Below, piece after piece: positions 1 to 64,000 of a stretch of 64,000 nucleotides of DNA (within the stretch, counting starts at the first letter, position 1; each line of letters opens with the position of its first letter). Under the pieces are notes generated by a model. The model did not search any database, was not told where the DNA came from, and saw nothing but the letters and a program-made list of their open reading frames with translations. A program made the position numbers and the translations under genes. The stretch is from Ruegeria sp. HKCCA6707 (lineage in GTDB: Bacteria; Pseudomonadota; Alphaproteobacteria; Rhodobacterales; Rhodobacteraceae). The stretch is from NCBI RefSeq assembly GCF_013033515.1, contig NZ_WQEG01000001.1:558001-622000 (forward strand). The letters run 5' to 3'.

Positions 1-1
1 G

Positions 2-1036
2 GCACGGCTGGAGGCGCAGCAAGTTTTGGGGCTGTGTGCTTTGGCCGAGCGGTTTGGCTATGGCACCATTGACCTGACCAACCGTGCAAACCTGCAACTG
101 CGCGGAGTTCAGGAGAAGGATCACCGGTCGCTATTGGTTGAATTGGCTGAGCTTGGCTTGCTGGACGCAGAACCCGGCATCGAGATGCGCCGCAACATGC
201 TGGTGACACCGCTTTATAAAGCGCATGACCGCACGGCGCGGCTGGCGCAAGAGTTGATTGACCGGTTGGGCGAGTTGCCTGCCCTGCCCGCCAAGTTCGG
301 TTTTGCTATCGACGCAGGCCCGCAGCGCTTGCTGGCATCGGATTCGGCAGATATCCGACTGGAAACCGGCACCGACGGTTTGATCCTCCGCGCGGACGGT
401 GCCGAAACCGGGAAGCCGGTTGATGAGAGTAATGCCATTGATCATCTGGTCGCGCTGGCGCGGTGGTTCTCAGAACACAGTAGCGATGAAGTGCGCCGCA
501 TGGCGCAGGTCGTCGCACGCCATGACCTGCCAGATATCTGGCAAGGCGTGCACCCCGCGCCCATTGGGAGGCCACTACAACCGGGCGAAAGCGCTCTGGG
601 ACCGCTCTATGGAGCCGCCTTTGGTCAATTGCCCGCCCGTGCGTTTAAGGAATTGATGGAGGCGAGCAGCGCCTCTGCCCTACGGGTCACACCTTGGCGG
701 TTGTTTCTGTTGGAAGGCGGGGCGGCGATACCCGCTCCGGGCTTTGTCACAGATGGCACTGATCCGATCCTGAGCACCGACGCCTGCCCCGGTGCACCGC
801 TCTGCCCGCAAGCGCAAGTGTCGACACGCGAGATCGCCCGCGCGCTGGCAACGCGCGTTCCCGGCAGCCTGCATGTATCGGGCTGCGCCAAGGGCTGCGC
901 CCGCAAAGCCCCCGCCGATATCACTTTGGTGGGACAGAACGGGCGTTTTGATCTTGTCAAACAGGGCCGCGCAGGGGATGAGCCCCTTCAACGCGGCCTG
1001 ACCGAAAAAACTCTGATGACCATGGACTTCACTTGA
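2..1036 (+). CDS. cobG: Precorrin-3B synthase CobG (5' end outside window)
   Basis: This is the O2-dependent enzyme that converts precorrin-3A to precorrin-3B ahead of ring contraction in the aerobic cobalamin pathway. The frame is open from base 2, so the N terminus lies left of the window and 344 residues are visible. An in-frame TTG at 26 is not a credible start, because the family signature continues through it. Visible are the ferredoxin-like half domain of the nitrite/sulfite reductase superfamily (TIDLTNRANLQLRG) and, near the C terminus, four cysteines in DACPGAPLC and SGCAKGCAR. These are expected for a siroheme-type iron-sulfur site. The stop TGA overlaps the cobH ATG by one base (TGATG). 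CobG marks the pathway as aerobic rather than the CbiG-type anaerobic route. The similar sulfite reductase CysI is unlikely given the cobH neighbour. Confidence 0.93.
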   Translation, partial: ARLEAQQVLGLCALAERFGYGTIDLTNRANLQLRGVQEKDHRSLLVELAELGLLDAEPGIEMRRNMLVTPLYKAHDRTARLAQELIDRLGELPALPAKFGFAIDAGPQRLLASDSADIRLETGTDGLILRADGAETGKPVDESNAIDHLVALARWFSEHSSDEVRRMAQVVARHDLPDIWQGVHPAPIGRPLQPGESALGPLYGAAFGQLPARAFKELMEASSASALRVTPWRLFLLEGGAAIPAPGFVTDGTDPILSTDACPGAPLCPQAQVSTREIARALATRVPGSLHVSGCAKGCARKAPADITLVGQNGRFDLVKQGRAGDEPLQRGLTEKTLMTMDFT

Positions 1037-1665
1037 TGCCCTATGAATACGAAACCGACGGCGCGGCGATCTATAAACAGAGCTTTGCCACCATCCGGTC
1101 CGAGGCCGATCTGGCGCGGTTTGACGCGGATGAAGAGCAGGTTGCTGTCCGTATGATCCACGCCGCCGGAATGGTCGGGCTAGAGGAGTTCGTGCATTTC
1201 TCGCCCGGTTTTGTGCCGACCGCCCGCACAGCCTTGGAAAACGGCGCGCCTATATTGTGTGACGCGCGCATGGTCAGCGAAGGCGTGACCCGCTTTCGCC
1301 TGCCCGCCGACAACGCGGTGATCTGTACGCTGCATGACGAGCGGGTGCGCCCATTGGCCGCTGAGATGCAAAACACCCGCTCTGCCGCGGCGCTGGAACT
1401 GTGGCGACCGCATCTGGAGGGCGCGTTGGTGGCCATAGGCAACGCGCCCACCGCGCTGTTTCATCTGTTGAACATATTGGAAGACCCGGACTGCCCACGC
1501 CCGGCGGCCATTATCGGCTGCCCCGTGGGGTTCGTGGGCGCGGTCGAATCCAAAGATGCGCTCTGGGCCGCTCAACCCGTACCCTCGTGCATCGTCAAAG
1601 GGCGCTTGGGCGGCAGCGCGATCACAGTGGCGGCCATCAACGCCATGGCGAGCCGCGCGGAATGA
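1036..1665 (+). CDS. cobH: Precorrin-8X methylmutase
   Basis: This enzyme moves the C-11 methyl group to C-12, turning precorrin-8X into hydrogenobyrinic acid. The protein has 209 residues, the normal size for CobH/CbiC. Typical features are AGMVGLEEFVHFSPG near residues 45-60, DARMV in the middle (pyrrole/methyl-shift pocket), and a C-terminal IIGCPVGFVGAVESK followed by LGGSAITVAAINA. I chose the ATG at 1036, inside the cobG stop (TGATG), over a TTG one codon upstream, because the overlapping ATG is the usual coupling arrangement. The stop overlaps the cobI ATG by 4 bp (ATGA). The assignment is secure. Confidence 0.96.
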   Translation: MPYEYETDGAAIYKQSFATIRSEADLARFDADEEQVAVRMIHAAGMVGLEEFVHFSPGFVPTARTALENGAPILCDARMVSEGVTRFRLPADNAVICTLHDERVRPLAAEMQNTRSAAALELWRPHLEGALVAIGNAPTALFHLLNILEDPDCPRPAAIIGCPVGFVGAVESKDALWAAQPVPSCIVKGRLGGSAITVAAINAMASRAE

Positions 1666-2390
1666 GCAGCGGCACCATATACGGTGTGGGACTTGGCCCG
1701 GGCGATCCCGACCTGATGAGCGTTCGAGCAGACCGATTGTTGCGCACCGCGCGCCATGTGGCTTTCTTCCGCAAACCCGGGCGCAGCGGTCAGGCCCGCA
1801 AGATCGTCGAAGGCGTGATCTCGACTGACGCGGTTGAATTTCCGATGGAATACCCGGTCACCACGGAAATCCCTCTGAGTGATCCGAGATACAATGCGTT
1901 GCTGTCCGAGTTCTATGAAGATTGCGCGCAGCACCTCAAGGCCTTGGCCGAACGCGGCGAGGATGTGGTGGTTCTGTGTGAAGGGGATCCGTTCTTCTAT
2001 GGATCTTTCATGCATCTTTACAATCGCTTACGAGAAACTGTTCAGGTCGAAGTGGTTCCTGCCATCACCGGCATGTCCGGCGCCTGGACGGCCACAGGGG
2101 ATCCAATCACCTGGGGGGATGATATTCTAACCGTGCTGGCCGCCACCCTGCCCGAAGAGGTTCTGGCCCAGCAGATGTCGCAGACCGACGCGTTGGTGGT
2201 GATGAAGATCGGGCGCAATATCGACAAGGTGGTCCGCGCGCTGAAAACCGCGGGAATGTATGAGCGCGCCTGGATCGTCGAATACGCGCAAATGCCAAAC
2301 CAGAGGGTTTGCAAACTGTCCGAGAATTGCCCGGATTTCACACCCTATTTCTCGATCATTCTGGTCCATGGTCAGGGTCGACGCCCATGA
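1662..2390 (+). CDS. cobI: Precorrin-2 C20-methyltransferase
   Basis: This SAM-dependent enzyme methylates C-20 of precorrin-2 to give precorrin-3A. The frame is open much further upstream, but the protein homologous to the family starts at the ATG at 1662, which overlaps the cobH stop as ATGA. That gives 242 residues, the normal length. The tetrapyrrole-methylase signature is clear: GVGLGPGDPDLMSVRA at the N terminus, a VVLCEGDPFFYGSFMHL loop near residue 105, and a PAITGMSGAWTATGDP segment typical of C20-methylases. It is translationally coupled on both sides (ATGA with cobH and cobJ). Confidence 0.95.
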   Translation: MSSGTIYGVGLGPGDPDLMSVRADRLLRTARHVAFFRKPGRSGQARKIVEGVISTDAVEFPMEYPVTTEIPLSDPRYNALLSEFYEDCAQHLKALAERGEDVVVLCEGDPFFYGSFMHLYNRLRETVQVEVVPAITGMSGAWTATGDPITWGDDILTVLAATLPEEVLAQQMSQTDALVVMKIGRNIDKVVRALKTAGMYERAWIVEYAQMPNQRVCKLSENCPDFTPYFSIILVHGQGRRP

Positions 2391-3151
2391 GCGGATGGGT
2401 CAAGATCGCAGGTCTCGGGCCGGGCAGTGAAGCACTTGTTACGCCCGAGGTAACTGCCGCGCTGGCTGAGGCGACGGACATTGTCGGATATGTCCCTTAT
2501 GTCGCCCGCATAGCTGAACGCCCGGGGCTGACCCTGCACGCCAGCGACAACAGGGTTGAGATCGACCGCTCGCAGCGCGCGTTGCAGATGGCAGCAAAGG
2601 GCAAACGGGTTGTCGTCGTCTCCTCCGGTGATCCCGGTGTCTTCGCGATGGCGGCAGCTGTGTTCGAAGCGGTTGAGAATGGCCCGAAAGCCTGGCGCGG
2701 CCTACAGATCGACGTGCTGCCGGGAATTACTGCGATGCTGGCGGCTGCGGCACGTGCGGGCGCGCCTTTGGGGCATGATTTCTGCGCCATCAACCTCAGC
2801 GACAACCTCAAACCCTGGGCACTGATCGAAAAACGCCTGCGCCTTGCGATCGAGGCTGATTTCGCGATGGCCTTCTACAATCCCCGCTCGAAGTCTCGCC
2901 CAGAAGGCTTTGAGAAAACACTGAAAATCCTGCGCGAAACCTGCGAGCCGGACCGGTTGATCCTGTTTGCCCGCGCGGTATCGCGCGCGGACGAAGCGAT
3001 CCGGGTGTCAACCCTGGCCGAAGCCACGGCGGACATGGCGGATATGCAGACGGTGGTGATTGTCGGCTCGTCCCGAACACGCTTGATTGAGCGTGCTGGA
3101 TCCCCGATTGTCTACACTCCGCGCTTTACCCCTGATAAGGGTCAGGAATGA
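2387..3151 (+). CDS. cobJ: Precorrin-3B C17-methyltransferase (ring contraction)
   Basis: CobJ methylates C-17 of precorrin-3B and drives ring contraction to precorrin-4. The start is the ATG at 2387, overlapping the cobI stop (ATGA), giving 254 residues. Diagnostic segments are AGLGPGSEALVTPE, VVSSGDPGVFAMAAAVFEA, LPGITAMLAAAARAGAPLGHDFCAINLSD and AFYNPRSKSR, the last two being characteristic of CobJ/CbiH. The gene's last 10 bp overlap the 3' end of cobK, which lies on the other strand, so the two transcripts converge. Confidence 0.96.
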   Translation: MSGWVKIAGLGPGSEALVTPEVTAALAEATDIVGYVPYVARIAERPGLTLHASDNRVEIDRSQRALQMAAKGKRVVVVSSGDPGVFAMAAAVFEAVENGPKAWRGLQIDVLPGITAMLAAAARAGAPLGHDFCAINLSDNLKPWALIEKRLRLAIEADFAMAFYNPRSKSRPEGFEKTLKILRETCEPDRLILFARAVSRADEAIRVSTLAEATADMADMQTVVIVGSSRTRLIERAGSPIVYTPRFTPDKGQE

Positions 3152-3888
3152 GCCAGCCAGTCCAGAACCTGCGAGACATGCGACAGCTCGACCCGCTGCG
3201 GCAGGCTTTGGCGGTCGATCATCAGTACAGGCAGGCCCAAGGACCGCGCAGCATCCAGCTTGGCCCGCGCCCCCGTGCCCCCGGCGTTTTTCGAAACAAC
3301 AAGCTGCGTCCCATGGTGCTGCATCAGCGCGCGATCACTTTCTTCGGTAAAGGGACCGCGCGCCACAACCACGTCGGCCTGAGGCAATGGCACGCCGTCA
3401 GGCTCATCGACCAGCCGCAGCAGATAATGGTGCTGGGGCTGCGCGGCAAAAACCTCAAGATGCAAGCGACCCGTGGCCAGAAACACCCGGCGCGGCGCGC
3501 CTGCCAAGGCGGCCACAGCAGCCGGGACATCCGCAACATGCTGCCACGTATCACCGGGCCCGGCGACCCATGGCGGGCGGGTCAGCGCTGCCAAGGGGAT
3601 TTGGGTTGCAGTGCAAGCCTCGATGGCGTTCCGGCTCATCTGGGCGGCAAAGGGATGGGTGGCATCCACCACATGAGTGATAGTGTTCTCGCGCAGATAA
3701 TGGATCAACCCTTCGACGCCGCCAAACCCTCCGACGCGGGTCGGCAGCGGCTGCGGGCGGGGCGTATCCACGCGTCCGGCATAGGAATAAGTCGCTGCAA
3801 CACCCTGTTCGGACAAGGTTTTGGCCAAAGCGTTGGCCTCGGTCGTACCACCCAGGATCAACAGATTTGGGATCAGGGGGGTAGACAT
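3142..3888 (-). CDS. cobK: Precorrin-6A reductase
   Basis: CobK reduces precorrin-6A to precorrin-6B with NADPH. The 248-residue protein begins with the nucleotide-binding LLILGGTTEANALAKTL and has the family segments VDATHPFAAQMSRNA near residue 100, FLATGRLHLEVF, and VVARGPFTEESDRALM followed by LVVSKNAGGTGARAKLDAA near the C terminus. It is the only cob gene here on the minus strand. Its 3' end overlaps cobJ by 10 bp, and its ATG (3888-3886) shares two base pairs with the cobL ATG in a single CATG. Promoter and ribosome-binding sequences for cobK therefore lie inside the cobL coding region, and the cobL ribosome-binding site lies inside cobK. Long frames opposite it are shadows. Confidence 0.95.
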   Translation of the reverse strand: MSTPLIPNLLILGGTTEANALAKTLSEQGVAATYSYAGRVDTPRPQPLPTRVGGFGGVEGLIHYLRENTITHVVDATHPFAAQMSRNAIEACTATQIPLAALTRPPWVAGPGDTWQHVADVPAAVAALAGAPRRVFLATGRLHLEVFAAQPQHHYLLRLVDEPDGVPLPQADVVVARGPFTEESDRALMQHHGTQLVVSKNAGGTGARAKLDAARSLGLPVLMIDRQSLPQRVELSHVSQVLDWLAHS

Positions 3889-5086
3889 GACTGACGCTCC
3901 GTGGCTGACCGTTTTGGGGTTGGGCGAAGACGGGATTGATGGCCTGTCGCCCGCAAGCCGTCAAGTGCTGGACCGGGCCGAGATCATCATGGGCCCGCCA
4001 CGTCATCTGTCATTGCTGCCCGAAAGCAGCGCCGAGCGGGTCACCTGGCCCGTGCCCTTCGCCGAAGGGTTGCCCTTGTTGCAACAATATCGCGGACAGC
4101 CCACCGTGGTTCTGGCCTCGGGCGATCCGTTCTGGTTTGGCGCAGGATCGGTTATCGCGCGCAGTTTTGAGGCCGGAGAGTGGACCGCCCTGCCCGGCCA
4201 ATCAACCTTTTCGCTGGCCGCAGCGCGTTTGGGGTGGCCTCTGGAAGCCACGCAAACCTTCGGCCTGCACGCGGCGCCTCTGACACGGTTGCGCCCGCAC
4301 CTGTCCCCGGGGCTGCGCGCCATCATCTTGCTCCGCAATGGCGCGGCGGTCGCTGAACTGGCGCGGTATCTGACCGAAACAGGATTTGCCGACACACAGT
4401 TGCACGTGATGGAAGCCTTGGGCGGCCCGCGTGAACGGGCGCATTCCGTTTCGCTGACCGAAGCGTTGCTGGGCACCTTCGACCACCCGGTCTGCGTCGG
4501 TCTTGAGGTTGCCGGACAAGGCCGCGCCTTGCCCAAAGCCACCGGCAGACCGGATGAGATCTTCGAAAACGACGGCCAGATCACCAAACGTCCCATCCGG
4601 GCTTTGACTCTGTCGGCTCTGGCCCCGCAGCGCGGTGAGCATCTATGGGATATCGGTGGTGGTACCGGTTCGATCAGCATTGAATGGCTGATGTGTGATC
4701 CGTCTTTGACCGCCACCACTATCGAGCCGCGAGAAGATCGCGCCGAGCGAATCCGTCGCAACGCCGACATGTTAGGGCAGGATCGGCTGAGCGTAGTGCA
4801 TGGCACTGCGCCCGAAGCCTTGTCGGGTTTACCCTTGCCGGATGTGGTCTTTATCGGTGGCGGCCTTAGCGCCGAGTTGCTGGGCTGGTTACGCGATACC
4901 TTGCCGAAAGGCACGCGACTGGTGGCCAATGCCGTGACGTTGGAAAGCGAAGCGCTGCTGGCGCAGTGGCAGGCGGATATAGGCGGAGAGCTGTTGCGCA
5001 TCGAGCTTGCGCACTCCGCCCCACTGGGACCACGTCGAAGCTGGAAATCGGCCTATCCGGTCGTGCAATGGAGCGTCACGCTATGA
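3887..5086 (+). CDS. cobL: Precorrin-6B C5,15-methyltransferase / decarboxylase
   Basis: This bifunctional enzyme methylates C-5 and C-15 and decarboxylates the C-12 acetate, producing precorrin-8X. The 399 residues fuse a CbiE-like tetrapyrrole methylase (N terminus LTVLGLGEDGIDGLSPASRQ, and VVLASGDPFWFGAG near residue 80) to a CbiT-like Rossmann methyltransferase (LWDIGGGTGSISIEWLM near 250, and VVFIGGGLSAELLGWL near 320). The start is the ATG at 3887, preceded by a G-rich ribosome-binding stretch (AGGGGGG) inside the 5' end of cobK. The stop overlaps the next gene by 4 bp (ATGA). Confidence 0.95.
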   Translation: MTDAPWLTVLGLGEDGIDGLSPASRQVLDRAEIIMGPPRHLSLLPESSAERVTWPVPFAEGLPLLQQYRGQPTVVLASGDPFWFGAGSVIARSFEAGEWTALPGQSTFSLAAARLGWPLEATQTFGLHAAPLTRLRPHLSPGLRAIILLRNGAAVAELARYLTETGFADTQLHVMEALGGPRERAHSVSLTEALLGTFDHPVCVGLEVAGQGRALPKATGRPDEIFENDGQITKRPIRALTLSALAPQRGEHLWDIGGGTGSISIEWLMCDPSLTATTIEPREDRAERIRRNADMLGQDRLSVVHGTAPEALSGLPLPDVVFIGGGLSAELLGWLRDTLPKGTRLVANAVTLESEALLAQWQADIGGELLRIELAHSAPLGPRRSWKSAYPVVQWSVTL

Positions 5087-5451
5087 TCGTGGCTGGCCTT
5101 GGGTTTTCATCGGGTGCTACAATCGACAGCCTGCGCGCGGCCTATGGCGCGGCGACGGATGGGCATGGCGTGACGGCGCTTGCGACGGTCACGGACAAGA
5201 ACGGCCATCCGGCGCTTGCCGCTTTTGCAGACAGCCTTGCATTGCCGCTGCACCTGATCGAAAAGCATGATCTGGCGCAGCAGTGGACGCTTACAAGCTC
5301 GAACCATAGTCGGGCCGCATACGGAACCGGCAGCGTGGCAGAGGCATCCGCACTTGCCGCTGCAGGAGCGGGCGCGCGGCTGCTTGGCCCCAGACAAATT
5401 TCAGACGACCGGCTGGCCACTTGCGCCATTGCCATCGGAGGACAGACATGA
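5083..5451 (+). CDS. cobE: CobE / CbiG C-terminal-like cobalamin biosynthesis protein
   Basis: A 122-residue protein of the CobE/CbiG-C family. CobE is needed for aerobic cobalamin synthesis, but its exact role is unsettled; related CbiG opens the delta-lactone in the anaerobic path. Typical features are [19 protein letters not shown] at the N terminus, a [14 protein letters not shown] segment, and a [15 protein letters not shown] motif in the second half. The ATG at 5083 lies in the cobL stop (ATGA), so the longer in-frame extension upstream is rejected. The stop overlaps the cobM ATG in the same way. Its position between cobL and cobM supports the call. Confidence 0.88.
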
Positions 5452-6242
5452 CCGTTCATTTCATCGGTGCCGGACCGGGTGCCGCCGACCTGCTGACCTT
5501 GCGCGGGCGCGATATCATCGCGTCTTGTCCGGTCTGCCTTTATGCCGGGTCGCTGGTGCCGGAAGAAATCCTCAGCCACTGCCCGGACGGTGCCCGGATC
5601 GTAAACACTGCGCCGATGGATCTGGATCAGATCATGGCCGAGATCGACACCGCGCATCAGGCCGATCAGGACGTGGCGCGCCTGCATTCGGGCGATCTGT
5701 CGGTCTGGTCGGCGATGGGAGAACAGATCCGGCGCCTCAAGGACATGGGCATCCCGGTGAGCGTGACCCCCGGTGTGCCGTCATTTGCCGCCGCGGCTGC
5801 GGCGCTGGGTACGGAACTGACACTGCCGGGGCTGGCACAATCGGTGGTGCTAACGCGCACACCGGGGCGCGCGTCATCCATGCCCGAGGGCGAAACGCTT
5901 GCGAATTTTGCCCGCACCGGGGCAACTCTGGCCATTCACCTGTCAATCGGAAATCTGGACGCGGTGATGGCCGATCTGAGCCCGACCTATGGCGAGGATT
6001 GTCCGGTGGCCGTGGTTTACCGCGCCAGTTGGCCCGATGAGCGGATTATCCGGGCGACGCTGGCCACTTTGAAAGATGCTTTGGATGACGGCATCTCGCG
6101 CACGGCACTGATTCTGGTGGGCCCGGCTTTGGCGGGGGAAGGGTTCGACGAAAGCTGCTTGTATTCAAAGGATTATGACCGAAGATATCGCCCGCAAAGT
6201 GCGGACAGCCCGTGGTCGAGCTGGAGCCCCGAGAATGAGTGA
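5448..6242 (+). CDS. cobM: Precorrin-4 C11-methyltransferase
   Basis: This enzyme methylates C-11 of precorrin-4 to precorrin-5. The start is the ATG at 5448 (ATGA with cobE), giving 264 residues. Family signatures are [20 protein letters not shown], the CobM/CbiF segment [17 protein letters not shown] near residue 30, [18 protein letters not shown] near residue 80, and [20 protein letters not shown]. The C terminus has the expected LILVGPAL followed by [14 protein letters not shown]. It overlaps cobB by 8 bp in a different frame. Confidence 0.96.
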
Positions 6243-7563
6243 GCCAATAACGAACCCCCCTGGCCTTTTGATCTCGGCCCCGTCCTCGGGCACCGGCAAA
6301 ACCACCGTGATGCTGGGCCTGCTGCGCGCGTTGGCCGAGGATGGGCTGACCGTGCAGCCCTTCAAAAGCGGACCGGATTACATCGATCCGGCCTTTCACC
6401 GCGCGGCGGCGGGGCGGGCCTCGTTCAATCTGGACAGCTGGGCTATGAGTGACGGGCTACTGAGTGCAATCTCGGCCCAGTCTGAGGGCGCGGATATTGT
6501 GGTCGCCGAAGGCTCGATGGGATTGTTTGACGGTGTGGCCAAACCCGGTGAGCTGGGGCACGGTTCAAGCGCTGAGACGGCGCTGCGCATGGGCTGGCCG
6601 GTGGTGCTGGTGCTGGATGTGGGCGGTCAAGCGCAATCGGCGGCTGCAACGGGTTTGGGGTTTAAGATGTACAACCCCGATCTGCCGTTTGCCGGCGTGA
6701 TCCTGAACCGCTGCGCCAGCCCGCGCCATGAACGGCTGACGCGACTGGGCATGGAGCGCGCGGGCCTGCCGGTGCTGGGCGTCCTGCCACGGCGCGGAGA
6801 TTTGACGCTGCCCGAACGGCATCTGGGTCTGATTCAAGCGGTTGAGCACCCTGATCTGGAAAGCGCAATTGTGGGCTATGCGGCGTTCCTGCGTGAGCAT
6901 GTGGACCTGGAGGCGATCAAACGGGCGGCTTCCTCAGGCCCTGTTGGGCCATCGTCAGCCGCGCTGCCGCCGCCTCCGGCACAGCGCATCGCTTTGGCTC
7001 GGGATGCTGCGTTTTCGTTTACATATCCACATTTGCTGGAAGGATGGCGCGCGGCAGGGGCCGAGATTATGCCCTTCTCGCCGCTGGCGGACGAAGCGCC
7101 CGCAGATGACGCTGATCTGGTCTGGTTGCCGGGTGGCTACCCGGAACTGCACGCAGGCACTTTGGCCGCCGCGCAAAACTTTCAAAACGGGCTGCGCAAA
7201 CACGCAGAAACCAAACCCGTGCATGGGGAATGCGGAGGCTATATGGCTCTGGGTCAGGCGCTGATCGACAAGGAGGGCGTGCAGCATCAGATGACGGGCC
7301 TGTTGGGATTGGTGACGTCGTACCAGAAACGCAAGTTCAACCTGGGGTACCGGCGTGCTGAATTGCTGGCCACGATGCCCGGCCTCGCCGTCGGCTCGGC
7401 GCTGCGCGGGCATGAGTTTCACTATTCCTCAATCGTCGAGCAACCCGATGCGCCTCTGGCCCGGGTTTTTGACGCCGAGGGTGCGGAAGGGCCACAAACC
7501 GGGTCGGTGCGTGGCCCTGTCACCGGCACGTTCTTTCACCTGATCGCCGAGGCCCTTTCATGA
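6235..7563 (+). CDS. cobB: Hydrogenobyrinic acid a,c-diamide synthase
   Basis: This ATP- and glutamine-dependent enzyme amidates the a and c carboxyls of hydrogenobyrinic acid. The 442-residue protein has an N-terminal dethiobiotin-synthetase-like ATPase domain with P-loop [13 protein letters not shown] (about residues 15-27), [13 protein letters not shown], and [13 protein letters not shown]-terminal class I glutamine amidotransferase domain follows, with [12 protein letters not shown] and nucleophile Cys in [15 protein letters not shown] (about residue 340). The start ATG at 6235 lies 8 bp inside cobM. With this gene the window covers the pathway up to the substrate of cobalt chelation. CobN/S/T are not in view. 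Confidence 0.96.
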
Positions 7564-8288
7564 GCGGGTTTGTTTCCTTCGTCGGATCGGGCCCCGGAGA
7601 CCCAGAGCTGTTGACATTGAAAGCGGTGGACCGGCTGCAAAAGGCGGATGCGGTTCTGTTCGATGATCTGAGCAGCGGACCGATCCTGAGCCATGCGCGT
7701 GCCGATGCCGATCTGGTGGGTGTGGGCAAGCGCGCCGGGCGCCCCTCGCCCAAGCAGGACCATGTGAGCCGGTTGCTGGTGGACTACGCCAAGGCCGGGC
7801 AGCAAGTTGTTCGCCTGAAATCGGGCGATGGCGGCATGTTTGGCCGGTTGGAGGAAGAGTTGGTGGCGCTGCGGGCCGCCGGGATCGACTATGAGATCAT
7901 CCCAGGTGTCCCGTCCGCCGTGGCTGCGGCTGCCACAGCCGGCATTCCCCTGACCCGCCGCCTGACCGCGCGGCGCGTGCAATTTGTAACGGGCCATGAC
8001 GTGAGCGGCGCATTGCCCGATGACCTGAACCTGGCCGCGCTGGCCGACCCTTTGGCGACAACCGTTGTGTTCATGGGCAAACGCACATTCCCCATGCTGG
8101 TCGAAGCGCTGCATCGCAACGGCCTGCCACTGGACACACCCGCGCTTTTGGCAGAGTCGGTCTCGACCCCCGATCAGACCTTGCAGCGGGCAACGATTGG
8201 GGAACTGGCCGAGCAGTTGAAATCCGAGGTTGGCAAAGCACCGGCATTGATCCTCTATGGGCCTTTGGCTGCGTTTGACGATGATTGA
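7560..8288 (+). CDS. cobA: Uroporphyrinogen-III C-methyltransferase (SUMT)
   Basis: CobA methylates uroporphyrinogen III at C-2 and C-7 to precorrin-2, the entry step to B12 (also to siroheme). The 242-residue single-domain protein lacks the CysG-type dehydrogenase/ferrochelatase half, so it is the CobA form. Diagnostic motifs are FVGSGPGDPELLTLKAV, VGKRAGRPSPKQ near residue 55, VVRLKSGDGGMFGRLEEE near residue 85, and IPGVPSAVAAAATAGIPLT. The start overlaps the cobB stop (ATGA). Lying inside the cob run suggests dedication to B12. Confidence 0.94.
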   Translation: MSGFVSFVGSGPGDPELLTLKAVDRLQKADAVLFDDLSSGPILSHARADADLVGVGKRAGRPSPKQDHVSRLLVDYAKAGQQVVRLKSGDGGMFGRLEEELVALRAAGIDYEIIPGVPSAVAAAATAGIPLTRRLTARRVQFVTGHDVSGALPDDLNLAALADPLATTVVFMGKRTFPMLVEALHRNGLPLDTPALLAESVSTPDQTLQRATIGELAEQLKSEVGKAPALILYGPLAAFDDD

Positions 8289-9024
8289 GCTGAGCCTGAT
8301 CGGTATAGGAACCGGCAATCCCGATCACGTCACGCTGCAGGGCGTTCAGGCGATCCGCGCAGCCGAGGTGATCCTGATTCCGCGCAAGGGTGTGGACAAA
8401 GCGGATCTGGCCGGGCTGCGCGAAGACATCATCGCTCAGGTGACTGACACAGCGCCCAATCTAGTCTATTTCGATATCCCGAAACGCCGGAGCGATGACG
8501 GATACCTGCGCGGCGTTGATGAATGGCATGATGCGATCGCTCTGCGCTGGCAAGAGGCGATGGACGCGCATCCCGGTGCTGAGCGTATCGCCCTGCTGAT
8601 CTGGGGCGATCCGTCGCTCTATGACAGTTCACTGCGGATTGCCGCGCGTCTGAAGCACAACCCGAAGATCAAGGTTATTCCCGGCATCACTGCGTTGCAG
8701 GCTTTGACAGCAGCCCATGCAATTCCAATCAACGATCTGGGCGCGCCTTATGTGGTGACCACCGGGCGCCGGCTTCGCGACGAAGGCTGGCCCAAATCGG
8801 CCTCGAAAGTTGCCGTCATGCTGGACGGGGAGTGTTCTTTTCGAAACCTTGATATGGAGCGATACGAGATCTGGTGGGGCGCCTATGTTGGCATGAAAGA
8901 AGAGTTGCTGATCAAGGGCCCTCTGGACCGGGTTGCCGAAGAGATCCTGACGACCCGCGCGAAAGCGCGCGCAGATCATGGCTGGATCATGGATATCTAT
9001 CTGCTGAAACAGCGCGACGGCTAA
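8281..9024 (+). CDS. cobF: Precorrin-6A synthase (deacetylating)
   Basis: CobF methylates C-1 and releases acetate, converting precorrin-5 to precorrin-6A. It is specific to the aerobic pathway. The protein has 247 residues from the ATG at 8281, which lies 8 bp inside cobA. Signatures are LIGIGTGNPDHVTLQGVQAI, VILIPRKGVDKADL, a YFDIPKRR segment near residue 60, LLIWGDPSLYDSSLRIA near residue 105, and VIPGITALQALTAAH. It is the last gene of the coupled cob run. A 78-bp gap follows with only a weak CACAC/GTGTG hairpin at 9031-9046, so I do not call a firm terminator. Confidence 0.95.
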   Translation: MIELSLIGIGTGNPDHVTLQGVQAIRAAEVILIPRKGVDKADLAGLREDIIAQVTDTAPNLVYFDIPKRRSDDGYLRGVDEWHDAIALRWQEAMDAHPGAERIALLIWGDPSLYDSSLRIAARLKHNPKIKVIPGITALQALTAAHAIPINDLGAPYVVTTGRRLRDEGWPKSASKVAVMLDGECSFRNLDMERYEIWWGAYVGMKEELLIKGPLDRVAEEILTTRAKARADHGWIMDIYLLKQRDG

Positions 9025-9102
9025 ACGGACCACACGGCTTTGTGTGTGCATGAAACCTGCATTTCTGGCACATAGGCTGCGTTGAGAGACCGGAGACATG
9101 CC

Positions 9103-9561
9103 ATGAAACGCCTTATCCCATTGCTCTTTCTTTGGACTCTGCCCGCCATGGCGCAGGACACGCCAGACGGTTGGGCGGTTTACCCGACAGACAAGAGCTA
9201 TGACGAATTGGTCGATGCAACCAAAGCGGCGGTGAAGGAAAACGGGCTGATCGTGGTGACGCAGGCCGGGCCGACCAAAGCGGCGGCGGCACGTGGCATT
9301 ACGATCCCCGGCAACCGGGTGATTGGCGTCTTTAACAACGACTATGCGGTGCGCGTTCTGGAAACCTCAACCAGCGCCATGATCGAAGCACCGATCCGGT
9401 TTTATGTGACGGAAAACCCGGATGGCTCGGCCAACTTGTCCTACAAAACTCCAAGCTTTGTCTTTGCGCCTTACGTCTTTGAAGGCGGCGCACCATTGCA
9501 AGAAATCGCGCGCGAATTGGACAAAACGTTTCAAAACATCGCCGAAGACGCAGTCAAATAG
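9103..9561 (+). CDS. DUF302 family protein, exported
   Basis: A 152-residue protein with a signal peptide (MKRLIPLLFLWTLPAMAQ, likely cleaved after AMA), so periplasmic. The mature part resembles DUF302: VYPTDKSYDELVDATKAAVKEN at its start, then a GNRVIGVFNNDYAVRVLET segment and a C-terminal IARELDKTFQNIAED helix. The family's biochemical function is not established. I chose the ATG at 9103, which has GGAG 8 bp upstream and starts right at the signal peptide, over a TTG at 9082. The 80-bp gap to the next gene could allow readthrough, but the neighbours give no clear functional link. Confidence 0.8.
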   Translation: MKRLIPLLFLWTLPAMAQDTPDGWAVYPTDKSYDELVDATKAAVKENGLIVVTQAGPTKAAAARGITIPGNRVIGVFNNDYAVRVLETSTSAMIEAPIRFYVTENPDGSANLSYKTPSFVFAPYVFEGGAPLQEIARELDKTFQNIAEDAVK

Positions 9562-9640
9562 TCACACTGGCGTGAACCGACTTGCTTCCGCGCCAGACCT
9601 CCGCAATTTGCAGGTCAGAAGTGATTTCGGAGTATGTTTG

Positions 9641-11272
9641 ATGCAAGACCCCTCGCCCCGCGCTGCGGATCTTTTGGCCCAACGACTTTATGAGGCGGGC
9701 TGCCGCCATGCCTTTGGGATGCCTGGCGGTGAGGTTTTGACCCTTGTGGACGCGTTGGAAAAGGCGGGGATCACCTTTCATCTGACCAAACACGAGAACT
9801 CGGCCGGGTTCATGGCCGAAGCGGTACATCACCGCGACGGCGCGCCTGCCATTCTGGTCGCCACCCTGGGGCCCGGTGCCATGAACGGGATCAACGTTGT
9901 GGCCAATGCGCTGCAAGATCGGGTGCCGATGATCGTTTTGACCGGCTGTGTCGATGCGGATGAGGCGCTGACCTATACCCATCAGGTCATGGATCACGGT
10001 CAGGTCTATCATTCGATCACCAAAGGCAGCTTTACACTGACCGCCAAGGGCGCAGATATCATTGCCGACAAAGCCGTCTCGCTGGCCAATCAGCCGCGCC
10101 CGGGCCCCGTGCATATCGATGTACCCATCTCGGTCGCAGATACACCCGTCACCGGCGTCAAACGCCGCCGGTTGGCCAAGGTGGCGCCGGTCAGCCCCGG
10201 TGGCGAGTGTCTGGAAAAGGCGCGCCGCTGGATGGCCGAGGCCGAGAGGCCTATCGCGATCATCGGTCTGGATGTGCTCTATGATGACTCGCGCAGCGTG
10301 GTTCAGGCTTTTGTGGAACATTTCGGCATTCCCTTTTTGACCACATACAAGGCCAAGGGTGTGGTGCCAGAAGATCATCCCCTGTGTCTTGGCGGAGCTG
10401 GCCTATCGCCACTGGCCGACAAGCATCTGGTGCCACTGGTCGAACAATCCGATCTGGTCTTGAGTCTGGGCTATGACCCGATCGAAATGCGCCCCGGTTG
10501 GCGTGAGATCTGGGATCCGGCGGAAAAGCGCGTCATCGATATTTCTGCGGTGGTCAACGATCACTATATGCATCAGGCCGGTTTGAACCTTGTGGCCGAC
10601 ACGGGTGAGACTTTGGAAGCCATCGCCAAGGGCAACCCCGCGCGGAAAACGTGGCCTGCTGGTGAGCCTGAACAGGTCAAGGCCGCGCTGGCGCAGGCGT
10701 TTCCGACAGATGAAGACTGGGGGCCTGCGGCAGTAATCGCCGAGACGCGCGCCACCCTGCCCGTTGAAACGCTGGCCACCGCAGACAGTGGCGCCCACCG
10801 CATCCTGTTAAGCCAGATGTGGAACTGCCATGAAGAACGCGGGCTGATCCAATCCTCGGCTCTATGCACGATGGGATGTGCGGTGCCGATGGCGATGGGG
10901 CTGAAATTGGCCGCGCCAGACCGTCCGGTTATCAGCTTTTCCGGGGATGCGGGGTTCCTGATGGTAGCAGGAGAGCTGTCGACAGCCGCCGAAATGGCAC
11001 GAAACCCGGGGTATAACCCGATCTTTCTGGTTTTTGTGGATGCGAGCCTTGCGCTGATCGAGCTGAAACAACGTCAGCGTCAGATGGGCAATCGCGGCGT
11101 CGATTTCGACCGCCACGATTTTGCAGCGATGGGACGCGCCTTTGGTGGAAACGGTCACACGGTGCGCAACCGTGCGGAATTGCGCGCAGCTTTGAATGAA
11201 GCCGTGCAAGCGGACAAGTTCACCGTTATAGCGGCTGAAATTGACCGTGGAGCATATGATGGCCGCATCTGA
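9641..11272 (+). CDS. ThDP-dependent enzyme, acetolactate synthase-like (lyase/decarboxylase)
   Basis: A 543-residue thiamine-diphosphate enzyme with the three-domain layout of the acetolactate synthase/oxalyl-CoA decarboxylase superfamily. The Pyr domain has the catalytic Glu in TKHENSAGFMAEA (about residue 50). A central domain follows (AIIGLDVLYDD, TTYKAKGVVPEDHP), then a PP domain with GDAGFLMVAGELSTA (about 435-450). The cofactor motif is unusual: GDA where GDG is common, and VDASLALIELKQ where most relatives carry an NDN-type segment. The substrate cannot be read from sequence. The gene overlaps a class III CoA-transferase by 14 bp, which suggests an acyl-CoA substrate, but an orphan acetolactate synthase is possible. 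I chose the ATG at 9641 because longer in-frame extensions run into the preceding gene. Confidence 0.85.
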   Translation: MQDPSPRAADLLAQRLYEAGCRHAFGMPGGEVLTLVDALEKAGITFHLTKHENSAGFMAEAVHHRDGAPAILVATLGPGAMNGINVVANALQDRVPMIVLTGCVDADEALTYTHQVMDHGQVYHSITKGSFTLTAKGADIIADKAVSLANQPRPGPVHIDVPISVADTPVTGVKRRRLAKVAPVSPGGECLEKARRWMAEAERPIAIIGLDVLYDDSRSVVQAFVEHFGIPFLTTYKAKGVVPEDHPLCLGGAGLSPLADKHLVPLVEQSDLVLSLGYDPIEMRPGWREIWDPAEKRVIDISAVVNDHYMHQAGLNLVADTGETLEAIAKGNPARKTWPAGEPEQVKAALAQAFPTDEDWGPAAVIAETRATLPVETLATADSGAHRILLSQMWNCHEERGLIQSSALCTMGCAVPMAMGLKLAAPDRPVISFSGDAGFLMVAGELSTAAEMARNPGYNPIFLVFVDASLALIELKQRQRQMGNRGVDFDRHDFAAMGRAFGGNGHTVRNRAELRAALNEAVQADKFTVIAAEIDRGAYDGRI

Positions 11273-12443
11273 AGGACCGCTGAAAGGCGTGAAAGTTCTG
11301 GACCTGAGCCGCATTCTGGCCGGTCCGACCTGCACGCAATTGCTGGGTGACTTGGGCGCCACTGTGATCAAGATCGAAAACCCGGCCACGGGTGGCGACG
11401 ACACACGGCAATGGGGCCCGCCCTATGTGAAAGATGCAGAGGGCAACGCCTCGGATCTCAGCGCCTATTTCATGTCGGCCAATCGCAACAAGAAATCCGT
11501 GGCGCTGGATATCTCATCGCCCGAAGGTCAGGCCGAGATCCGGCGGCTGGCGTCTCATGCAGATATTCTGATCGAAAATTTCAAACCCGGAGGGCTGGCC
11601 AAGTTCGGGCTGGACTATGCCAATTTGTCAGCTGAGTTTCCCGGCCTCGTCTATTGTTCAATCTCGGGCTATGGACAGACCGGACCGAACGCCAGCAAAC
11701 CTGGCTATGATCTGATGGCCCAAGGCTATGGCGGGATCATGTCGCTGACCGGGGATCCCGACGGTGCGCCGATGAAAGTGGGCGTGGGCATCGCTGATGT
11801 CATGTGCGGGATGTATGCGACGGTTGGAATTCTGGCCGCGCTGCGGCATCGCGACCAAACCGGCGAAGGACAGCAAATCGATCTGGCTTTGGTAGATACA
11901 CAGGTGTCGTGGTTGATCAATGAAGGCGTGAACTATCTGACATCCGGCAACGTTCCGCAGCGCCGTGGCAATGGGCACCCCAACATCGTTCCCTATGACG
12001 TCTATGAAACAGCCGATGGGCACGTGATCCTGGCAGTGGGCAATGACAGTCAGTTTCGCAAGCTCTGTGGCTTTCTCGACCAACCCGAACTGGCCGAAGA
12101 TCCCAGATTTGCAACCAACCCGTCCAGACTTGAACATCGGGATGCATTGAATGCGGTCCTGCGCCCTGCGGTTCAAAGCCTGACGACGCAGGCGGTCATC
12201 GCGGGGCTTGAGGCGGTCAAGGTTCCGGTGGGCCCGGTACAGACCTTGGATCAGGTTTTTTCAACGGATCAGGTTGCTGCCAGGCAGATGCAGATCGCCA
12301 TGCAAGCGCAGCCCGGAACAGTCGACCTGATCGGGAATCCGCTCAAATTGTCACGCACACCTGTAACATATCGCAGCGCCCCTCCGGTCTGCGGCGCGGA
12401 CACATCGTCTGTTCTGAACGCCGAAAACCCCTTCGAAGACTGA
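11259..12443 (+). CDS. Class III CoA-transferase (CaiB/BaiF family)
   Basis: This protein moves CoA between a carboxylic acid and an acyl-CoA by the family III mechanism. The 394 residues show the expected LKGVKVLDLSRILAGPTCTQLLGDLGATVIK start (quoted in parts), IENFKPGGLAKFGL near residue 105, and the catalytic Asp in KPGYDLMAQGYGG near residue 150. A C-terminal VPVGPVQTLDQVF follows. Two adjacent ATGs (11256 and 11259) are possible; the second has better spacing to GTGGAG. It overlaps the ThDP enzyme by 14 bp, so the two are almost certainly co-translated. Formyl-CoA:oxalate, succinyl-CoA or other specificities cannot be separated by eye. Confidence 0.92.
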   Translation: MAASEGPLKGVKVLDLSRILAGPTCTQLLGDLGATVIKIENPATGGDDTRQWGPPYVKDAEGNASDLSAYFMSANRNKKSVALDISSPEGQAEIRRLASHADILIENFKPGGLAKFGLDYANLSAEFPGLVYCSISGYGQTGPNASKPGYDLMAQGYGGIMSLTGDPDGAPMKVGVGIADVMCGMYATVGILAALRHRDQTGEGQQIDLALVDTQVSWLINEGVNYLTSGNVPQRRGNGHPNIVPYDVYETADGHVILAVGNDSQFRKLCGFLDQPELAEDPRFATNPSRLEHRDALNAVLRPAVQSLTTQAVIAGLEAVKVPVGPVQTLDQVFSTDQVAARQMQIAMQAQPGTVDLIGNPLKLSRTPVTYRSAPPVCGADTSSVLNAENPFED

Positions 12444-12621
12444 AACACTTGCCCAATTCGGCGGCAAGTTGCTGAAACATGCCGTTGAATCGGCGGTTTA
12501 ATTCGGGTTTTGCGCACACGGCATTTCACCAATTCGAGAGCACGGTCGATACTGGTACGTGGGCAATGCACACTCTGCTACATCGAACAGTGTAAATACC
12601 GCAACCAGATTGGACCCAAGC

Positions 12622-13992
12622 ATGAAACACGACGTTTTTGGACAACTGAACACCCTGACCCAGCCGGCGGCCGTCGAAGCCTGGGATGGTGTTCTGCTTG
12701 GGTTCATGGCACATGCCGCCGTCACCCCTCAGCACCTGGGCAAGGTGCTGGAGCTTGAGCCAGATTTCGCGCTCGGCCATGCGGTAAAGGGCCTTTTCAT
12801 GATCCTGCTGGGCCGGCGCGAGATGTATCCGGTCGCAGCCGAAGCGCTGACGTCCGCCAAGGCCGCAATTGAGAGGCAGCCCGTTTCGGCACGCGAACAG
12901 CTTTATGTTGACGCTTTGACACTCTATCTGGCCGATTTACCATCGCAGGCAGTGCAGAAATTTGAAGAGATTCTTCGCGCGCATCCCGAAGACACGCTTG
13001 CCATGAAACTCAGCCATGCGACCCGTTTCGTGTTGGGCGACGCAGAGGGCATGCGCCGCTCGATTGAACGGGTGATGCCAGCCTATGAGCCCGGCCATGC
13101 CGGGCGTGGCTACCTTTTGGGCTGTCACTCCTTCGCACTTGAAGAAACCGGAGCCTATGACAAGGCCGAGATCGCGGGCCGTCAGGCTTTGTGGATGGTC
13201 TCGGACGATGCCTGGGGCCTTCACGCGGTGGCGCATGTGCATGAAATGACGGGCAACGCGCAGCTTGGTCTCGACTGGCTGGCCGGGCGCGAAGAGGCTT
13301 GGGCGCATTGCAACAACTTCCGCTATCACGTCTGGTGGCATAAGGCGCTGATGCATCTGGATCTGTGTCAGGTCGATCAGGTGATGGCGCTCTATGATGA
13401 ACATATCCGCAAAGACAAGACTGACGACTACCGGGACATTTCGAACGCCACCTCGCTGCTGTCGCGGCTGGAACTTGAGGGCGTGAATGTCGGTAACCGG
13501 TGGGAAGAGCTGGCAGACCTGAGTGCAGCGCGCACCGAGGACGGCTGCCTGATCTTTGCCGATTTGCATTATCTGTTGGCCCTGACCGGTGACAACCGTG
13601 GCGATGCCACTGGAAAGATGCTGAACCGAATCCAGAAGGACGCGCAGCGCAATCACGGTGATACGGCAATCCGCATGTCAGACCCGGGCGTTGCCGCAGC
13701 AAAAGGGCTCGAAGCCTTTGGTGACGGGCTGTACGGCGAAGCGTTCAACTTCCTATCGACCGCGCGCGCGGGTATGCAGCTGGCAGGCGGCAGTCACGCG
13801 CAACGGGACGTTTTCGAACGGATTACAATCGATTCCGGCTTGCGTGCGGGGCGCCTGGATGATGTAGAGCGGATTTTGGATGATCGCCGCGCCAAACGCT
13901 GTGGCGGAGAGGATAACTATGCGCTGGCCCGTCGCGCATTGATCGAAGCAGCCCGCGACAATCGCGACGCACAAAGCGTTCCGGCTGAGTAA
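12622..13992 (+). CDS. Tetratricopeptide-repeat protein, TTC38-like
   Basis: A 456-residue, soluble, all-helical protein with degenerate TPR units, resembling the bacterial relatives of eukaryotic TTC38. The N terminus (MKHDVFGQLNTLTQPAAVEAWDGVL) is followed by GKVLELEPDFALGHAVKG. A central helix has WGLHAVAHVHEMTGN and NNFRYHVWWHKALMHLDL, rich in His and Trp and well conserved in this group as I recall it. No signal peptide or catalytic motif is evident, and the function is unknown. I prefer the ATG at 12622, with GGA 7 bp upstream, over an in-frame GTG at 12559 whose extra residues look unlike protein sequence. The 178-bp gap upstream probably holds its promoter. opgC follows after 28 bp. 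Confidence 0.75.
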   Translation: MKHDVFGQLNTLTQPAAVEAWDGVLLGFMAHAAVTPQHLGKVLELEPDFALGHAVKGLFMILLGRREMYPVAAEALTSAKAAIERQPVSAREQLYVDALTLYLADLPSQAVQKFEEILRAHPEDTLAMKLSHATRFVLGDAEGMRRSIERVMPAYEPGHAGRGYLLGCHSFALEETGAYDKAEIAGRQALWMVSDDAWGLHAVAHVHEMTGNAQLGLDWLAGREEAWAHCNNFRYHVWWHKALMHLDLCQVDQVMALYDEHIRKDKTDDYRDISNATSLLSRLELEGVNVGNRWEELADLSAARTEDGCLIFADLHYLLALTGDNRGDATGKMLNRIQKDAQRNHGDTAIRMSDPGVAAAKGLEAFGDGLYGEAFNFLSTARAGMQLAGGSHAQRDVFERITIDSGLRAGRLDDVERILDDRRAKRCGGEDNYALARRALIEAARDNRDAQSVPAE

Positions 13993-14020
13993 CGACAAGA
14001 CCAATAAGGACCAAGACCGA

Positions 14021-15238
14021 ATGGCGACAATTTCGCCCTCTTCTGACTTTGCACCCGCTGCGGCCACCACCGCGGCCCCTGCTCGTACGCGTGACCCGCG
14101 GCTGGATTTCTATCGCGGCATCGCGATGTTCATCATCCTGATTGCGCATATCCCGAACGACCCCTGGGCCCGCTGGATCCCGGCCCGGTTTGGCTATTCC
14201 GACGCGACAGAGATCTTTGTTTTCTGCTCGGGCATGGCATCGGCAATCGCCTTTGGCGGGGCCTTCCTGAAAAAAGGCTGGTGGATGGGGACCGCACGCG
14301 TGGCCTTCCGCATCTGGCAGGTTTATTGGGCCCATATCTGCCTGTTTTTCTTTGTTGCCATGACGATGGCCGCGCTCGATCAGACCGGTGCGTTTGAAAA
14401 GACCTATATCTCGTCGCTGAACCTGCAGCATTTCTTCAAGGACCCTGCCTCGCAGATGGTCGGGATTTTCACGCTGACCTATGTGCCTAACTACTTTGAC
14501 ATCCTACCAATGTATCTTGTGGTGCTGGCGCTGATGCCGCTTTACATGGCGCTCTATCGTGTCAGCTTCTGGCTGATGGCGGGCGTCTGTGTGGCGATAT
14601 GGCTAGTGGCGCAGACCGGTCTGCTGGCCTTGCCGGCCGAGCCGTGGTCAGAGCGGCAGTGGTTTTTCAACCCGTTCGGCTGGCAGTTGCTGTTTTTCAC
14701 CGGCTTTGCATTCATGCGCGGCTGGATCCCTGCTCCTCCTGTATCAAAAACCCTGATCTGGGTCGCGGTGGCATTCCTGATCCTGTCTGCACCTTTCGGC
14801 TCGTGGAAAGTCTTTAGCTGGATCAACAATGCGGCCCCGGATTTGGGGGCGGTGCTGCGCAAGGGCTGGCCGCTGACCGAAGAGCTGCGCGGCAAGACCG
14901 AATTTGGGTTGTTGCGCTATGTGCACTTCTTGGCGCTGGCCTATCTGGGCTGGGTCGCAGCGGGCGAAAAGGGTCACCGTCTGATCGCCACAGGCCATAG
15001 CGTTGGTGCCCGGATCTGGCAGGCCCTGTTGGCCGTCATCACCAAGGTCGGTCAGCAATCCCTTGCTGTGTTTGTGTTTTCCATGGCCGCTGCCCGCCTG
15101 ATCGGCGTCGTTCTGGATCAGGCTGGGCGGGATGTTGCCACTGTCTTTGCGGCCAACATGATTGGCTTTGCGATGATCATCGGCGTGGCCTATCTGGCAG
15201 CTTGGTTCAAGTCACAACCCTGGAGGTCGAAGAAATGA
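14021..15238 (+). CDS. opgC: OpgC-type membrane acyltransferase (glucan succinylation)
   Basis: An integral membrane protein of 405 residues with about ten hydrophobic helices. It begins RDPRLDFYRGIAMFIILIAHIP, the start typical of acyltransferase_3/OpgC proteins, and continues with SDATEIFVFCSGMASA. OpgC transfers succinyl groups to osmoregulated periplasmic glucans in Rhodobacter sphaeroides. The assignment rests on the family signature plus the two genes that follow, opgG and opgH. The stop overlaps the opgG ATG (ATGA). The ATG at 14021 is preceded by AAGGA. Confidence 0.9.
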   Translation: MATISPSSDFAPAAATTAAPARTRDPRLDFYRGIAMFIILIAHIPNDPWARWIPARFGYSDATEIFVFCSGMASAIAFGGAFLKKGWWMGTARVAFRIWQVYWAHICLFFFVAMTMAALDQTGAFEKTYISSLNLQHFFKDPASQMVGIFTLTYVPNYFDILPMYLVVLALMPLYMALYRVSFWLMAGVCVAIWLVAQTGLLALPAEPWSERQWFFNPFGWQLLFFTGFAFMRGWIPAPPVSKTLIWVAVAFLILSAPFGSWKVFSWINNAAPDLGAVLRKGWPLTEELRGKTEFGLLRYVHFLALAYLGWVAAGEKGHRLIATGHSVGARIWQALLAVITKVGQQSLAVFVFSMAAARLIGVVLDQAGRDVATVFAANMIGFAMIIGVAYLAAWFKSQPWRSKK

Positions 15239-16734
15239 ATTTTACCCGTCGCGCGTTTCTGGCCTCTTCAACAGCGCTGGCGCTGGCCCCTTCAGCATAT
15301 GCAACGGGGGGCGAGGTTCCGTTCGACCGCAATGATGTGATTGAAATGGCCAGGGATCTGGCCAGCCGCCCCTATGCTGAGCGCGAAATGGTGCCACAGG
15401 AATGGCAGGACCTGACCTATCAGCAATATCGCTCGATCCGTTTCCGTCTGGACCGCGCGCTGTGGTATGAGACCGAGACGCCGTTCAACGTCGATTTCTT
15501 TACTCCTGGGCTGTATTTCCCGCGCACCGTAAAGGTTTCGACGGTCGAGGACGGCATGATCAAGCCCGTCGTCTTCGATCTGGCGATGTTCGACAAATCC
15601 GAAGACGTGCCAAAGCTGCCGATCGATGACACTCTGGGCTTCTCGGGTCTGCGCCTGCGTACCGAAATGCATCGCCCCGGCAAGACTGACGAATTCTGCG
15701 TCTGGCAGGGGGCCAGCTATTTCCGCGCGATCGGGCTGCACGAGGTCTATGGCCTGTCCGCCCGCGGGCTGGCGCTGAAAACCGGGGACCCGGATGGTGA
15801 GGAATTCCCCGAATTCATTCGCTTCTGGCTGGAGCGTCCCAAACCGGGCCAGCGCAACATGGTTGTGCACGCGTTGATGGACAGCCCCTCTGTGTCCGGC
15901 GCCTATCGTTTCAACGTCACGGCGGGTGCGGATTGCGTGATGGATGTCGAAGCCACCCTCTTCACCCGCGAAGAGCTGCCGCATGTGGGTATCGCGCCGG
16001 GCACCTCAATGTTCCTGTTTGACGACACAAATCACAGCCGGTTCGATGATTTCCGCCCTGCCGTACATGACAGCGACGGGCTGATGATCCGCAATGGCGC
16101 GGGTGAGGTTCTGTGGCGTCCCCTGGCCAACCCTACGCGCCTGCAAATCTCGTCTTTCGTGGATATGAACCCGCGCGGCTTCGGCCTGATGCAGCGCAAG
16201 CGCGACTTCTCGGACTACGCCGATCTTGAGGCCAACTACCACAAGCGGCCCGGTCTTTGGGTAGAGCCAAATGAAGATTGGGGCAAAGGCACGGTCACAC
16301 TGGTCGAGATACCGGCAGATCAGGAGATCTATGACAATATCGTTGCCTATTGGCGCCCAGCCGAGCCTTATGCCGCAGGCAGCCAGTTTGACCTGTCCTA
16401 TCGCCTGATCTGGGGTGAAGAGCCTCAGCGCACGCCGATGCCACGCGTGATCAACTCGGCCATGGGGGAAAACACCTTTGGAGAAGGCCGTCTGGCGGTG
16501 ATCGATTTCGAGGCCAGCGATCTGTTTGACGACATTGACGCGATGACGATTTTTGTGGATTCGCCTCATGCCGAAACCTCGGATGGCGTTTTGCAACGCA
16601 ACCCCGAAACGGGCGGTTTGCGGCTGGCGTTTTCCTTCCAGCCTGGCGAGCGCAACCATGTTGAGCTGCGCGCGCAGCTTCTGAAAGACAAACAGCCAGC
16701 CTCTGAGGTCTGGCTCTACCGTTGGACCATATGA
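15235..16734 (+). CDS. opgG: Periplasmic glucan biosynthesis protein OpgG, Tat-exported
   Basis: A 499-residue periplasmic protein of the OpgG/OpgD (MdoG) family, needed for assembly of osmoregulated periplasmic glucans. The N terminus MNFTRRAFLASSTALALAPSAYA has a twin-arginine motif (TRRAFL) and an AYA cleavage site, so export by Tat is likely. The body carries the family segments LTYQQYRSIRFR, FDLAMFDKSEDVPKLP, SYFRAIGLHEVYGLSARGLA and MNPRGFGLMQRKRDFSDY, the last near residue 320. The start at 15235 overlaps opgC (ATGA), and the stop overlaps opgH in the same way. OpgD rather than OpgG orthology cannot be excluded by eye, as OpgD is the usual Tat substrate in enterobacteria. Confidence 0.93.
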   Translation: MNFTRRAFLASSTALALAPSAYATGGEVPFDRNDVIEMARDLASRPYAEREMVPQEWQDLTYQQYRSIRFRLDRALWYETETPFNVDFFTPGLYFPRTVKVSTVEDGMIKPVVFDLAMFDKSEDVPKLPIDDTLGFSGLRLRTEMHRPGKTDEFCVWQGASYFRAIGLHEVYGLSARGLALKTGDPDGEEFPEFIRFWLERPKPGQRNMVVHALMDSPSVSGAYRFNVTAGADCVMDVEATLFTREELPHVGIAPGTSMFLFDDTNHSRFDDFRPAVHDSDGLMIRNGAGEVLWRPLANPTRLQISSFVDMNPRGFGLMQRKRDFSDYADLEANYHKRPGLWVEPNEDWGKGTVTLVEIPADQEIYDNIVAYWRPAEPYAAGSQFDLSYRLIWGEEPQRTPMPRVINSAMGENTFGEGRLAVIDFEASDLFDDIDAMTIFVDSPHAETSDGVLQRNPETGGLRLAFSFQPGERNHVELRAQLLKDKQPASEVWLYRWTI

Positions 16735-18602
16735 ACCGCGATCTGCATATCATGCCGCCCGAGGCACCTCTGGCGATGCCAGCGCAGAGTTTTCAGGCGC
16801 GGTTTCGCGACGCGGATGCACCGTCCAACGCCCGCGGCCCCTCGGCCGGGTTCTGGCGCGCGCTGGCGTTTTCACCTGCCATGGCCGCAACGCTTGGCCT
16901 GCTGTGGGTCATGAGCGATTGGTTTGGTGCGGAAGGGATCAATCTGGTCGAAGCGATCCTGCTGACGCTGATCTCGTTCAACTTCTTCTGGATTTCCTTC
17001 ACGGTCTGCACCGTGCTGCTGGGCATGGTGTCGCTGGCGCGTCAGGACGCGCCCAACCGGAACCAAAAGGCGCAGCCGCTGCGCGTGGCGCTGCTGACGC
17101 CGATCTATAACGAAGTGCCCTGGAACGTGCTCGGCAATGCCCGCACGATGCTTGAGGATCTTCAGACGCGGGGTGGGCAGCATCACTATGCCATGTTCAT
17201 CCTCTCGGACACGCGCGACCCCGAAATCGCAGCGCAGGAACAGGCCAGCGTCGAGGCATTGCGCACCACGCTGGCCCCGGGGCTAGAGCTCTATTACCGC
17301 CGCCGCGAACAGAATACCGACCGCAAGGTTGGCAATATCTCGGACTGGGTCAGCCGCTGGGGGGCCGAATGGGACGCGATGCTGGTGCTGGATGCCGACA
17401 GCCTGATGACCGGGCGCGCGATCTATCGCCTGACCGATGCGCTGGCGCGTGATCCGGGTGCGGGGTTGATCCAAAGCTATCCGCAGCTGATCGGCGCACA
17501 ATCGGTCTTTGCCCGGATGCAGCAATTCGCCAATGGCGTCTATGGCATCGCTTTTGCCGAAGGTCTGGCCCGTTGGTGCGGGCAAGAGGGCAACTATTGG
17601 GGCCATAACGCCATTATCCGCACCAAGGCCTTTGCCACTTGTGCGGGTTTGCCCAAGCTGCGGTCGCTCAGCGGTCAGGAGAAGATGATCATGAGCCACG
17701 ATTTTGTCGAGGCCGGTCTGCTGCGCCGCGCCGGTTGGGCCGTTCGGTTCCTGCCGCGCATCCGTGGTTCTTACGAGGAAACACCCCCCACCCTGATCGA
17801 CCACGCGATGCGGGATCGGCGGTGGTGCCAGGGCAACCTGCAACATCTGAAACTGCTGGGCTCCAGCGGATTCCGGGCCGTGTCGCGCTTTCACATGTTC
17901 CATGGTGCCGTGGGCTATTTGATGTCGCCCTTGTGGTTTGCCTTGCTGGTGATGTGGGCTGTGATTGGTCAGGGTGAGGACGCGTCGGTTCTGCATTATT
18001 TCAGCCCTGACAACCCGCTGTTCCCGCAATGGCCCGAGATGAGCGAAACCCGCCATGTGCTGATCATTCTGGTGATGTATGCCATGCTGCTGGCCCCTAA
18101 GGTGCTGGGCGTTCTGGCCTTGCCGCTCAGCGGTGTGCGGTATGCCGATTTCGGTGGCGAGCGGCGATTTGTGACCTCGTTTCTGGCCGAGGTGGTTCTG
18201 TCCATCCTCTATGCGCCGATCCTGATGGTCCAGCAGATGATCGCTGTGTTCCGCACCGCCTTTGGCGTTCAGCGCGGATGGTCGCCGCAAGCGCGCGATG
18301 GCGGCAGCTATGGGCTGCGAACACTGGTTATTTGTCACGCGCTTGAGACGGTCAGCGGCGTTGCGCTGAGTGTCGGTATCCTGTCGGGCCTTGTCTCGAT
18401 CTGGCTGGCACCGATTGCGATCAGCCTTGCATTGGCAATCCCGCTGTCAGCACTTAGTGGAGTATCTGCCGGGGCTGCGCGTCGCATGGTTGGCATGCGC
18501 GAGGATTTCAGCGAGCCTGCGATCACACGCTCGGCCCGCCGCTATCGCAATGAATTGAAAGATCTGGTCGAGGGTAAATCCAATCTGACCCCGGCCGAAT
18601 GA
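16731..18602 (+). CDS. opgH: Glucans biosynthesis glucosyltransferase
   Basis: The inner-membrane processive GT2 glucosyltransferase that makes the linear beta-glucan backbone from UDP-glucose and moves it to the periplasm. The 623 residues have two N-terminal TM helices, a cytoplasmic catalytic domain with LTPIYNEVPWNVLGN and the metal-binding DADSLM, a GHNAIIRTKAF segment, and RDRRWCQGNLQHLKLL as the QxxRW-type motif. Several C-terminal TM helices follow. I chose the ATG at 16731, overlapping the opgG stop, over a TTG at 16722. The gene ends one base before the convergent esterase gene, leaving no room for a separate terminator. Confidence 0.95.
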   Translation: MNRDLHIMPPEAPLAMPAQSFQARFRDADAPSNARGPSAGFWRALAFSPAMAATLGLLWVMSDWFGAEGINLVEAILLTLISFNFFWISFTVCTVLLGMVSLARQDAPNRNQKAQPLRVALLTPIYNEVPWNVLGNARTMLEDLQTRGGQHHYAMFILSDTRDPEIAAQEQASVEALRTTLAPGLELYYRRREQNTDRKVGNISDWVSRWGAEWDAMLVLDADSLMTGRAIYRLTDALARDPGAGLIQSYPQLIGAQSVFARMQQFANGVYGIAFAEGLARWCGQEGNYWGHNAIIRTKAFATCAGLPKLRSLSGQEKMIMSHDFVEAGLLRRAGWAVRFLPRIRGSYEETPPTLIDHAMRDRRWCQGNLQHLKLLGSSGFRAVSRFHMFHGAVGYLMSPLWFALLVMWAVIGQGEDASVLHYFSPDNPLFPQWPEMSETRHVLIILVMYAMLLAPKVLGVLALPLSGVRYADFGGERRFVTSFLAEVVLSILYAPILMVQQMIAVFRTAFGVQRGWSPQARDGGSYGLRTLVICHALETVSGVALSVGILSGLVSIWLAPIAISLALAIPLSALSGVSAGAARRMVGMREDFSEPAITRSARRYRNELKDLVEGKSNLTPAE

Positions 18603-18603
18603 A

Positions 18604-19443
18604 TTAGCCCCCGGCCTCGCTGTCGGGAAGCCCTTCATACCAGTCCACGATCATGTCAGCCCATCCGGTTGGCACTGTATGCCCGCCCGGGAACAAGGCA
18701 AATTCCAGCGCGCTGCCTTCGTCGCAGGTGTTGCTCCAGTGGCGGCGCATGAAATTGCCGGTGGTGCTGAAGCCGGTGGGTTTGTGATCCACGCAGCCAT
18801 TGGCCTCGCGCCAGATCTCGAACCCGGCATAGATATCACCCTGCTGAAAGCGCCCGCCGCCCAGCAGCCGCCCTTCCAGCGGCACCACATTGTCGGTCCA
18901 GCCATGGGTGTGGAACATACGGATGGGCCCCTCACAGGTTTCCGGGTGCGGGCGCCAAAAGCCACCCGAGACAGGAACATAGGCCGAGAAAGCTTCCGGT
19001 GCTTCGCAGGCCAGGTAGTTCACCATAAAACCCCCCGCAGAGAACCCGCCCAGCATAACGTGTTCCGCATTGATGCCGAACCGGTCTGCGGCGTCCTGCA
19101 CCGCTTCGCTTAAAAAGGCCGTTTCGTCGCGCTCGCCAAAACCGGGGTAGAAGTTCCAGCTTTGGGTGCCCCCGCGATCAGGGCGTTCCAGCCCTTCGGG
19201 TGCCATTACGGCATAACCGCGATCCAGCAGCGGCTGAACCATACCGCGATTGCGCATGGTGCCCTGTCCACTGCCACCATAGCCATGCAGGAACACGACC
19301 ATTGGTGCGTTGTCATTGTCTGGCAACTCGATGTGATAGGCCCCCATTGGTGTCTCGCATACCCCGTCCTGATCGGCACAGGCGGCAATCGCTGTTTGGC
19401 CGATTACGGCGAATCCGGCGGCCAGGCTAAACTCTCGGATCAT
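18604..19443 (-). CDS. Secreted polyhydroxybutyrate-depolymerase-like esterase (LpqC family)
   Basis: A 279-residue alpha/beta hydrolase with a signal peptide (MIREFSLAAGFAVIGQTAIA). The catalytic set is visible: an oxyanion-hole FLHGYGGSG, the nucleophile elbow GGFSAGGFMVN (Ser about residue 145), an Asp in HTHGWTDNVVP, and a His in FPGGHTVP near the C terminus. The family includes PHB depolymerases, feruloyl esterases and LpqC. Which substrate it uses here is open. The ATG at 19443 overlaps the stop of the upstream rhodanese (ATGA), so the longer in-frame extension is rejected. Confidence 0.88.
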   Translation of the reverse strand: MIREFSLAAGFAVIGQTAIAACADQDGVCETPMGAYHIELPDNDNAPMVVFLHGYGGSGQGTMRNRGMVQPLLDRGYAVMAPEGLERPDRGGTQSWNFYPGFGERDETAFLSEAVQDAADRFGINAEHVMLGGFSAGGFMVNYLACEAPEAFSAYVPVSGGFWRPHPETCEGPIRMFHTHGWTDNVVPLEGRLLGGGRFQQGDIYAGFEIWREANGCVDHKPTGFSTTGNFMRRHWSNTCDEGSALEFALFPGGHTVPTGWADMIVDWYEGLPDSEAGG

Positions 19444-19946
19444 CCTGCATCCTCTTGATATTGTTGTACCGGCAAGCCGGCCCGAACCCATCCCGGCCCG
19501 GCGGCCGAGCCCAACATGCCCTCGGGCACGTCAATGATATTGGTAAACCCTGCTGCGATCAGCTGATTGCTGAGCCGTGCCGACCGCACACCGCGCGCGC
19601 AGATCAGAGCGACCGGCGCTGCTGCGTTGCCGTCGACCAGATCCGTCAACGCCTGAACGAAATCCTCGCGCCGCATGTCCAAAGGCACCGCACCCGCGCC
19701 AACGCCTGAGGCCCGCCATTCGCGCGGTGTTCTGATATCGACCAGAAGGATATTGCCTTGCGTGGCCTGGTCATGCGCCTCGGTGACCGTAATGCGCCCA
19801 CCCGCATGCGCCTCGGGGATCAGACGGTATTCGCGTATGGCAAACCCAGCGGCAACGGCTGCGCCGCCGCCGACCAGTACCCATCGCCGAGTCCGGTTCG
19901 TCTTCTGTGCCACTGTCGCCTCCTGTGCGTTGGTGCCTTCTACCAC
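19440..19946 (-). CDS. Membrane-anchored rhodanese-domain protein
   Basis: A 168-residue protein with one N-terminal transmembrane helix (RRWVLVGGGAAVAAGFAI) and a single rhodanese domain, presumably periplasmic. VDIRTPREW and the active-site loop CARGVRSARLS, with its cysteine present, indicate a potentially active sulfurtransferase. The start is GTG (19946-19944), as no in-frame ATG precedes the helix. It is co-translated with the downstream esterase. The physiological sulfur donor or acceptor is not evident. Confidence 0.85.
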   Translation of the reverse strand: MVEGTNAQEATVAQKTNRTRRWVLVGGGAAVAAGFAIREYRLIPEAHAGGRITVTEAHDQATQGNILLVDIRTPREWRASGVGAGAVPLDMRREDFVQALTDLVDGNAAAPVALICARGVRSARLSNQLIAAGFTNIIDVPEGMLGSAAGPGWVRAGLPVQQYQEDAG

Positions 19947-20051
19947 AGATGGGTTTGGCTTGCCGCGCCGAAAATCCGGGCTTTGATCAAGTTCGCGTCA
20001 TTATATCGCATTAAGTCCTGCGCCGTAGGGGCTCCGTAGAACACCGTGAAA

Positions 20052-20063
20052 AACTTGCAAGTT
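20052..20063. repeat. Perfect 12-bp palindrome upstream of the mrp operon
   Basis: AACTTGCAAGTT is a perfect palindrome 68 bp before the first mrp start codon, in the 185-bp gap between the divergent rhodanese gene and mrpA. Its position fits an operator, but I cannot name a regulator and no promoter boxes are convincing. The rest of the gap is AT-richer than its surroundings and holds no gene. Confidence 0.4.
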
Positions 20064-20131
20064 CTGGACAGTGGAAAAAATATCCTTACAAAATTGGTTT
20101 CACCCTGACCGCCCATCCCGGAGTATCGCAA

Positions 20132-23002
20132 TTGTCCCTATTCCTTATCGCGGCCCTTCCTTTCCTTGGCGCTGTGTTTCCTGCCCTGCTGATCCGCGCA
20201 GGTCGGAATGCCGCCGCTTCTGCCGCAGGGTTGACCACGTTTCTGGCCTTGATGGGCCTGCTGATCCATATCCCATCGGTAATGCGCGGCGAGGTGATCA
20301 CCGCCCGGTTTGACTGGATCCCGATCCTTGGGCTGAACGCAAACTTCATGCTGGACGGGCTGGGTTTTCTTTTTGCGCTGCTGATCCTGGGCATCGGCCT
20401 GCTGATCATCCTCTACGCGCGGTTCTACCTGTCGCGCGAAGACCCGATGGGGCAATTCTACACTTATCTGCTACTGTTTCAGGGCGCGATGGTGGGCATC
20501 GTCCTGTCTGACAATATCCTTCTTCTGCTTATTTTCTGGGAGCTTACGTCGCTGAGCTCATTCTTGTTGATCGGCTATTGGAAACACCTGCCTGAAGGGC
20601 GGCAGGGCGCACGCATGGCGCTGGCTGTCACCGGCTCAGGCGGGTTGGCGATGATCGCGGGGATGCTAATCCTGGGCAATATCGTGGGGTCTTATGACCT
20701 GAGCGTCATTCTTCAAAACAAAGAGCTGATCCAGGCCTCGCCCTATTACCTGCCCGCGCTGATCCTGATCCTGCTGGGTTGCTTCACCAAATCCGCGCAG
20801 TTCCCGTTTCACTTCTGGCTGCCTCACGCGATGGCGGCGCCCACTCCGGTTTCGGCCTATCTGCACTCGGCCACCATGGTGAAGGCAGGCCTGTTCCTGA
20901 TGGCCCGAATGTGGCCGGTTCTGGCGGGCACGGATGCGTGGTTCTATATCGTGGCAACCACAGGCCTGATCACCATGCTGATCGGTGCGGTGATTGCGCT
21001 CTTCAAGGATGACCTCAAGGCCTTGCTGGCGTTTTCGACCGTGTCCCATCTGGGCCTGATCACCATGCTGTTGGGCTTTGGCACCAAATTCGCAGCCGTC
21101 GCTGCCGTGTTCCACATCATCAACCACGCCACCTTCAAAGCCGCCTTGTTCATGACCGCAGGCATTGTCGATCATGAGACCGGCACACGCGACATCAAAA
21201 AGCTGGGTGGGCTGCGGCACCTGATGCCAATCACCTTCACAATTGGCACAATCGCCGCCCTGTCCATGGCGGGTCTTCCGCCATTGAACGGGTTTTTGTC
21301 GAAGGAAATGATGCTGGAGGAGACGGTTCACACGACCTGGCTGAACTCGCATTACCTCGTGCCAGTTCTGGCCGTGGTCGCGGCGCTCTTCTCAGCTGCT
21401 TACTCGTTCCGCTTCGTCAGCCATGTGTTCCTTGGGCCGCAGCGCGACTCCTATCCGTCCAAGCCACATGACCCGCCTGTGGGTCTGTGGATTGCGCCCT
21501 CGCTCCTGGTCGTGCTGGTTGTTCTAATCGGTCTGTACTCTGCAGCAATCGTGGGGCCTTTGGTCGCCGTCGTCTCAAGCGCGGTGATCGGGGGTGAAAA
21601 GCTGCCCTATTATTCTCTGAAACTCTGGCACGGCTTTACACCTGCGCTTTACATGTCGGTGATTGCCACTTTGGGCGGTCTGTTCCTTCTGTCTTTGCAC
21701 AGCCATGCCGAGCGCCTTTGGAACGCCCTGCCCCGCCCCGAGGCCAAGGTGATTTTCGAGGCCATTATCAATGCGCTGACCCGCCTGAGCCACTGGATCA
21801 CGGATGAGCTGCATAATGGCGTGATCAGCCGTTATGCCATCATCCTGATCGCCTTCACCGTTGCCTTGGGCTACTACGCCTTTTCCACGGGCGGTATGGG
21901 TTTGCCAACGCGCGTACCCTTGCCTGCGCAGATCATTCCCATCATTGGCTGGATCTGTCTGGTGGGCGCGACGCTGGCGATCATGTGGTTCCACCGAAAC
22001 CGCCTGCTGTCGCTGGTGCTGATTGGCGTGGTCGGCTTGATCGTTTCGATGGCCTTCAACTATCTCTCGGCCCCGGATCTGGCGCTGACCCAGATCTCGG
22101 TCGAGGTGGTGACGATGATCCTGTTGTTGCTGTCGCTGAACTTTCTGCCCACCGACACACCCTGGGACAGCACCGCCGGGCGACGTTGGCGCGATGCCGC
22201 GATTTCCGTTGTGGCGGGCATTGGCTCTGGCGCACTGATCTATGCCATCATGCTGCGGGACTTTGCCTTCCCGACGATCTCGGACTTTCACCTCGCCAAC
22301 TCGTACAAAGGCGGCGGAGGCACCAATGTAGTGAACGTGATCCTGGTGGATTTCCGGGGATTTGATACGTTCGGAGAGATCATTGTGCTGGGGATCGCCG
22401 CGCTGATCATCTTTGCCCTGACCGAGGCCGTTCTGGGCAGCAATGTCCGCGCCTATCTGCTGAACCGCAAACCGCATTGGCCGCAATCGGGCGACTCCCA
22501 TCCGCTGATGATGGTTGTGGCCACCCGTGTAATGATGCCCATAGCCCTGATGGTGGGCGCTTACATCTTCTTCAGGGGTCACAACCAACCCGGAGGTGGT
22601 TTCATCGCCGGCCTGATCGTCGCCATTGCCTTCCTGATGCAATACATGGCCAGCGGCTATACCTGGGCGATTGAGCGGCAACGGTTCTATTACCACGGCA
22701 CCATCGGCTGGGGCGTTTTGATCGCCGCCGCCACCGGGATCGGCGCCTGGTTCAACGAGCGGCCGTTCCTGACCAGTGATTTTGGCTATATCAACTGGCC
22801 GCCGCTGGAAGAATTTGAGTGGGCCACAGCAATCCTGTTTGACACGGGCGTGTTCCTGGCCGTGCTTGGGGCCGTGATGCTGGCGCTGGACAGCCTGTCC
22901 CGCTTCGCCTGGCAGCCGGGTATGGCGCAAGAGTTCCCGATGGACATCAACCCGCTGCGGGACAGTCCCCCGGAAGACGATAAAGAGAAGGAGCAGGGCT
23001 GA
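20132..23002 (+). CDS. mrpA: Mrp/Pha antiporter subunit A fused to subunit B
   Basis: The largest subunit of the Mrp-type Na+(K+)/H+ antiporter, 956 residues, covering MrpA and MrpB functions as in rhizobial PhaAB. It is strongly hydrophobic, with about 20 TM helices. The NuoL-like core contains IFWELTSLSSFLLIGYW, KSAQFPFHFWLPHAM (key Lys) and MVKAGLFLMARMWP. The C-terminal MrpB part has GGTNVVNVILVDFRGFDTFGE (in two stretches) and HNQPGGGFIAGL. The start is TTG at 20132, with GGAG 8 bp upstream; the hydrophobic N terminus begins there. It is the first gene of the operon. The last base of its stop is the first base of the mrpC ATG. Confidence 0.95.
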   Translation: MSLFLIAALPFLGAVFPALLIRAGRNAAASAAGLTTFLALMGLLIHIPSVMRGEVITARFDWIPILGLNANFMLDGLGFLFALLILGIGLLIILYARFYLSREDPMGQFYTYLLLFQGAMVGIVLSDNILLLLIFWELTSLSSFLLIGYWKHLPEGRQGARMALAVTGSGGLAMIAGMLILGNIVGSYDLSVILQNKELIQASPYYLPALILILLGCFTKSAQFPFHFWLPHAMAAPTPVSAYLHSATMVKAGLFLMARMWPVLAGTDAWFYIVATTGLITMLIGAVIALFKDDLKALLAFSTVSHLGLITMLLGFGTKFAAVAAVFHIINHATFKAALFMTAGIVDHETGTRDIKKLGGLRHLMPITFTIGTIAALSMAGLPPLNGFLSKEMMLEETVHTTWLNSHYLVPVLAVVAALFSAAYSFRFVSHVFLGPQRDSYPSKPHDPPVGLWIAPSLLVVLVVLIGLYSAAIVGPLVAVVSSAVIGGEKLPYYSLKLWHGFTPALYMSVIATLGGLFLLSLHSHAERLWNALPRPEAKVIFEAIINALTRLSHWITDELHNGVISRYAIILIAFTVALGYYAFSTGGMGLPTRVPLPAQIIPIIGWICLVGATLAIMWFHRNRLLSLVLIGVVGLIVSMAFNYLSAPDLALTQISVEVVTMILLLLSLNFLPTDTPWDSTAGRRWRDAAISVVAGIGSGALIYAIMLRDFAFPTISDFHLANSYKGGGGTNVVNVILVDFRGFDTFGEIIVLGIAALIIFALTEAVLGSNVRAYLLNRKPHWPQSGDSHPLMMVVATRVMMPIALMVGAYIFFRGHNQPGGGFIAGLIVAIAFLMQYMASGYTWAIERQRFYYHGTIGWGVLIAAATGIGAWFNERPFLTSDFGYINWPPLEEFEWATAILFDTGVFLAVLGAVMLALDSLSRFAWQPGMAQEFPMDINPLRDSPPEDDKEKEQG

Positions 23003-23361
23003 TGGAAGCGCTTGTAGCCTCTGCCGTGGGCGTCATGACGGCGGCCGGAATTTTCCTGATCCTGCGTCGCCGGACCTTTCCTGTCATTCTGGGCCTTTCG
23101 CTGATCACCTATGCGGTTAACGTGTTCCTGTTCGCGACTGGGCGTCTGGCGCTGAACGCGCCTGCGGTTTTGAACAAATACGAAGACGTCGCCTATACCG
23201 ACCCGCTGCCTCAGGCGTTGGTGCTGACAGCCATCGTGATCTCATTCGGGATGACGGCGGTGATCGTGATGATCGCGCTTAGTGCCTATCTGTCGTCAAA
23301 GGACGATCATATCGACATGAAACCCGATGACAGCGTGGACGCGCCGGGAGAAGACGCATGA
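23002..23361 (+). CDS. mrpC: Mrp antiporter subunit C
   Basis: A 119-residue NuoK-like membrane subunit with three helices. Visible family segments are GIFLILRRRTFPVILGLSLITYAVN and the conserved DPLPQALVLTAIVISFGMTA (each quoted in part). The C-terminal tail is acidic (DDSVDAPGEDA). It begins in the mrpA stop (TGATG) and its end overlaps mrpD by 4 bp. MrpC is required in the MrpA-D proton pathway. Confidence 0.94.
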   Translation: MEALVASAVGVMTAAGIFLILRRRTFPVILGLSLITYAVNVFLFATGRLALNAPAVLNKYEDVAYTDPLPQALVLTAIVISFGMTAVIVMIALSAYLSSKDDHIDMKPDDSVDAPGEDA

Positions 23362-24902
23362 ACCATTGGATCGTTGCGCCGATCGTTCTTCCTGCGATCC
23401 TGGCCCCTTTCATCATCATGGTGCTGCGCTATCACCTGGACTTGCAGCGCATCTTCTCAATCGCCGGTGTTGTCGGGTTGCTGGGCATTGCCCTGACCAT
23501 CACCGCGCAGGCCTCTGGCGGTGATATTCAGGTCTATGAGCTGGGTGACTGGCCAGCGCCGTTCGGGATCGTTCTGGTGCTGGACAAGCTTTCAGCGATG
23601 ATGGTGCTGCTGACCGCGTTGCTGGCCCTGCCGATTGTCCTATATGCCATCGGCTCGGGCTGGGACGAAAGGGGCAAGCATTTCCATGCGTTGTTCCATT
23701 TCCAGCTGATGGGTGTCTGCGGCGCCTTTCTGACCGGCGACGCCTTTAACCTGTTTGTTTTCTTCGAGGTGCTGCTGATCGCCTCTTACGGCCTGATGAC
23801 CCATGGCGGTGGCGCAGTGCGATTAAAGGCCGGCGTGCAATATGTGGCCTATAACCTGATCGGCTCGACCCTATTTCTGTTCGCATTGGGAACGATCTAT
23901 GGCGTGACCGGCACGCTCAACATGGCCGACTTGGCCGTGCGCGTGGCCGAGATTCCACCCGAAGATACCGCCCTGTTGCGGGTTGGCGCGGTTTTGCTGT
24001 TGCTCGTCTTCTGCATCAAGGCCGCTGTATTGCCACTGCATTTCTGGCTGCCCGCCAGCTATGCCAACGCGCCTTTGCCGGTAGCCGCGCTGTTCGCGAT
24101 CATGACAAAGGTAGGAGCCTATTCGATCCTGCGGGTCTATACTCTGGCCTTTGGCCCCGACGTGGCGGTGACCGATGGTTTGATCGGCGATTGGCTGCAA
24201 CCCGCCGCTTTGCTGACGCTGGCTGTTGGTACAATCGGCATATTGGGCTCGAACCATATCGCGCGAATGGTTGCCTTTTGCGCCATCGCCTCGATGGGGA
24301 CCCTGCTGATCGCGATCTCTTTGTTCAGCGAGACCGCCACTGCTGCGGCGCTTTATTATATCTTCCATTCCACGCTGGCGACTGCTTTGCTGTTTCTGGT
24401 GGCGGATATGGTTATGGAACGCCGCGGAGGCGCGATTGAGCCCAAGGCCCCGATGGCACAGAACGGGCTGATCGCCGCCCTGTTCTTTGTGGGTGCCATC
24501 GCGCTGGCGGGCATGCCGCCGCTGTCAGGCTTCATCGGCAAGCTGTTGGTGCTTGATGCCTCCCGCGACGCACCGGATGCCACGGCGGTTTGGGCCGTTA
24601 TCCTGATTGGATCTTTCGTAACCATTGTCGGCCTGGCCCGGGCAGGTACGCTGATCTTCTGGAAGAGCTATGATGCCGCGATCACTCCGCCACCCACCGA
24701 AGAAACAGACGACGACGCGCAGATATCGAGCACGCCAGAGCCGTCGCCTGGATTGGCCTTTGCATCCGTGTTTGGGGTCGTCGCGGGGCTTGCCTTGTTG
24801 ACCATATTTGCCGGCCCGGCGCTGACCTATGCCAGCGGGACAGCGGCGCAATTGTTCACGCCGGATGATTACATCTCGGCTGTGTTGGGAGGGGAAGAAT
24901 GA
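23358..24902 (+). CDS. mrpD: Mrp antiporter subunit D
   Basis: A 514-residue NuoM/N-like subunit with about 14 TM helices. FNLFVFFEVLLIASYGLM contains the conserved helix-5 Glu, KAAVLPLHFWLPASYANAP the conserved Lys, and MTKVGAYSILRVYTL the helix-8 region. A hydrophilic Asp/Glu-rich loop (EETDDDAQ) near residue 455 precedes the last helix. The ATG at 23358 lies in the mrpC stop (ATGA), and the end overlaps mrpE in the same way. Confidence 0.94.
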   Translation: MNHWIVAPIVLPAILAPFIIMVLRYHLDLQRIFSIAGVVGLLGIALTITAQASGGDIQVYELGDWPAPFGIVLVLDKLSAMMVLLTALLALPIVLYAIGSGWDERGKHFHALFHFQLMGVCGAFLTGDAFNLFVFFEVLLIASYGLMTHGGGAVRLKAGVQYVAYNLIGSTLFLFALGTIYGVTGTLNMADLAVRVAEIPPEDTALLRVGAVLLLLVFCIKAAVLPLHFWLPASYANAPLPVAALFAIMTKVGAYSILRVYTLAFGPDVAVTDGLIGDWLQPAALLTLAVGTIGILGSNHIARMVAFCAIASMGTLLIAISLFSETATAAALYYIFHSTLATALLFLVADMVMERRGGAIEPKAPMAQNGLIAALFFVGAIALAGMPPLSGFIGKLLVLDASRDAPDATAVWAVILIGSFVTIVGLARAGTLIFWKSYDAAITPPPTEETDDDAQISSTPEPSPGLAFASVFGVVAGLALLTIFAGPALTYASGTAAQLFTPDDYISAVLGGEE

Positions 24903-25399
24903 TGAAGCTGCTCAGGCGAATTTTCCCGCACCCACACCTGACTTTCCTGCTGACGGTTGTGTGGGTCCTGCTGGCCAATAACGGCTCGCTGAACTCGGTC
25001 GTGTTTGGCCTGCTCTTGGGGATCATCATCCCATTCATAACGCAGCCCTATTGGCCAGATCGCCCCAAGCTGCGCAACTGGTCCATGGTGGTCGAATACA
25101 TCCTGGTTGTGCTGTGGGACATCGTGATTGCGAATATCACCGTGGCTCGGATCATCCTTTTCAAACGCGACTCTGACCGTGAGCCGAACTGGGTGTGCGT
25201 CCCGCTTGATCTGCGCACGCCCGAGGCGATCACGGTATTGGCTGGCACCATCACCATGACACCCGGTACAGTCAGCTGTGATCTGTCGGCGCAGGGTCAC
25301 AACCTGCTGGTCCATTGCCTGGACGCCCCCGACCCTGCCGCCGTTCGGGATGAGATCAAACAACGCTACGAACGCCGCCTGAAGGAGATTTTCGAATGA
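24899..25399 (+). CDS. mrpE: Mrp antiporter subunit E
   Basis: A 166-residue subunit with two N-terminal hydrophobic helices and a cytoplasmic domain containing VPLDLRTPEAITVLAGTITMTPGT, characteristic of MrpE. Two consecutive ATGs (24899 and 24902) are possible starts; the first makes the usual 4-bp overlap with mrpD. MrpE is part of the complex but not of its core proton-translocating module. Confidence 0.93.
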   Translation: MMKLLRRIFPHPHLTFLLTVVWVLLANNGSLNSVVFGLLLGIIIPFITQPYWPDRPKLRNWSMVVEYILVVLWDIVIANITVARIILFKRDSDREPNWVCVPLDLRTPEAITVLAGTITMTPGTVSCDLSAQGHNLLVHCLDAPDPAAVRDEIKQRYERRLKEIFE

Positions 25400-25665
25400 T
25401 CACCTATGCGCTCTATTTCACCTTTGCCTGTTTCGGCGCGGCGATCATGATGTGCCTGTGGCGGATCATCACCGCAGATGGGGTGGGCACCCGCGTACTG
25501 GCCTTGGATACGATGGTGATCAACACGATTGCTCTGATGATCCTCTACGGGTTGAAGGAAGGCACCGAGATCTTCTTTGAATCAGCTATGATCATCGCCA
25601 TGCTCGGCTTTGTCTCAACCGTGGCATATGCGCGTTTCATGCTGCGCGGCAACATTATCGAATGA
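25396..25665 (+). CDS. mrpF: Mrp antiporter subunit F
   Basis: An 89-residue, three-helix subunit with the family segment CLWRIITADGVGTRVLALDTMVINTIAL (two adjoining parts) and a conserved Asp in LALDTMV implicated in ion binding in studied Mrp complexes. The start overlaps mrpE (ATGA). An 8-bp gap separates it from mrpG. Confidence 0.93.
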   Translation: MITYALYFTFACFGAAIMMCLWRIITADGVGTRVLALDTMVINTIALMILYGLKEGTEIFFESAMIIAMLGFVSTVAYARFMLRGNIIE

Positions 25666-25672
25666 GGCTGGC

Positions 25673-26059
25673 ATGACAGGTATTTTCGAAATTCTGATCG
25701 CCTTTTTCCTGATCGTCTCTGGCATTTTCGGCTTTGTCGGATCGTTCGGGATGATCAAGTTGAAAGACCCGATGTCGCGACTGCACGCACCCACCAAGGC
25801 GACAACACTGGGCGTTGGCGGGGTGCTCTTGGCGTCCATCGCGCATTCTGTATTGCTGGAAGGCAAACTGTCTCTGCACGAGCTGTTGATCACGCTGTTT
25901 CTTTTCCTCACAGCACCGATCACGGCCCTGTTCATTGCCAAATGGCATATTCACCGCCATGAACAGCCACAGGATTTGCCGGACGCGGGCGAGGATGAGC
26001 TTTGGGCCACCCACGCGGTTGAGCAGGTCGAAGACGTCCCGGATCACAGCGCGAATTAA
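25673..26059 (+). CDS. mrpG: Mrp antiporter subunit G
   Basis: A 128-residue subunit with three TM helices: GIFEILIAFFLIVSGIFGFVG, then the conserved KLKDPMSRLHAPTKATTLG, and LLITLFLFLTAPITALFIA. The hydrophilic tail is Asp/Glu-rich. I chose the ATG at 25673 (GAGG 5 bp upstream) over a GTG further upstream inside mrpF. The selD fusion gene begins only 5 bp downstream, so the antiporter transcript may continue into it. Confidence 0.92.
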   Translation: MTGIFEILIAFFLIVSGIFGFVGSFGMIKLKDPMSRLHAPTKATTLGVGGVLLASIAHSVLLEGKLSLHELLITLFLFLTAPITALFIAKWHIHRHEQPQDLPDAGEDELWATHAVEQVEDVPDHSAN

Positions 26060-26064
26060 GACCC

Positions 26065-28224
26065 ATGAACAGACCGCCCCTGCCTTTGACCCGCGATCTG
26101 GTGCTGATTGGCGGGGGCCATACCCACGCACTGCTTTTGCGTGAATGGGGCATGAACCCGCTGCCGGGTGCGCGCGTGACCGTGATAAACCCCGGCCCGA
26201 CCGCGCCCTACTCGGGTATGCTGCCGGGGTTTGTGGCGGGGCATTATGACCGAGACGCGCTGGATATCGATCTGGTCAAACTGGCGCGTTTTGCCGGGGC
26301 CCGGGTGGTTCTGGGCGCCGTAGAGGGGATCGACGCGGAAAACCACCGCGTTCATCTGCCCCACCGACCGCCGATTGCCTTTGACGTGGCCGCGATCAAT
26401 GTGGGCATCACCTCGGACATGCCTGCCCTGCCCGGATTTGCGGAACACGCCGTCCCCGCCAAGCCGCTGGGACGTTTTGCAGCGCGTTGGGCCGAATACC
26501 TGTCAGGCGACGGTCCTGCCTCCATTGTCGTGATCGGTGGCGGCGTGGCCGGGGCCGAGCTTGCCATGGCGATGGCTCACGCTTTGCTTAGCCGGCGCAG
26601 GCAAGGCACGGTGACCGTGATCGACAATGCCACCGCGCTGACCGCGACCAAGCCCAAATCAGCCGATACCATTCGCAAGGCGATGGCCGAATTGGGTGTG
26701 ACTCTGATCGAAAACGCCAGCATAGCGCGGATCACCGCAGAACATGTGGAACTGACGGACGGGCAACAGATCGCGGCGCATTTCGTCACCGGGGCGGCCG
26801 GGGCGAAACCCTATGATTGGATTGCCGAAACCGGACTTCAGATGCAGGACGGCTTCATCAAGGTGAACAGCTATTTGCAATCCAGTGAGCCGCTGATTTT
26901 TGCCGCAGGCGACTGCGCGCATCTGACGGAAAACCCACGCCCCAAGGCAGGCGTCTATGCGGTGCGGGAAGCGCCTATCCTGTTCAACAACCTCCGCGCC
27001 GCGCTGGGGTCCGGACGACTGAAACGGTATGTGCCGCAGAATGATTACCTCAAGCTCATCTCGCTGGGCGGGAAATCCGCGCTGGGTGAACGGTTGGGCA
27101 AGTCCTTCAGCGGGTCTTTGATGTGGCGCTGGAAAGACCACATCGATCAAAACTTCATGAACAAGTTTCGCGATCTGCCCAAGATGGAACCTCCGGCCCT
27201 GCCCCACGCACGCGCTGCGGGGGTGCAAGAGGCGCTGGGGGATAAGCCCATGTGCGGCGGATGCGGGGCCAAGTTGGGACGTGGCGCGTTAACGGACGTT
27301 TTGAACCAGCGTCCCCCCCCGTCGCGCGACGATGTGGTGCCCTTGCCCGGCGATGACGCGGCCCTGCTGAAAACCGGCGACGCGCGGCAGGTCATGACCT
27401 CAGACCATCTGCGCGGCTTTGTACACGATCCGGTGCTGATGACCCGCATCGCCGCGGTTCACGCGCTTGGCGATATCTGGGCAATGGGGGCCCAGCCACA
27501 GGCGGCCACAGCCACTATCATCCTGTCGCGCATGTCCGCCACGTTGCAAAGCCGCACGCTGACCGAGATCATGGCCACAGCCGACGCGGTCATCCGCGCA
27601 GCCGGAGCGGAAATTGTCGGCGGGCACAGTTCGATGGGCGATGAGATGACCATCGGCTTCACCCTGACCGGCCTGTGTGAAAACGAGCCGATCACCCTGT
27701 CTGGCGGCAAGCCGGGGGACGCGTTGATCCTGACCAAACCTTTGGGCAGCGGCGTCTTGATGGCTGCCGAAATGGCCGGGGACGCGGAGGGGGAATGGGT
27801 TGCCCAGGCCTACACGCACATGAGCCAGCCTCAGGGCGAGGCCTCCAGACTGCTGCGCGCGGCCCATGCGATGACCGACGTGACGGGGTTTGGTCTGGCC
27901 GGGCATTTGCACGGGCTCTGCGTAGCCTCTGGCTGCGGCGCGGTGCTGGATCTTGATGCTATTCCCACGCTGCCTGGAGCGGTCGAGCTGTCCACGCGCG
28001 GTGTGGCTTCGACGCTCTATCCGGAAAACCGCGCGCTTGTGCCGAACCTGCCCGAAGACGGAAAAGCCGCTTTGCTGTTTGATCCCCAAACCGCCGGGGG
28101 TCTACTGGCCGCCATTGCGCCGGATACAGCAACCGTGCTTTGTGATCAGTTGAAGGCCGCAGGCTATCCCGCTGCAATCATTGGGCATCTGACCGAAACG
28201 CCGGGTCTGGCGCTTCAAAGCTGA
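26065..28224 (+). CDS. selD: NDH-like FAD oxidoreductase fused to selenide, water dikinase (SelD)
   Basis: A 719-residue fusion. Residues 1-370 are an FAD/NAD(P)-binding pyridine nucleotide-disulfide oxidoreductase with LVLIGGGHTHALLL, IVVIGGGVAGAELAMA, and the FAD-contact IFAAGDCAHL. From about residue 390 it is SelD, which makes selenophosphate from selenide and ATP. Cys400 and Lys403 in MCGGCGAK match the catalytic Cys and Lys, followed by LPGDDAALL, SDHLRGFV and ADVTGFGLAGHLHG-type motifs (AMTDVTGFGLAGHL). This fusion is known from other proteobacteria and the oxidoreductase may supply or sense selenide. The gene's end overlaps the selU gene by 10 bp, convergently. No selA or selB is visible. 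Confidence 0.93.
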   Translation: MNRPPLPLTRDLVLIGGGHTHALLLREWGMNPLPGARVTVINPGPTAPYSGMLPGFVAGHYDRDALDIDLVKLARFAGARVVLGAVEGIDAENHRVHLPHRPPIAFDVAAINVGITSDMPALPGFAEHAVPAKPLGRFAARWAEYLSGDGPASIVVIGGGVAGAELAMAMAHALLSRRRQGTVTVIDNATALTATKPKSADTIRKAMAELGVTLIENASIARITAEHVELTDGQQIAAHFVTGAAGAKPYDWIAETGLQMQDGFIKVNSYLQSSEPLIFAAGDCAHLTENPRPKAGVYAVREAPILFNNLRAALGSGRLKRYVPQNDYLKLISLGGKSALGERLGKSFSGSLMWRWKDHIDQNFMNKFRDLPKMEPPALPHARAAGVQEALGDKPMCGGCGAKLGRGALTDVLNQRPPPSRDDVVPLPGDDAALLKTGDARQVMTSDHLRGFVHDPVLMTRIAAVHALGDIWAMGAQPQAATATIILSRMSATLQSRTLTEIMATADAVIRAAGAEIVGGHSSMGDEMTIGFTLTGLCENEPITLSGGKPGDALILTKPLGSGVLMAAEMAGDAEGEWVAQAYTHMSQPQGEASRLLRAAHAMTDVTGFGLAGHLHGLCVASGCGAVLDLDAIPTLPGAVELSTRGVASTLYPENRALVPNLPEDGKAALLFDPQTAGGLLAAIAPDTATVLCDQLKAAGYPAAIIGHLTETPGLALQS

Positions 28225-29264
28225 TCCAAAATCTCTTCGATCCGCGACGCCGCGACGGAAAGACCCTGCGCATCCAGCGCCACCTGCATGCGCGCGACCT
28301 CCTCTACGGTACGACCGCGCCGAGATTTCTCATAGGCCGGATCATAGTGCTGCTCCATCAGCGCCTGCGTGAGCGCGGGTTTGTCACCAACTGCGATCAA
28401 CGCCATCCATCCGTCGACAACCGCATGTCCCCGATGCGCCCGAAGCGGTGAGAGCCTGTCGCGCAGGCGCTCGGTATCGGATAGAATATCGTCATAGGCC
28501 TGCACCAGATAGGCCGTTCGGTCTGCGACCGTGGCCTCGATTCGAATGCGCGGCGCCGCGCATAAGGCCTGCCAGACACTGGGCGGCAAGATCAGCTTGC
28601 CAAGCTTGGACGATTCCGACTCGACCACCACGGGCCGTGCCGGATCCAATGCACAAAGCGCAGCCGCCAGTTGCGATTCAAAGGCCTTTTGGCTGGGTTG
28701 CCCTCCGGGCTGTTCACCCAGCAAAGACCCGCGATGATTGGCGAGGTCTTCAAGGTCCAGAACCTGAACATCCCGCGCCCGCAATCGCGCCAGAATTTCG
28801 GTTTTTGCCGTGCCCGTATAGCCGTCCAACGCCACCAGCCGTTGCGCAAGCGGGTCCTCATACAGGTAAGCGTTCACCAGCCGCCGATAGGTCCGATATC
28901 CGCCGTCGACGACATCCGCACGCCAACCGATCTGTTGCAACGTCCACGCGAAAGAACCCGACCTCTGCCCGCCGCGCCAGCAATAAACCAACGGTCGCCA
29001 GCCGCCCTCATGATGGCTCAGGCGTTGTTCGATGTGGTCGGCGGTGTTGCGAAACACCAAAGCTGCACCCAGCTTGCGCGCCAGAAACGAGCTTTGCTGC
29101 ACATAGATCGTCCCCACCCGAGCGCGTTCCTCATCGTCCAGAACCGGCAGGTTGATCGCCCCCGGCAAATGATCCTCGGCATATTCCGCAGGGCTGCGCA
29201 CATCGATCACCGTGTCAAACCCGTGCGCGTAAAGCTGCGCCAAACTGGAGAATGTCATAGCCAT
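28215..29264 (-). CDS. selU: tRNA 2-selenouridine synthase
   Basis: MnmH/SelU replaces sulfur by selenium in the wobble 2-thiouridine of certain tRNAs, using selenophosphate, via a geranylated intermediate. The 349-residue protein has an N-terminal rhodanese domain (VIDVRSPAEYAEDHLPGA, active Cys95 in VYCWRGGQRSGS) and a P-loop domain (GYTGTAKT, residues 148-155). The P-loop has Ala where the usual GK glycine would be. ESESSKLGK and a Lys/Arg-rich C-terminal part follow. It is convergent with the SelD fusion, its metabolic partner. Two ATGs (29264 and 29258) are equally placed. The older name is ybbB. Confidence 0.95.
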   Translation of the reverse strand: MAMTFSSLAQLYAHGFDTVIDVRSPAEYAEDHLPGAINLPVLDDEERARVGTIYVQQSSFLARKLGAALVFRNTADHIEQRLSHHEGGWRPLVYCWRGGQRSGSFAWTLQQIGWRADVVDGGYRTYRRLVNAYLYEDPLAQRLVALDGYTGTAKTEILARLRARDVQVLDLEDLANHRGSLLGEQPGGQPSQKAFESQLAAALCALDPARPVVVESESSKLGKLILPPSVWQALCAAPRIRIEATVADRTAYLVQAYDDILSDTERLRDRLSPLRAHRGHAVVDGWMALIAVGDKPALTQALMEQHYDPAYEKSRRGRTVEEVARMQVALDAQGLSVAASRIEEILDQL

Positions 29265-29308
29265 ATCAACGATCTAATCTGCGACGCGGTGAAAGGGAAG
29301 TTCGGCGG

Positions 29309-29977
29309 TCATTCTGCGTCAAACGGTTCGATCAGTTCGGGGCCGCTGGCCCGGTTCGAGTTCACCTCGACCCTCACGCGGTAATAGTCCAATACCTCCT
29401 CGGCCCCTGGCTGCATCAGCCGCGCCGCGCCTTTTCCTTCCTCTCCCAACCATAGCGACCAATTTTCCGGCTCGAGAATTAGGGGCATTCGGTGATGGAT
29501 CGCACCGAGATGCGTATTGGCGGCGGTGGTCACGATGGCGCAAGTGGATTGTCGCGCGTCGTCACATCCCCAATCCTGCCAAACGCCCGCGAAAGCAATC
29601 GGTTCCTGATCCCGGCGGTGGATGTACCAAGGCAGGCGTTTTCCGTCCTTGGTCCTGGTCCATTCATAAAAGCCGGTCGCAAGGATCAGACAACGGCGTT
29701 CGCGGCAGGCCGCGCGAAAGGCAGGTTTTTCCGCCAACGTCTCTGCCCGCGCGTTTATCAGCAGCGGCCCATCGGTCGGTGATTTGTACCAATGTGGCAA
29801 GAACCCCCAGCGCAAAGAATCCAGCTTGCGCCCACCCGCGCCCGACCGGACCACATGCACCCCATTGGTTGGGCAGATATTGAAATTCGGCACCTCGGGC
29901 AGAGTGTTGGATGGGCGCGCCGAAAACAGCTGCGCCATGGCGTCATTGGGGAGAGTGTTTGCAATCCGGCCACACAT
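29309..29977 (-). CDS. SOS response-associated peptidase (SRAP/HMCES family)
   Basis: A 222-residue SRAP-domain protein (YedK family), which shields abasic sites in single-stranded DNA by forming a thiazolidine link through Cys2. The start MCGRIANTL sets Cys2, which requires the ATG at 29977; the long in-frame extension upstream would bury the cysteine and is rejected. Other active-site residues are visible: Asn in LINARAET, Glu in GFYEWTRT, and His in HHRMPLIL. The gene lies divergently beside the TPR-sulfotransferase, with 55 bp between start codons. Confidence 0.93.
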   Translation of the reverse strand: MCGRIANTLPNDAMAQLFSARPSNTLPEVPNFNICPTNGVHVVRSGAGGRKLDSLRWGFLPHWYKSPTDGPLLINARAETLAEKPAFRAACRERRCLILATGFYEWTRTKDGKRLPWYIHRRDQEPIAFAGVWQDWGCDDARQSTCAIVTTAANTHLGAIHHRMPLILEPENWSLWLGEEGKGAARLMQPGAEEVLDYYRVRVEVNSNRASGPELIEPFDAE

Positions 29978-30032
29978 GGATAAACAACTTTCAAGGCGTA
30001 TTCGTTCAGACACAAGGTCTAAAATCACCGAC

Positions 30033-31685
30033 ATGGCACAACAAACAGCGAAATCGCTCAAGACCAAAGCAATAAGCGATCTTGAGGCTGGAAAGCTGGC
30101 ACAGGCATTGAAAAAGGCGCAATTGGGGGTCAAGAAATTCCCCAAAGACACGGACTATCTTGCCATCGCAGGGTTTGTGCTGACCGAGATGCAACAATAT
30201 CGCAAGTCGATCCCTTATTTTGCTGAGGCTGCAAAACGAAAGCCCGAAGATCCGCAATTTGCCGAAAACCTCGCGAACGCGCTTATGCAAACAGGTCAGA
30301 TCCCGCGCGCCTTGAGCTATGCCGAGCAGAAGCTGAAGGTTTTTCCCGACAACAAGGAACTGGTCCGTGTCACAGACGAGATTCAGTTAAAGGGCAAGAA
30401 CTGGCGGCTTATTATTGACCACGCAACCAAACGCCTTCAGGCGGAACCCGACAACGCGGAAATGCTGTCCAACCGTGGGCGCGCCTATGGGCAAATAGCA
30501 TTTAACGAACATGCCACACGCGACATCGCTCGTGCCTATGAGCTTGCACCGGATGTCGAAGACATCGCGATCAGACGGGCCACGAATCTGCATCAGTCGG
30601 GGGACAAGGAAGGTGCGAAGGAGATACTTGACCGTATCTTTGCGCGAAATCCCAAAAATGCTGCGGTATTGTACCCATTGGCTGAGAGCGCGCCCGAAGA
30701 TGAATTCCCCGTTTTGCGAACGGCGATCGAGAACGCCATCGCGCAAAGCGAGCAACAGGACTCGGTGCTTGAATTTGCCAAAGCGATTTTGCTGCGGCGC
30801 TCTGAAGGTCTGGACGCATCCATGCCTCAGTTCGCAAAGGCAAATACTGCGCAGCATGAATCCAATCCCTATGATCTTAATCTGGAAGAACAGACCTTCG
30901 AAACGCTTTGTCGCCTGTTCCCTGTAGATGCTCCGGCCCCGTCTTCTGATGTGATCCAATCCCCTCAACCGATCTTCGTCATTGGCCAACCGCGATCTGG
31001 CACCACACTTATGGAGATGATGCTCAGCTCTGCTCCGGGCATAGCAGGATGCGGTGAGTTGATGATCTCAGGAGATCTCAGCGCTGAGCCTTATCAGAAG
31101 GGTGTGCCCTTTACCTCGGAAGATGCCACCGTTTTCGCTGGTGAATACCGCAAATTGCTGCCCCCGATCCCGGAAGACACCATCGCTTTCGTGGACAAGA
31201 TGCCCCATAACTATCAACAAGTTGGGTTCTTGCTGGCGGCGTTTCCCAATGCCCGTGTGATCAACATGTTACGTGATCCGCGCGACGTCGGCCTTTCGAA
31301 ATGGATACGTCGTTTCCCGGCCCCAGGGATGCGCTATGCGTCAAATCTGGAAGCCATCGCACATTCTGCGAACCTCTACCGCAAATACATGGCCCATTGG
31401 CAAAAAGGGTTTGGGGATCGCATCCTGACCGTACCTTACGAGGATCTGGTCTCGGACCCCGAGACGTTGAGCCGCAAAGTGACAGATTTTTGCGGCATTC
31501 CGTGGCACGAAAAAATGGTGCAGCCTGAAAAGAATACAAAACTGGTAAAGACAGCCAGCATAGACCAGGTGCGCAACAAGATTTCGACCAAGTCAATTGG
31601 TGGATGGCGCGCGGTCGAAGACCACATCCGGCCAATGCTTGAAGGTTTTGATCCGGCGCTTTGGCCGGAATACGATTTGTCCTGA
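30033..31685 (+). CDS. TPR-repeat sulfotransferase
   Basis: A 550-residue fusion of N-terminal tetratricopeptide repeats (about residues 10-290) with a C-terminal PAPS-dependent sulfotransferase. The 5'-phosphosulfate loop is GQPRSGTT (318-325), the 3'-phosphate motif is RDPRDVGLS (414-422), and VDKMPHNYQQVGF supplies the likely Lys and His. The architecture resembles bacterial relatives of tyrosyl-protein sulfotransferase; whether a protein or a surface glycan is the acceptor is unknown. There is no signal peptide. An upstream ATG at 29976 is also in frame. I prefer 30033, where the TPR-like sequence begins, but neither has a strong ribosome-binding site. A bidirectional terminator follows. 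Confidence 0.88.
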   Translation: MAQQTAKSLKTKAISDLEAGKLAQALKKAQLGVKKFPKDTDYLAIAGFVLTEMQQYRKSIPYFAEAAKRKPEDPQFAENLANALMQTGQIPRALSYAEQKLKVFPDNKELVRVTDEIQLKGKNWRLIIDHATKRLQAEPDNAEMLSNRGRAYGQIAFNEHATRDIARAYELAPDVEDIAIRRATNLHQSGDKEGAKEILDRIFARNPKNAAVLYPLAESAPEDEFPVLRTAIENAIAQSEQQDSVLEFAKAILLRRSEGLDASMPQFAKANTAQHESNPYDLNLEEQTFETLCRLFPVDAPAPSSDVIQSPQPIFVIGQPRSGTTLMEMMLSSAPGIAGCGELMISGDLSAEPYQKGVPFTSEDATVFAGEYRKLLPPIPEDTIAFVDKMPHNYQQVGFLLAAFPNARVINMLRDPRDVGLSKWIRRFPAPGMRYASNLEAIAHSANLYRKYMAHWQKGFGDRILTVPYEDLVSDPETLSRKVTDFCGIPWHEKMVQPEKNTKLVKTASIDQVRNKISTKSIGGWRAVEDHIRPMLEGFDPALWPEYDLS

Positions 31686-31700
31686 CCCCGGACACGAAAA

Positions 31701-31727
31701 AAGGCAGCACTTATCGTGCTGCCTTTC
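31701..31727. terminator. Bidirectional terminator hairpin between convergent genes
   Basis: A perfect 11-bp stem (AAAGGCAGCAC/GTGCTGCCTTT) around the 5-base loop TTATC, with A-rich sequence on the left and T-rich on the right. It lies between the sulfotransferase (+) and 5'-nucleotidase (-) stop codons, so it can end both transcripts. Confidence 0.9.
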
Positions 31728-31742
31728 TGAGTTCTACAGAGA

Positions 31743-33326
31743 TTACTTCTGCTTGATGCGCCCATCCACATAGGGTTTGTAGGGTGCGTTTTCGGCCAGG
31801 TATGCCGCCGTGACATCTGCCAGGTCTGGGCCAAAGTCGTAGGCGTTTTTGTCGTCGCCTTCGAACATCGAGTAACCGTCGCCGCCATTGCGGACATAGT
31901 TGTTGGTCACCACCAGATAGGTCGCCGCAGGATCGATAGGTTCAAACCCATCCCCTTTGGCCACCAGAACTTCGGTAATCCGGCCTTCGTTCGGTGCAAC
32001 AGATGGATCCCAGGTAAAGGTCATGCCAGCCACCTGCGGGAAACGACCTTTGACCTCTTCAACCTGGCTGACACCGTTTTCCAAGGCATCGATGACGCCC
32101 TGCCCGCTGATCTCGAAGGTCGACAGAGTGTTCTGGAACGGCAGCACTGTCAGCACTTCGCCCATGGTGACCTCGCCTTCGTCAATCGACGCCCGCAGAC
32201 CGCCCGAATTGGCGATGGCCAATTGAACACCCTGACCTGCCACATGAGACAGCATCGCATCGGCCACAAGGTTGCCCATCTCACATTCCTGCACACGGCA
32301 AACCGAGCGGTCCCCTTCGATGGCCGAGGCGCTTTCAGCCACCACCAGTTGCTTCATCTCTTCGATCGGAGCGCCCATCTCGGACACCCGAGCGGCAATA
32401 GCCTCATTCGGGGTGACGGACGCGTCCAGCAGGATCGGCTCGCCCTCTGCCGAAATCAGGTTGCCATCATCGTCGAATGTCAGTGTGACTTCGCCGAGAT
32501 ACTTCGAATAGGCATAAGCCTGAACGACCGGCACATCGCCCACCATCATAGGATAGCTGCCCGCCGCACCTTCTTGCGTATTGGACAAGAGTGTGTGCGA
32601 GTGGCCACCAACCACAAGATCAAGGCCTGGCACCTGCTCGGCAATTTCAATATCCTTGGCCAGACCCACATGGTTCAGGGCGATGATGATGTTGACGCCC
32701 TCTTCCTGCAGCTTGGCAACATCCGCTTTCAGACTTTCGATCTCATCCTGAAACACCACGTCCTTGCCCGGGCTTGATGTATCGACCGTATCTGTCGCCA
32801 AGGCCGAGATGATGCCGATCTTCTGGCCGCCGACCTCCAGTACCACATGGTTGTCTACCTTGCCTTTCAGTTCTTTTGACGAACTCAGGTCAAGGTTGCC
32901 TGAAATCACCGGAAAGCTGACCGCTTCGATAAATGCTGCCAGTCCTTCGGGGCCATCATCAAACTCGTGATTGCCCACGGCCATCACATCATAGCCGATG
33001 GCTTCCATGAATTCGGCCTCGGCAGCGCCTTTGTAGGTTGTATAGAACAGCGACCCCTGGAACGGGTCACCAGCATCAAGCAACAATACATTGTCATCTG
33101 CCAGCGCATCGCGGCGGGCATCGACCAGTGTTTTCAGGCGGGCCACACCACCAAAACACTTGCCTTCGGCTTCGTCCTCGGCGCCGCAGGTCGAATCGTA
33201 TTTGTTAATGGATTCGATGCGGCTGTGGATGTCGTTGGTATGTAGAATGGTCAGTTTGTAATCTGCAAACGCCATACCGGCCGTTAGGCCAAGTGCTGCG
33301 GCAGATGTCAGCAAACGGTTGAACAT
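31743..33326 (-). CDS. Periplasmic 5'-nucleotidase (UshA-like metallophosphatase)
   Basis: A 527-residue exported enzyme hydrolysing nucleotides or related phosphoesters. MFNRLLTSAAALGLTAGMAFA is the signal peptide. The metallophosphatase domain has the dimetal residues in LHTNDIHSR, DAGDPFQGS, AVGNHEFDDG and GGHSHTLLS. The C-terminal 5'-nucleotidase substrate domain carries ANSGGLRASI and TNNYVRNGGDGYSMF. I chose the ATG at 33326, with GGAG upstream on the minus strand; the extra 19 upstream residues precede the signal peptide and are unlikely. The acidic composition suits a marine periplasmic protein. Substrate range (AMP, UDP-sugar, cyclic nucleotides) cannot be told by eye. Confidence 0.92.
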   Translation of the reverse strand: MFNRLLTSAAALGLTAGMAFADYKLTILHTNDIHSRIESINKYDSTCGAEDEAEGKCFGGVARLKTLVDARRDALADDNVLLLDAGDPFQGSLFYTTYKGAAEAEFMEAIGYDVMAVGNHEFDDGPEGLAAFIEAVSFPVISGNLDLSSSKELKGKVDNHVVLEVGGQKIGIISALATDTVDTSSPGKDVVFQDEIESLKADVAKLQEEGVNIIIALNHVGLAKDIEIAEQVPGLDLVVGGHSHTLLSNTQEGAAGSYPMMVGDVPVVQAYAYSKYLGEVTLTFDDDGNLISAEGEPILLDASVTPNEAIAARVSEMGAPIEEMKQLVVAESASAIEGDRSVCRVQECEMGNLVADAMLSHVAGQGVQLAIANSGGLRASIDEGEVTMGEVLTVLPFQNTLSTFEISGQGVIDALENGVSQVEEVKGRFPQVAGMTFTWDPSVAPNEGRITEVLVAKGDGFEPIDPAATYLVVTNNYVRNGGDGYSMFEGDDKNAYDFGPDLADVTAAYLAENAPYKPYVDGRIKQK

Positions 33327-33433
33327 AGTTGGACTCCCTGTCGTTATGCGCATGATCGTGCGACGTGGATGGCCAAGAGTCAAAGGGGGAAATCCGGCTT
33401 GATTCTACCCGCCGCGCGGGGCATCACACACGC

Positions 33434-33772
33434 ATGCTGATCTACAAGATTTTCCGCGCCGACGAATGGGCCGCGTTGCAGGCGACGGGCGCCACGGATG
33501 GGGCCCCAATTGACGTAAGCGATGGCTTTGTGCACTTCTCGACAGCCGCGCAGGCGCAGGAAACTGCGGCCAAGCATTTTGCGGGTGAACACGATCTCAC
33601 CCTTCTGGCCTGCGATGGTGAAGCTATGGGAGACGACCTGAAATGGGAGGTCTCGCGCGGAGGCGCGCTGTTCCCACATCTCTACCGTCAGATCCGCATG
33701 TCAGATGTGATCTGGGCCCGCGACCTGCCGTTTGATGGTCAGGCGCACCAATTCCCCGAGGAGATGGAATGA
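33434..33772 (+). CDS. DUF952 family protein
   Basis: A 112-residue protein of DUF952. Signatures are YKIFRADEWAALQ, DGFVHFSTAAQAQETA and FPHLYRQIRMSDVIWARDLP. The family resembles glutathione S-transferase-like or ADP-ribosyl folds in some descriptions, but its activity is not established. The ATG at 33434 begins the conserved core; 107 bp upstream separate it from the divergent nucleotidase. The stop overlaps the next gene by 4 bp, making it first in a pyrD-containing run. Confidence 0.88.
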   Translation: MLIYKIFRADEWAALQATGATDGAPIDVSDGFVHFSTAAQAQETAAKHFAGEHDLTLLACDGEAMGDDLKWEVSRGGALFPHLYRQIRMSDVIWARDLPFDGQAHQFPEEME

Positions 33773-34200
33773 CCAGTTTCATCGATCCCGAGCGCGAACA
33801 ATTCGAAGCATTCAAATCCCTCGACCGTGACCACCCGATCGAGATGCTGAACCTGGTCAAATTCCGCAAGATCGCAGACTACCCCACCGATCATGCGCTG
33901 GCGGGCGCCGGGCTGAGCGGCGCGCAGGCCTATCGCAACTACGGAGCGGAAACGGCTCCGATCATCGACCGGCTTGGCGCGTCGATCCTGTGGCGCGGGG
34001 CATTTCAGACGATGCTCATCGGTCCGCAGGACGAAGCCTGGGACGCGGTGTTCATAGCACAATACCCCACCGCACACGCGTTTCTGGAGATGGTAACAGA
34101 CCCGGCCTATCGCGCGGCGGTGGTGCACCGGCAAGCGGCGGTCGAAACCTCTCGCCTGATCCGGTGTGCGCCCACAGAAGGTGGAGCCTCTTTCGGATGA
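33769..34200 (+). CDS. DUF1330 family protein
   Basis: A 143-residue protein of DUF1330, a ferredoxin-like alpha/beta fold of unknown function. Visible are [14 protein letters not shown] near residue 27, a central [20 protein letters not shown], and [27 protein letters not shown] (in parts), typical of the family. The ATG at 33769 overlaps the DUF952 stop (ATGA), and the end overlaps pyrD (ATGA). Confidence 0.85.
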
Positions 34201-35255
34201 AATTGACTGAGCGACTGGGGCTGGCAGCCCTGCACCGGCTTGACCCTGAAACCGCGCATGGGCTGTCGATCAAGGCTCTAACCGCCGGTCTTGCTCCGAC
34301 ACCGGGGCCGGTAACATCCGAACGACTGAGAACAAATGTGGCCGGGCTAACCTTGCCCAACCCCGTTGGGCTTGCTGCTGGGTTCGACAAAAACGGTGAG
34401 GCGCTGACCCCTCTGTCGCGCGCCGGGTTTGGGTTCATCGAGGTCGGAGCGGTCACGCCGCGCCCGCAGCCCGGGAACCCCAAACCACGCCTGTTTCGCC
34501 TGACCGAAGACCGCGCCGCGATCAATCGCTTTGGGTTCAACAATGAAGGCATGGAAGTCATGGCCGGGCGACTGGCTGCGCGTCCCAATGACGCGGTGAT
34601 CGGGCTGAACCTTGGCGCGAACAAAGACAGCGACGACCGTCCCGGCGATTTTGCCAAAGTCCTCGCCCATTGCGCGGCGCATCTGGATTTTGCGACGGTC
34701 AACGTCTCATCGCCCAATACCGAAAAGCTGCGGGATTTGCAGGGCAAGGCCGCGCTTGGCGCGCTGTTGGGTGGTGTGATCGAAACCCGCGACGCTCTGC
34801 CCCGCCCCATTCCGATCTTTCTGAAAATCGCACCTGATCTGACGGTAGACGAGTTGCAAGACATCGCCGATGTCGCGCGCGAGACCGGGGTGGACGCGGT
34901 GATCGCCACCAACACAACCCTGTCGCGCGATGGCTTGCGCAGCGCCGACAAGGATCAGGCCGGAGGATTGTCGGGTGTACCCTTGTTCGACAAGTCGACC
35001 CGCGTATTGGCGCAGCTGAGCCAGCTGACCAGTGGCGAAATCCCTTTGATCGGCGTTGGCGGCATCAGCACTGCAGAACAGGCCTATGCCAAGATCTGCG
35101 CCGGGGCCTCTGCGGTGCAATTCTATACCGCGATGGTTTATGGCGGCATTTCTTTGGCGGCTGAGATCGCCCACGGGCTGGATCAGCTTTTGGAGCGAGA
35201 TGGATACACTACGGTCGCACAGGCGGTGGGTAGCAAACGAGAGGAATGGCTGTGA
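34197..35255 (+). CDS. pyrD: Dihydroorotate dehydrogenase (quinone), class 2
   Basis: PyrD oxidises dihydroorotate to orotate, passing electrons to quinone; it is peripheral to the inner membrane through its N-terminal helices. The 352 residues show [42 protein letters not shown], the catalytic Ser in [27 protein letters not shown], and the FMN-phosphate site [10 protein letters not shown]. The ATG at 34197 lies in the DUF1330 stop. Its end overlaps the ArsC-like gene by 4 bp if that gene starts at GTG. Confidence 0.96.
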
Positions 35256-35593
35256 TCGAATATTGGCACAATCCACGTTGTTCAAAATCGCGCGCGGGCC
35301 TCGCGTTGCTGCAAGATCAAGGCGCGCAGATTGAGGTTCGGAAATATCTTGAGGATGCGCCCACGACCGCTGAGATCCGGGCCGCGCTAAAGAAGTTGGG
35401 TCTCCCCGCCATCGATATGATGCGCAAAGGCGAAAAGACCTTCAAGGCGCTGGGGCTTTCGAAGACAGACTCAGAGGACGTGTTAATCCAGGCTATGGCG
35501 GACAACCCGATCCTGATCGAGCGCCCTTTGGCCATCGCTGGTGACAAAGCGGCGCTTGGACGCCCGCCCGAGACCCTGCTGGAGTTGCTTTAG
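35252..35593 (+). CDS. ArsC/YffB-like thioredoxin-fold protein
   Basis: A 113-residue member of the ArsC/Spx/YffB family. The active-site [15 protein letters not shown] keeps the catalytic Cys (residue 10), and [22 protein letters not shown] supplies the C-terminal motif. Members annotated as glutaredoxin-dependent arsenate reductases often have other roles. Two starts are possible. ATG at 35246 has GAGAGGA ending at its doorstep, whereas GTG at 35252 has the same motif at proper spacing and forms a GTGA overlap with pyrD; I prefer GTG. The 3' end overlaps the convergent MATE gene by 4 bp. Confidence 0.85.
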
Positions 35594-36906
35594 GCCACCC
35601 CCGCCTCAAGCTTTGGATAGCGCCATCCCAGCGTGAGACCGCGCGCGATGTTCAAAACCATCAGCGCGGCCCACAGCCCGTGATTGCCCATCATGGGCAC
35701 CAGAACGAACAGAGCCAACACGTAGATCGCAACAGACTGGATCATCGCGTTTCGCATGGCCCGGGTCCAGGTGGCGCCGATATAGATGCCATCAAACATC
35801 CAGCTTGCCACCCCGATCACAGGGGCAAGAGCCGCCCAGATCAAATAGTCTCGTGCCGCCAACCGAACCTCAGGTGATGTTGACATCAGGTCGATCAGCG
35901 CGGGCCCTGCAAGGAAAAAGATTAGCCCCAGCATGATGGCCCCCGCCACGCCCCATTGGGACGCCATGATCGAGGCCTGCCTGACCGCGCCCCGGTTACG
36001 TGCACCCACCGCGCCACCCACCAGCGCCTCGGCGGAAAAGGCGAACCCGTCCAGCGCAAAGGCGGTGATCTCAAGAAACTGCAACAGCACCTGATTGGCT
36101 GCCAGAGTTACGTCCCCAAGATCAGACCCGACAAACAGAAACGTGGTGAAAGACCCGGTCAGCAGGACAGACCGGATCATGATATCCGTATTCACCTGCA
36201 ACATCCGCTTAAGCCGTTGGGCATCAAAGATGCGCGGCCAATCTTTCCATCTTTGGCCGGCAAAGCCTTCGCGGCACAACCATACGCCCAGCGCCAGCCC
36301 TGACCATTCGGCAATCAGCGTAGCGATGGCCACGCCCTCCACGCCCCAGCCCAGCCCCAGAACGAACCACAGATCGAGCACAATATTCAGCCCGTTCATC
36401 CAGATCTGCAAAAGAAACACGCCGCGCGTGCGTTCGATAGCAATCAACCAGCCTGTGATCGCATACAGCGCAATCGTCGCGGGCGCCCCCCAGATGCGGA
36501 TTTCCAGGTAATCCCGCGTCAGTGCCTCAACCTCGGGGCTGGCGGGTGACAGGGCAAACGCGCCCCAGAACAAACCCAGCTGCGCCACGATCATGATCAA
36601 ACCGGCTGTGCCCCCAAGCAGCAAACCGCGCATCAGGAGCGCACCTGTCTCGGCTGTGTCCCCGGCCCCGCGCGCCTGTGCGGCCAGACCGGTTGTGCCC
36701 ATGCGTAGAAATCCGAAGATCCAATAGATCGCCGACAGGATCACAGCGCCCATGCCAACCGCCCCGATCGGGGCCGCCTGCCCCATCTGCCCGACCACAC
36801 CGGTATCGACCGCACCCAAAATGGGCACGGTCGCATTTGACAGCACAATCGGCAGCGCGATCTTCAGAACGCGCCGATGGGTGATGGGCGCGTTGGCGTC
36901 CTCCAC
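35590..36906 (-). CDS. MATE family efflux transporter (DinF-like)
   Basis: A 438-residue polytopic membrane protein with about 12 helices. The N terminus LKIALPIVLSNATVPILGAVDTGVVGQ (in parts) and GTTGLAAQARGAGD are characteristic of the DinF branch of MATE exporters, with the matching second-half segment GAVGARNRGAVRQ. These carriers extrude drugs or metabolites using Na+ or H+. The start is GTG (36906-36904), two bases after the upstream thioesterase stop, with AAGGG at good spacing. Confidence 0.92.
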   Translation of the reverse strand: MEDANAPITHRRVLKIALPIVLSNATVPILGAVDTGVVGQMGQAAPIGAVGMGAVILSAIYWIFGFLRMGTTGLAAQARGAGDTAETGALLMRGLLLGGTAGLIMIVAQLGLFWGAFALSPASPEVEALTRDYLEIRIWGAPATIALYAITGWLIAIERTRGVFLLQIWMNGLNIVLDLWFVLGLGWGVEGVAIATLIAEWSGLALGVWLCREGFAGQRWKDWPRIFDAQRLKRMLQVNTDIMIRSVLLTGSFTTFLFVGSDLGDVTLAANQVLLQFLEITAFALDGFAFSAEALVGGAVGARNRGAVRQASIMASQWGVAGAIMLGLIFFLAGPALIDLMSTSPEVRLAARDYLIWAALAPVIGVASWMFDGIYIGATWTRAMRNAMIQSVAIYVLALFVLVPMMGNHGLWAALMVLNIARGLTLGWRYPKLEAGVA

Positions 36907-36908
36907 AC

Positions 36909-37427
36909 TCAGCCCTTTGGTTTGGGGGGTTGCGGCATCAGGAAATGCCCGGTTCCCTGTGCAAACAGTTTCGCGTGATTATCTTGCCAGGCTTCGACCC
37001 GGACCGAAGCATAGCGCCGCCCCGACCTGTTCACAAATGCGCGCGCATAGGCGTCGCGTGGTAGGCCCGAGCGCAGATAATCGACCGTGAAATCGATCGT
37101 TTTGGGAAAGCGGATGCTTTCGTCGGTCAGGATGTCCTGTGCTTCAATCTCGCCGCTTTCAATTCTGGGAAACATGGTTTCCCAACTCAGCGTGATCACG
37201 GCGGTCACTTCCAGAAAAGCCGCGGTGACACCGCCATGAATCGCGGGTAGAAAAGGATTGCCAATCAGCTTTTCGTCAAAGTTCAACACACCCGTCAGCT
37301 CGTCGCCGCGCCGATCAAAGGTGATGTCGAGAAAGCGGATATAGGGCACGCCTTCGACCAGCGCTTTAAGCGCCGCGTCACGGCGTTGCTTGACCACCTG
37401 CATGGGTTCTGGACGGGAGCGCGCCAT
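36909..37427 (-). CDS. PaaI-type hotdog thioesterase family protein
   Basis: A 172-residue hotdog-fold protein related to acyl-CoA thioesterases. The fold signature is LIGNPFLPAIHGGVTAAFLEVTAV (the IHGG helix start), with strands IDFTVDYLRSGLPRDAYARA and YASVRVEAWQDN. I chose the ATG at 37427 immediately after the upstream gene's stop over a longer extension into that gene. It is tandem with another hotdog protein, and together they may form a hetero-oligomer or simply be paralogues; the acyl substrate is unknown. Confidence 0.85.
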   Translation of the reverse strand: MARSRPEPMQVVKQRRDAALKALVEGVPYIRFLDITFDRRGDELTGVLNFDEKLIGNPFLPAIHGGVTAAFLEVTAVITLSWETMFPRIESGEIEAQDILTDESIRFPKTIDFTVDYLRSGLPRDAYARAFVNRSGRRYASVRVEAWQDNHAKLFAQGTGHFLMPQPPKPKG

Positions 37428-37428
37428 C

Positions 37429-37848
37429 TTAACCACCCTCAACGGTAAAGGCACCGGACGCGGTTGCGACCGGTGTTTCCTGGTCATCATCCGTTGCGGT
37501 GGCCCGCACAAAAGCCACGTTGCGCGTGATGTGATAGCAGGTGGCGCGGGTCCGTATGCTTTGCCCCGGTGTGGCGGCTCGCATGTAATCGATACGCAGA
37601 TCTATTGTTGCTGTTCCGCCAGGCGCTGAAGGATGGCTCATGACCGCCGCTCCGCAACAGGTATCCAGCATCGTCGACACCGCGCCCCCATGGATAACAC
37701 CGGTGCGCGGATCACCGATCAGCTGCGCATTGTATGGCATCGTGATCTCAGCCTCTCCTTCGCCAATGCTGGTCAGGTTCAGCCCCAGCGCCTTGGCGTG
37801 CGGGATCGCCTCAATGAACTGACGGGCTAAAACTGTCTTGTCTACCAT
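37429..37848 (-). CDS. PaaI family thioesterase
   Basis: A 139-residue hotdog thioesterase. HAKALGLNLTSIGEGEAEITMPY leads to the signature GVIHGGAVSTMLDTCCGAAVM (in parts), followed by TIDLRIDYMRAATPGQSI. The start is ATG at 37848. It is the first gene of a minus-strand run (two thioesterases, then MATE), divergent from a MerR gene 116 bp away. It shares the hotdog core with its downstream neighbour but clearly differs in sequence. Confidence 0.9.
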   Translation of the reverse strand: MVDKTVLARQFIEAIPHAKALGLNLTSIGEGEAEITMPYNAQLIGDPRTGVIHGGAVSTMLDTCCGAAVMSHPSAPGGTATIDLRIDYMRAATPGQSIRTRATCYHITRNVAFVRATATDDDQETPVATASGAFTVEGG

Positions 37849-37964
37849 GGGCTTGCGTCCTGTTCTGGTCGTGCCCCTTTATGAGCCCGCACCACCAGAA
37901 AGAGCAACCCCGGCTGTTGCGCTGCCCACAGTGACCGCCTAACGTGCAGCCGAGGAGGAAAGGT

Positions 37965-38333
37965 ATGTCGGAAAGCCGTTTGACACTGAACGAAATGTGC
38001 GACGCGTTTGACGTGACCAAACGTACATTGCGCTATTACGAATATATCGAACTCCTTCAGCCAGAACGTGAGGGGCGAACGCGCTACTACGGCCCGCGCG
38101 AACGCGCCCGTATGAAGCTGATCATGCGCGGTCGGACATTCGGCTTTTCGCTGGAAGAAATCCGTCAATGGCTGCTGATCTACGAGGATCAGGGCAACCA
38201 GGCGCAAATGGCGGCATTCATCGAAATGGCGGATCGTCAGATGCCCGAGTTGCAAAAGCAACGCGAACAGTTGGACGAAGCCATGACGGCCTTGCAGGAA
38301 CTGCGCGACCAAACTGCAAAGCTGCTGAAATAG
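37965..38333 (+). CDS. MerR family transcriptional regulator (first of two)
   Basis: A 122-residue MerR regulator. The winged-helix domain is LTLNEMCDAFDVTKRTLRYYEYIELLQP (in parts), then the wing [12 protein letters not shown], followed by a C-terminal dimerisation coiled coil (about residues 85-122). No metal-binding cysteine cluster is present, so it is not a metal sensor. The ATG at 37965 has an excellent GAGGAGGAAAGG leader, which excludes an upstream start. It is closely related to the second MerR 250 bp downstream and may share its control of the acyl-CoA genes. Confidence 0.9.
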   Translation: MSESRLTLNEMCDAFDVTKRTLRYYEYIELLQPEREGRTRYYGPRERARMKLIMRGRTFGFSLEEIRQWLLIYEDQGNQAQMAAFIEMADRQMPELQKQREQLDEAMTALQELRDQTAKLLK

Positions 38334-38470
38334 ATCACACACCGCGGCGGCCTGACCTGTGCATCTGCGCGCTCCAGGCACGAAGGTCGTTGCAGTTCTC
38401 CCTACACCTGAAATTTGGGCTGCCCTAGGGGCAAGAAAATTACAACGCGGCCCATTTACGCGAATGGAAG

Positions 38471-38518
38471 TTACGTCAACTTTTTTGTGACGCAGCGTCC
38501 ACATTACGTAAACGTCAT
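38471..38518. promoter_or_regulatory. Candidate MerR (LiuR-like) operators before the second merR gene
   Basis: Two ACGT-centred inverted repeats lie 70-117 bp before the second merR start. The stronger, at 38503-38518, is ATTACGTAAACGTCAT. The other is CGTCA/TGACG around 9 bases at 38474-38492. As I recall, LiuR, a MerR regulator of acyl-CoA and branched-chain amino-acid catabolism, binds a TTTACGTAAACGT-like site. This supports autoregulation of the merR and acyl-CoA dehydrogenase unit. The remainder of the 254-bp gap (38334-38587) holds no gene. Confidence 0.6.
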
Positions 38519-38587
38519 CGGCATGTTGTAAAACACGCAACGACTGCGCAAGTCGGTTGGCATGACGCCAGTGATGAGAGTTGAGAC

Positions 38588-38989
38588 ATGACCGAAGACC
38601 TGATGACGATCCGCGAGATGTGCGAGGCCTATGATGTCACGCCGCGCACCCTGCGGTTTTATGAGGCGAAAGAGCTTTTGTTTCCAATCCGCGAAGGCCA
38701 AAAGCGTTTGTTCACCAAACGCGACCGTGCGCGCCTGAAGCTGATTCTGCGCGGAAAACGGTTTGGCTTCAGCCTCGAAGAGATCCGTCAACTTCTGGAT
38801 CTGTACCACGTGGGCGACCAGCAGCTCACCCAGATGTGCCGGACATATGAGATCGCGACCGAGCGTCTGGCCGATATGGAATCGCGCCGGGACGAGCTGA
38901 CACAGGCCATCGACGATCTGAAAGAACAGCTACGCTGGGGCGAAAAAGTCATTGCTTCGATGAAACAGGAAAAGAAGGCGGCTGAATAA
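38588..38989 (+). CDS. MerR family transcriptional regulator (second, LiuR-like)
   Basis: A 133-residue MerR regulator. Its helix-turn-helix reads [21 protein letters not shown], with the wing [16 protein letters not shown] and a long C-terminal coiled coil ending KQEKKAAE. It has no metal-ligand Cys set. The acyl-CoA dehydrogenase gene starts 37 bp downstream with its own AGGGAGG, so the two are probably one transcript. Context and the ACGT operators suggest it senses an acyl-CoA or related metabolite, as inferred for LiuR/PsrA-like MerR proteins. Confidence 0.9.
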
Positions 38990-39026
38990 GCCCGCCCTCT
39001 GGACAGACGAAACCAGGGAGGTTCAC

Positions 39027-40808
39027 ATGCCCATCTACACCGCGCCCACCAAAGATACCCAATTCATCCTGCATGACGTTCTGAACGTCTCGCAGTCGGA
39101 CATCCCAGGCTATGATGAGCTGGAAGCCGATTTCACCGGCGCCGTGCTGGAAGAAGCCGGCAAAGTCGCCAGCAACGTCCTGCACCCGTTGAATGTGGTA
39201 GGTGACACCGAAGGGTGTCGGTTGGAAAACGGCGTCGTTTACACGCCCACTGGTTTCAAAGACGCATTTGAGCAAGTCAAGGAAGGCGGCTGGACCGGAC
39301 TGGACATGCCCGAGGAATATGGCGGGCAGAACATGCCCTACGTGATGGGCACAGCAGTGGGTGAGATGTTCTCGGCCGCAAACCAGGCCTTTACCATGTA
39401 TCAGGGCCTGACGCATGGCGCGGCTTCGGCGATTCTGGCCCACGGCACGGACGAGCAAAAGAACACCTATCTGCCCAACATGGTCAGCTGCGAGTGGACC
39501 GGCACCATGAACCTGACCGAGCCCCATTGCGGAACCGATCTGGGCCTGATGCGCACCAAGGCGGAACCGCAAGCAAATGGTAGCTATAAAATCTCGGGCC
39601 AAAAGATCTTCATCTCGGCCGGAGAGCATGACATGGCCGATAACATCATTCACTTGGTGCTGGCCAAGATCGTTGGCGGCCCTGAGGGAATCAAGGGCGT
39701 GTCGCTGTTTATCGTGCCCAAATTCCACGTAAACGAAGATGGCAGCCTGGGCGCGCGCAACGGAGTGGCCTGCGGCAATATCGAAGAGAAAATGGGCATC
39801 CACGGCAATTCGACCTGTGTGATGAACTATGACGAAGCGACCGGCTATCTTCTGGGCGAAGAACACAAAGGCATGCGCGCCATGTTCACCATGATGAACG
39901 AGGCCCGTCTGGGCGTTGGCATGCAGGGGCTGGCACAAGCCGAGGCCGCCTATCAGAACGCAGTGGATTACGCCAAGGACCGGCTGCAGGGCCGCGACGT
40001 AACCGGTGTGAAAAACCCCGATGGCCCGGCTGACCCGCTGATCGTACACCCCGATATCCGCCGCAACCTGATGGATCAGAAAAGCTTTACGGAAGGCGCA
40101 CGCGCGTTCATCCTGTGGGGCGCCACAATGATCGACAAAGCACACCGGTCCGGTGACAAGGATGCGGATGGCCTGATCTCGCTGCTGACGCCGGTGATCA
40201 AGGGCTTTTTGACAGACGAAGGCTATGACATGACCGTACAGGCCCAGCAGGTCTATGGTGGCCATGGCTACATCGAAGAATGGGGTATGTCGCAATACAC
40301 CCGCGATGCCCGGATTGCGATGATCTATGAGGGGGCCAACGGCGTTCAGGCTCTGGACCTTGTGGGCCGGAAACTGGCGCAGGATGGCGGCAAGCATGTC
40401 ATGGCGTTCTTCGAGATGGTCAAGAGCTTTTGCAAAGAGAACGGCGGCAAAGACGAAGCATATGACAAAGCCTTTATCGAACCGCTGAAGGCCGCGTCAA
40501 AGGATCTGCAGGCTGCGGGCATGTACTTCATGCAAGAAGGCATGAAAAATCCGAACAATGCGCTGTCTGGATCTTACGACTTTATGCACATGTTCGGCCA
40601 TGTGTGCCTGGGTTTGATGTGGGCACAGATGGCGAAGGCCGCGCAAGATGCTCTGGACAGCGGTGCATCGGATACTGCGTTCTACGAGACCAAGATCACC
40701 ACCGGCCGTTTCTATATGGCGCGCCGCCTGCCCGCCACCGCAATGCACCTCGCCCGCATTCAGACCGGGGCAGACACCGTGATGTCATTGGACGCAGCGC
40801 AATTCTGA
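39027..40808 (+). CDS. Acyl-CoA dehydrogenase, long form (DmdC-like subfamily)
   Basis: A 593-residue FAD-dependent acyl-CoA dehydrogenase, longer than the ~380-residue classic type. It has the extra N-terminal [20 protein letters not shown] and a C-terminal extension typical of the FadE-like/DmdC group. Core motifs are [20 protein letters not shown] (FAD/substrate loop), [16 protein letters not shown], and [21 protein letters not shown] (in parts), with the likely catalytic base in [13 protein letters not shown]. DmdC oxidises 3-methylmercaptopropionyl-CoA in DMSP demethylation, but many paralogues act on fatty or branched acyl-CoAs, so the substrate is not assigned. Confidence 0.9.
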
Positions 40809-40863
40809 TCGCAGTCTGGGCCTGGACGGATTTGCCCAGGCCCACCCGCATAAAGGAGATCTG

Positions 40864-41076
40864 ATGCCCAAACGCTTTCGCCTGACCCGCCGCTTTCCGG
40901 TCGCCATGACCGAAGACGGCTACCGCAAGCTTCGCGGCTTTGCCCGCGAGGCAGGTTTGGACGAAGGCGAGGCTCTGTCGTTTCTGTTCGAGAACTTCAA
41001 CAGCGTCATAAATGAGGAAAACCTGACCCACCGCCTGCGCATCTTCAACTCGGAACTGGAAGCGCGCAAAAGATGA
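40864..41076 (+). CDS. Small ribbon-helix-helix-like protein
   Basis: A 70-residue basic protein with a strong AGGAGA ribosome-binding site and ATG at 40864. The pattern FPVAMTEDGYRKLRGFAREAG followed by DEGEALSFLFENF resembles the strand-helix-helix of Arc/MetJ-type DNA-binding proteins. The C-terminal helix ends in ELEARKR. I do not recognise a named family. Placed between the acyl-CoA dehydrogenase and the inverted-repeat interval, it could be a local regulator; that is only inference. Confidence 0.6.
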   Translation: MPKRFRLTRRFPVAMTEDGYRKLRGFAREAGLDEGEALSFLFENFNSVINEENLTHRLRIFNSELEARKR

Positions 41077-41134
41077 TGCAGGGCTCAATATTAACCACTT
41101 CACCTACGGCAAAGTCTAAATCCGCCTCCGGCGG

Positions 41135-41347
41135 CCGTATTTGGAACGAGAAGAAGGCACAGTCTCATCCACCCCGCCATCTGGGTCGCAAACTTAACTG
41201 GAAAAACGCAACCGGGACGGCGGGGCTTCTCCTCGTACGGTCATCGGCTCGGCAGCCTGTACCACACACTGGACAAGGCCACATTAACCTTAATGAAGCC
41301 TTACGACGTGAGAAAAACCCCTTGGCTTCTTCTCGTCATAAATACGG
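41135..41347. repeat. 213-bp interval bounded by a 24-bp inverted repeat
   Basis: The segment CCGTATTTGGAACGAGAAGA..., at 41135-41158, recurs inverted at 41324-41347 with 20 of 24 bases matching. A shorter inverted version (GGCTTCTCCTCGTACGG) lies at 41224-41240. A GCCTCCGGCGG stretch abuts the left copy. The interval and its flanks (41077-41389) are otherwise without a convincing gene; the frame crossing it has unlikely composition. It may be a structured RNA, a transcription attenuator or a mobile-repeat pair. The GST gene starts 43 bp after the right copy. Confidence 0.65.
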
Positions 41348-41389
41348 AAAATCCGACCTATCCAAACGCGCCACGGGAGGGGCGTTGAA

Positions 41390-42028
41390 ATGACAATCAA
41401 ACTTCACTGTTTCGGAGAAAGCGGCAATTCCTACAAAGCGGCCCTTGCGCTTGAGATGTCGGGGCTAGAATGGGAGCCTGTCTTTGTCGACTTTTTCAAC
41501 GGCGAGACGCGTACACCGGAATATCGCAGCGAAGTCAACGCGTTGGGTGAGGCGCCAGTTTTGGTTGATGGGGAGTTCAGCCTCTCTCAGTCAGGTGCGA
41601 TCCAGGCTTATGTTACCGAAAAGTCTAGCAAGTTCGGCGGAAAAGACCGGCAAGAGCGGTATGACGTGCTTCGCTGGGTCCTGTGGGACAATCACAAGCT
41701 CAGCTCAATGGCGGGGTTGACCCGGTTCCTGATCAATTTCTTGCCCGAACAACATCGCAACCCAGATGTCATCGCCTTTAACCAAGGGCGTCTGAAAGCG
41801 GCTTACGACACGCTCAACACCCATCTGGAGGGGCGCGACTGGATTGTCGGCGATGGCATCACAAATGCCGATCTCAGCTGTTGCGGCTATCTTTATTACC
41901 CCGAGCCATTTGGCTTTGACCGCACCGATTGGCCCCATATCGATGCCTGGCTGACGCGCCTGTCTGCTCAGCCCGGCTGGAAACACCCCTATGACCTGAT
42001 GCCCGGCAACCCGTCGGATCGCGCTTAA
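41390..42028 (+). CDS. Glutathione S-transferase family protein
   Basis: A 212-residue GST. The N-terminal thioredoxin fold has CFGESGNSYKAALALEMSGL (the usual Ser/Tyr/Cys site falls around GNSYK) and LGEAPVLVDGEFSLSQSGAI, the glutathione-binding Pro/Ser loop. A helical C-terminal domain contains DGITNADLSCCGYLYYP. The ATG at 41390 follows GGGAGG. It is probably co-transcribed with the thiolase, whose start is 11 bp downstream. The co-substrate is unknown. Confidence 0.9.
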   Translation: MTIKLHCFGESGNSYKAALALEMSGLEWEPVFVDFFNGETRTPEYRSEVNALGEAPVLVDGEFSLSQSGAIQAYVTEKSSKFGGKDRQERYDVLRWVLWDNHKLSSMAGLTRFLINFLPEQHRNPDVIAFNQGRLKAAYDTLNTHLEGRDWIVGDGITNADLSCCGYLYYPEPFGFDRTDWPHIDAWLTRLSAQPGWKHPYDLMPGNPSDRA

Positions 42029-42039
42029 GGAGAAGACCT

Positions 42040-43251
42040 ATGACCGAAGCTTATATCTATGACGCCCTGCGTACCCCGCGCGGAAAGGGCCGCAAAGATG
42101 GCAGCCTGCACGAGGTGACCTCGGTGCGTCTGTCCGCCCTGACGCTGAACGCGATGAAAGAGCGCAACAATCTTGAAGGTCGTGCCGTTGAAGACGTGAT
42201 CTGGGGCAATGTCACGCAGGTGATGGAGCAAGGCGGCTGTCTGGCGCGATCCGCCGTGTTGGCCTCTGATCTGGACCAATCGATACCCGGTCTGGCGATC
42301 AACCGCTTTTGCGCCAGCGGAATGGAAGCCGTGAACCTGGCTGCAAACCAGGTCAAAGGTGGCGCGGGCGACGCTTACATCGCCGGTGGTGTCGAGATGA
42401 TGGGTCGCGTCAAAATGGGTAGCGATGGTGCCGCAATCGCCGTTGATCCCTCTTTGGCGATGGAGACCTATTTTGTCCCGCAGGGCATTTCGGCCGATAT
42501 CATCGCCACCGAATACGGGTTCAGCCGCGATGACGCTGATGCCCTGGCGGTCGAGTCACAAAGACGCGCGGCAGCCGCTTGGGAAGACAATCGCTTTGAA
42601 AAGTCGGTCATTTCCGTCACCGACCAGAACGGCCTGACCATTCTGGACCGTGATGAATATATGCGCCCAGGCACCGATATGCAGACACTTGGCGCTCTGA
42701 ACCCGTCTTTTCAGATGATGGGTGAGCAGATGCCCGGTTTCGACAAGGTGGCCATGCTGAAATATCCGCATCTTGAGCGGATCAACCATATCCACCACGC
42801 TGGCAATAGCTCGGGCATTGTTGACGGCGCTGCGGCGGTTCTGATCGGCAACAAGGAATTTGGTGAGAAATACGGCCTCAAGCCACGTGCGCGCATCAGG
42901 GCAACCGCCAAGATCGGCACTGATCCCACCATCATGCTGACCGGCCCGGTTCCAGTGACCGAGAAGATTCTGGCCGATAATGGCATGAAGATCAGCGATC
43001 TGGATCTGTTTGAAGTGAATGAAGCCTTCGCCTCGGTCGTGTTGCGGTTCCAGCAGGCATTTGACGTCGATCCGGCAGTGGTGAACGTCAATGGTGGTTC
43101 GATTGCGATGGGGCATCCGCTGGGTGCAACTGGCGCGATGATCATCGGCACACTGCTGGATGAGTTGGAACGTCAGGACAAGGAAACCGGCCTGGCCACG
43201 CTCTGCATCGCGTCCGGCATGGGCGCCGCAACCATTATCGAGCGTGTCTGA
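42040..43251 (+). CDS. Acetyl-CoA C-acyltransferase (thiolase)
   Basis: The thiolytic step of beta-oxidation, or acetoacetyl-CoA thiolase. The 403 residues contain the acylated Cys91 in NRFCASGMEAVN, NEAFASVVLRFQQ, GGSIAMGHPLGATGA with the catalytic His, and the C-terminal Cys in CIASGMGAAT. The start has AGGAGA upstream. Its position just ahead of the fadB-like gene points to a degradative FadA-like thiolase. Confidence 0.94.
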   Translation: MTEAYIYDALRTPRGKGRKDGSLHEVTSVRLSALTLNAMKERNNLEGRAVEDVIWGNVTQVMEQGGCLARSAVLASDLDQSIPGLAINRFCASGMEAVNLAANQVKGGAGDAYIAGGVEMMGRVKMGSDGAAIAVDPSLAMETYFVPQGISADIIATEYGFSRDDADALAVESQRRAAAAWEDNRFEKSVISVTDQNGLTILDRDEYMRPGTDMQTLGALNPSFQMMGEQMPGFDKVAMLKYPHLERINHIHHAGNSSGIVDGAAAVLIGNKEFGEKYGLKPRARIRATAKIGTDPTIMLTGPVPVTEKILADNGMKISDLDLFEVNEAFASVVLRFQQAFDVDPAVVNVNGGSIAMGHPLGATGAMIIGTLLDELERQDKETGLATLCIASGMGAATIIERV

Positions 43252-43739
43252 TGCCCAAACTGGATCTTTCGAAAATCCCGTTCCAAAGCCGCACCTCCTA
43301 TCCCGGGAAACTGGCCGATGCAGTCTCGGGCCGCTCTGGCCAGGCGCTGGGGGATGCAGGCGGGCTGACTCAATTCGGGGTCAACATCGTGCGACTTGAA
43401 CCGGGCGGTTTGTCCTCGCTGCGCCATTACCACATGGAGCAGGATGAGTTCGCCATCATGCTCAGCGGCAGGTGCGTTTTGATCGACGATGACGGCGAGC
43501 ATGAGATGTTGCCCGGCGATTGCGCGACCTGGCCTGCCGGTGAGGCCAATGGCCATCACCTTGTGAACAAAACCGACGCGCCTGCGAGTTTTCTGGTGGT
43601 GGGCACTCGGACCCCGACAGAAACCGCCTATTACAGCGACCTGGACATGATGGTGAAGGATGATGAGAACGGTTTCTCTTTCACACGTAAAGATGGCAGC
43701 CCGCTGACACCTGACCAGATTGGAGATGACAATGACTGA
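43251..43739 (+). CDS. Single-domain cupin protein
   Basis: A 162-residue cupin. The first metal motif is visible in SLRHYHMEQDEFAIMLSG (His, His, Glu), followed by LLPGD-type MLPGDCATWPAGEANGHH with the second-motif His. A C-terminal Tyr/Asp-rich tail follows. Its first base is the last base of the thiolase stop, and it overlaps the fadB-like gene by 8 bp, so it is embedded in the beta-oxidation unit. The role there (metal-dependent enzyme or sensor) is unknown. Confidence 0.85.
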   Translation: MPKLDLSKIPFQSRTSYPGKLADAVSGRSGQALGDAGGLTQFGVNIVRLEPGGLSSLRHYHMEQDEFAIMLSGRCVLIDDDGEHEMLPGDCATWPAGEANGHHLVNKTDAPASFLVVGTRTPTETAYYSDLDMMVKDDENGFSFTRKDGSPLTPDQIGDDND

Positions 43740-45933
43740 TTTCACTCTGACCAAAGACGCGGACGGCGTCGCCACGATCACCTGGGACGTGCCGGGGAAA
43801 AGCATGAATGTCATGTCCTTTGACGGGCTCGCGCAGCTGAGCGACTGCATTGACGACGCTCTGGCAGATGATGACGTCAAAGGCATCATCATCACCTCGG
43901 GCAAGGACGGTTCTTTTGCAGGCGGCATGGATCTGAACCTGCTGGCCGTGATGAAGGAACAGGCAGGTGACAACCCGGCCAAGGGCCTGTTTGAAGGCAC
44001 GATGAAAATGCACGCCCTGCTGCGCAAGATCGAGTTGGCAGGTATGGACCCCAAATCCAAGAAGGGTGGCAAGCCGATTGCGACGGTGCTGCCCGGCACC
44101 GCAGCTGGGATCGGGATGGAACTGCCCCTGTCCACGCACCGGATTTTTGCGGCGGACAATCCCAAGGCGAAATTCGGCCTGCCCGAGATCATGGTCGGTA
44201 TCTTCCCTGGCGCGGGTGGCACAACCCGGATGGTCCGCAAGGTTGGCGCGATCGCGGCGGCTCCTCTGTTGCTGGAAGGCAAGATGCTGGACGTCAAGAA
44301 GGCCAAGGGCGCAGGCTATGTCGACGAAATCGCCGAAGATCCGATGGCCGCAGCCAAGGAATGGGTGCTGAACGCCAAGGATGCGGATCTTGTCAAACCA
44401 TGGGACGCCAAGGGCTATAAGATGCCAGGCGGTGCGCCCTATCATCCGGCGGGTTTCATGAATTTCGTCGGAGCCTCGGCGATGGTCAACGGCAAGACCC
44501 AAGGCGCTTTCCCGGCAGCCAAGGCCTTGTTGAGTGCCGTCTATGAGGGCGCGCTGGTTGATTTCGACACCGCGCTGAAGATCGAGGCGCGGTGGTTCAC
44601 ATCCGTCCTGATGAACCCGTCTTCGGGCGCAATGATCCGGTCGCTGTTCCTGAATAAGGAAGCGCTGGAAAAAGGCGCGGTAAGGCCCAAGGACGTACCT
44701 GATCAGCGCGTGAAGAAGATCGGAGTTCTGGGTGCGGGCATGATGGGTGCTGGTATCGCTTTGGTCTCGGCCCAAGCGGGTATGGAGGTTGTGCTGATCG
44801 ACCGCGATCAGGAAGCCGCTGACAAAGGCAAGGCTTATACCGAGACCTATCTGGACAAAGGGATCAAGCGCGGCAAAGTCACAGCAGAAAAGAAAGAGGC
44901 AATGCTGGGCCGTATCACCGCGACCCCTGATTTGGATCACCTCAAAGGCTGTGATCTGATCATTGAGGCCGTATTCGAAGACCCTGGCGTCAAGGCCGAG
45001 ATGACCCAGAAGGTCGAGGCAATCATTCCCGAGGATTGCATCTTTGCGTCAAACACCTCGACCCTGCCGATCACCGATCTGGCCAAGGCCAGCGTTCGGC
45101 CCGAACAGTTCATCGGCATCCACTTCTTCTCTCCGGTTGAAAAGATGTTCCTAGTCGAGATCATCAAAGGCAAGGACACCGGGGATCGTGCGGTTGCCAA
45201 GGCCCTGGACTATGTGCGCCAGATCCGCAAAACGCCGATCGTGGTGAATGACGCGCGGTTCTTCTATGCCAACCGCTGCATCATACCCTATATCAACGAA
45301 GGTCTGCGGATGATCACAGAAGGCGTGAGCCCGGTGCTGATCGACAACGCCGCGCGTCAGCTGGGCTTCCCCGTGGGACCGATCCAATTGAACGACGAGA
45401 CCTCGATTGATCTGGGCGCAAAGATTGCCCGCGCGACAAAGGCCGCGATGGGCGATGCTTATCCAGACAGCCCGGCAGATGATCTGATCTTCTGGATGGA
45501 GGCCGAGGGCCGTTTGGGCCGCAAGGCAAACGCGGGCTTCTTCGACTATGACGAAAAGGGCAAACGCACCGAGTACTGGAAAGGACTGCAAGACAAGTAT
45601 CCGCACACCGAAGATCAACCTGAGCTGATCGAAGTTCAGGAACGCCTGATGTTCGCTCAGGTACTGGAAGCGGTCCGCGCATTGGAAGAAGGCGTGTTGG
45701 AAGACATCCGCGAAGGCGATGTGGGTGCCATTCTGGGTTGGGGCTTTGCTCCATGGTCGGGTGGCCCGCTCAGCTGGCTGGACATCATCGGCACGCCTTA
45801 CGCCGCTGAACGCTGCGACCAGCTGGCAAAGGCCTATGGTGATCGCTTCGTCTGCCCGCCTCTGCTGCGCGAAATGGCGCAGAAAGGTCAAAGCTTCTAT
45901 GGCCGCTTCGCCCCCGACGCGAAAGCTGCCTGA
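43732..45933 (+). CDS. FadB/FadJ-like enoyl-CoA hydratase / 3-hydroxyacyl-CoA dehydrogenase
   Basis: A 733-residue bifunctional beta-oxidation enzyme. The crotonase half (1-310) has ITSGKDGSFAGGMDLNLLA and LPGTAAGIGMELPLSTH with KFGLPEIMVGIFPGAGGT (the catalytic Glu region). The dehydrogenase half has the NAD motif IGVLGAGMMGAGIALVSA near residue 325, FASNTSTLPI, IGIHFFSPVEKMFLVEII, and a DARFFYANRCIIPYINE helix region. I chose the ATG at 43732 (GGAG 6 bp upstream) over a TTG 12 bases earlier. It is the last gene of the cluster and is followed by a strong terminator. Confidence 0.93.
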   Translation: MTDFTLTKDADGVATITWDVPGKSMNVMSFDGLAQLSDCIDDALADDDVKGIIITSGKDGSFAGGMDLNLLAVMKEQAGDNPAKGLFEGTMKMHALLRKIELAGMDPKSKKGGKPIATVLPGTAAGIGMELPLSTHRIFAADNPKAKFGLPEIMVGIFPGAGGTTRMVRKVGAIAAAPLLLEGKMLDVKKAKGAGYVDEIAEDPMAAAKEWVLNAKDADLVKPWDAKGYKMPGGAPYHPAGFMNFVGASAMVNGKTQGAFPAAKALLSAVYEGALVDFDTALKIEARWFTSVLMNPSSGAMIRSLFLNKEALEKGAVRPKDVPDQRVKKIGVLGAGMMGAGIALVSAQAGMEVVLIDRDQEAADKGKAYTETYLDKGIKRGKVTAEKKEAMLGRITATPDLDHLKGCDLIIEAVFEDPGVKAEMTQKVEAIIPEDCIFASNTSTLPITDLAKASVRPEQFIGIHFFSPVEKMFLVEIIKGKDTGDRAVAKALDYVRQIRKTPIVVNDARFFYANRCIIPYINEGLRMITEGVSPVLIDNAARQLGFPVGPIQLNDETSIDLGAKIARATKAAMGDAYPDSPADDLIFWMEAEGRLGRKANAGFFDYDEKGKRTEYWKGLQDKYPHTEDQPELIEVQERLMFAQVLEAVRALEEGVLEDIREGDVGAILGWGFAPWSGGPLSWLDIIGTPYAAERCDQLAKAYGDRFVCPPLLREMAQKGQSFYGRFAPDAKAA

Positions 45934-45938
45934 CAAAA

Positions 45939-45971
45939 AAAGCTGGCGCATACCCCTCATGCGCCAGCTTT
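45939..45971. terminator. Bidirectional terminator, 13-bp perfect stem
   Basis: AAAGCTGGCGCAT and ATGCGCCAGCTTT form a perfect 13-bp stem around a 7-base loop (45952-45958), with an A-run on its left and T-rich right arm. It lies between the convergent fadB-like (+) and Hint (-) genes and can serve both. Confidence 0.92.
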
Positions 45972-45993
45972 CCCACCGTTCAGCGTATCTTCC

Positions 45994-46770
45994 TTACGGG
46001 TGATGAGCGATCATCATCCATTCGGAGCGCAGGAACAGTGTAGGCAATCCCGGTCTACCGGGTCTTCCCGGTCGCCGACGGGACGTCGCCGGACGCACAG
46101 GAAAAATCGGTTCGTTGGGAATGGGTGCGGGCAATGCGCCTAGCGGATTGGACAACACGGTTAGACTTCCGCGTGCTACCACGTAGCGCAGCAGATCCGC
46201 AGCGCCGTGTTCATCTGTGACGTGATACGACGTGGACGAGTTCATCGACCGTTGCCCAAATCGACTGGCGGCGCAGTAGGCTTGCAGCCCGCCTTCGATA
46301 AAAATGACCTGATCTTCGTCGAAAAACAGCGTACATACATCGAATGTTGCCGCTGGAACTCCAGCGCGTAAGGGACCGATATCCTTTAACAATCGCGCGG
46401 CCACAACGGTTGAACCAGCCGTCGTCGGATCGATCTTGCTGTGGTCCAGCGCCATACCCTGTTCCGGCATGATCCAGACCGGCCGCCCGTTATACGCGGC
46501 ACGCGAGGGCACCAGTATGGGCAGGTTGTCGGGGTTTTGCTCTTGTTCAGGGATCGCTACGGTATCAGTGGAAATGCGTCGCACTTCCTTGAAACCATTA
46601 TCCAACGTCCGAACCCTGTCCCCCGGAACAAGACGCTCTACCGGTTTCCAACCGCTTGTCGTGGCCACCTTGGTTCCATGCACAAAACCCCCTCTGCGCG
46701 CAGAAACCAAGGCACCCGACGACGTTGGGGCAACATGCCCCTGTTTGTTCGAATACTCTACTACACTCAT
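45994..46770 (-). CDS. Hedgehog/intein (Hint) domain protein
   Basis: A 258-residue protein with a Hint domain of the bacterial Hint_2 type. GGFVHGTKVATTSGWKPVERL begins the autoprocessing fold, followed by VPGDRVRTLDNGFKEVRRI and WIMPEQGMALDH. The domain lacks the Cys at its first position that splicing inteins use. The C-terminal tail is short and repetitive (PGRPGRPGLP), then FLRSEWMMIAHHP. Such proteins are common in Rhodobacterales, often in cell-surface or repeat-rich proteins, but this one is nearly Hint alone. I chose the ATG at 46770 over an extension at 46833. Confidence 0.8.
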   Translation of the reverse strand: MSVVEYSNKQGHVAPTSSGALVSARRGGFVHGTKVATTSGWKPVERLVPGDRVRTLDNGFKEVRRISTDTVAIPEQEQNPDNLPILVPSRAAYNGRPVWIMPEQGMALDHSKIDPTTAGSTVVAARLLKDIGPLRAGVPAATFDVCTLFFDEDQVIFIEGGLQAYCAASRFGQRSMNSSTSYHVTDEHGAADLLRYVVARGSLTVLSNPLGALPAPIPNEPIFPVRPATSRRRPGRPGRPGLPTLFLRSEWMMIAHHP

Positions 46771-47208
46771 TACCCTACACCTGTGCCAACCCCCACTCGG
46801 CACCCTTAAACAAACACAGTTTTTAGGTAGCACTAATTTTTAGCAGGGGTCAGATTTGGGACACATTTGCGCCTTAATCAGGGTTAATCGGGCCTATTTG
46901 CACGCTAAATCCGAAACAAAAAGGCTGATCCTGGCGAATTGCGATTTTGATCGGAAACTAAAGTTCGCCTTTGCGATCAAAACAATACCCGAATCTCCTG
47001 GCGATTTTCGCACAGGCCGGGGGTAGGCGCCGCCGGGAAAGCGGGATCGATCGCACCCTTGCCCCAAAACTCAGGTGGTGCCGGTATTGGCAATCACTTA
47101 GATGTTTGATTTGTGCGTTTTCAGCGGCAGTTCCGGTCGCAACAGGTTTGCGCCTTTTGATTACACCATGTTATGAATTTAGAATAATAATCCGAGCAGC
47201 ATGTCCAA
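46771..47208. other. 438-bp AT-richer intergenic region with inverted repeat
   Basis: This gap separates the divergent Hint and pseudopeptidase-like genes and is visibly AT-richer than its surroundings. It holds a 9-bp perfect inverted repeat (TTTTGATCG at 46945-46953, CGATCAAAA at 46974-46982) and two copies of CCTGGCGA (46930-46937 and 46998-47005). Near 46855 there is a GGGGTCAGATTTGGGACACA stretch of a type I associate with transposase-linked flanks. No credible gene is seen. It may be a relic of a mobile element or a long regulatory region. Confidence 0.5.
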
Positions 47209-48222
47209 ATGACAGCCCTAAAACAGTACCAGCGGATCGAGGCCACCGGTCTGTGGCGCCCGTCGCCCGACGCTCAGCGGCGCGAGGTGGTCATTTCAAT
47301 TGGCGAAGCCACGCTTACTGTTTCGGATTTCAACGATAGTGCGCTGACCCATTGGTCGCTTGCGGCACTTGAACGCCAAAACCCAGGCGAGTTTCCCGCC
47401 ATCTTCAACCCCGATGGCGATCCTGGCGAAACGCTAGAGCTTGCAGAAACCGAAACCACCATGCTGGATGCCATTGATCGGTTGCAGCGCGCGATCGAGC
47501 GGACACGGCCCCACCCCGGACGGTTGCGCTGGATCAGCGTGGTCGGGGTTGTGCTGGCTGTCGTGGGTGTTTTGCTTTTGTGGTTGCCCGGTGCCTTGCA
47601 ACGCCATGTTGTGCAAGTCCTGCCCGAGATCAAGCGAGAAGAGATCGGAACCGCAATCCTGAACCGGATCGAGCGGGTGTCAGGTCAGGCTTGCGGCTCG
47701 GCGGATGTGCAGACCTCGTTGGACACTCTGGCCCGGCGGACCGGCGTGCGTCAGATCGTGGTCCTTCCTGCGGGTGTGCCTGACAGCCAGAGCCTGCCCG
47801 GAGGCACCGTGCTGCTGAACCGTGCGCTGGTCGAAGACCACGAAGACCCGGCGGTTGCCGCAGGTTATGTGATCGCCGCCCGCGCTCGGGCCGAGTTGAA
47901 AGACCCGCTGGACGATCTGCTGGATCGCACCGGCACAACCGCGGCGTTCCGGTTACTGACCACCGGAGAACTGACGCCCGAGATCATTGACGACTATACC
48001 GAACAATTGCTGACCGAGCCCAAGCCCCGTCTTGACGATGACGATCTGCTTGACGTCTTTGCACGATCTGCCCTGCCCTCGACCCCTTATGCCTATGCCA
48101 AGGATATCACGGGCGAGACGGTTCTGGGATTGATCGAGGCCGACCCGATGGCAGGTCGCGCTCAGGAACAGGTGCTGCCGGACCGCGATTGGGTCCAGCT
48201 TCAGAATATCTGCGGCGGTTGA
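47209..48222 (+). CDS. One-TM protein resembling an M48 peptidase without its active site
   Basis: A 337-residue protein with a cytoplasmic N-terminal part, one transmembrane helix (about residues 108-127, WISVVGVVLAVVGVLLLWLP), and a C-terminal domain. Residues 196-234 (LPGGTVLLNRALVE... then AGYVIAARARAEL) align by eye with the region before and across the HExxH zinc motif of M48 peptidases, but neither His nor Glu is present there. It would be catalytically dead if the similarity is real. A weak ribosome-binding site precedes the ATG at 47209. It is convergent with upp and the function is unknown. Confidence 0.65.
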   Translation: MTALKQYQRIEATGLWRPSPDAQRREVVISIGEATLTVSDFNDSALTHWSLAALERQNPGEFPAIFNPDGDPGETLELAETETTMLDAIDRLQRAIERTRPHPGRLRWISVVGVVLAVVGVLLLWLPGALQRHVVQVLPEIKREEIGTAILNRIERVSGQACGSADVQTSLDTLARRTGVRQIVVLPAGVPDSQSLPGGTVLLNRALVEDHEDPAVAAGYVIAARARAELKDPLDDLLDRTGTTAAFRLLTTGELTPEIIDDYTEQLLTEPKPRLDDDDLLDVFARSALPSTPYAYAKDITGETVLGLIEADPMAGRAQEQVLPDRDWVQLQNICGG

Positions 48223-48228
48223 GCGCGC

Positions 48229-48861
48229 TTACTTGGTGCCGAACATCCGGTCACCAGCGTCGCCAAGCCCCGGCATGATATAGCCTTTCGAGTTCAGCTC
48301 GCGATCCAGCGACGCCGTGACGATCTTCACGTCAGGATGCGCCTCTTTCATACGCTCCACACCTTCCGGAGCGGCCAGCAGGCACAGGAACCGGATATCC
48401 GTGGCACCGGCCTCTTTCAGCAGATCAATCGCGGCAGCCGAGCTGTTGCCGGTAGCCAACATAGGATCCACCGCGATCACCAACCGGTCTTTCAGCCCTT
48501 CGGGGGCCTTGAAATAGTACTGGACCGGCTTGAGTGTTTCCTCATCGCGGTAAAGCCCGACAAAGCCGACCCGCGCCGAGGGGACCAGTTCCAGCACACC
48601 GTCCAACATGCCGTTGCCCGCGCGCAGGATCGAGACCAGCGCCAGCTTTTTCCCCGCCAGAATAGGCGCGTCCATCTCTTCCATCGGGGTTTCGATATGG
48701 CGTGTGGTGATCGGCATCTCGCGCGTGACCTCGTAGGCCAGCAACAAAGTGATCTCGCGCAGCAACTGCCGGAACACGGCGGTCGAGGTGCCCTTGTCCC
48801 GCATGAGCGTCAGTTTGTGCTGCACCAGCGGGTGATCTACGACGGTCAGGTGTTCGCTCAT
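48229..48861 (-). CDS. upp: Uracil phosphoribosyltransferase
   Basis: Upp makes UMP from uracil and PRPP. The 210-residue protein has [18 protein letters not shown] at the N terminus, [11 protein letters not shown], the PRPP-binding [18 protein letters not shown] (about residue 125-142), and the uracil-binding [16 protein letters not shown] terminus. It is last in a five-gene nucleoside salvage operon, in which deoA releases pyrimidine bases. The start overlaps the add stop (ATGA on the minus strand). Confidence 0.97.
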
Positions 48862-49844
48862 GGTGTCTCCAGTCTTGTCTTGACCCGCGCGCGGGTCTCT
48901 TCATCGCAAAAGGCCGCGTTCAATGCGGTATCATTGAGGGCCGCGAAATCCTCGGCACCCCAGCCAAAGGCCTGGGCCAGCATCTCATATTCACGCCGCA
49001 TTGTGGTATGGAAAAAGGGAGGATCATCGGTCGAAACCGTGACCTTGACGCCCGCCTCGCGCAACCGCGCGATGGGATGGGCGGCAAATTCAGGATAAAG
49101 CCCCAGAACGACGTTTGAGCCCGGGCAGACCTCAAGCGTCACATCCCGATCCACGATCTCGCGGATCAGATCGGGGTCTTCGATGGCACGTACACCGTGC
49201 CCCACCCGCTCAACACCCAGATCGCGGATCGCATCGCGCACGCTTTCGGGCCCGCCGAACTCTCCGGCATGGGTGGTCAGGCGCAGCCCTGCCTCGCGGG
49301 CACAATCAAAGGCCCATTTGAAATCCCCCTGCGCGCCGACGCTTTCGTTTCCGCCCATGCCAAAGCCGGTGATCCAGTCGCCTGCGGTCTCAGCCGCGCA
49401 ACGGGCGCTGGCCTTGGCTTTCTCGGGCCCGAAATGACGCACACAGGTAATGACACCGCGCAGGGTGATGTCGAATTTGCGTTCTGCCTCAACCGCCGCG
49501 TCCTGAATGGCGGCCAGATAGTCGCGCCAGGCCTGCAGATCGCCACCGCCGCAAAAATCGGGGCTGAGGAAGGTCTCAGAGTAAACCACCCCATTGGCGG
49601 CGCTTTCCTCCAGAATAGCCAGCGTCAAGCGCCGGAAATCTTCGGGCGATTTCAAAACCTCACAGGCGGCCTCGTAGACGCTGAGAAAATGGGCGAAATC
49701 ACGAAAGTCATAGCTGCCATCGGGTTTGAAAATCCCGCTGAGGTCGATGCGCTTTTCATGTGCCAACTGACGGATAAAGGCGGGCGGGGCCGCGCCTTCG
49801 TGATGCAGATGAAGTTCGATTTTGGGAAGGTCTGCGACGCTCAT
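48858..49844 (-). CDS. add: Adenosine deaminase
   Basis: Add deaminates adenosine (and deoxyadenosine) to inosine. The 328-residue zinc enzyme shows the metal/substrate residues in [41 protein letters not shown] and STDDPPFF. The second His of the usual HLHLEG is followed by another His (HLHHEG). Adenine deaminases share the fold, so adenosine specificity rests on motif pattern and context. It overlaps deoB and upp by 4 bp each. Confidence 0.92.
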
Positions 49845-51052
49845 AGAAAACTCCGCCCGGGCCCATGCGCCGGGATATTCAGATGATGGGCGATGCTGGC
49901 GGCGACATCGGCAAAGTTGACCTGACCGATCTGGCCTGAGCCCTGCCCGGCCACCAGCACGGGTACTTGTTCGCGCGTGTGGTCAGTGCCCACCCAACTG
50001 GGATCATTGCCATGATCGGCCGTAAGCACCATAAGATCAGCGGGCTTCAACCGTGCTAACAACGCGCCGATCCCCGCGTCAAACCACTCCAGCGCACGCG
50101 CATAGCCGCTGATGTCGCGCCGGTGGCCATAGAGGCTGTCAAACTCGACAAAATTTGCAAAACTCAGACTGCCCTCTTCGGCGCTGTCCACAAGGTCCGA
50201 CAGGTGGTTCATCAAATCCGCATCCGAGCCTTTGCGCAGCGTGTCGATGCCTTGCATCGAAAAGATGTCGCCGATCTTGCCCACTGCATGAACCCTGCGA
50301 CCTGCGTCTTGTACCCAGTTGGTAAGCACCGGCGCGGGCGGTAGAATGGCGAAATCCTTGCGGTTGGTGGTGCGCGTGAACCCGTCCTCGGGCGTACCGA
50401 CAAAGGGCCGCGCTATGACACGACCCACTTTCATCTCATGCAAACGCGGGGCGAGCATGCGGCACATCTCAAGCAACCGGTCGAGGCCAAAGCTCTCTTC
50501 ATGTGCAGCGATCTGGAAGACGCTGTCGGCTGAAGTATAGCAAATCGGCCAGCCCGTTTGCATATGCTCGCCCCCCAGTTCGGCAATGATGGCCGTGCCC
50601 GACGCATGACAGTTTCCCAGTATCCCATCGGTGCCCGCTGCCGCGGCCGCCGCGCGGGTCAGATCCTTGGGAAAGCTGGGTGTTGTATTCGGAAAATAGT
50701 GCCAGTCCCATGGCACTGGCAGGCCCGCCAGTTCCCAATGGCCTGAGGGGGTGTCTTTGCCCGGCGAATGCTCACGCGCGCAGCCCCACAGCCCTGTTGG
50801 CTGGGCCGTCAACCCTGGGGTTGGATCACCGGACGCAAGCCGAGTCGCCGCGCCCAATCCCAGCGCATCCAAATGCGGCAGGTGCAAGGGCCCTGACCGC
50901 CCCTCTTCGGCCCGTCCCTCAGCACAAGCCTGTGCGATATGAGCCAGGGTATTGGCGCCACTATCGGGGATCGTGCCATTAAAGAACCGATCCGCGTCAG
51001 GCGCGCCGCCGATTCCGACCGAGTCCATGACCACCAGAAAGGCCCGGCTCAT
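49841..51052 (-). CDS. deoB: Phosphopentomutase
   Basis: DeoB interconverts (deoxy)ribose 1-phosphate and 5-phosphate, the step after nucleoside phosphorolysis. The 403-residue alkaline-phosphatase-superfamily enzyme has VVMDSVGIGGAPDADRF (metal Asp) at the N terminus, KDTPSGHWELAG near residue 99, GKIGDIFSMQGI, and TADHGNDPSWVGTDHTRE near residue 350, supplying metal His/Asp. It lies between deoA and add with 4-bp overlaps. Confidence 0.97.
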   Translation of the reverse strand: MSRAFLVVMDSVGIGGAPDADRFFNGTIPDSGANTLAHIAQACAEGRAEEGRSGPLHLPHLDALGLGAATRLASGDPTPGLTAQPTGLWGCAREHSPGKDTPSGHWELAGLPVPWDWHYFPNTTPSFPKDLTRAAAAAAGTDGILGNCHASGTAIIAELGGEHMQTGWPICYTSADSVFQIAAHEESFGLDRLLEMCRMLAPRLHEMKVGRVIARPFVGTPEDGFTRTTNRKDFAILPPAPVLTNWVQDAGRRVHAVGKIGDIFSMQGIDTLRKGSDADLMNHLSDLVDSAEEGSLSFANFVEFDSLYGHRRDISGYARALEWFDAGIGALLARLKPADLMVLTADHGNDPSWVGTDHTREQVPVLVAGQGSGQIGQVNFADVAASIAHHLNIPAHGPGRSFL

Positions 51053-52356
51053 GCGGTGAGCCTTTCGTGGACCAGAGGAGGCACCTCTACCGGCGCGTCG
51101 CTGATGGTGATGGCGTTCAACACTGCCTGAGACGCGGCCTGCGCGGCATCTTCTCGGGCCGCGTGGATAACAGCCAGCGGAGCGCCTTTGGTCACCCGGT
51201 CGCCCAGGCGCAGCAGCCCTGACAGACCGACCGCCGGATCAATCTCATCGCTTTCCACCTGTCGCCCACCGCCCAGCGCGACAACCGCAAGCCCAAGCGC
51301 CTCACCATCTTTGGCCGTGATGTAACCTGCTCGGGGGGCCTTCACCTCCTGGATCACATTCGCCTCGGGCAGGAACCGCGCCCAATTGTCTACAAAATGC
51401 ACAGGGCCACCAACGGCTGCCATCATCCGGCCAAAGCGTTCGGCAGCGCGGCCGTCGCGGATCACCTCGGTCAGTTTGTCTCGTCCAGCCCGAGCGCTGT
51501 CGCACATCCCGGCATCGGCCAGCAGAACGCCGCCCAACTCAGCCGATATCTCGGCCAGAGGTGAAGGCTGACCGCTGGTGAGAACCTTCATCACCTCCGC
51601 CACTTCAAGCGCATTGCCCAGCGCCGGGATCAGAGGTTGGTTCATATCGCTGATGATCGCAGAGGTCTTGCAACCCGCCGCATTGGCGGTTTCGGTCAGC
51701 GCTATTGCCAGCTTGCGTGCATCATCAAGGGTTTTCATGAAGGCGCCACTGCCAACTTTGACATCCAGCACCAGGGCATCCGGGCTGGCAGCCAGCTTTT
51801 TCGACAGGATCGAGGCGGTGATCAGATCCAGGCTTTCCACAGTCGCTGTCACGTCACGGATGGCATAGAGGCGCTTGTCCGCCGGGGCGATTTGACCTGT
51901 GGCACCAACGATCGCAGCGCCGGTTTCGGTCAGCACCTGCCTCAACCGCGTCTGGCCGATCAGCGTGGCGACGCCCGGGATCGCCTCAAGCTTATCGAGC
52001 GTCCCCCCGGTATGCCCAAGCCCCCGGCCCGAGATCATGGGGACATAGGCCCCCATCTCGGCCAGAGCCGGCGCAAGCACAAGGCTTACACTGTCGCCAA
52101 CGCCACCGGTCGAGTGTTTGTCGATGACCGGACCGTCAAAATCCCACTGCAACACCTCGCCGCTGTCGCGCATCGCGATGGTCAGATCCGCGCGGCCCTG
52201 CGGGCCCAGCCCACCCATGCACACGGCCATGGCAAAAGCTCCGGCCTGCGCGTCGCTGACACTGCCATCCGCCAGCCCTTGGGCAAACCATTTCAGCTCA
52301 TCGCCTGTGGGCACCTCTTCCCGGCGCAGCTTTGCAATGATCGAACGGGCATCCAT
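51049..52356 (-). CDS. deoA: Thymidine phosphorylase
   Basis: DeoA cleaves thymidine and deoxyuridine phosphorolytically. The 435 residues carry MDARSIIAKLRREE at the start, the phosphate-binding KHSTGGVGDSVSLVLAP near residue 84, GRGLGHTGGTLDKLEAIPG (signature), and LDVKVGSGAFMKTLDDAR. I chose the ATG at 52356, 4 bp after the cdd stop, over a long in-frame extension that would run into cdd. It is followed by deoB with a 4-bp overlap. Confidence 0.95.
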   Translation of the reverse strand: MDARSIIAKLRREEVPTGDELKWFAQGLADGSVSDAQAGAFAMAVCMGGLGPQGRADLTIAMRDSGEVLQWDFDGPVIDKHSTGGVGDSVSLVLAPALAEMGAYVPMISGRGLGHTGGTLDKLEAIPGVATLIGQTRLRQVLTETGAAIVGATGQIAPADKRLYAIRDVTATVESLDLITASILSKKLAASPDALVLDVKVGSGAFMKTLDDARKLAIALTETANAAGCKTSAIISDMNQPLIPALGNALEVAEVMKVLTSGQPSPLAEISAELGGVLLADAGMCDSARAGRDKLTEVIRDGRAAERFGRMMAAVGGPVHFVDNWARFLPEANVIQEVKAPRAGYITAKDGEALGLAVVALGGGRQVESDEIDPAVGLSGLLRLGDRVTKGAPLAVIHAAREDAAQAASQAVLNAITISDAPVEVPPLVHERLTA

Positions 52357-52360
52357 CGGA

Positions 52361-52753
52361 TCACACGTCCTCCATATGCGAGGCATCAAAGGCCCCCGGC
52401 AGCAATTGACCAATTGTGGTTTCCATCTCAACCCCAGTGGCTGTGGCCAGAGTGACCTTGACGTCGCGCGCACCAAATTCCGCCAGTTTCTGACGGCACC
52501 CACCGCAGGGCGGCACGGGTTCAGGGCTTGAGGCCACCACATAGACTTCGGTCAAGGTCTGCTCACCTGCAGCGACCATGGCTGCAATGGCCCCGGCCTC
52601 GGCGCAGGTGCCTTCGGGATAGGCCACGTTTTCCACGTTGCATCCGGCATAGATCTCACCCGTGTCTGACCGCACCGCCGCGCCCACCTTGAAGTTCGAA
52701 TAAGGGGCATAGGCGTTTTCCCGCACGGCCAAGGCAGCGTCTTTCAGCGACAT
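52361..52753 (-). CDS. cdd: Cytidine deaminase
   Basis: Cdd deaminates (deoxy)cytidine to (deoxy)uridine, feeding deoA and upp. The 130-residue tetrameric-type enzyme has AYAPYSNFKVGAAV, the zinc and catalytic Glu in GTCAEAGAI, and PCGGCRQKLAEF with the other two zinc Cys. It is the first gene of the salvage operon. The 99-bp upstream region separates it from the co-directional VOC/bicupin gene. Confidence 0.95.
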   Translation of the reverse strand: MSLKDAALAVRENAYAPYSNFKVGAAVRSDTGEIYAGCNVENVAYPEGTCAEAGAIAAMVAAGEQTLTEVYVVASSPEPVPPCGGCRQKLAEFGARDVKVTLATATGVEMETTIGQLLPGAFDASHMEDV

Positions 52754-52811
52754 AGCGATTCCCTAAATTTTGATCATCTGGTCAGAATGACCCACCCTAC
52801 TGGAAAGCGCG

Positions 52812-52843
52812 CGGGGAATTGAAGCCCCGTTTGCGGCTTTTTT
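52812..52843. terminator. Hairpins between VOC/bicupin gene and cdd
   Basis: Two overlapping hairpins lie in the 99-bp gap: CGGGG/CCCCG (52812-52829), and AAGCCCCG/GCGGCTT followed by a T-run to 52843 on the plus strand. The first could end the minus-strand transcript from the bicupin gene. The second has the T-run on the plus strand, where no gene needs it. The call is weak. Confidence 0.35.
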
Positions 52844-52852
52844 GGTCCAAAC

Positions 52853-53962
52853 TCAGCCCCCGTCCAACACCGTATTGAAAGTGCCCGGCAAAGTGACCTC
52901 AAGCAGTTCAAGATCTTCCGTGGCATCCGTAAGACGGGTGCGCATGGCCGGTGGGATGACAAAAGCATCCCCTTGTTCCAGCCGGAACGGTTCCCGTCCC
53001 TCACCTTCCAATGTGACCTGACCGTCCATCACAAAGGAAAAGTGGATATCGGTGTCATGGGTCGCCCATTGCGGCTGCCCCTGCCCTTTGCGTACCACCT
53101 GAACCCCGGCCACGCCTTTGGTGTTCTCCGCAATCGTGGTGTCGCGGCAAACATAACCCGGCAGACGAAACGGACCCCACTCGGCACCTTCGGCCTGATT
53201 GAACACAAATTTCTGCCCCTGCCATTCCCGGTCGGGCCGCAGATGCGGCGTTGGCAAGGTCATGTCGTGATCGATCTCCGTGACATGTTCGGCAGGAACC
53301 CCGATTTCGATCACTTGCACATTGTCCGAGGCTTCCAGCACGCGATGCCGGATCTCGGGCGGCTGGATAAAGCAATCTCCTGCGGTCAGACGCATCTTGT
53401 CGCCCTGATCCTCATAGACCACGTCGACCCAGCCATGGATGCAAAAGATGAGCTGAAAGCCCACCTTGTGGAAATGCACCATATCCGGCACCGGGCCACC
53501 GTCCGGGATGCGGATATGGCTGGCAATGATCGAGCCGCCCAACCGGTCGGGCACAAGATCGCGGTAGTGCATCCCCGCCCGCCCGATAATCCAGGGCGCC
53601 TGGTCTTTCAGCCTGCGCACCACAAAGGAATGCACCGTTTCAGGCATGACCATGGGCGGGTTCAGCTCATCGATCTCGATCCGCGTGCCGTTTGGGGCCA
53701 CCAAAACGCGCGGACCATCAGCAAAGCCTTGAGGATCATCGGTCAGGATGCGCAACGTGCCGGGGTTTTCAGGCGCATCCTTTTCGATCCGAATGCGCAA
53801 CCCGTGGCCCGAAAAGACCGCGACCCGAGGATCGTCCGCCGGATAGATCATATCCATGCGCAGACCCAGAACCTTGGTATAGAATGGAATGTCGTCCCGC
53901 AGTTCTTGCGTGGGCAAACGAATTTCAGCGCGTGTTTCGGCCTGTTGGGAGGGGCGTGTCAT
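52853..53962 (-). CDS. VOC (glyoxalase-like) domain fused to two cupin domains
   Basis: A 369-residue protein. The first ~95 residues look like a half VOC/glyoxalase domain (EIRLPTQELRDDIPFYTKVLG, RVAVFSGHGLRIRI). A first cupin follows at about 160-240 (MVHFHKVGFQLIFCIHGWVDVVYED in parts; LTAGDCFIQPPEIRHRV), and a second at about 280-365 (WATHDTDIHFSFVMDGQVTL; LEQGDAFVIPPAM). The first cupin has His residues fit for metal binding. The function is unknown. The start at 53962 overlaps the upstream membrane gene by 38 bp, so the two may be co-translated. Confidence 0.78.
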   Translation of the reverse strand: MTRPSQQAETRAEIRLPTQELRDDIPFYTKVLGLRMDMIYPADDPRVAVFSGHGLRIRIEKDAPENPGTLRILTDDPQGFADGPRVLVAPNGTRIEIDELNPPMVMPETVHSFVVRRLKDQAPWIIGRAGMHYRDLVPDRLGGSIIASHIRIPDGGPVPDMVHFHKVGFQLIFCIHGWVDVVYEDQGDKMRLTAGDCFIQPPEIRHRVLEASDNVQVIEIGVPAEHVTEIDHDMTLPTPHLRPDREWQGQKFVFNQAEGAEWGPFRLPGYVCRDTTIAENTKGVAGVQVVRKGQGQPQWATHDTDIHFSFVMDGQVTLEGEGREPFRLEQGDAFVIPPAMRTRLTDATEDLELLEVTLPGTFNTVLDGG

Positions 53963-54629
53963 TCAAGGTCTCTTCGGTTTGACGTTTCGGCCATCCGATC
54001 AGAACCGAAGCCAAAAGGCCAATCGAAAAGAACATCTCAAGCGTTTCTTCCAGAACAAACAGACGGGTCATCGCTGTTACAGACAGAGACGCGCCATATG
54101 CGCCACTGATTTCTTCCAGAACCTGCGCGATCACGGCCATCAGCCCTGCCAATACAAACACGATCAGAAAAGGCGCCCTTGCTTTGATCGCTTTCCAAGC
54201 GGTCGGAACACCGTGCAAAACCAGACCATAGAGCACAACGAGCAGCAAAACGACGCGCACGACGGTCAGGTCAAGCGCCCAGTCCAACCCGCTCAAAATC
54301 GCAAACGGCATGCTGTCGGGCGCGTAGACGTCGGCTTCTAGCTCGCGCTCGGCCAATAAGAAACAGACCACACCCAGATAGAGACGCTTGAGGCCCGGAT
54401 ACCGCACCAACGCGACGATACCGGCTGTAAACAACGCAGCAGCCGAAATCGTTTCGAGCAATCCGCCTTCCTGGCTGAGCGGAACGATGCGCATCGGCCA
54501 AAGAACTTCGATGGCCAACAAAGCAACAGCAACAAGCAGCGCAACCCAATACCACAAGTGGTTTTCTGGTCTTACGACGGCATCGGGCCAAGCGACTGTC
54601 TTGTCCGGGTTTTCTTCTTGCTGACTCAT
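53925..54629 (-). CDS. Polytopic membrane protein of unknown function
   Basis: A 234-residue protein with about six hydrophobic helices. I do not recognise the family. Notable are acidic residues next to membrane segments: CFLLAERELEADVY after the third helix and LFVLEETLEMFFSIGLL in the last. Their placement suggests a metal- or proton-linked site. The N terminus is hydrophilic (MSQQEENPDKTVAWPDAVV). It is divergent from maeB, with 184 bp between starts, and is probably co-transcribed with the VOC/bicupin gene. Confidence 0.7.
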   Translation of the reverse strand: MSQQEENPDKTVAWPDAVVRPENHLWYWVALLVAVALLAIEVLWPMRIVPLSQEGGLLETISAAALFTAGIVALVRYPGLKRLYLGVVCFLLAERELEADVYAPDSMPFAILSGLDWALDLTVVRVVLLLVVLYGLVLHGVPTAWKAIKARAPFLIVFVLAGLMAVIAQVLEEISGAYGASLSVTAMTRLFVLEETLEMFFSIGLLASVLIGWPKRQTEETLNDTPLPTGRNTR

Positions 54630-54813
54630 CTTTTGTAGACTTGCTGCTCGATTTTCTTGGTCGAAGATCGCGAGAATGTAAAAGTTTTGTGAAAATATTC
54701 AATGCAAGATTCCAAACCGACGGGCCGCTGTTCATGCGGAACGTAACGTCATGGCCAAAGCCGAAAAAAAGGATTACCCCTAAACCAGTTTTGGAGAGGG
54801 AGCTGAATCGCCT

Positions 54814-57087
54814 ATGTCGGACACGTCAAACCTGCGGCAGGCCGCACTTGATTATCACGCTCATCCAAAACCCGGTAAGCTTGAAATTCGCGCCACGAAA
54901 CCAATGGCCAATGGGCGCGACCTTGCGCGCGCTTATTCTCCGGGTGTGGCCGAAGCCAGCCTTGAGATTAAAGCCGACGCCTCGAACGCCGAGCTTTACA
55001 CCGCGCGCGGTAACCTTGTGGCCGTGGTTTCGAACGGGACCGCGGTTCTGGGCTTGGGCAATATCGGTGCGCTGGCCTCAAAACCAGTGATGGAAGGCAA
55101 GGCCGTCCTGTTCAAGAAATTTGCAGGCATTGACTGTTTTGACATCGAAGTCGATCAGCCCGACCCGGAAAAACTGGCCGATATCGTCTGCGCGCTGGAG
55201 CCGACCTTTGGTGCGGTCAACCTTGAAGACATCAAGGCACCCGATTGTTTTATAGTGGAAAAACTCTGTCGCGAACGGATGAACATTCCGGTGTTCCACG
55301 ACGATCAACACGGCACGGCCATTGTCGTGGGGGCTGCGGCCAAGAACGCGCTGCATGTGGCCGGCAAGGCGTTTGAGGACATCAAAGTTGTCTCGACCGG
55401 TGGTGGCGCGGCGGGGATCGCGTGCTTGAACATGCTGGTCAAGCTGGGGGTAAAGCGCGAGAATATCTGGCTCTGTGACATCCACGGACTGGTTTATGAA
55501 GGCCGTGCCGAAGACATGAACCCGCATAAGGACCAGTTCGCGCAGACATCTGATTTGCGCACGCTGGATGACGTGATCGGGGATGCAGACCTGTTTCTGG
55601 GACTGAGCGGGCCAAATGTCCTGAAGCCCGAGATGGTGCAGAAAATGGCCGAGCGACCGATCATTTTCGCGCTGGCCAACCCCACGCCCGAGATCCTGCC
55701 GGAAGACGCCCGCGCGGTTGCGCCTGACGCGATCATCGCCACCGGGCGCAGCGATTTTCCCAATCAGGTCAACAACGTATTGTGCTTTCCTTTTATCTTT
55801 CGCGGGGCGCTGGATGTAGGCGCGACCGAGATCAATGACGCGATGGAGATCGCTTGTGTTGACGGCATCGCCGAAATGGCGCGCGCAACAACCAGCGCCG
55901 AAGCTGCCGCAGCCTATAAAGGTGAGCAGCTGACCTTCGGGCCCGAATACCTGATCCCCAAGCCCTTTGATCCGCGCCTTGTTGGCGTTGTGTCATCCTC
56001 GGTGGCCAAAGCCGCGATGGAAAGCGGAGTGGCCAAGCGCCCGATTGACGACCTTGAGGCTTACAAAGAAAAGCTGAACCAGACGGTATTCAAGTCCGCC
56101 CTACTGATGCGCCCTGTGTTTGAGGCTGCCGCCAATGCCTCGCGCCGGATTGTCTTTGCCGAGGGCGAGGACGAACGCGTTCTGCGCGCCGCTCAGGCGA
56201 TTTTGGAAGAAACGACCGAAACGCCCATTCTGATCGGCCGCCCTGATGTAATCGACGCGCGGTGTGAACGGTTGGGCCTGACGGTCAGGCCCGGTCAGGA
56301 CTTTCAGATCGTTAACCCGGAAAATGACCCGCGTTATTATGATTACTGGAACTCCTACCACCAGATCATGCAGCGCCGGGGTGTCACTCCGGATTTGGCC
56401 AAGGCCATCATGCGTACGAATACAACCGCCATAGGCGCCATCATGGTGCATCGCGGCGAGGCTGACAGCCTGATCTGCGGCACCTTTGGCGAATACCGCT
56501 GGCATCTGGACTATGTTGAACAGGTTCTGGACGAAGATGATCTGCGGCCCCACGGCGCGCTGTCGTTGATGATCCTCGAAGATGGCCCTCTCTTCATCGC
56601 GGATACGCACGTGCGGCAGTTGCCCTCGCCCGAGGAACTGGCCGAGACCACAATCGGCGCAGCCCGCCACGTGCGCCGGTTCGGGCTGGAACCCAAGATC
56701 GCCTTTTGCTCGCAATCTCAATTCGGCAATCAGGCCGAAGGCTCGGGCAAGCGGTTGCGGGCCGCGCTTAAGATCCTGGATTCGGAACCAAGGGACTTCA
56801 CGTACGAGGGCGAAATGAACCTGGATGTGGCCCTTGACCCGGAACTGCGTGCACGGATTTTCCCAAATTCGCGTCTTGAAGGGCCCGCCAATGTGTTGAT
56901 CTTCGCCCATGCGGACGCCGCCAGCGGTGTGCGCAATATCCTGAAGATGAAGGCCAACGGGCTTGAGGTTGGACCGATCCTGATGGGCATGGGGAACAAA
57001 GCCCATATCGTAACACCTTCGATCACCGCACGCGGATTGTTGAACATGGCGGCCATCGCGGGAACGCCAGTGGACCACTACGGGTAG
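54814..57087 (+). CDS. maeB: NADP-dependent malic enzyme with phosphotransacetylase-like domain
   Basis: MaeB oxidatively decarboxylates malate to pyruvate. The 757 residues match the usual length of the hybrid form. The malic-enzyme half has [18 protein letters not shown] (quoted in part), [32 protein letters not shown], and the nucleotide-binding [15 protein letters not shown]. The C-terminal ~320 residues resemble phosphate acetyltransferase ([16 protein letters not shown], and [17 protein letters not shown]) and usually act as a regulatory, acetyl-CoA-responsive domain. A GGAGAGGGAG leader precedes the ATG. No hairpin terminator is seen after the stop. Confidence 0.96.
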
Positions 57088-57115
57088 GTATTTATCCAAG
57101 TCTGATTCTGATAGC

Positions 57116-57243
57116 GCAAACCGTTTGCAGATCGAAATTTGCAGTTTTGCAATACTCGGAAGATCATGTGAAAATCGGCTTGCATATTCTTGGGTTTGCA
57201 AAAATTTGCAGGTGATTTTAGCGGCATCTGCAAATTTTTTGCG
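57116..57243. promoter_or_regulatory. TTTGCAA repeat cluster before prpE (ScfR/PccR-type operator)
   Basis: In 128 bp there are at least six TTTGC half-sites: GCAAACCGTTTGC (57116-57128), TTTGCAG (57138-57144), TTTGCAA (57146-57152), TTTGCAAA (57195-57202), TTTGCAGG (57205-57212) and TGCAAATTTTTTGCG (57229-57243). The short-chain fatty acyl-CoA regulators (PccR, RamB) bind TTTGCAAA pairs as I recall. The downstream propionyl-CoA synthetase makes this the natural reading. Confidence 0.75.
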
Positions 57244-57332
57244 ATAAACTGCCGCGCCGTTATTCGAGCCGCTTGTTCGATGCAATGCTGATCCGTAACA
57301 CGGTATCACAGGTTTATGGAGAGGAGGACGCC

Positions 57333-59222
57333 GTGGCCTATCAGGAGGTATATGACAGCTGGAAAAGCGACCCCGAGGGGTTCTGGATGGATGCCGCCAA
57401 GGGGATCGATTGGGTCCGCCCTCCGAGCAAGGCCTTGTTTGCGGAGAACGCCCCCCTCTACGAATGGTTCAGCGACGCGCGGGTGAACACCTGTTGGAAC
57501 GCGGTGGACCGTCATGTCGAAAATGGCCGGGGTGAACAAACCGCCATCATCTACGACAGCCCAATCACCCAGACCAAGCGCGAAATCTCCTATGTCGAGC
57601 TGCGCAACCGCGTCGCCAACCTTGCTGGCGCGCTCCGGGCCAAAGGGGTTGAGAAAGGGGACCGGGTCATCATCTACATGCCGATGATCCCCGAAGCACT
57701 TGAGGCGATGCTGGCCTGTGCTCGCCTGGGTGCTGTGCACTCGGTGGTGTTCGGCGGCTTTGCCAGCAACGAATTGGCAGTGCGCATCGATGATGCCAAA
57801 CCCAAGGCAATCATCGCAGCCTCTTGCGGGCTGGAACCCGGTCGTGTGGTGCATTACAAACCTCTGCTGGACGGCGCGATTGAGCTGGCCGACCACAAGC
57901 CCGATTTCTGCGTCATCTTTCAACGCGAACAGGAAGTGGCCGAACTGATCGAGGGGCGCGATGTCAATTGGCACGGGTTTCAATATGGTGTTGAACCCGC
58001 CGAATGCGTGCCGGTCGACGGCAATGACCCGGCCTATATCCTCTATACTTCTGGAACGACGGGCGCGCCGAAAGGCGTTGTGCGCCCAACCGCAGGCCAT
58101 CTGGTGGCGCTGAACTGGACGATGAAAAACCTCTATGATGTCGATCCCGGCGATGTGTTCTGGGCGGCCTCAGATGTGGGCTGGGTCGTCGGACATTCCT
58201 ATATCTGCTACGCACCGCTAATCCACGGCAACACCACCATCGTGTTCGAAGGCAAACCTGTCGGCACACCGGATGCGGGCACGTTCTGGCGGGTGATCTC
58301 AGAACATAAGGTCAAAAGCTTCTTCACCGCACCCACCGCAATCCGCGCCGTCAAACGCGAAGACCCCAAGGGTGAGCTGATGGCCAATTACGACCTGTCG
58401 AACCTGCGTGCCCTGTTTCTTGCCGGAGAACGCGCAGATCCCGACACGATCACCTGGGCGCAGGATGCGCTGAACGTGCCGGTGATCGACCATTGGTGGC
58501 AAACCGAAACCGGCTGGGCCATTGCAGGCAACCCGCTGGGGATCGAGGAATTGCCGATCAAACTGGGCTCGCCCGCCAAACCGATGCCGGGCTATGATGT
58601 GCAAATCCTCGACGAAGGCGGACACCCGATGAAAGCCGGAGAGTTGGGCGCAATTGCTGTCAAGCTGCCCCTGCCCCCCGGTACATTGCCGACGCTTTGG
58701 AATGCCGAGGCGCGGTTCAAGACCTCATACCTGGATCATTTCCCCGGCTATTACGAAACCGGTGACGCGGGCATGATCGACGAGGACGGATACCTTTATA
58801 TCATGGCGCGTACTGATGACGTGATCAACGTGGCAGGCCATCGCCTGTCCACGGGCGGCATGGAGGAAGTTCTGGCCGCCCACCCGGACGTGGCCGAATG
58901 CGCCGTGATCGGGGTGTCGGACCAGTTGAAGGGCCAGATGCCGGTTGGCTTTCTGTGCCTGAATACTGGCTCGGATCGCGGTCACGATGACGTGGTGCAA
59001 GAGGTGGTCACCATGGTGCGGGACAAGATCGGGCCGGTGGCGGCCTTTAAAAAGGCCGTGGTTGTGGCGCGATTGCCCAAGACACGTTCAGGCAAGATCC
59101 TGCGTGGAACGATGGTGTCGATTGCGGATGGGCAGGACTATAAGATGCCCGCGACCATCGACGATCCGGCCATCCTGGACGAGATCACGGACGCATTGAA
59201 AACCATCGGCTACGCCAAATAA
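57333..59222 (+). CDS. prpE: Propionate-CoA ligase
   Basis: PrpE activates propionate to propionyl-CoA via an acyl-AMP. The 629-residue protein has the AMP-binding core ILYTSGTTGAPKGVVRPT, WAASDVGWVVGHSYICYAPL, WWQTETGWAIAGNP and YYETGDAGMIDEDGYLYIMAR (in parts). The acetylatable Lys falls in PKTRSGKILRG near the C terminus. I chose GTG at 57333 because GAGGAGGA lies ideally upstream and the family's AYQEVYDSW start follows. A TTG further upstream (57273) would place translated sequence across the leader. The promoter region carries the TTTGC cluster. Confidence 0.94.
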   Translation: MAYQEVYDSWKSDPEGFWMDAAKGIDWVRPPSKALFAENAPLYEWFSDARVNTCWNAVDRHVENGRGEQTAIIYDSPITQTKREISYVELRNRVANLAGALRAKGVEKGDRVIIYMPMIPEALEAMLACARLGAVHSVVFGGFASNELAVRIDDAKPKAIIAASCGLEPGRVVHYKPLLDGAIELADHKPDFCVIFQREQEVAELIEGRDVNWHGFQYGVEPAECVPVDGNDPAYILYTSGTTGAPKGVVRPTAGHLVALNWTMKNLYDVDPGDVFWAASDVGWVVGHSYICYAPLIHGNTTIVFEGKPVGTPDAGTFWRVISEHKVKSFFTAPTAIRAVKREDPKGELMANYDLSNLRALFLAGERADPDTITWAQDALNVPVIDHWWQTETGWAIAGNPLGIEELPIKLGSPAKPMPGYDVQILDEGGHPMKAGELGAIAVKLPLPPGTLPTLWNAEARFKTSYLDHFPGYYETGDAGMIDEDGYLYIMARTDDVINVAGHRLSTGGMEEVLAAHPDVAECAVIGVSDQLKGQMPVGFLCLNTGSDRGHDDVVQEVVTMVRDKIGPVAAFKKAVVVARLPKTRSGKILRGTMVSIADGQDYKMPATIDDPAILDEITDALKTIGYAK

Positions 59223-59305
59223 CCGCCGCGTCGGCGACGGCGCGCGCTGTTTTGCTTGCAAGTGTTTAAGCGGCCCTTACTGTCGAGCACAGACAGCGAG
59301 GGCCC

Positions 59306-60742
59306 ATGACAAAAACCGAACTCTGGCGTTTGAGCGCCACCGAATTGGCAGCGCAAACGACGCGCGGTGATATCCGCGCCGAGGACGCCGTTCAAAGCGC
59401 GCTGGACCGGATGCAGCAGGTCAATCCGACGCTAAATGCCGTGGTCGAGGACCTGGGCGTCGAAGCCCTGCAACGCGCCCGCGACCTTGACCGAGCCCGC
59501 GACGCGGGCGCGCCGGTTGGTCCGCTGCATGGTGTGCCGGTGACCATAAAGATCAATGTCGACCAAAAAGGGCATGCCACCTCGAACGGGGTTGTTGCTC
59601 TGAAGGATGTGATCGCACCCGATGACGCTCCGGTCGTCAGCAATTTGCAAAAGGCAGGCGCGATTGTAATCGGACGAACCAATACGCCCGAGTTTTCTTT
59701 CCGTGCCGACACCGACAACCCGCTGCACGGGCGCACGCATAACCCTTGGGGCAAACATATCTCACCCGGCGGATCCTCTGGCGGCGCCGGAGCTGCGGTC
59801 ATGGCCGGGGTCGGTGCCCTGGCCCACGGCAATGACATAGGCGGCAGCCTGCGGTTTCCGGCGGCGGCCAACGGTGCGGTGACGGTCAAGCCCGGCCTGG
59901 GTCGTGTGCCCGCCTGGAACCCCAGTCAAACGGTAGAACGCGGGATGCTGGCGCAGTCCATGTCCGTCCAGGGCCTGCTGACACGCTCTGCCGCCGATTT
60001 GCACCTGTCCATGCCCAGCCTGATCGCATCCGACCCGCGTGACCCGTTTCACGTACCCCTGCCCTGGCGCGGTGAGGCGATGGATGGCCCCACCAAGGTT
60101 GCGTTCACCAAGAACACCTTTGGCTATGCTCTGCATGATGAGGTCGACAAGGCGCTGGATACTGCGCGCGATGCCTTGATGGACGCGGGATATGACGTGC
60201 ACGAGGTTGAGCCGCCAGATGTGTTCGAATGTGGGCGTGCTGGGTATCGCGCCTTGATGGGTGAAGTTCTGACCCTGCTGAAATCCGATATTGAGGCCGC
60301 AGGGTCGCAAACCATACGCGACATCTTTGACGTCTACTTTCAGGAGTTTCCGCCGATTGTAGAAACCGAACTGTTGCAGATGATGGCAAAGCGTTCGCAT
60401 TACGCGCGGGAATGGTCCCTGTTTCTTCAAGACTACCCGCTGGTCCTGTCCCCGTTCCTGCCACAACCCTTCTTTGGCCCCGACCGAGACACAGAAGGTG
60501 CCGAAGGCGTGCATGAGGTTCTGGGCTGCGCGGTCTATTCCTATTCAATGAACTTTCTGGGATTGCCCGCCGCCAGCGTTCCGTCGCGGCTGGCGATGCT
60601 GCCCAAGGGGCCACAGCCGATTAATGTTCAGATCGCCGCCCGGCGGTGGCGCGAAGACCTTGCGGTGGACGCAGCCCAAGCCATCGAAGACCGTGTTGGG
60701 CAAATGGCTCCGATCCTCTGGGAAAAGCTAGAGACAGGCTGA
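59306..60742 (+). CDS. Amidase (amidase-signature family)
   Basis: A 478-residue amidase-signature hydrolase. The Ser-cisSer-Lys triad is visible: Lys in VPVTIKINVDQKG, cis-Ser in SPGGSSGGAGAAVMAGVGAL (in part), and the nucleophile in GNDIGGSLRFPAA. It has the size and N terminus of GatA-like enzymes, but no gatB/gatC neighbours, so a metabolic amidase is more likely. The substrate is unknown. It begins 83 bp after prpE and ends before a hairpin terminator. Confidence 0.9.
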   Translation: MTKTELWRLSATELAAQTTRGDIRAEDAVQSALDRMQQVNPTLNAVVEDLGVEALQRARDLDRARDAGAPVGPLHGVPVTIKINVDQKGHATSNGVVALKDVIAPDDAPVVSNLQKAGAIVIGRTNTPEFSFRADTDNPLHGRTHNPWGKHISPGGSSGGAGAAVMAGVGALAHGNDIGGSLRFPAAANGAVTVKPGLGRVPAWNPSQTVERGMLAQSMSVQGLLTRSAADLHLSMPSLIASDPRDPFHVPLPWRGEAMDGPTKVAFTKNTFGYALHDEVDKALDTARDALMDAGYDVHEVEPPDVFECGRAGYRALMGEVLTLLKSDIEAAGSQTIRDIFDVYFQEFPPIVETELLQMMAKRSHYAREWSLFLQDYPLVLSPFLPQPFFGPDRDTEGAEGVHEVLGCAVYSYSMNFLGLPAASVPSRLAMLPKGPQPINVQIAARRWREDLAVDAAQAIEDRVGQMAPILWEKLETG

Positions 60743-60761
60743 GTTCGCCCCAAATGAAATT

Positions 60762-60787
60762 GACCCCGGGTTATTGTGCCCGGGGTC
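60762..60787 (+). terminator. Hairpin terminator after the amidase gene
   Basis: A perfect 9-bp stem GACCCCGGG/CCCGGGGTC with an 8-base loop starts 20 bp past the amidase stop. A modest T-tract (CGCTTTCT) follows. Confidence 0.75.
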
Positions 60788-60951
60788 CGCTTTCTAAAAT
60801 AAACCCAGAGATCAAAAGACAAGCGTGGCACCACCCACACAAGCCCGCGCTAAAACTGCGCTAAGGATCTTTACACCGTTAGATGGCCACTCACTTCCAC
60901 CTTGGCGTTTTCTCCGGGCAAGTTCACACTACCAAAAGGTGAAATCGCTGA

Positions 60952-60969
60952 ATGTGAACTGGTTCACAT
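60952..60969. repeat. Inverted repeat ATGTGAAC-TG-GTTCACAT
   Basis: A perfect 8-bp inverted repeat around TG sits in the 259-bp gap between the convergent amidase and nadK genes. An additional GTTCACA half-site lies at 60922-60928, and TGAAATCGC occurs on either side (60940-60948, 60978-60986). It looks like an operator rather than a terminator, though no promoter is expected here. The rest of the gap holds the amidase terminator and nothing else I can identify. Confidence 0.5.
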
Positions 60970-61001
60970 AAGAAAAATGAAATCGCCAGATGTCTGAAAA
61001 A

Positions 61002-61763
61002 TCAGGTGAATTGTTCCGAGATTAGACGCTCTTCCAGCCCATGGCCGGGATCAAACAGGATTCGATGCCGGATCGAAGGCTCGGACCGGATCTCGACCCA
61101 ATCGATATCGGGGCATGAGTTCGAATCGGCATCTGCCATCACCGGGCGCTTGGCGGCATCCAGGACGTCGAACCGTACTTTGGCGGTGTTTGGCAGCAAA
61201 GCACCGCGCCATCGACGCGGGCGGAAGGCCGCGATAGCTGTCAGCGCCAATACGTCAGAGCCAATCGGCAGAATTGGCCCGTGGGCGGAATAGTTATAGG
61301 CGGTCGAGCCTGCGGGCGTTGACAACAGCGCACCATCACAAACCAACTCGGGCAGACGCTCGCGCCCGTCCACGGTGATTTTCAAACGCGCGGCCTGAGG
61401 CCCTGCCCGCAGCAACGAGACCTCGTTGATCGCCAAAGCCTCATGCAGTTGGCCGGATTGGTCCATCGCCTTCATATGCAACGGGTTGATGACCTCTTCC
61501 TCGGCCTCGGCAAGCCGGGCCATCAGGTCAGTTTCCGCATACTCGTTCATCAGAAATCCGATTGTGCCGCGGTTCATCCCATATACAGGTACATCCAGAT
61601 GCTGGGTGCTGTGCAGCGTCCTGAGCATGAAACCGTCGCCACCCAGTGCGACCACCACATCCGCATCGCGGGGCGCTGCGTTCCCGTGGCGTTTGACCAG
61701 CACTTCGCGCGCGGATTGGGCGACATCGATGTCACTGGCCAGGAAAGCGATTCGTTTGGTCAT
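61002..61763 (-). CDS. nadK: NAD kinase
   Basis: NadK phosphorylates NAD to NADP. The 253-residue protein has the ATP/NAD-kinase signature VVALGGDGFMLRTLH, GMNRGTIGFLMNEY, LAINEVSLLR, and the glycine-rich TPAGSTAYNYSAHGP. I chose the ATG at 61763, giving the length usual for alphaproteobacterial NadK. An extension to 61850 is in frame but has no recognisable sequence. It is divergent from glyA, 170 bp away. Confidence 0.94.
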   Translation of the reverse strand: MTKRIAFLASDIDVAQSAREVLVKRHGNAAPRDADVVVALGGDGFMLRTLHSTQHLDVPVYGMNRGTIGFLMNEYAETDLMARLAEAEEEVINPLHMKAMDQSGQLHEALAINEVSLLRAGPQAARLKITVDGRERLPELVCDGALLSTPAGSTAYNYSAHGPILPIGSDVLALTAIAAFRPRRWRGALLPNTAKVRFDVLDAAKRPVMADADSNSCPDIDWVEIRSEPSIRHRILFDPGHGLEERLISEQFT

Positions 61764-61883
61764 CTTGGGTGGTTTCCAGTGCTGCACATTTGGTTCCGAA
61801 ACAAACACACCTTTCCGCATTAGGCCAGCATTGACGCCCTCACGGGCCAATAAGTCGCTTTACAGGCTTTTTCCCCCGGACTG

Positions 61884-61897
61884 TTTCCTATAGGAAA
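61884..61897. promoter_or_regulatory. Perfect 14-bp palindrome between nadK and glyA
   Basis: TTTCCTATAGGAAA lies 37 bp before the glyA ATG and 120 bp before the nadK ATG. A perfect palindrome so close to a start codon suggests a repressor site. I cannot name the regulator. Confidence 0.5.
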
Positions 61898-61933
61898 TCC
61901 GTCAAAGACTCACCTCAGCCATGTGGAGCCCTT

Positions 61934-63229
61934 ATGAACGCCAACCTACGTGACACCGGTTTCTTTACCCAGTCCCTTGCCGACCGTGACCCCGAGATCT
62001 TTGGCTCGATCACATCCGAACTTGGCCGCCAGCGCGACGAGATCGAGTTGATTGCGTCCGAAAACATCGTCTCTGCCGCCGTGATGGAGGCGCAGGGCTC
62101 GGTGATGACCAACAAATATGCCGAAGGCTATCCCGGTCGTCGCTATTATGGCGGGTGCCAGTTTGTGGATGTCGCCGAGAACCTGGCCATTGATCGCGCC
62201 AAGCAGTTGTTTGGCTGCGAGTTTGCCAATGTGCAGCCGAATTCGGGCTCACAGGCCAACCAGGGAGTGTTTCAAGCACTGATTCAGCCCGGTGATACCA
62301 TTCTGGGCATGAGCCTGGACGCCGGTGGTCACCTGACCCATGGTGCGCGTCCCAACCAGTCGGGCAAATGGTTCAACGCTGTGCAATATGGTGTGCGACA
62401 GCAGGACAACATGCTGGACTATGATCAGGTCGAAGAGCTGGCGAAAGAGCATCAGCCCAAGCTGATCATTGCGGGTGGCTCGGCCATTCCGCGTCAGATC
62501 GACTTTGCCCGTATGCGCGAGATCGCCGATATGGTCGGTGCCTATCTGCATGTGGACATGGCCCATTTCGCCGGTCTCGTCGCGGCAGGCGAGCATCCCA
62601 GCCCCTTCCCGCATGCCCATGTGGCCACCACCACCACCCATAAAACCCTGCGCGGTCCGCGCGGCGGCATGATCCTGACCAATGATGCCGACATCGCCAA
62701 GAAAGTGAACTCGGCGATTTTCCCAGGCATTCAGGGCGGGCCGCTGATGCATGTGATTGCGGGCAAGGCTGTTGCCTTTGGGGAGGCGCTGCGGCCCGAG
62801 TTCAAGACCTATATCCAGCAGGTTGTCGCCAACGCGCAAGCGCTGTCGGATCAGTTGATCAAAGGCGGCCTGGACACCGTGACCCACGGAACCGATACCC
62901 ATGTGGTGCTGGTTGATCTGCGCCCCAAGGGCGTCAAGGGCAACGCGACCGAGAAAGCTCTGGGCCGGGCGCATATCACCTGCAACAAGAACGGTGTGCC
63001 GTTTGACCCGGAAAAGCCAACCGTCACCTCGGGCATTCGTCTGGGCTCGCCCGCTGGCACCACCCGCGGCTTTGGCGAGATCGAGTTCCGCCAGATCGCC
63101 GACTGGATCATCGAAGTGGTCGACGGGCTGGCTGCCAACGGTGAAGATGGTAACGGCGCGGTCGAAGCAGAAGTGAAGGCCAAAGTTGCAGAGCTTTGCG
63201 CCCGCTTCCCGATCTACCCAAACCTGTAA
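61934..63229 (+). CDS. glyA: Serine hydroxymethyltransferase
   Basis: This PLP enzyme interconverts serine and glycine with tetrahydrofolate, the main source of one-carbon units. The 431 residues show [47 protein letters not shown]-type [15 protein letters not shown], the PLP Lys in [14 protein letters not shown], and [12 protein letters not shown] strong hairpin terminator follows 6 bp after the stop. The 5' region carries the TTTCCTATAGGAAA palindrome. Confidence 0.97.
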
Positions 63230-63235
63230 ACGGTA

Positions 63236-63264
63236 AAGAACGGCGCGAATTCGGCGCCGTTCTT
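63236..63264 (+). terminator. Rho-independent-like terminator after glyA
   Basis: A perfect 11-bp stem AAGAACGGCGC/GCGCCGTTCTT around GAATTCG, ending TTCTTG, lies just after the glyA stop. Confidence 0.88.
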
Positions 63265-63324
63265 GTCAACAAGGCTCCCGCCCCTTTTGCGCGCATCACA
63301 GATGCGCTGAAAGCGTTGGGCCAA

Positions 63325-63348
63325 GCGCCACGCCTTGCGGCGTGGCGC
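63325..63348 (-). terminator. Strong hairpin after the YiaA/B-like gene
   Basis: A perfect 10-bp GC-rich stem GCGCCACGCC/GGCGTGGCGC with a 4-base loop lies 8 bp beyond the minus-strand stop at 63357. It has no T-run but is a likely terminator. Confidence 0.65.
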
Positions 63349-63356
63349 GGCTGCGA

Positions 63357-63641
63357 TCAGATCTCGGCGTCTGTTTCCTTCAGAGCATCCTCAAGCAACT
63401 TTTCGTTGCGCGCCTCTTCGATCCGGTTGATGCGATCTTCGGCAGAGCGGCTGTCGAAGCGGTATTTCACCACGTTGATCAGGCTGAGGGTCAGCAGCAC
63501 GACGCCCATGCCCCAATAGCCTTTGGTCGAAAGCGGCACGTCGGTTGACAGGTACAGCGAGATTGCAAGCAACAGATAGGCCAAGGCCACGCCGGCACCG
63601 TTCAGAATCAGGATCAGGTTGTTTTCGTTACGATTGGTCAT
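63357..63641 (-). CDS. YiaA/YiaB-like two-helix inner-membrane protein
   Basis: A 94-residue protein with two TM helices (LILNGAGVALAYLLLAISLYL and YWGMGVVLLTLSLINVVKY, the latter containing the conserved YWxMG pattern). A charged C-terminal helix (RFDSRSAEDRINRIEEARNEK, in part) follows. It resembles the yiaAB two-helix family, whose function is unknown. The ATG is at 63641. The next gene upstream (minus) ends 37 bp before it. Confidence 0.8.
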   Translation of the reverse strand: MTNRNENNLILILNGAGVALAYLLLAISLYLSTDVPLSTKGYWGMGVVLLTLSLINVVKYRFDSRSAEDRINRIEEARNEKLLEDALKETDAEI

Positions 63642-63678
63642 TTCAAGTCTCCGAGTTTTCTATGTCTTGGTCAAAAAG

Positions 63679-63999
63679 TCAGCTTTTCGGCGATGCTTTG
63701 AGACGGCTGAGCACATCCGCAGCGGTGCTGCGGGTTTTGGGGCCATAGCCCGCCTCTTCCATCCGTTGCCCGATGTCACGGTGATCCAGCCCCCGGTCGA
63801 TGTCTTGCAGGATTTCGGACTGCTCGAACGGGTCATCCTGGTTCATCACGCGAGTGATCAACGCCTCGGCTTCGTCAATCGGGCTGTCGCCACCCAGATG
63901 CCGGTTCAGGCGCTTTTGCAAACTCTGTTCACGACGCACCGCCCGGGCGGAAATAGCGCCTTGCTTCAGATCCAGAATCCGACGGTTTGCGGCTTGTAC
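63679..63999 (-). CDS. Unknown soluble protein, N terminus outside window
   Basis: The frame is open from the right edge of the window: reading leftward it runs QAANRRLILDLKQGAISARA before an in-frame GTG at 63939. That GTG is not the true start. About 106 residues are visible, helical and charged, with DEAEALITRVMNQDDPFEQSE and GYGPKTRSTAADVLSRLKA near the C terminus. I do not recognise a family. Confidence 0.6.
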   Translation of the reverse strand, partial: VQAANRRILDLKQGAISARAVRREQSLQKRLNRHLGGDSPIDEAEALITRVMNQDDPFEQSEILQDIDRGLDHRDIGQRMEEAGYGPKTRSTAADVLSRLKASPKS

Positions 64000-64000
64000 A

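Follow-up and report, generated by a model that had tools for sequence, protein, structure and literature searches.

A strictly spaced multi-box element upstream of prpE in Ruegeria sp. HKCCA6707 and its relatives is a predicted operator of PccR

Introduction

PrpE is described as the acrylate- and propionate-activating enzyme of the Ruegeria DMSP cleavage route (PMC7157515, PMC5651017), and both acrylate and acryloyl-CoA are described as toxic (PMC7157515, PMC5651017, PMC9769926). In Ruegeria sp. HKCCA6707, a dense cluster of TTTGC half-sites lies directly upstream of prpE, within a 64,000-nucleotide stretch of contig NZ_WQEG01000001.1 (positions 558,001 to 622,000; hereafter the window, whose numbering is used for all prpE coordinates). 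The question raised by this cluster is which regulator reads it, and whether that regulator would activate or repress prpE.

Results

A half-site cluster in the maeB-prpE intergenic region

The regulatory intergenic region extends from the stop codon of maeB, encoding NADP malic enzyme (57085-57087, plus strand), to the GTG start of prpE (57333-59222, plus strand), which encodes a propionate--CoA ligase. The NCBIfam matches of the prpE product are led by two propionate--CoA ligase models that both miss their curated cut-offs (730 bits against 955, 697 against 827), and an acetate--CoA ligase model comes next at 630 bits. The product contains AMP-binding and ACAS_N domains and is 92% identical to a Ruegeria denitrificans protein; the name prpE is that of the best match, taken from these top models under their cut-offs. 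The maeB product likewise matches its top NCBIfam model, PRK12861, below the cut-off (1015 versus 1178 bits).

Nine TTTGC or GCAAA 5-mers are present in this intergenic region, all of them within 127 bp (57116-57242) and starting at 57116 (minus strand), 57124, 57138, 57146, 57195, 57198 (minus), 57205, 57230 (minus) and 57238. This count exceeds the six or more half-sites in 128 bp claimed in a preliminary description of this DNA, and no other 128 bp of the window are as dense, the maximum elsewhere being five, near 30.7 kb. The near-palindromes mentioned in that description are also present, as one perfect TTTGCAAA at 57195-57202 and three forms with one mismatch. Successive 5-mers are separated by 3, 9, 3 and 44 bases, then overlap, and are then separated by 2, 20 and 3 bases, so that of the gaps of 1, 2, 3 and 7 bases previously listed those of 2 and 3 recur, while those of 1 and 7 are absent under the TTTGC/GCAAA definition.

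When read as octamers, the cluster forms four doublets, all on the plus strand. The outermost, box A0 (GCGCAAACCGTTTGCAGA, 57114-57131), has a counterpart in some relatives as a TTTGCA upstream of box B. Box A (57138-57153) comprises two head-to-tail octamers, TTTGCAGT and TTTGCAAT, with a spacer of 0, which is the form taken by the boxes of pccB promoters. Box B (57195-57211), TTTGCAAA-AA-TTTGCAG, has its octamers 2 bp apart, and box C (57227-57244), TCTGCAAA-TTT-TTTGCGA, has a spacer of 3 and begins 32 bp from the start of B. Boxes A, B and C are thus doublets of TTTGCAAA-like octamers, as expected of an ScfR/PccR-type operator. Downstream of every box lie a putative -35 element, CTTGTT (57272-57277), and a putative -10 core, TAAC (57296-57299), followed by the ribosome binding site GGAGAGGAGGA (57318-57328), all on the plus strand. 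We infer from conservation alone that CTTGTT and TAAC form the prpE promoter, TAAC(A) being present in most rows of the alignment described below.

Fixed geometry of the boxes among relatives

Among the first 25 prpE loci collected from relatives (L013-L037), 17 contain at least six half-sites in the 400 bp upstream of prpE; the remaining eight (L020, L022, L028, L029, L033, L034, L035 and L036) contain between one and four. PccR is encoded in all eight genomes of these low loci (61-80% identity), and the presence of PccR therefore does not imply that of the operator. The element before prpE has probably been gained or lost repeatedly among these relatives.

Alignment of the window sequence with the 17 half-site-rich relatives (18 upstream regions) revealed conserved blocks corresponding to the second octamer of box A, box B, box C, CTTGC and TAAC. 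A family pattern that takes in box B, TTTGCAAANNTTTGCA-N(12-20)-TGCAAA, was derived solely from prpE and searched for as exact matches in 394 genomes of the family. It is present in 64 of them, as a single copy in each, and its reversed control matched nowhere in any genome; although gaps of 12 to 20 were permitted, the gap is 18 in 18 genomes and 19 in the other 46. Thirty of the 64 loci were inspected, some of their genomes being identical with those of the first collection (for example, G080 corresponds to L032). The pattern lies before prpE in 28 of the 30 and before pccB in the other two. In the 28 prpE loci the match is located 134-160 bp ahead of the prpE start, and maeB is found within the fetched stretch in 24 but missing from it in four, which indicates that the operator belongs with prpE.

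Distances between the boxes are close to invariant in these 28 loci. Box C follows box B by 32 or 33 bp in all 28, whereas A to B (taken from the TTTGCA upstream of B) measures 47-50 bp, and the C octamer to CTTG[CT] 43-46 bp, in 27 each. An A0-like TTTGCA is present 69-72 bp ahead of B in 11 of the 28 (71 bp in the window). The variable spacing between half-sites noted in the preliminary description is thus not looseness, the box-to-box distances being constant across genera; its suggestion that several dimers may bind cooperatively fits these fixed distances.

A PccR-type regulator encoded beside pccBA

The host genome (4.54 Mb, 99% complete) encodes two proteins of the PF09856 (ScfRs) family, both outside the window, in agreement with the earlier remark that no ScfR gene lies within it. 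The first, a 466-residue protein matching PF09856 with 237 bits, is encoded on the same contig roughly 530 kb from prpE (L093), consistent with the action at a distance that had been proposed. It contains HTH_3, IrrE-like and ScfRs domains, as expected of PccR, and its gene lies near one for an MFS transporter and near two others, here called pccB and pccA, with carboxyl transferase and propionyl-CoA carboxylase BT domains in their products. Among NCBIfam models the pccB product scores best with mmdA, at 788 bits against a cut-off of 999; since this match falls short, the gene is named pccB after its surroundings and after the BT domain found in the partner protein.

The closest solved relatives of the regulator are PrpR structures (6cyy, E-value 3e-86). 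In our own numbering of the 6cyy alignment, its Trp144 aligns with Phe155 of Mycobacterium tuberculosis PrpR, reported as the residue that selects the CoA ester and described as Trp in Rhodobacter sphaeroides PccR (PMC6765138). Among 29 orthologues this position holds W in 28 and Y in one, and the four iron-sulfur cluster cysteines are conserved in all 29. The regulator scores 440 bits against the NCBIfam RamB equivalog NF038139, under its curated cut-off of 700. Given the pccBA neighborhood, the Trp at the CoA-selecting position and the RamB score below cut-off, we call this regulator PccR and not RamB.

PccR is encoded in all 63 other genomes positive for the family pattern, with at least 68% identity. 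In a sample of 17 operator-negative genomes, 12 encode PccR with at least 60% identity, two a more distant form and three none at an E-value of 1e-60. The co-occurrence of operator and PccR is consistent with their association, but PccR is widespread among genomes of the family, which makes this a weak test.

The motifs of pccB and prpE find each other

The pccB promoters of the host and its relatives contain doublets such as TTTGCAGATTTGCAAT and TTTGCAAATTTGCCG. A matrix was trained with all 19 exact TTTGC-N3-TTTGC boxes from pccB promoters of other genomes, leaving the host out. Its best match in the window is box A (57138, 23.4 bits); the next scores 18.8 bits and falls within an ORF, and the one after that scores 12.4. 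A match at 13555, within an ORF, was taken as a decoy. Exact TTTGC-N3-TTTGC occurs in 25 places in the 4.54-Mb genome, and the matrix orders these as pccB (26.8 bits), prpE (23.4), the mmsA/lysR intergenic region (23.1), pccB (22.9) and then 19.8 or less. The first three ranks are complete, because a single broken TTTGC base limits the score to 22.96.

A profile of the pccB boxes run on the host genome, with scores covering 150 of 3040 first-look candidates, returned pccB, prpE and pccB as its first three matches, at weak E-values of 0.02, 0.15 and 0.3. In 16 relatives, 30 matches of the profile were inspected and found to comprise 16 at pccB, four at prpE and 10 others, one of them before pccR; the pccB matches prove little, because the pccB boxes of many of these genomes had trained the profile. 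The profile matched prpE in eight of the 11 cluster-bearing relatives (four inspected directly and four confirmed by position), and none of the three that it missed has an exact box A. In the reverse direction, the two non-prpE loci of the prpE-derived family pattern (L256 and L273) lie between pccB and a divergent MFS-type gene. A matrix built from pccB thus leads to prpE and a pattern built from prpE leads to pccB, so that the motifs of both promoters find each other and prpE shares its motif with a target, pccB, of the candidate regulator.

The mmsA element (C1:204840) was considered as a further PccR target and set aside, since in relatives it looks like a probable LysR-type box. It scores 23.1 bits against 23.4 for the prpE box, ranks fifth in the genome profile scan, and adjoins a divergent gene with LysR domains. 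Of the 27 lysR/mmsA intergenic regions from host (L214, C1:204840-204935) and relatives (L215-L240), 13 contain an exact TTGCA-N4-TGCAA and 22 contain it with at most one mismatch. This element is probably the box of the neighboring LysR-type regulator mimicking a PccR box, and it may have a PccR role.

Further patterns were also run on the genome. An R. sphaeroides-type pattern, TTTGCAAA-N4-TTTGCAAA with up to three mismatches, matched 40 places (17 in the control), one of them inside the pccR ORF, and the prpE cluster was not among the matches listed. GCAAA-N(1-6)-TTTGC matched 72 places (45 in the control), with three in the prpE cluster among the matches listed, and a pattern with a 10-bp period gave 36 genome matches, of which, besides prpE, two were inspected (L172 and L173) and lie inside ORFs.

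Direction of regulation and alternative regulators

Since all boxes at prpE lie upstream of the putative promoter, their position suggests activation. The strongest alternative is that PccR binds the prpE region but represses it and is released by propionyl-CoA, in the manner of those ScfR proteins that repress. In Paracoccus denitrificans, RamB is reported to act both as an activator and as a repressor (PMC10370305), and a repressor-type arrangement can be seen at pccR itself: in the pccR promoters of the host (L093:7050-7117) and its relatives, TTTGCAAA lies between CTTG and TA in 16 of 30 genomes. This location, between the putative -35 and -10 of pccR, suggests self-repression of that gene. 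A second octamer, where present in these promoters, often follows 20-22 or 29-30 bp on, which makes another spacing class. At prpE, in contrast, the boxes are clear of the putative -35 and -10, the C-to-CTTG[CT] distance given above being that of the nearest box, and R. sphaeroides PccR is described as an activator (PMC10370305). We consider repression of prpE by PccR improbable.

The other PF09856 protein encoded in the genome (C27; L094:7022-8308) is very unlikely to be the regulator of prpE. This divergent protein has HTH_3 and a ScfRs match above cut-off (43 bits), but no IrrE-like domain match was found in it; no group of three half-sites within 60 bp occurs in the surrounding 16 kb, and the prpE motif is shared instead with the pccB and pccR promoters. 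Its gene adjoins genes for a biotin carboxylase, a biotin carrier (accBC-like) and a sensor kinase, and weaker matches to it, at about 23-35% identity, are present in many relatives. The preliminary description had matched the half-sites to a PccR/RamB-type consensus; the PccR part of that assignment is supported by the boxes shared with pccB and the reciprocal motif finding, and the RamB part falls with the weak, divergent match of this other PF09856 protein.

PhaR (AniA), a polyhydroxyalkanoate regulator binding TGC-rich repeats, is a still more remote candidate. One PF05233 gene is present in the genome, and the PhaR sites of P. denitrificans and R. sphaeroides are described as TGC-rich (PMC10888616). 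The core of the published Sinorhizobium PhaR palindrome, YGCRNYGCR (PMC12542648), is nevertheless absent from the prpE region and occurs twice in the region before the host phaP, and the GC steps inside the prpE doublets are 8, 10 and 11 bp apart rather than 5; PhaR was rejected as the prpE regulator on the missing motif. The region before phaP (L099:8150-8420, C1) has two PhaR-type palindromes, as in other alphaproteobacteria.

Lastly, a chance origin of the cluster from AT-rich intergenic DNA can be practically discounted: G+C content is indeed low (39% in 57100-57250 versus 59% across the window), but none of 5,000 dinucleotide-preserving shuffles of 57088-57335 reached nine half-sites (mean 1.9, largest 7), the geometry is constant across many genera and the reversed control was empty.

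Discussion

The region between maeB and prpE very probably serves prpE as operator and promoter, where the PccR encoded beside pccBA would bind and, in response to propionyl-CoA, activate the gene; binding, direction and ligand are here predicted from sequence. ScfR operators and PccR are already known, and what would be new is prpE as a predicted target, together with a strictly spaced multi-box operator. Among the papers listed by searches of open-licence literature, none was found to describe prpE as controlled by PccR.

Several ScfR operators invite comparison with the one proposed here. One is the PccR operator at R. sphaeroides pccB, which reportedly consists of TTTGCAAA-type octamers separated by a four-base spacer, according to what Carter and Alber are said to have described in 2015. 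That operator and the prpE element would have in common the octamer type, the kind of regulator and the link to propionyl-CoA metabolism, and they differ in that prpE is the target here and that three to four doublets are present. The reported spacer of four also differs from the spacers of 0, 2 and 3 between octamers at prpE and of 0 at the host pccB. None of the prpE boxes has a four-base spacer, a feature that we do not treat as defining, spacers differing among ScfR sites. The R. sphaeroides system is also covered in PMC10370305, PMC12632250 and PMC6765138. Within the family itself, the pccB promoters resemble the prpE operator in the form of their boxes and in a distance of 32 bp: a pair of TTTGC is set this far apart in 15 of the 22 genomes compared, and not in the other seven.

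The PrpR (MccR) operator of M. tuberculosis at prpDC is described as a pair of 8-bp palindromes, TTTGCAAA and TTTGCgAA, with a one-base spacer and a 25-bp footprint (PMC3420887), and PrpR itself as a CoA-binding [4Fe4S] tetramer (PMC6765138). The octamer pair is common to both systems and the host PccR matches the PrpR structure 6cyy, whereas the one-base spacer, the single doublet and the control of the methylcitrate cycle set the PrpR operator apart. For class 2 RamB of P. denitrificans, an 80-bp fragment of the glyoxylate operon with 17-bp flanks is described as containing two near-identical boxes separated by an 18-bp spacer (PMC10370305). From these figures we calculate boxes of 14 bp and a period of 32 bp, the same as the distance from B to C at prpE; differences lie in the ScfR class, the ligand (methylmalyl-CoA) and the target, and a third box is not part of that description. 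The recurrence of 32-33 bp at prpE, in many pccB promoters and at Paracoccus RamB suggests that ScfR tetramers share a mode of DNA recognition.

By analogy with PrpR, PccR may be a tetramer that holds paired octamer doublets at a distance of about 32 bp, or three helical turns; at prpE this pair would be B and C, and boxes A and A0 would provide additional PccR contacts. Bridging by a tetramer would leave the inner spacers free to vary (0-3 at prpE, one in PrpR), and this shared mode of recognition, if true, would account for varied inner spacers alongside constant outer distances. On binding propionyl-CoA, PccR would activate transcription from the downstream CTTGC/TAAC promoter, so that the activation of propionate, and possibly acrylate, and the carboxylation of propionyl-CoA would rise together, while PccR would curb its own gene by occupying the space between the pccR -35 and -10. 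If the signal is propionyl-CoA, prpE would be activated by its own product, with the induced carboxylase as a balance. It is conceivable, though on balance doubtful, that prpE carries in full a cooperative PccR enhancer with tetramer-bridged fixed boxes, acting as a switch activated by its product (propionyl-CoA, perhaps also acryloyl-CoA from DMSP-derived acrylate) and braked by PccR self-repression and carboxylase induction. Were such a product-activated switch to exist, roseobacters would respond to propionate and acrylate in an all-or-none manner.

With a candidate regulator and a conserved operator at hand, control of the step that activates acrylate and propionate becomes directly testable. 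If activation of prpE by PccR is the true reading, a single sensor would govern both the making and the using of propionyl-CoA.
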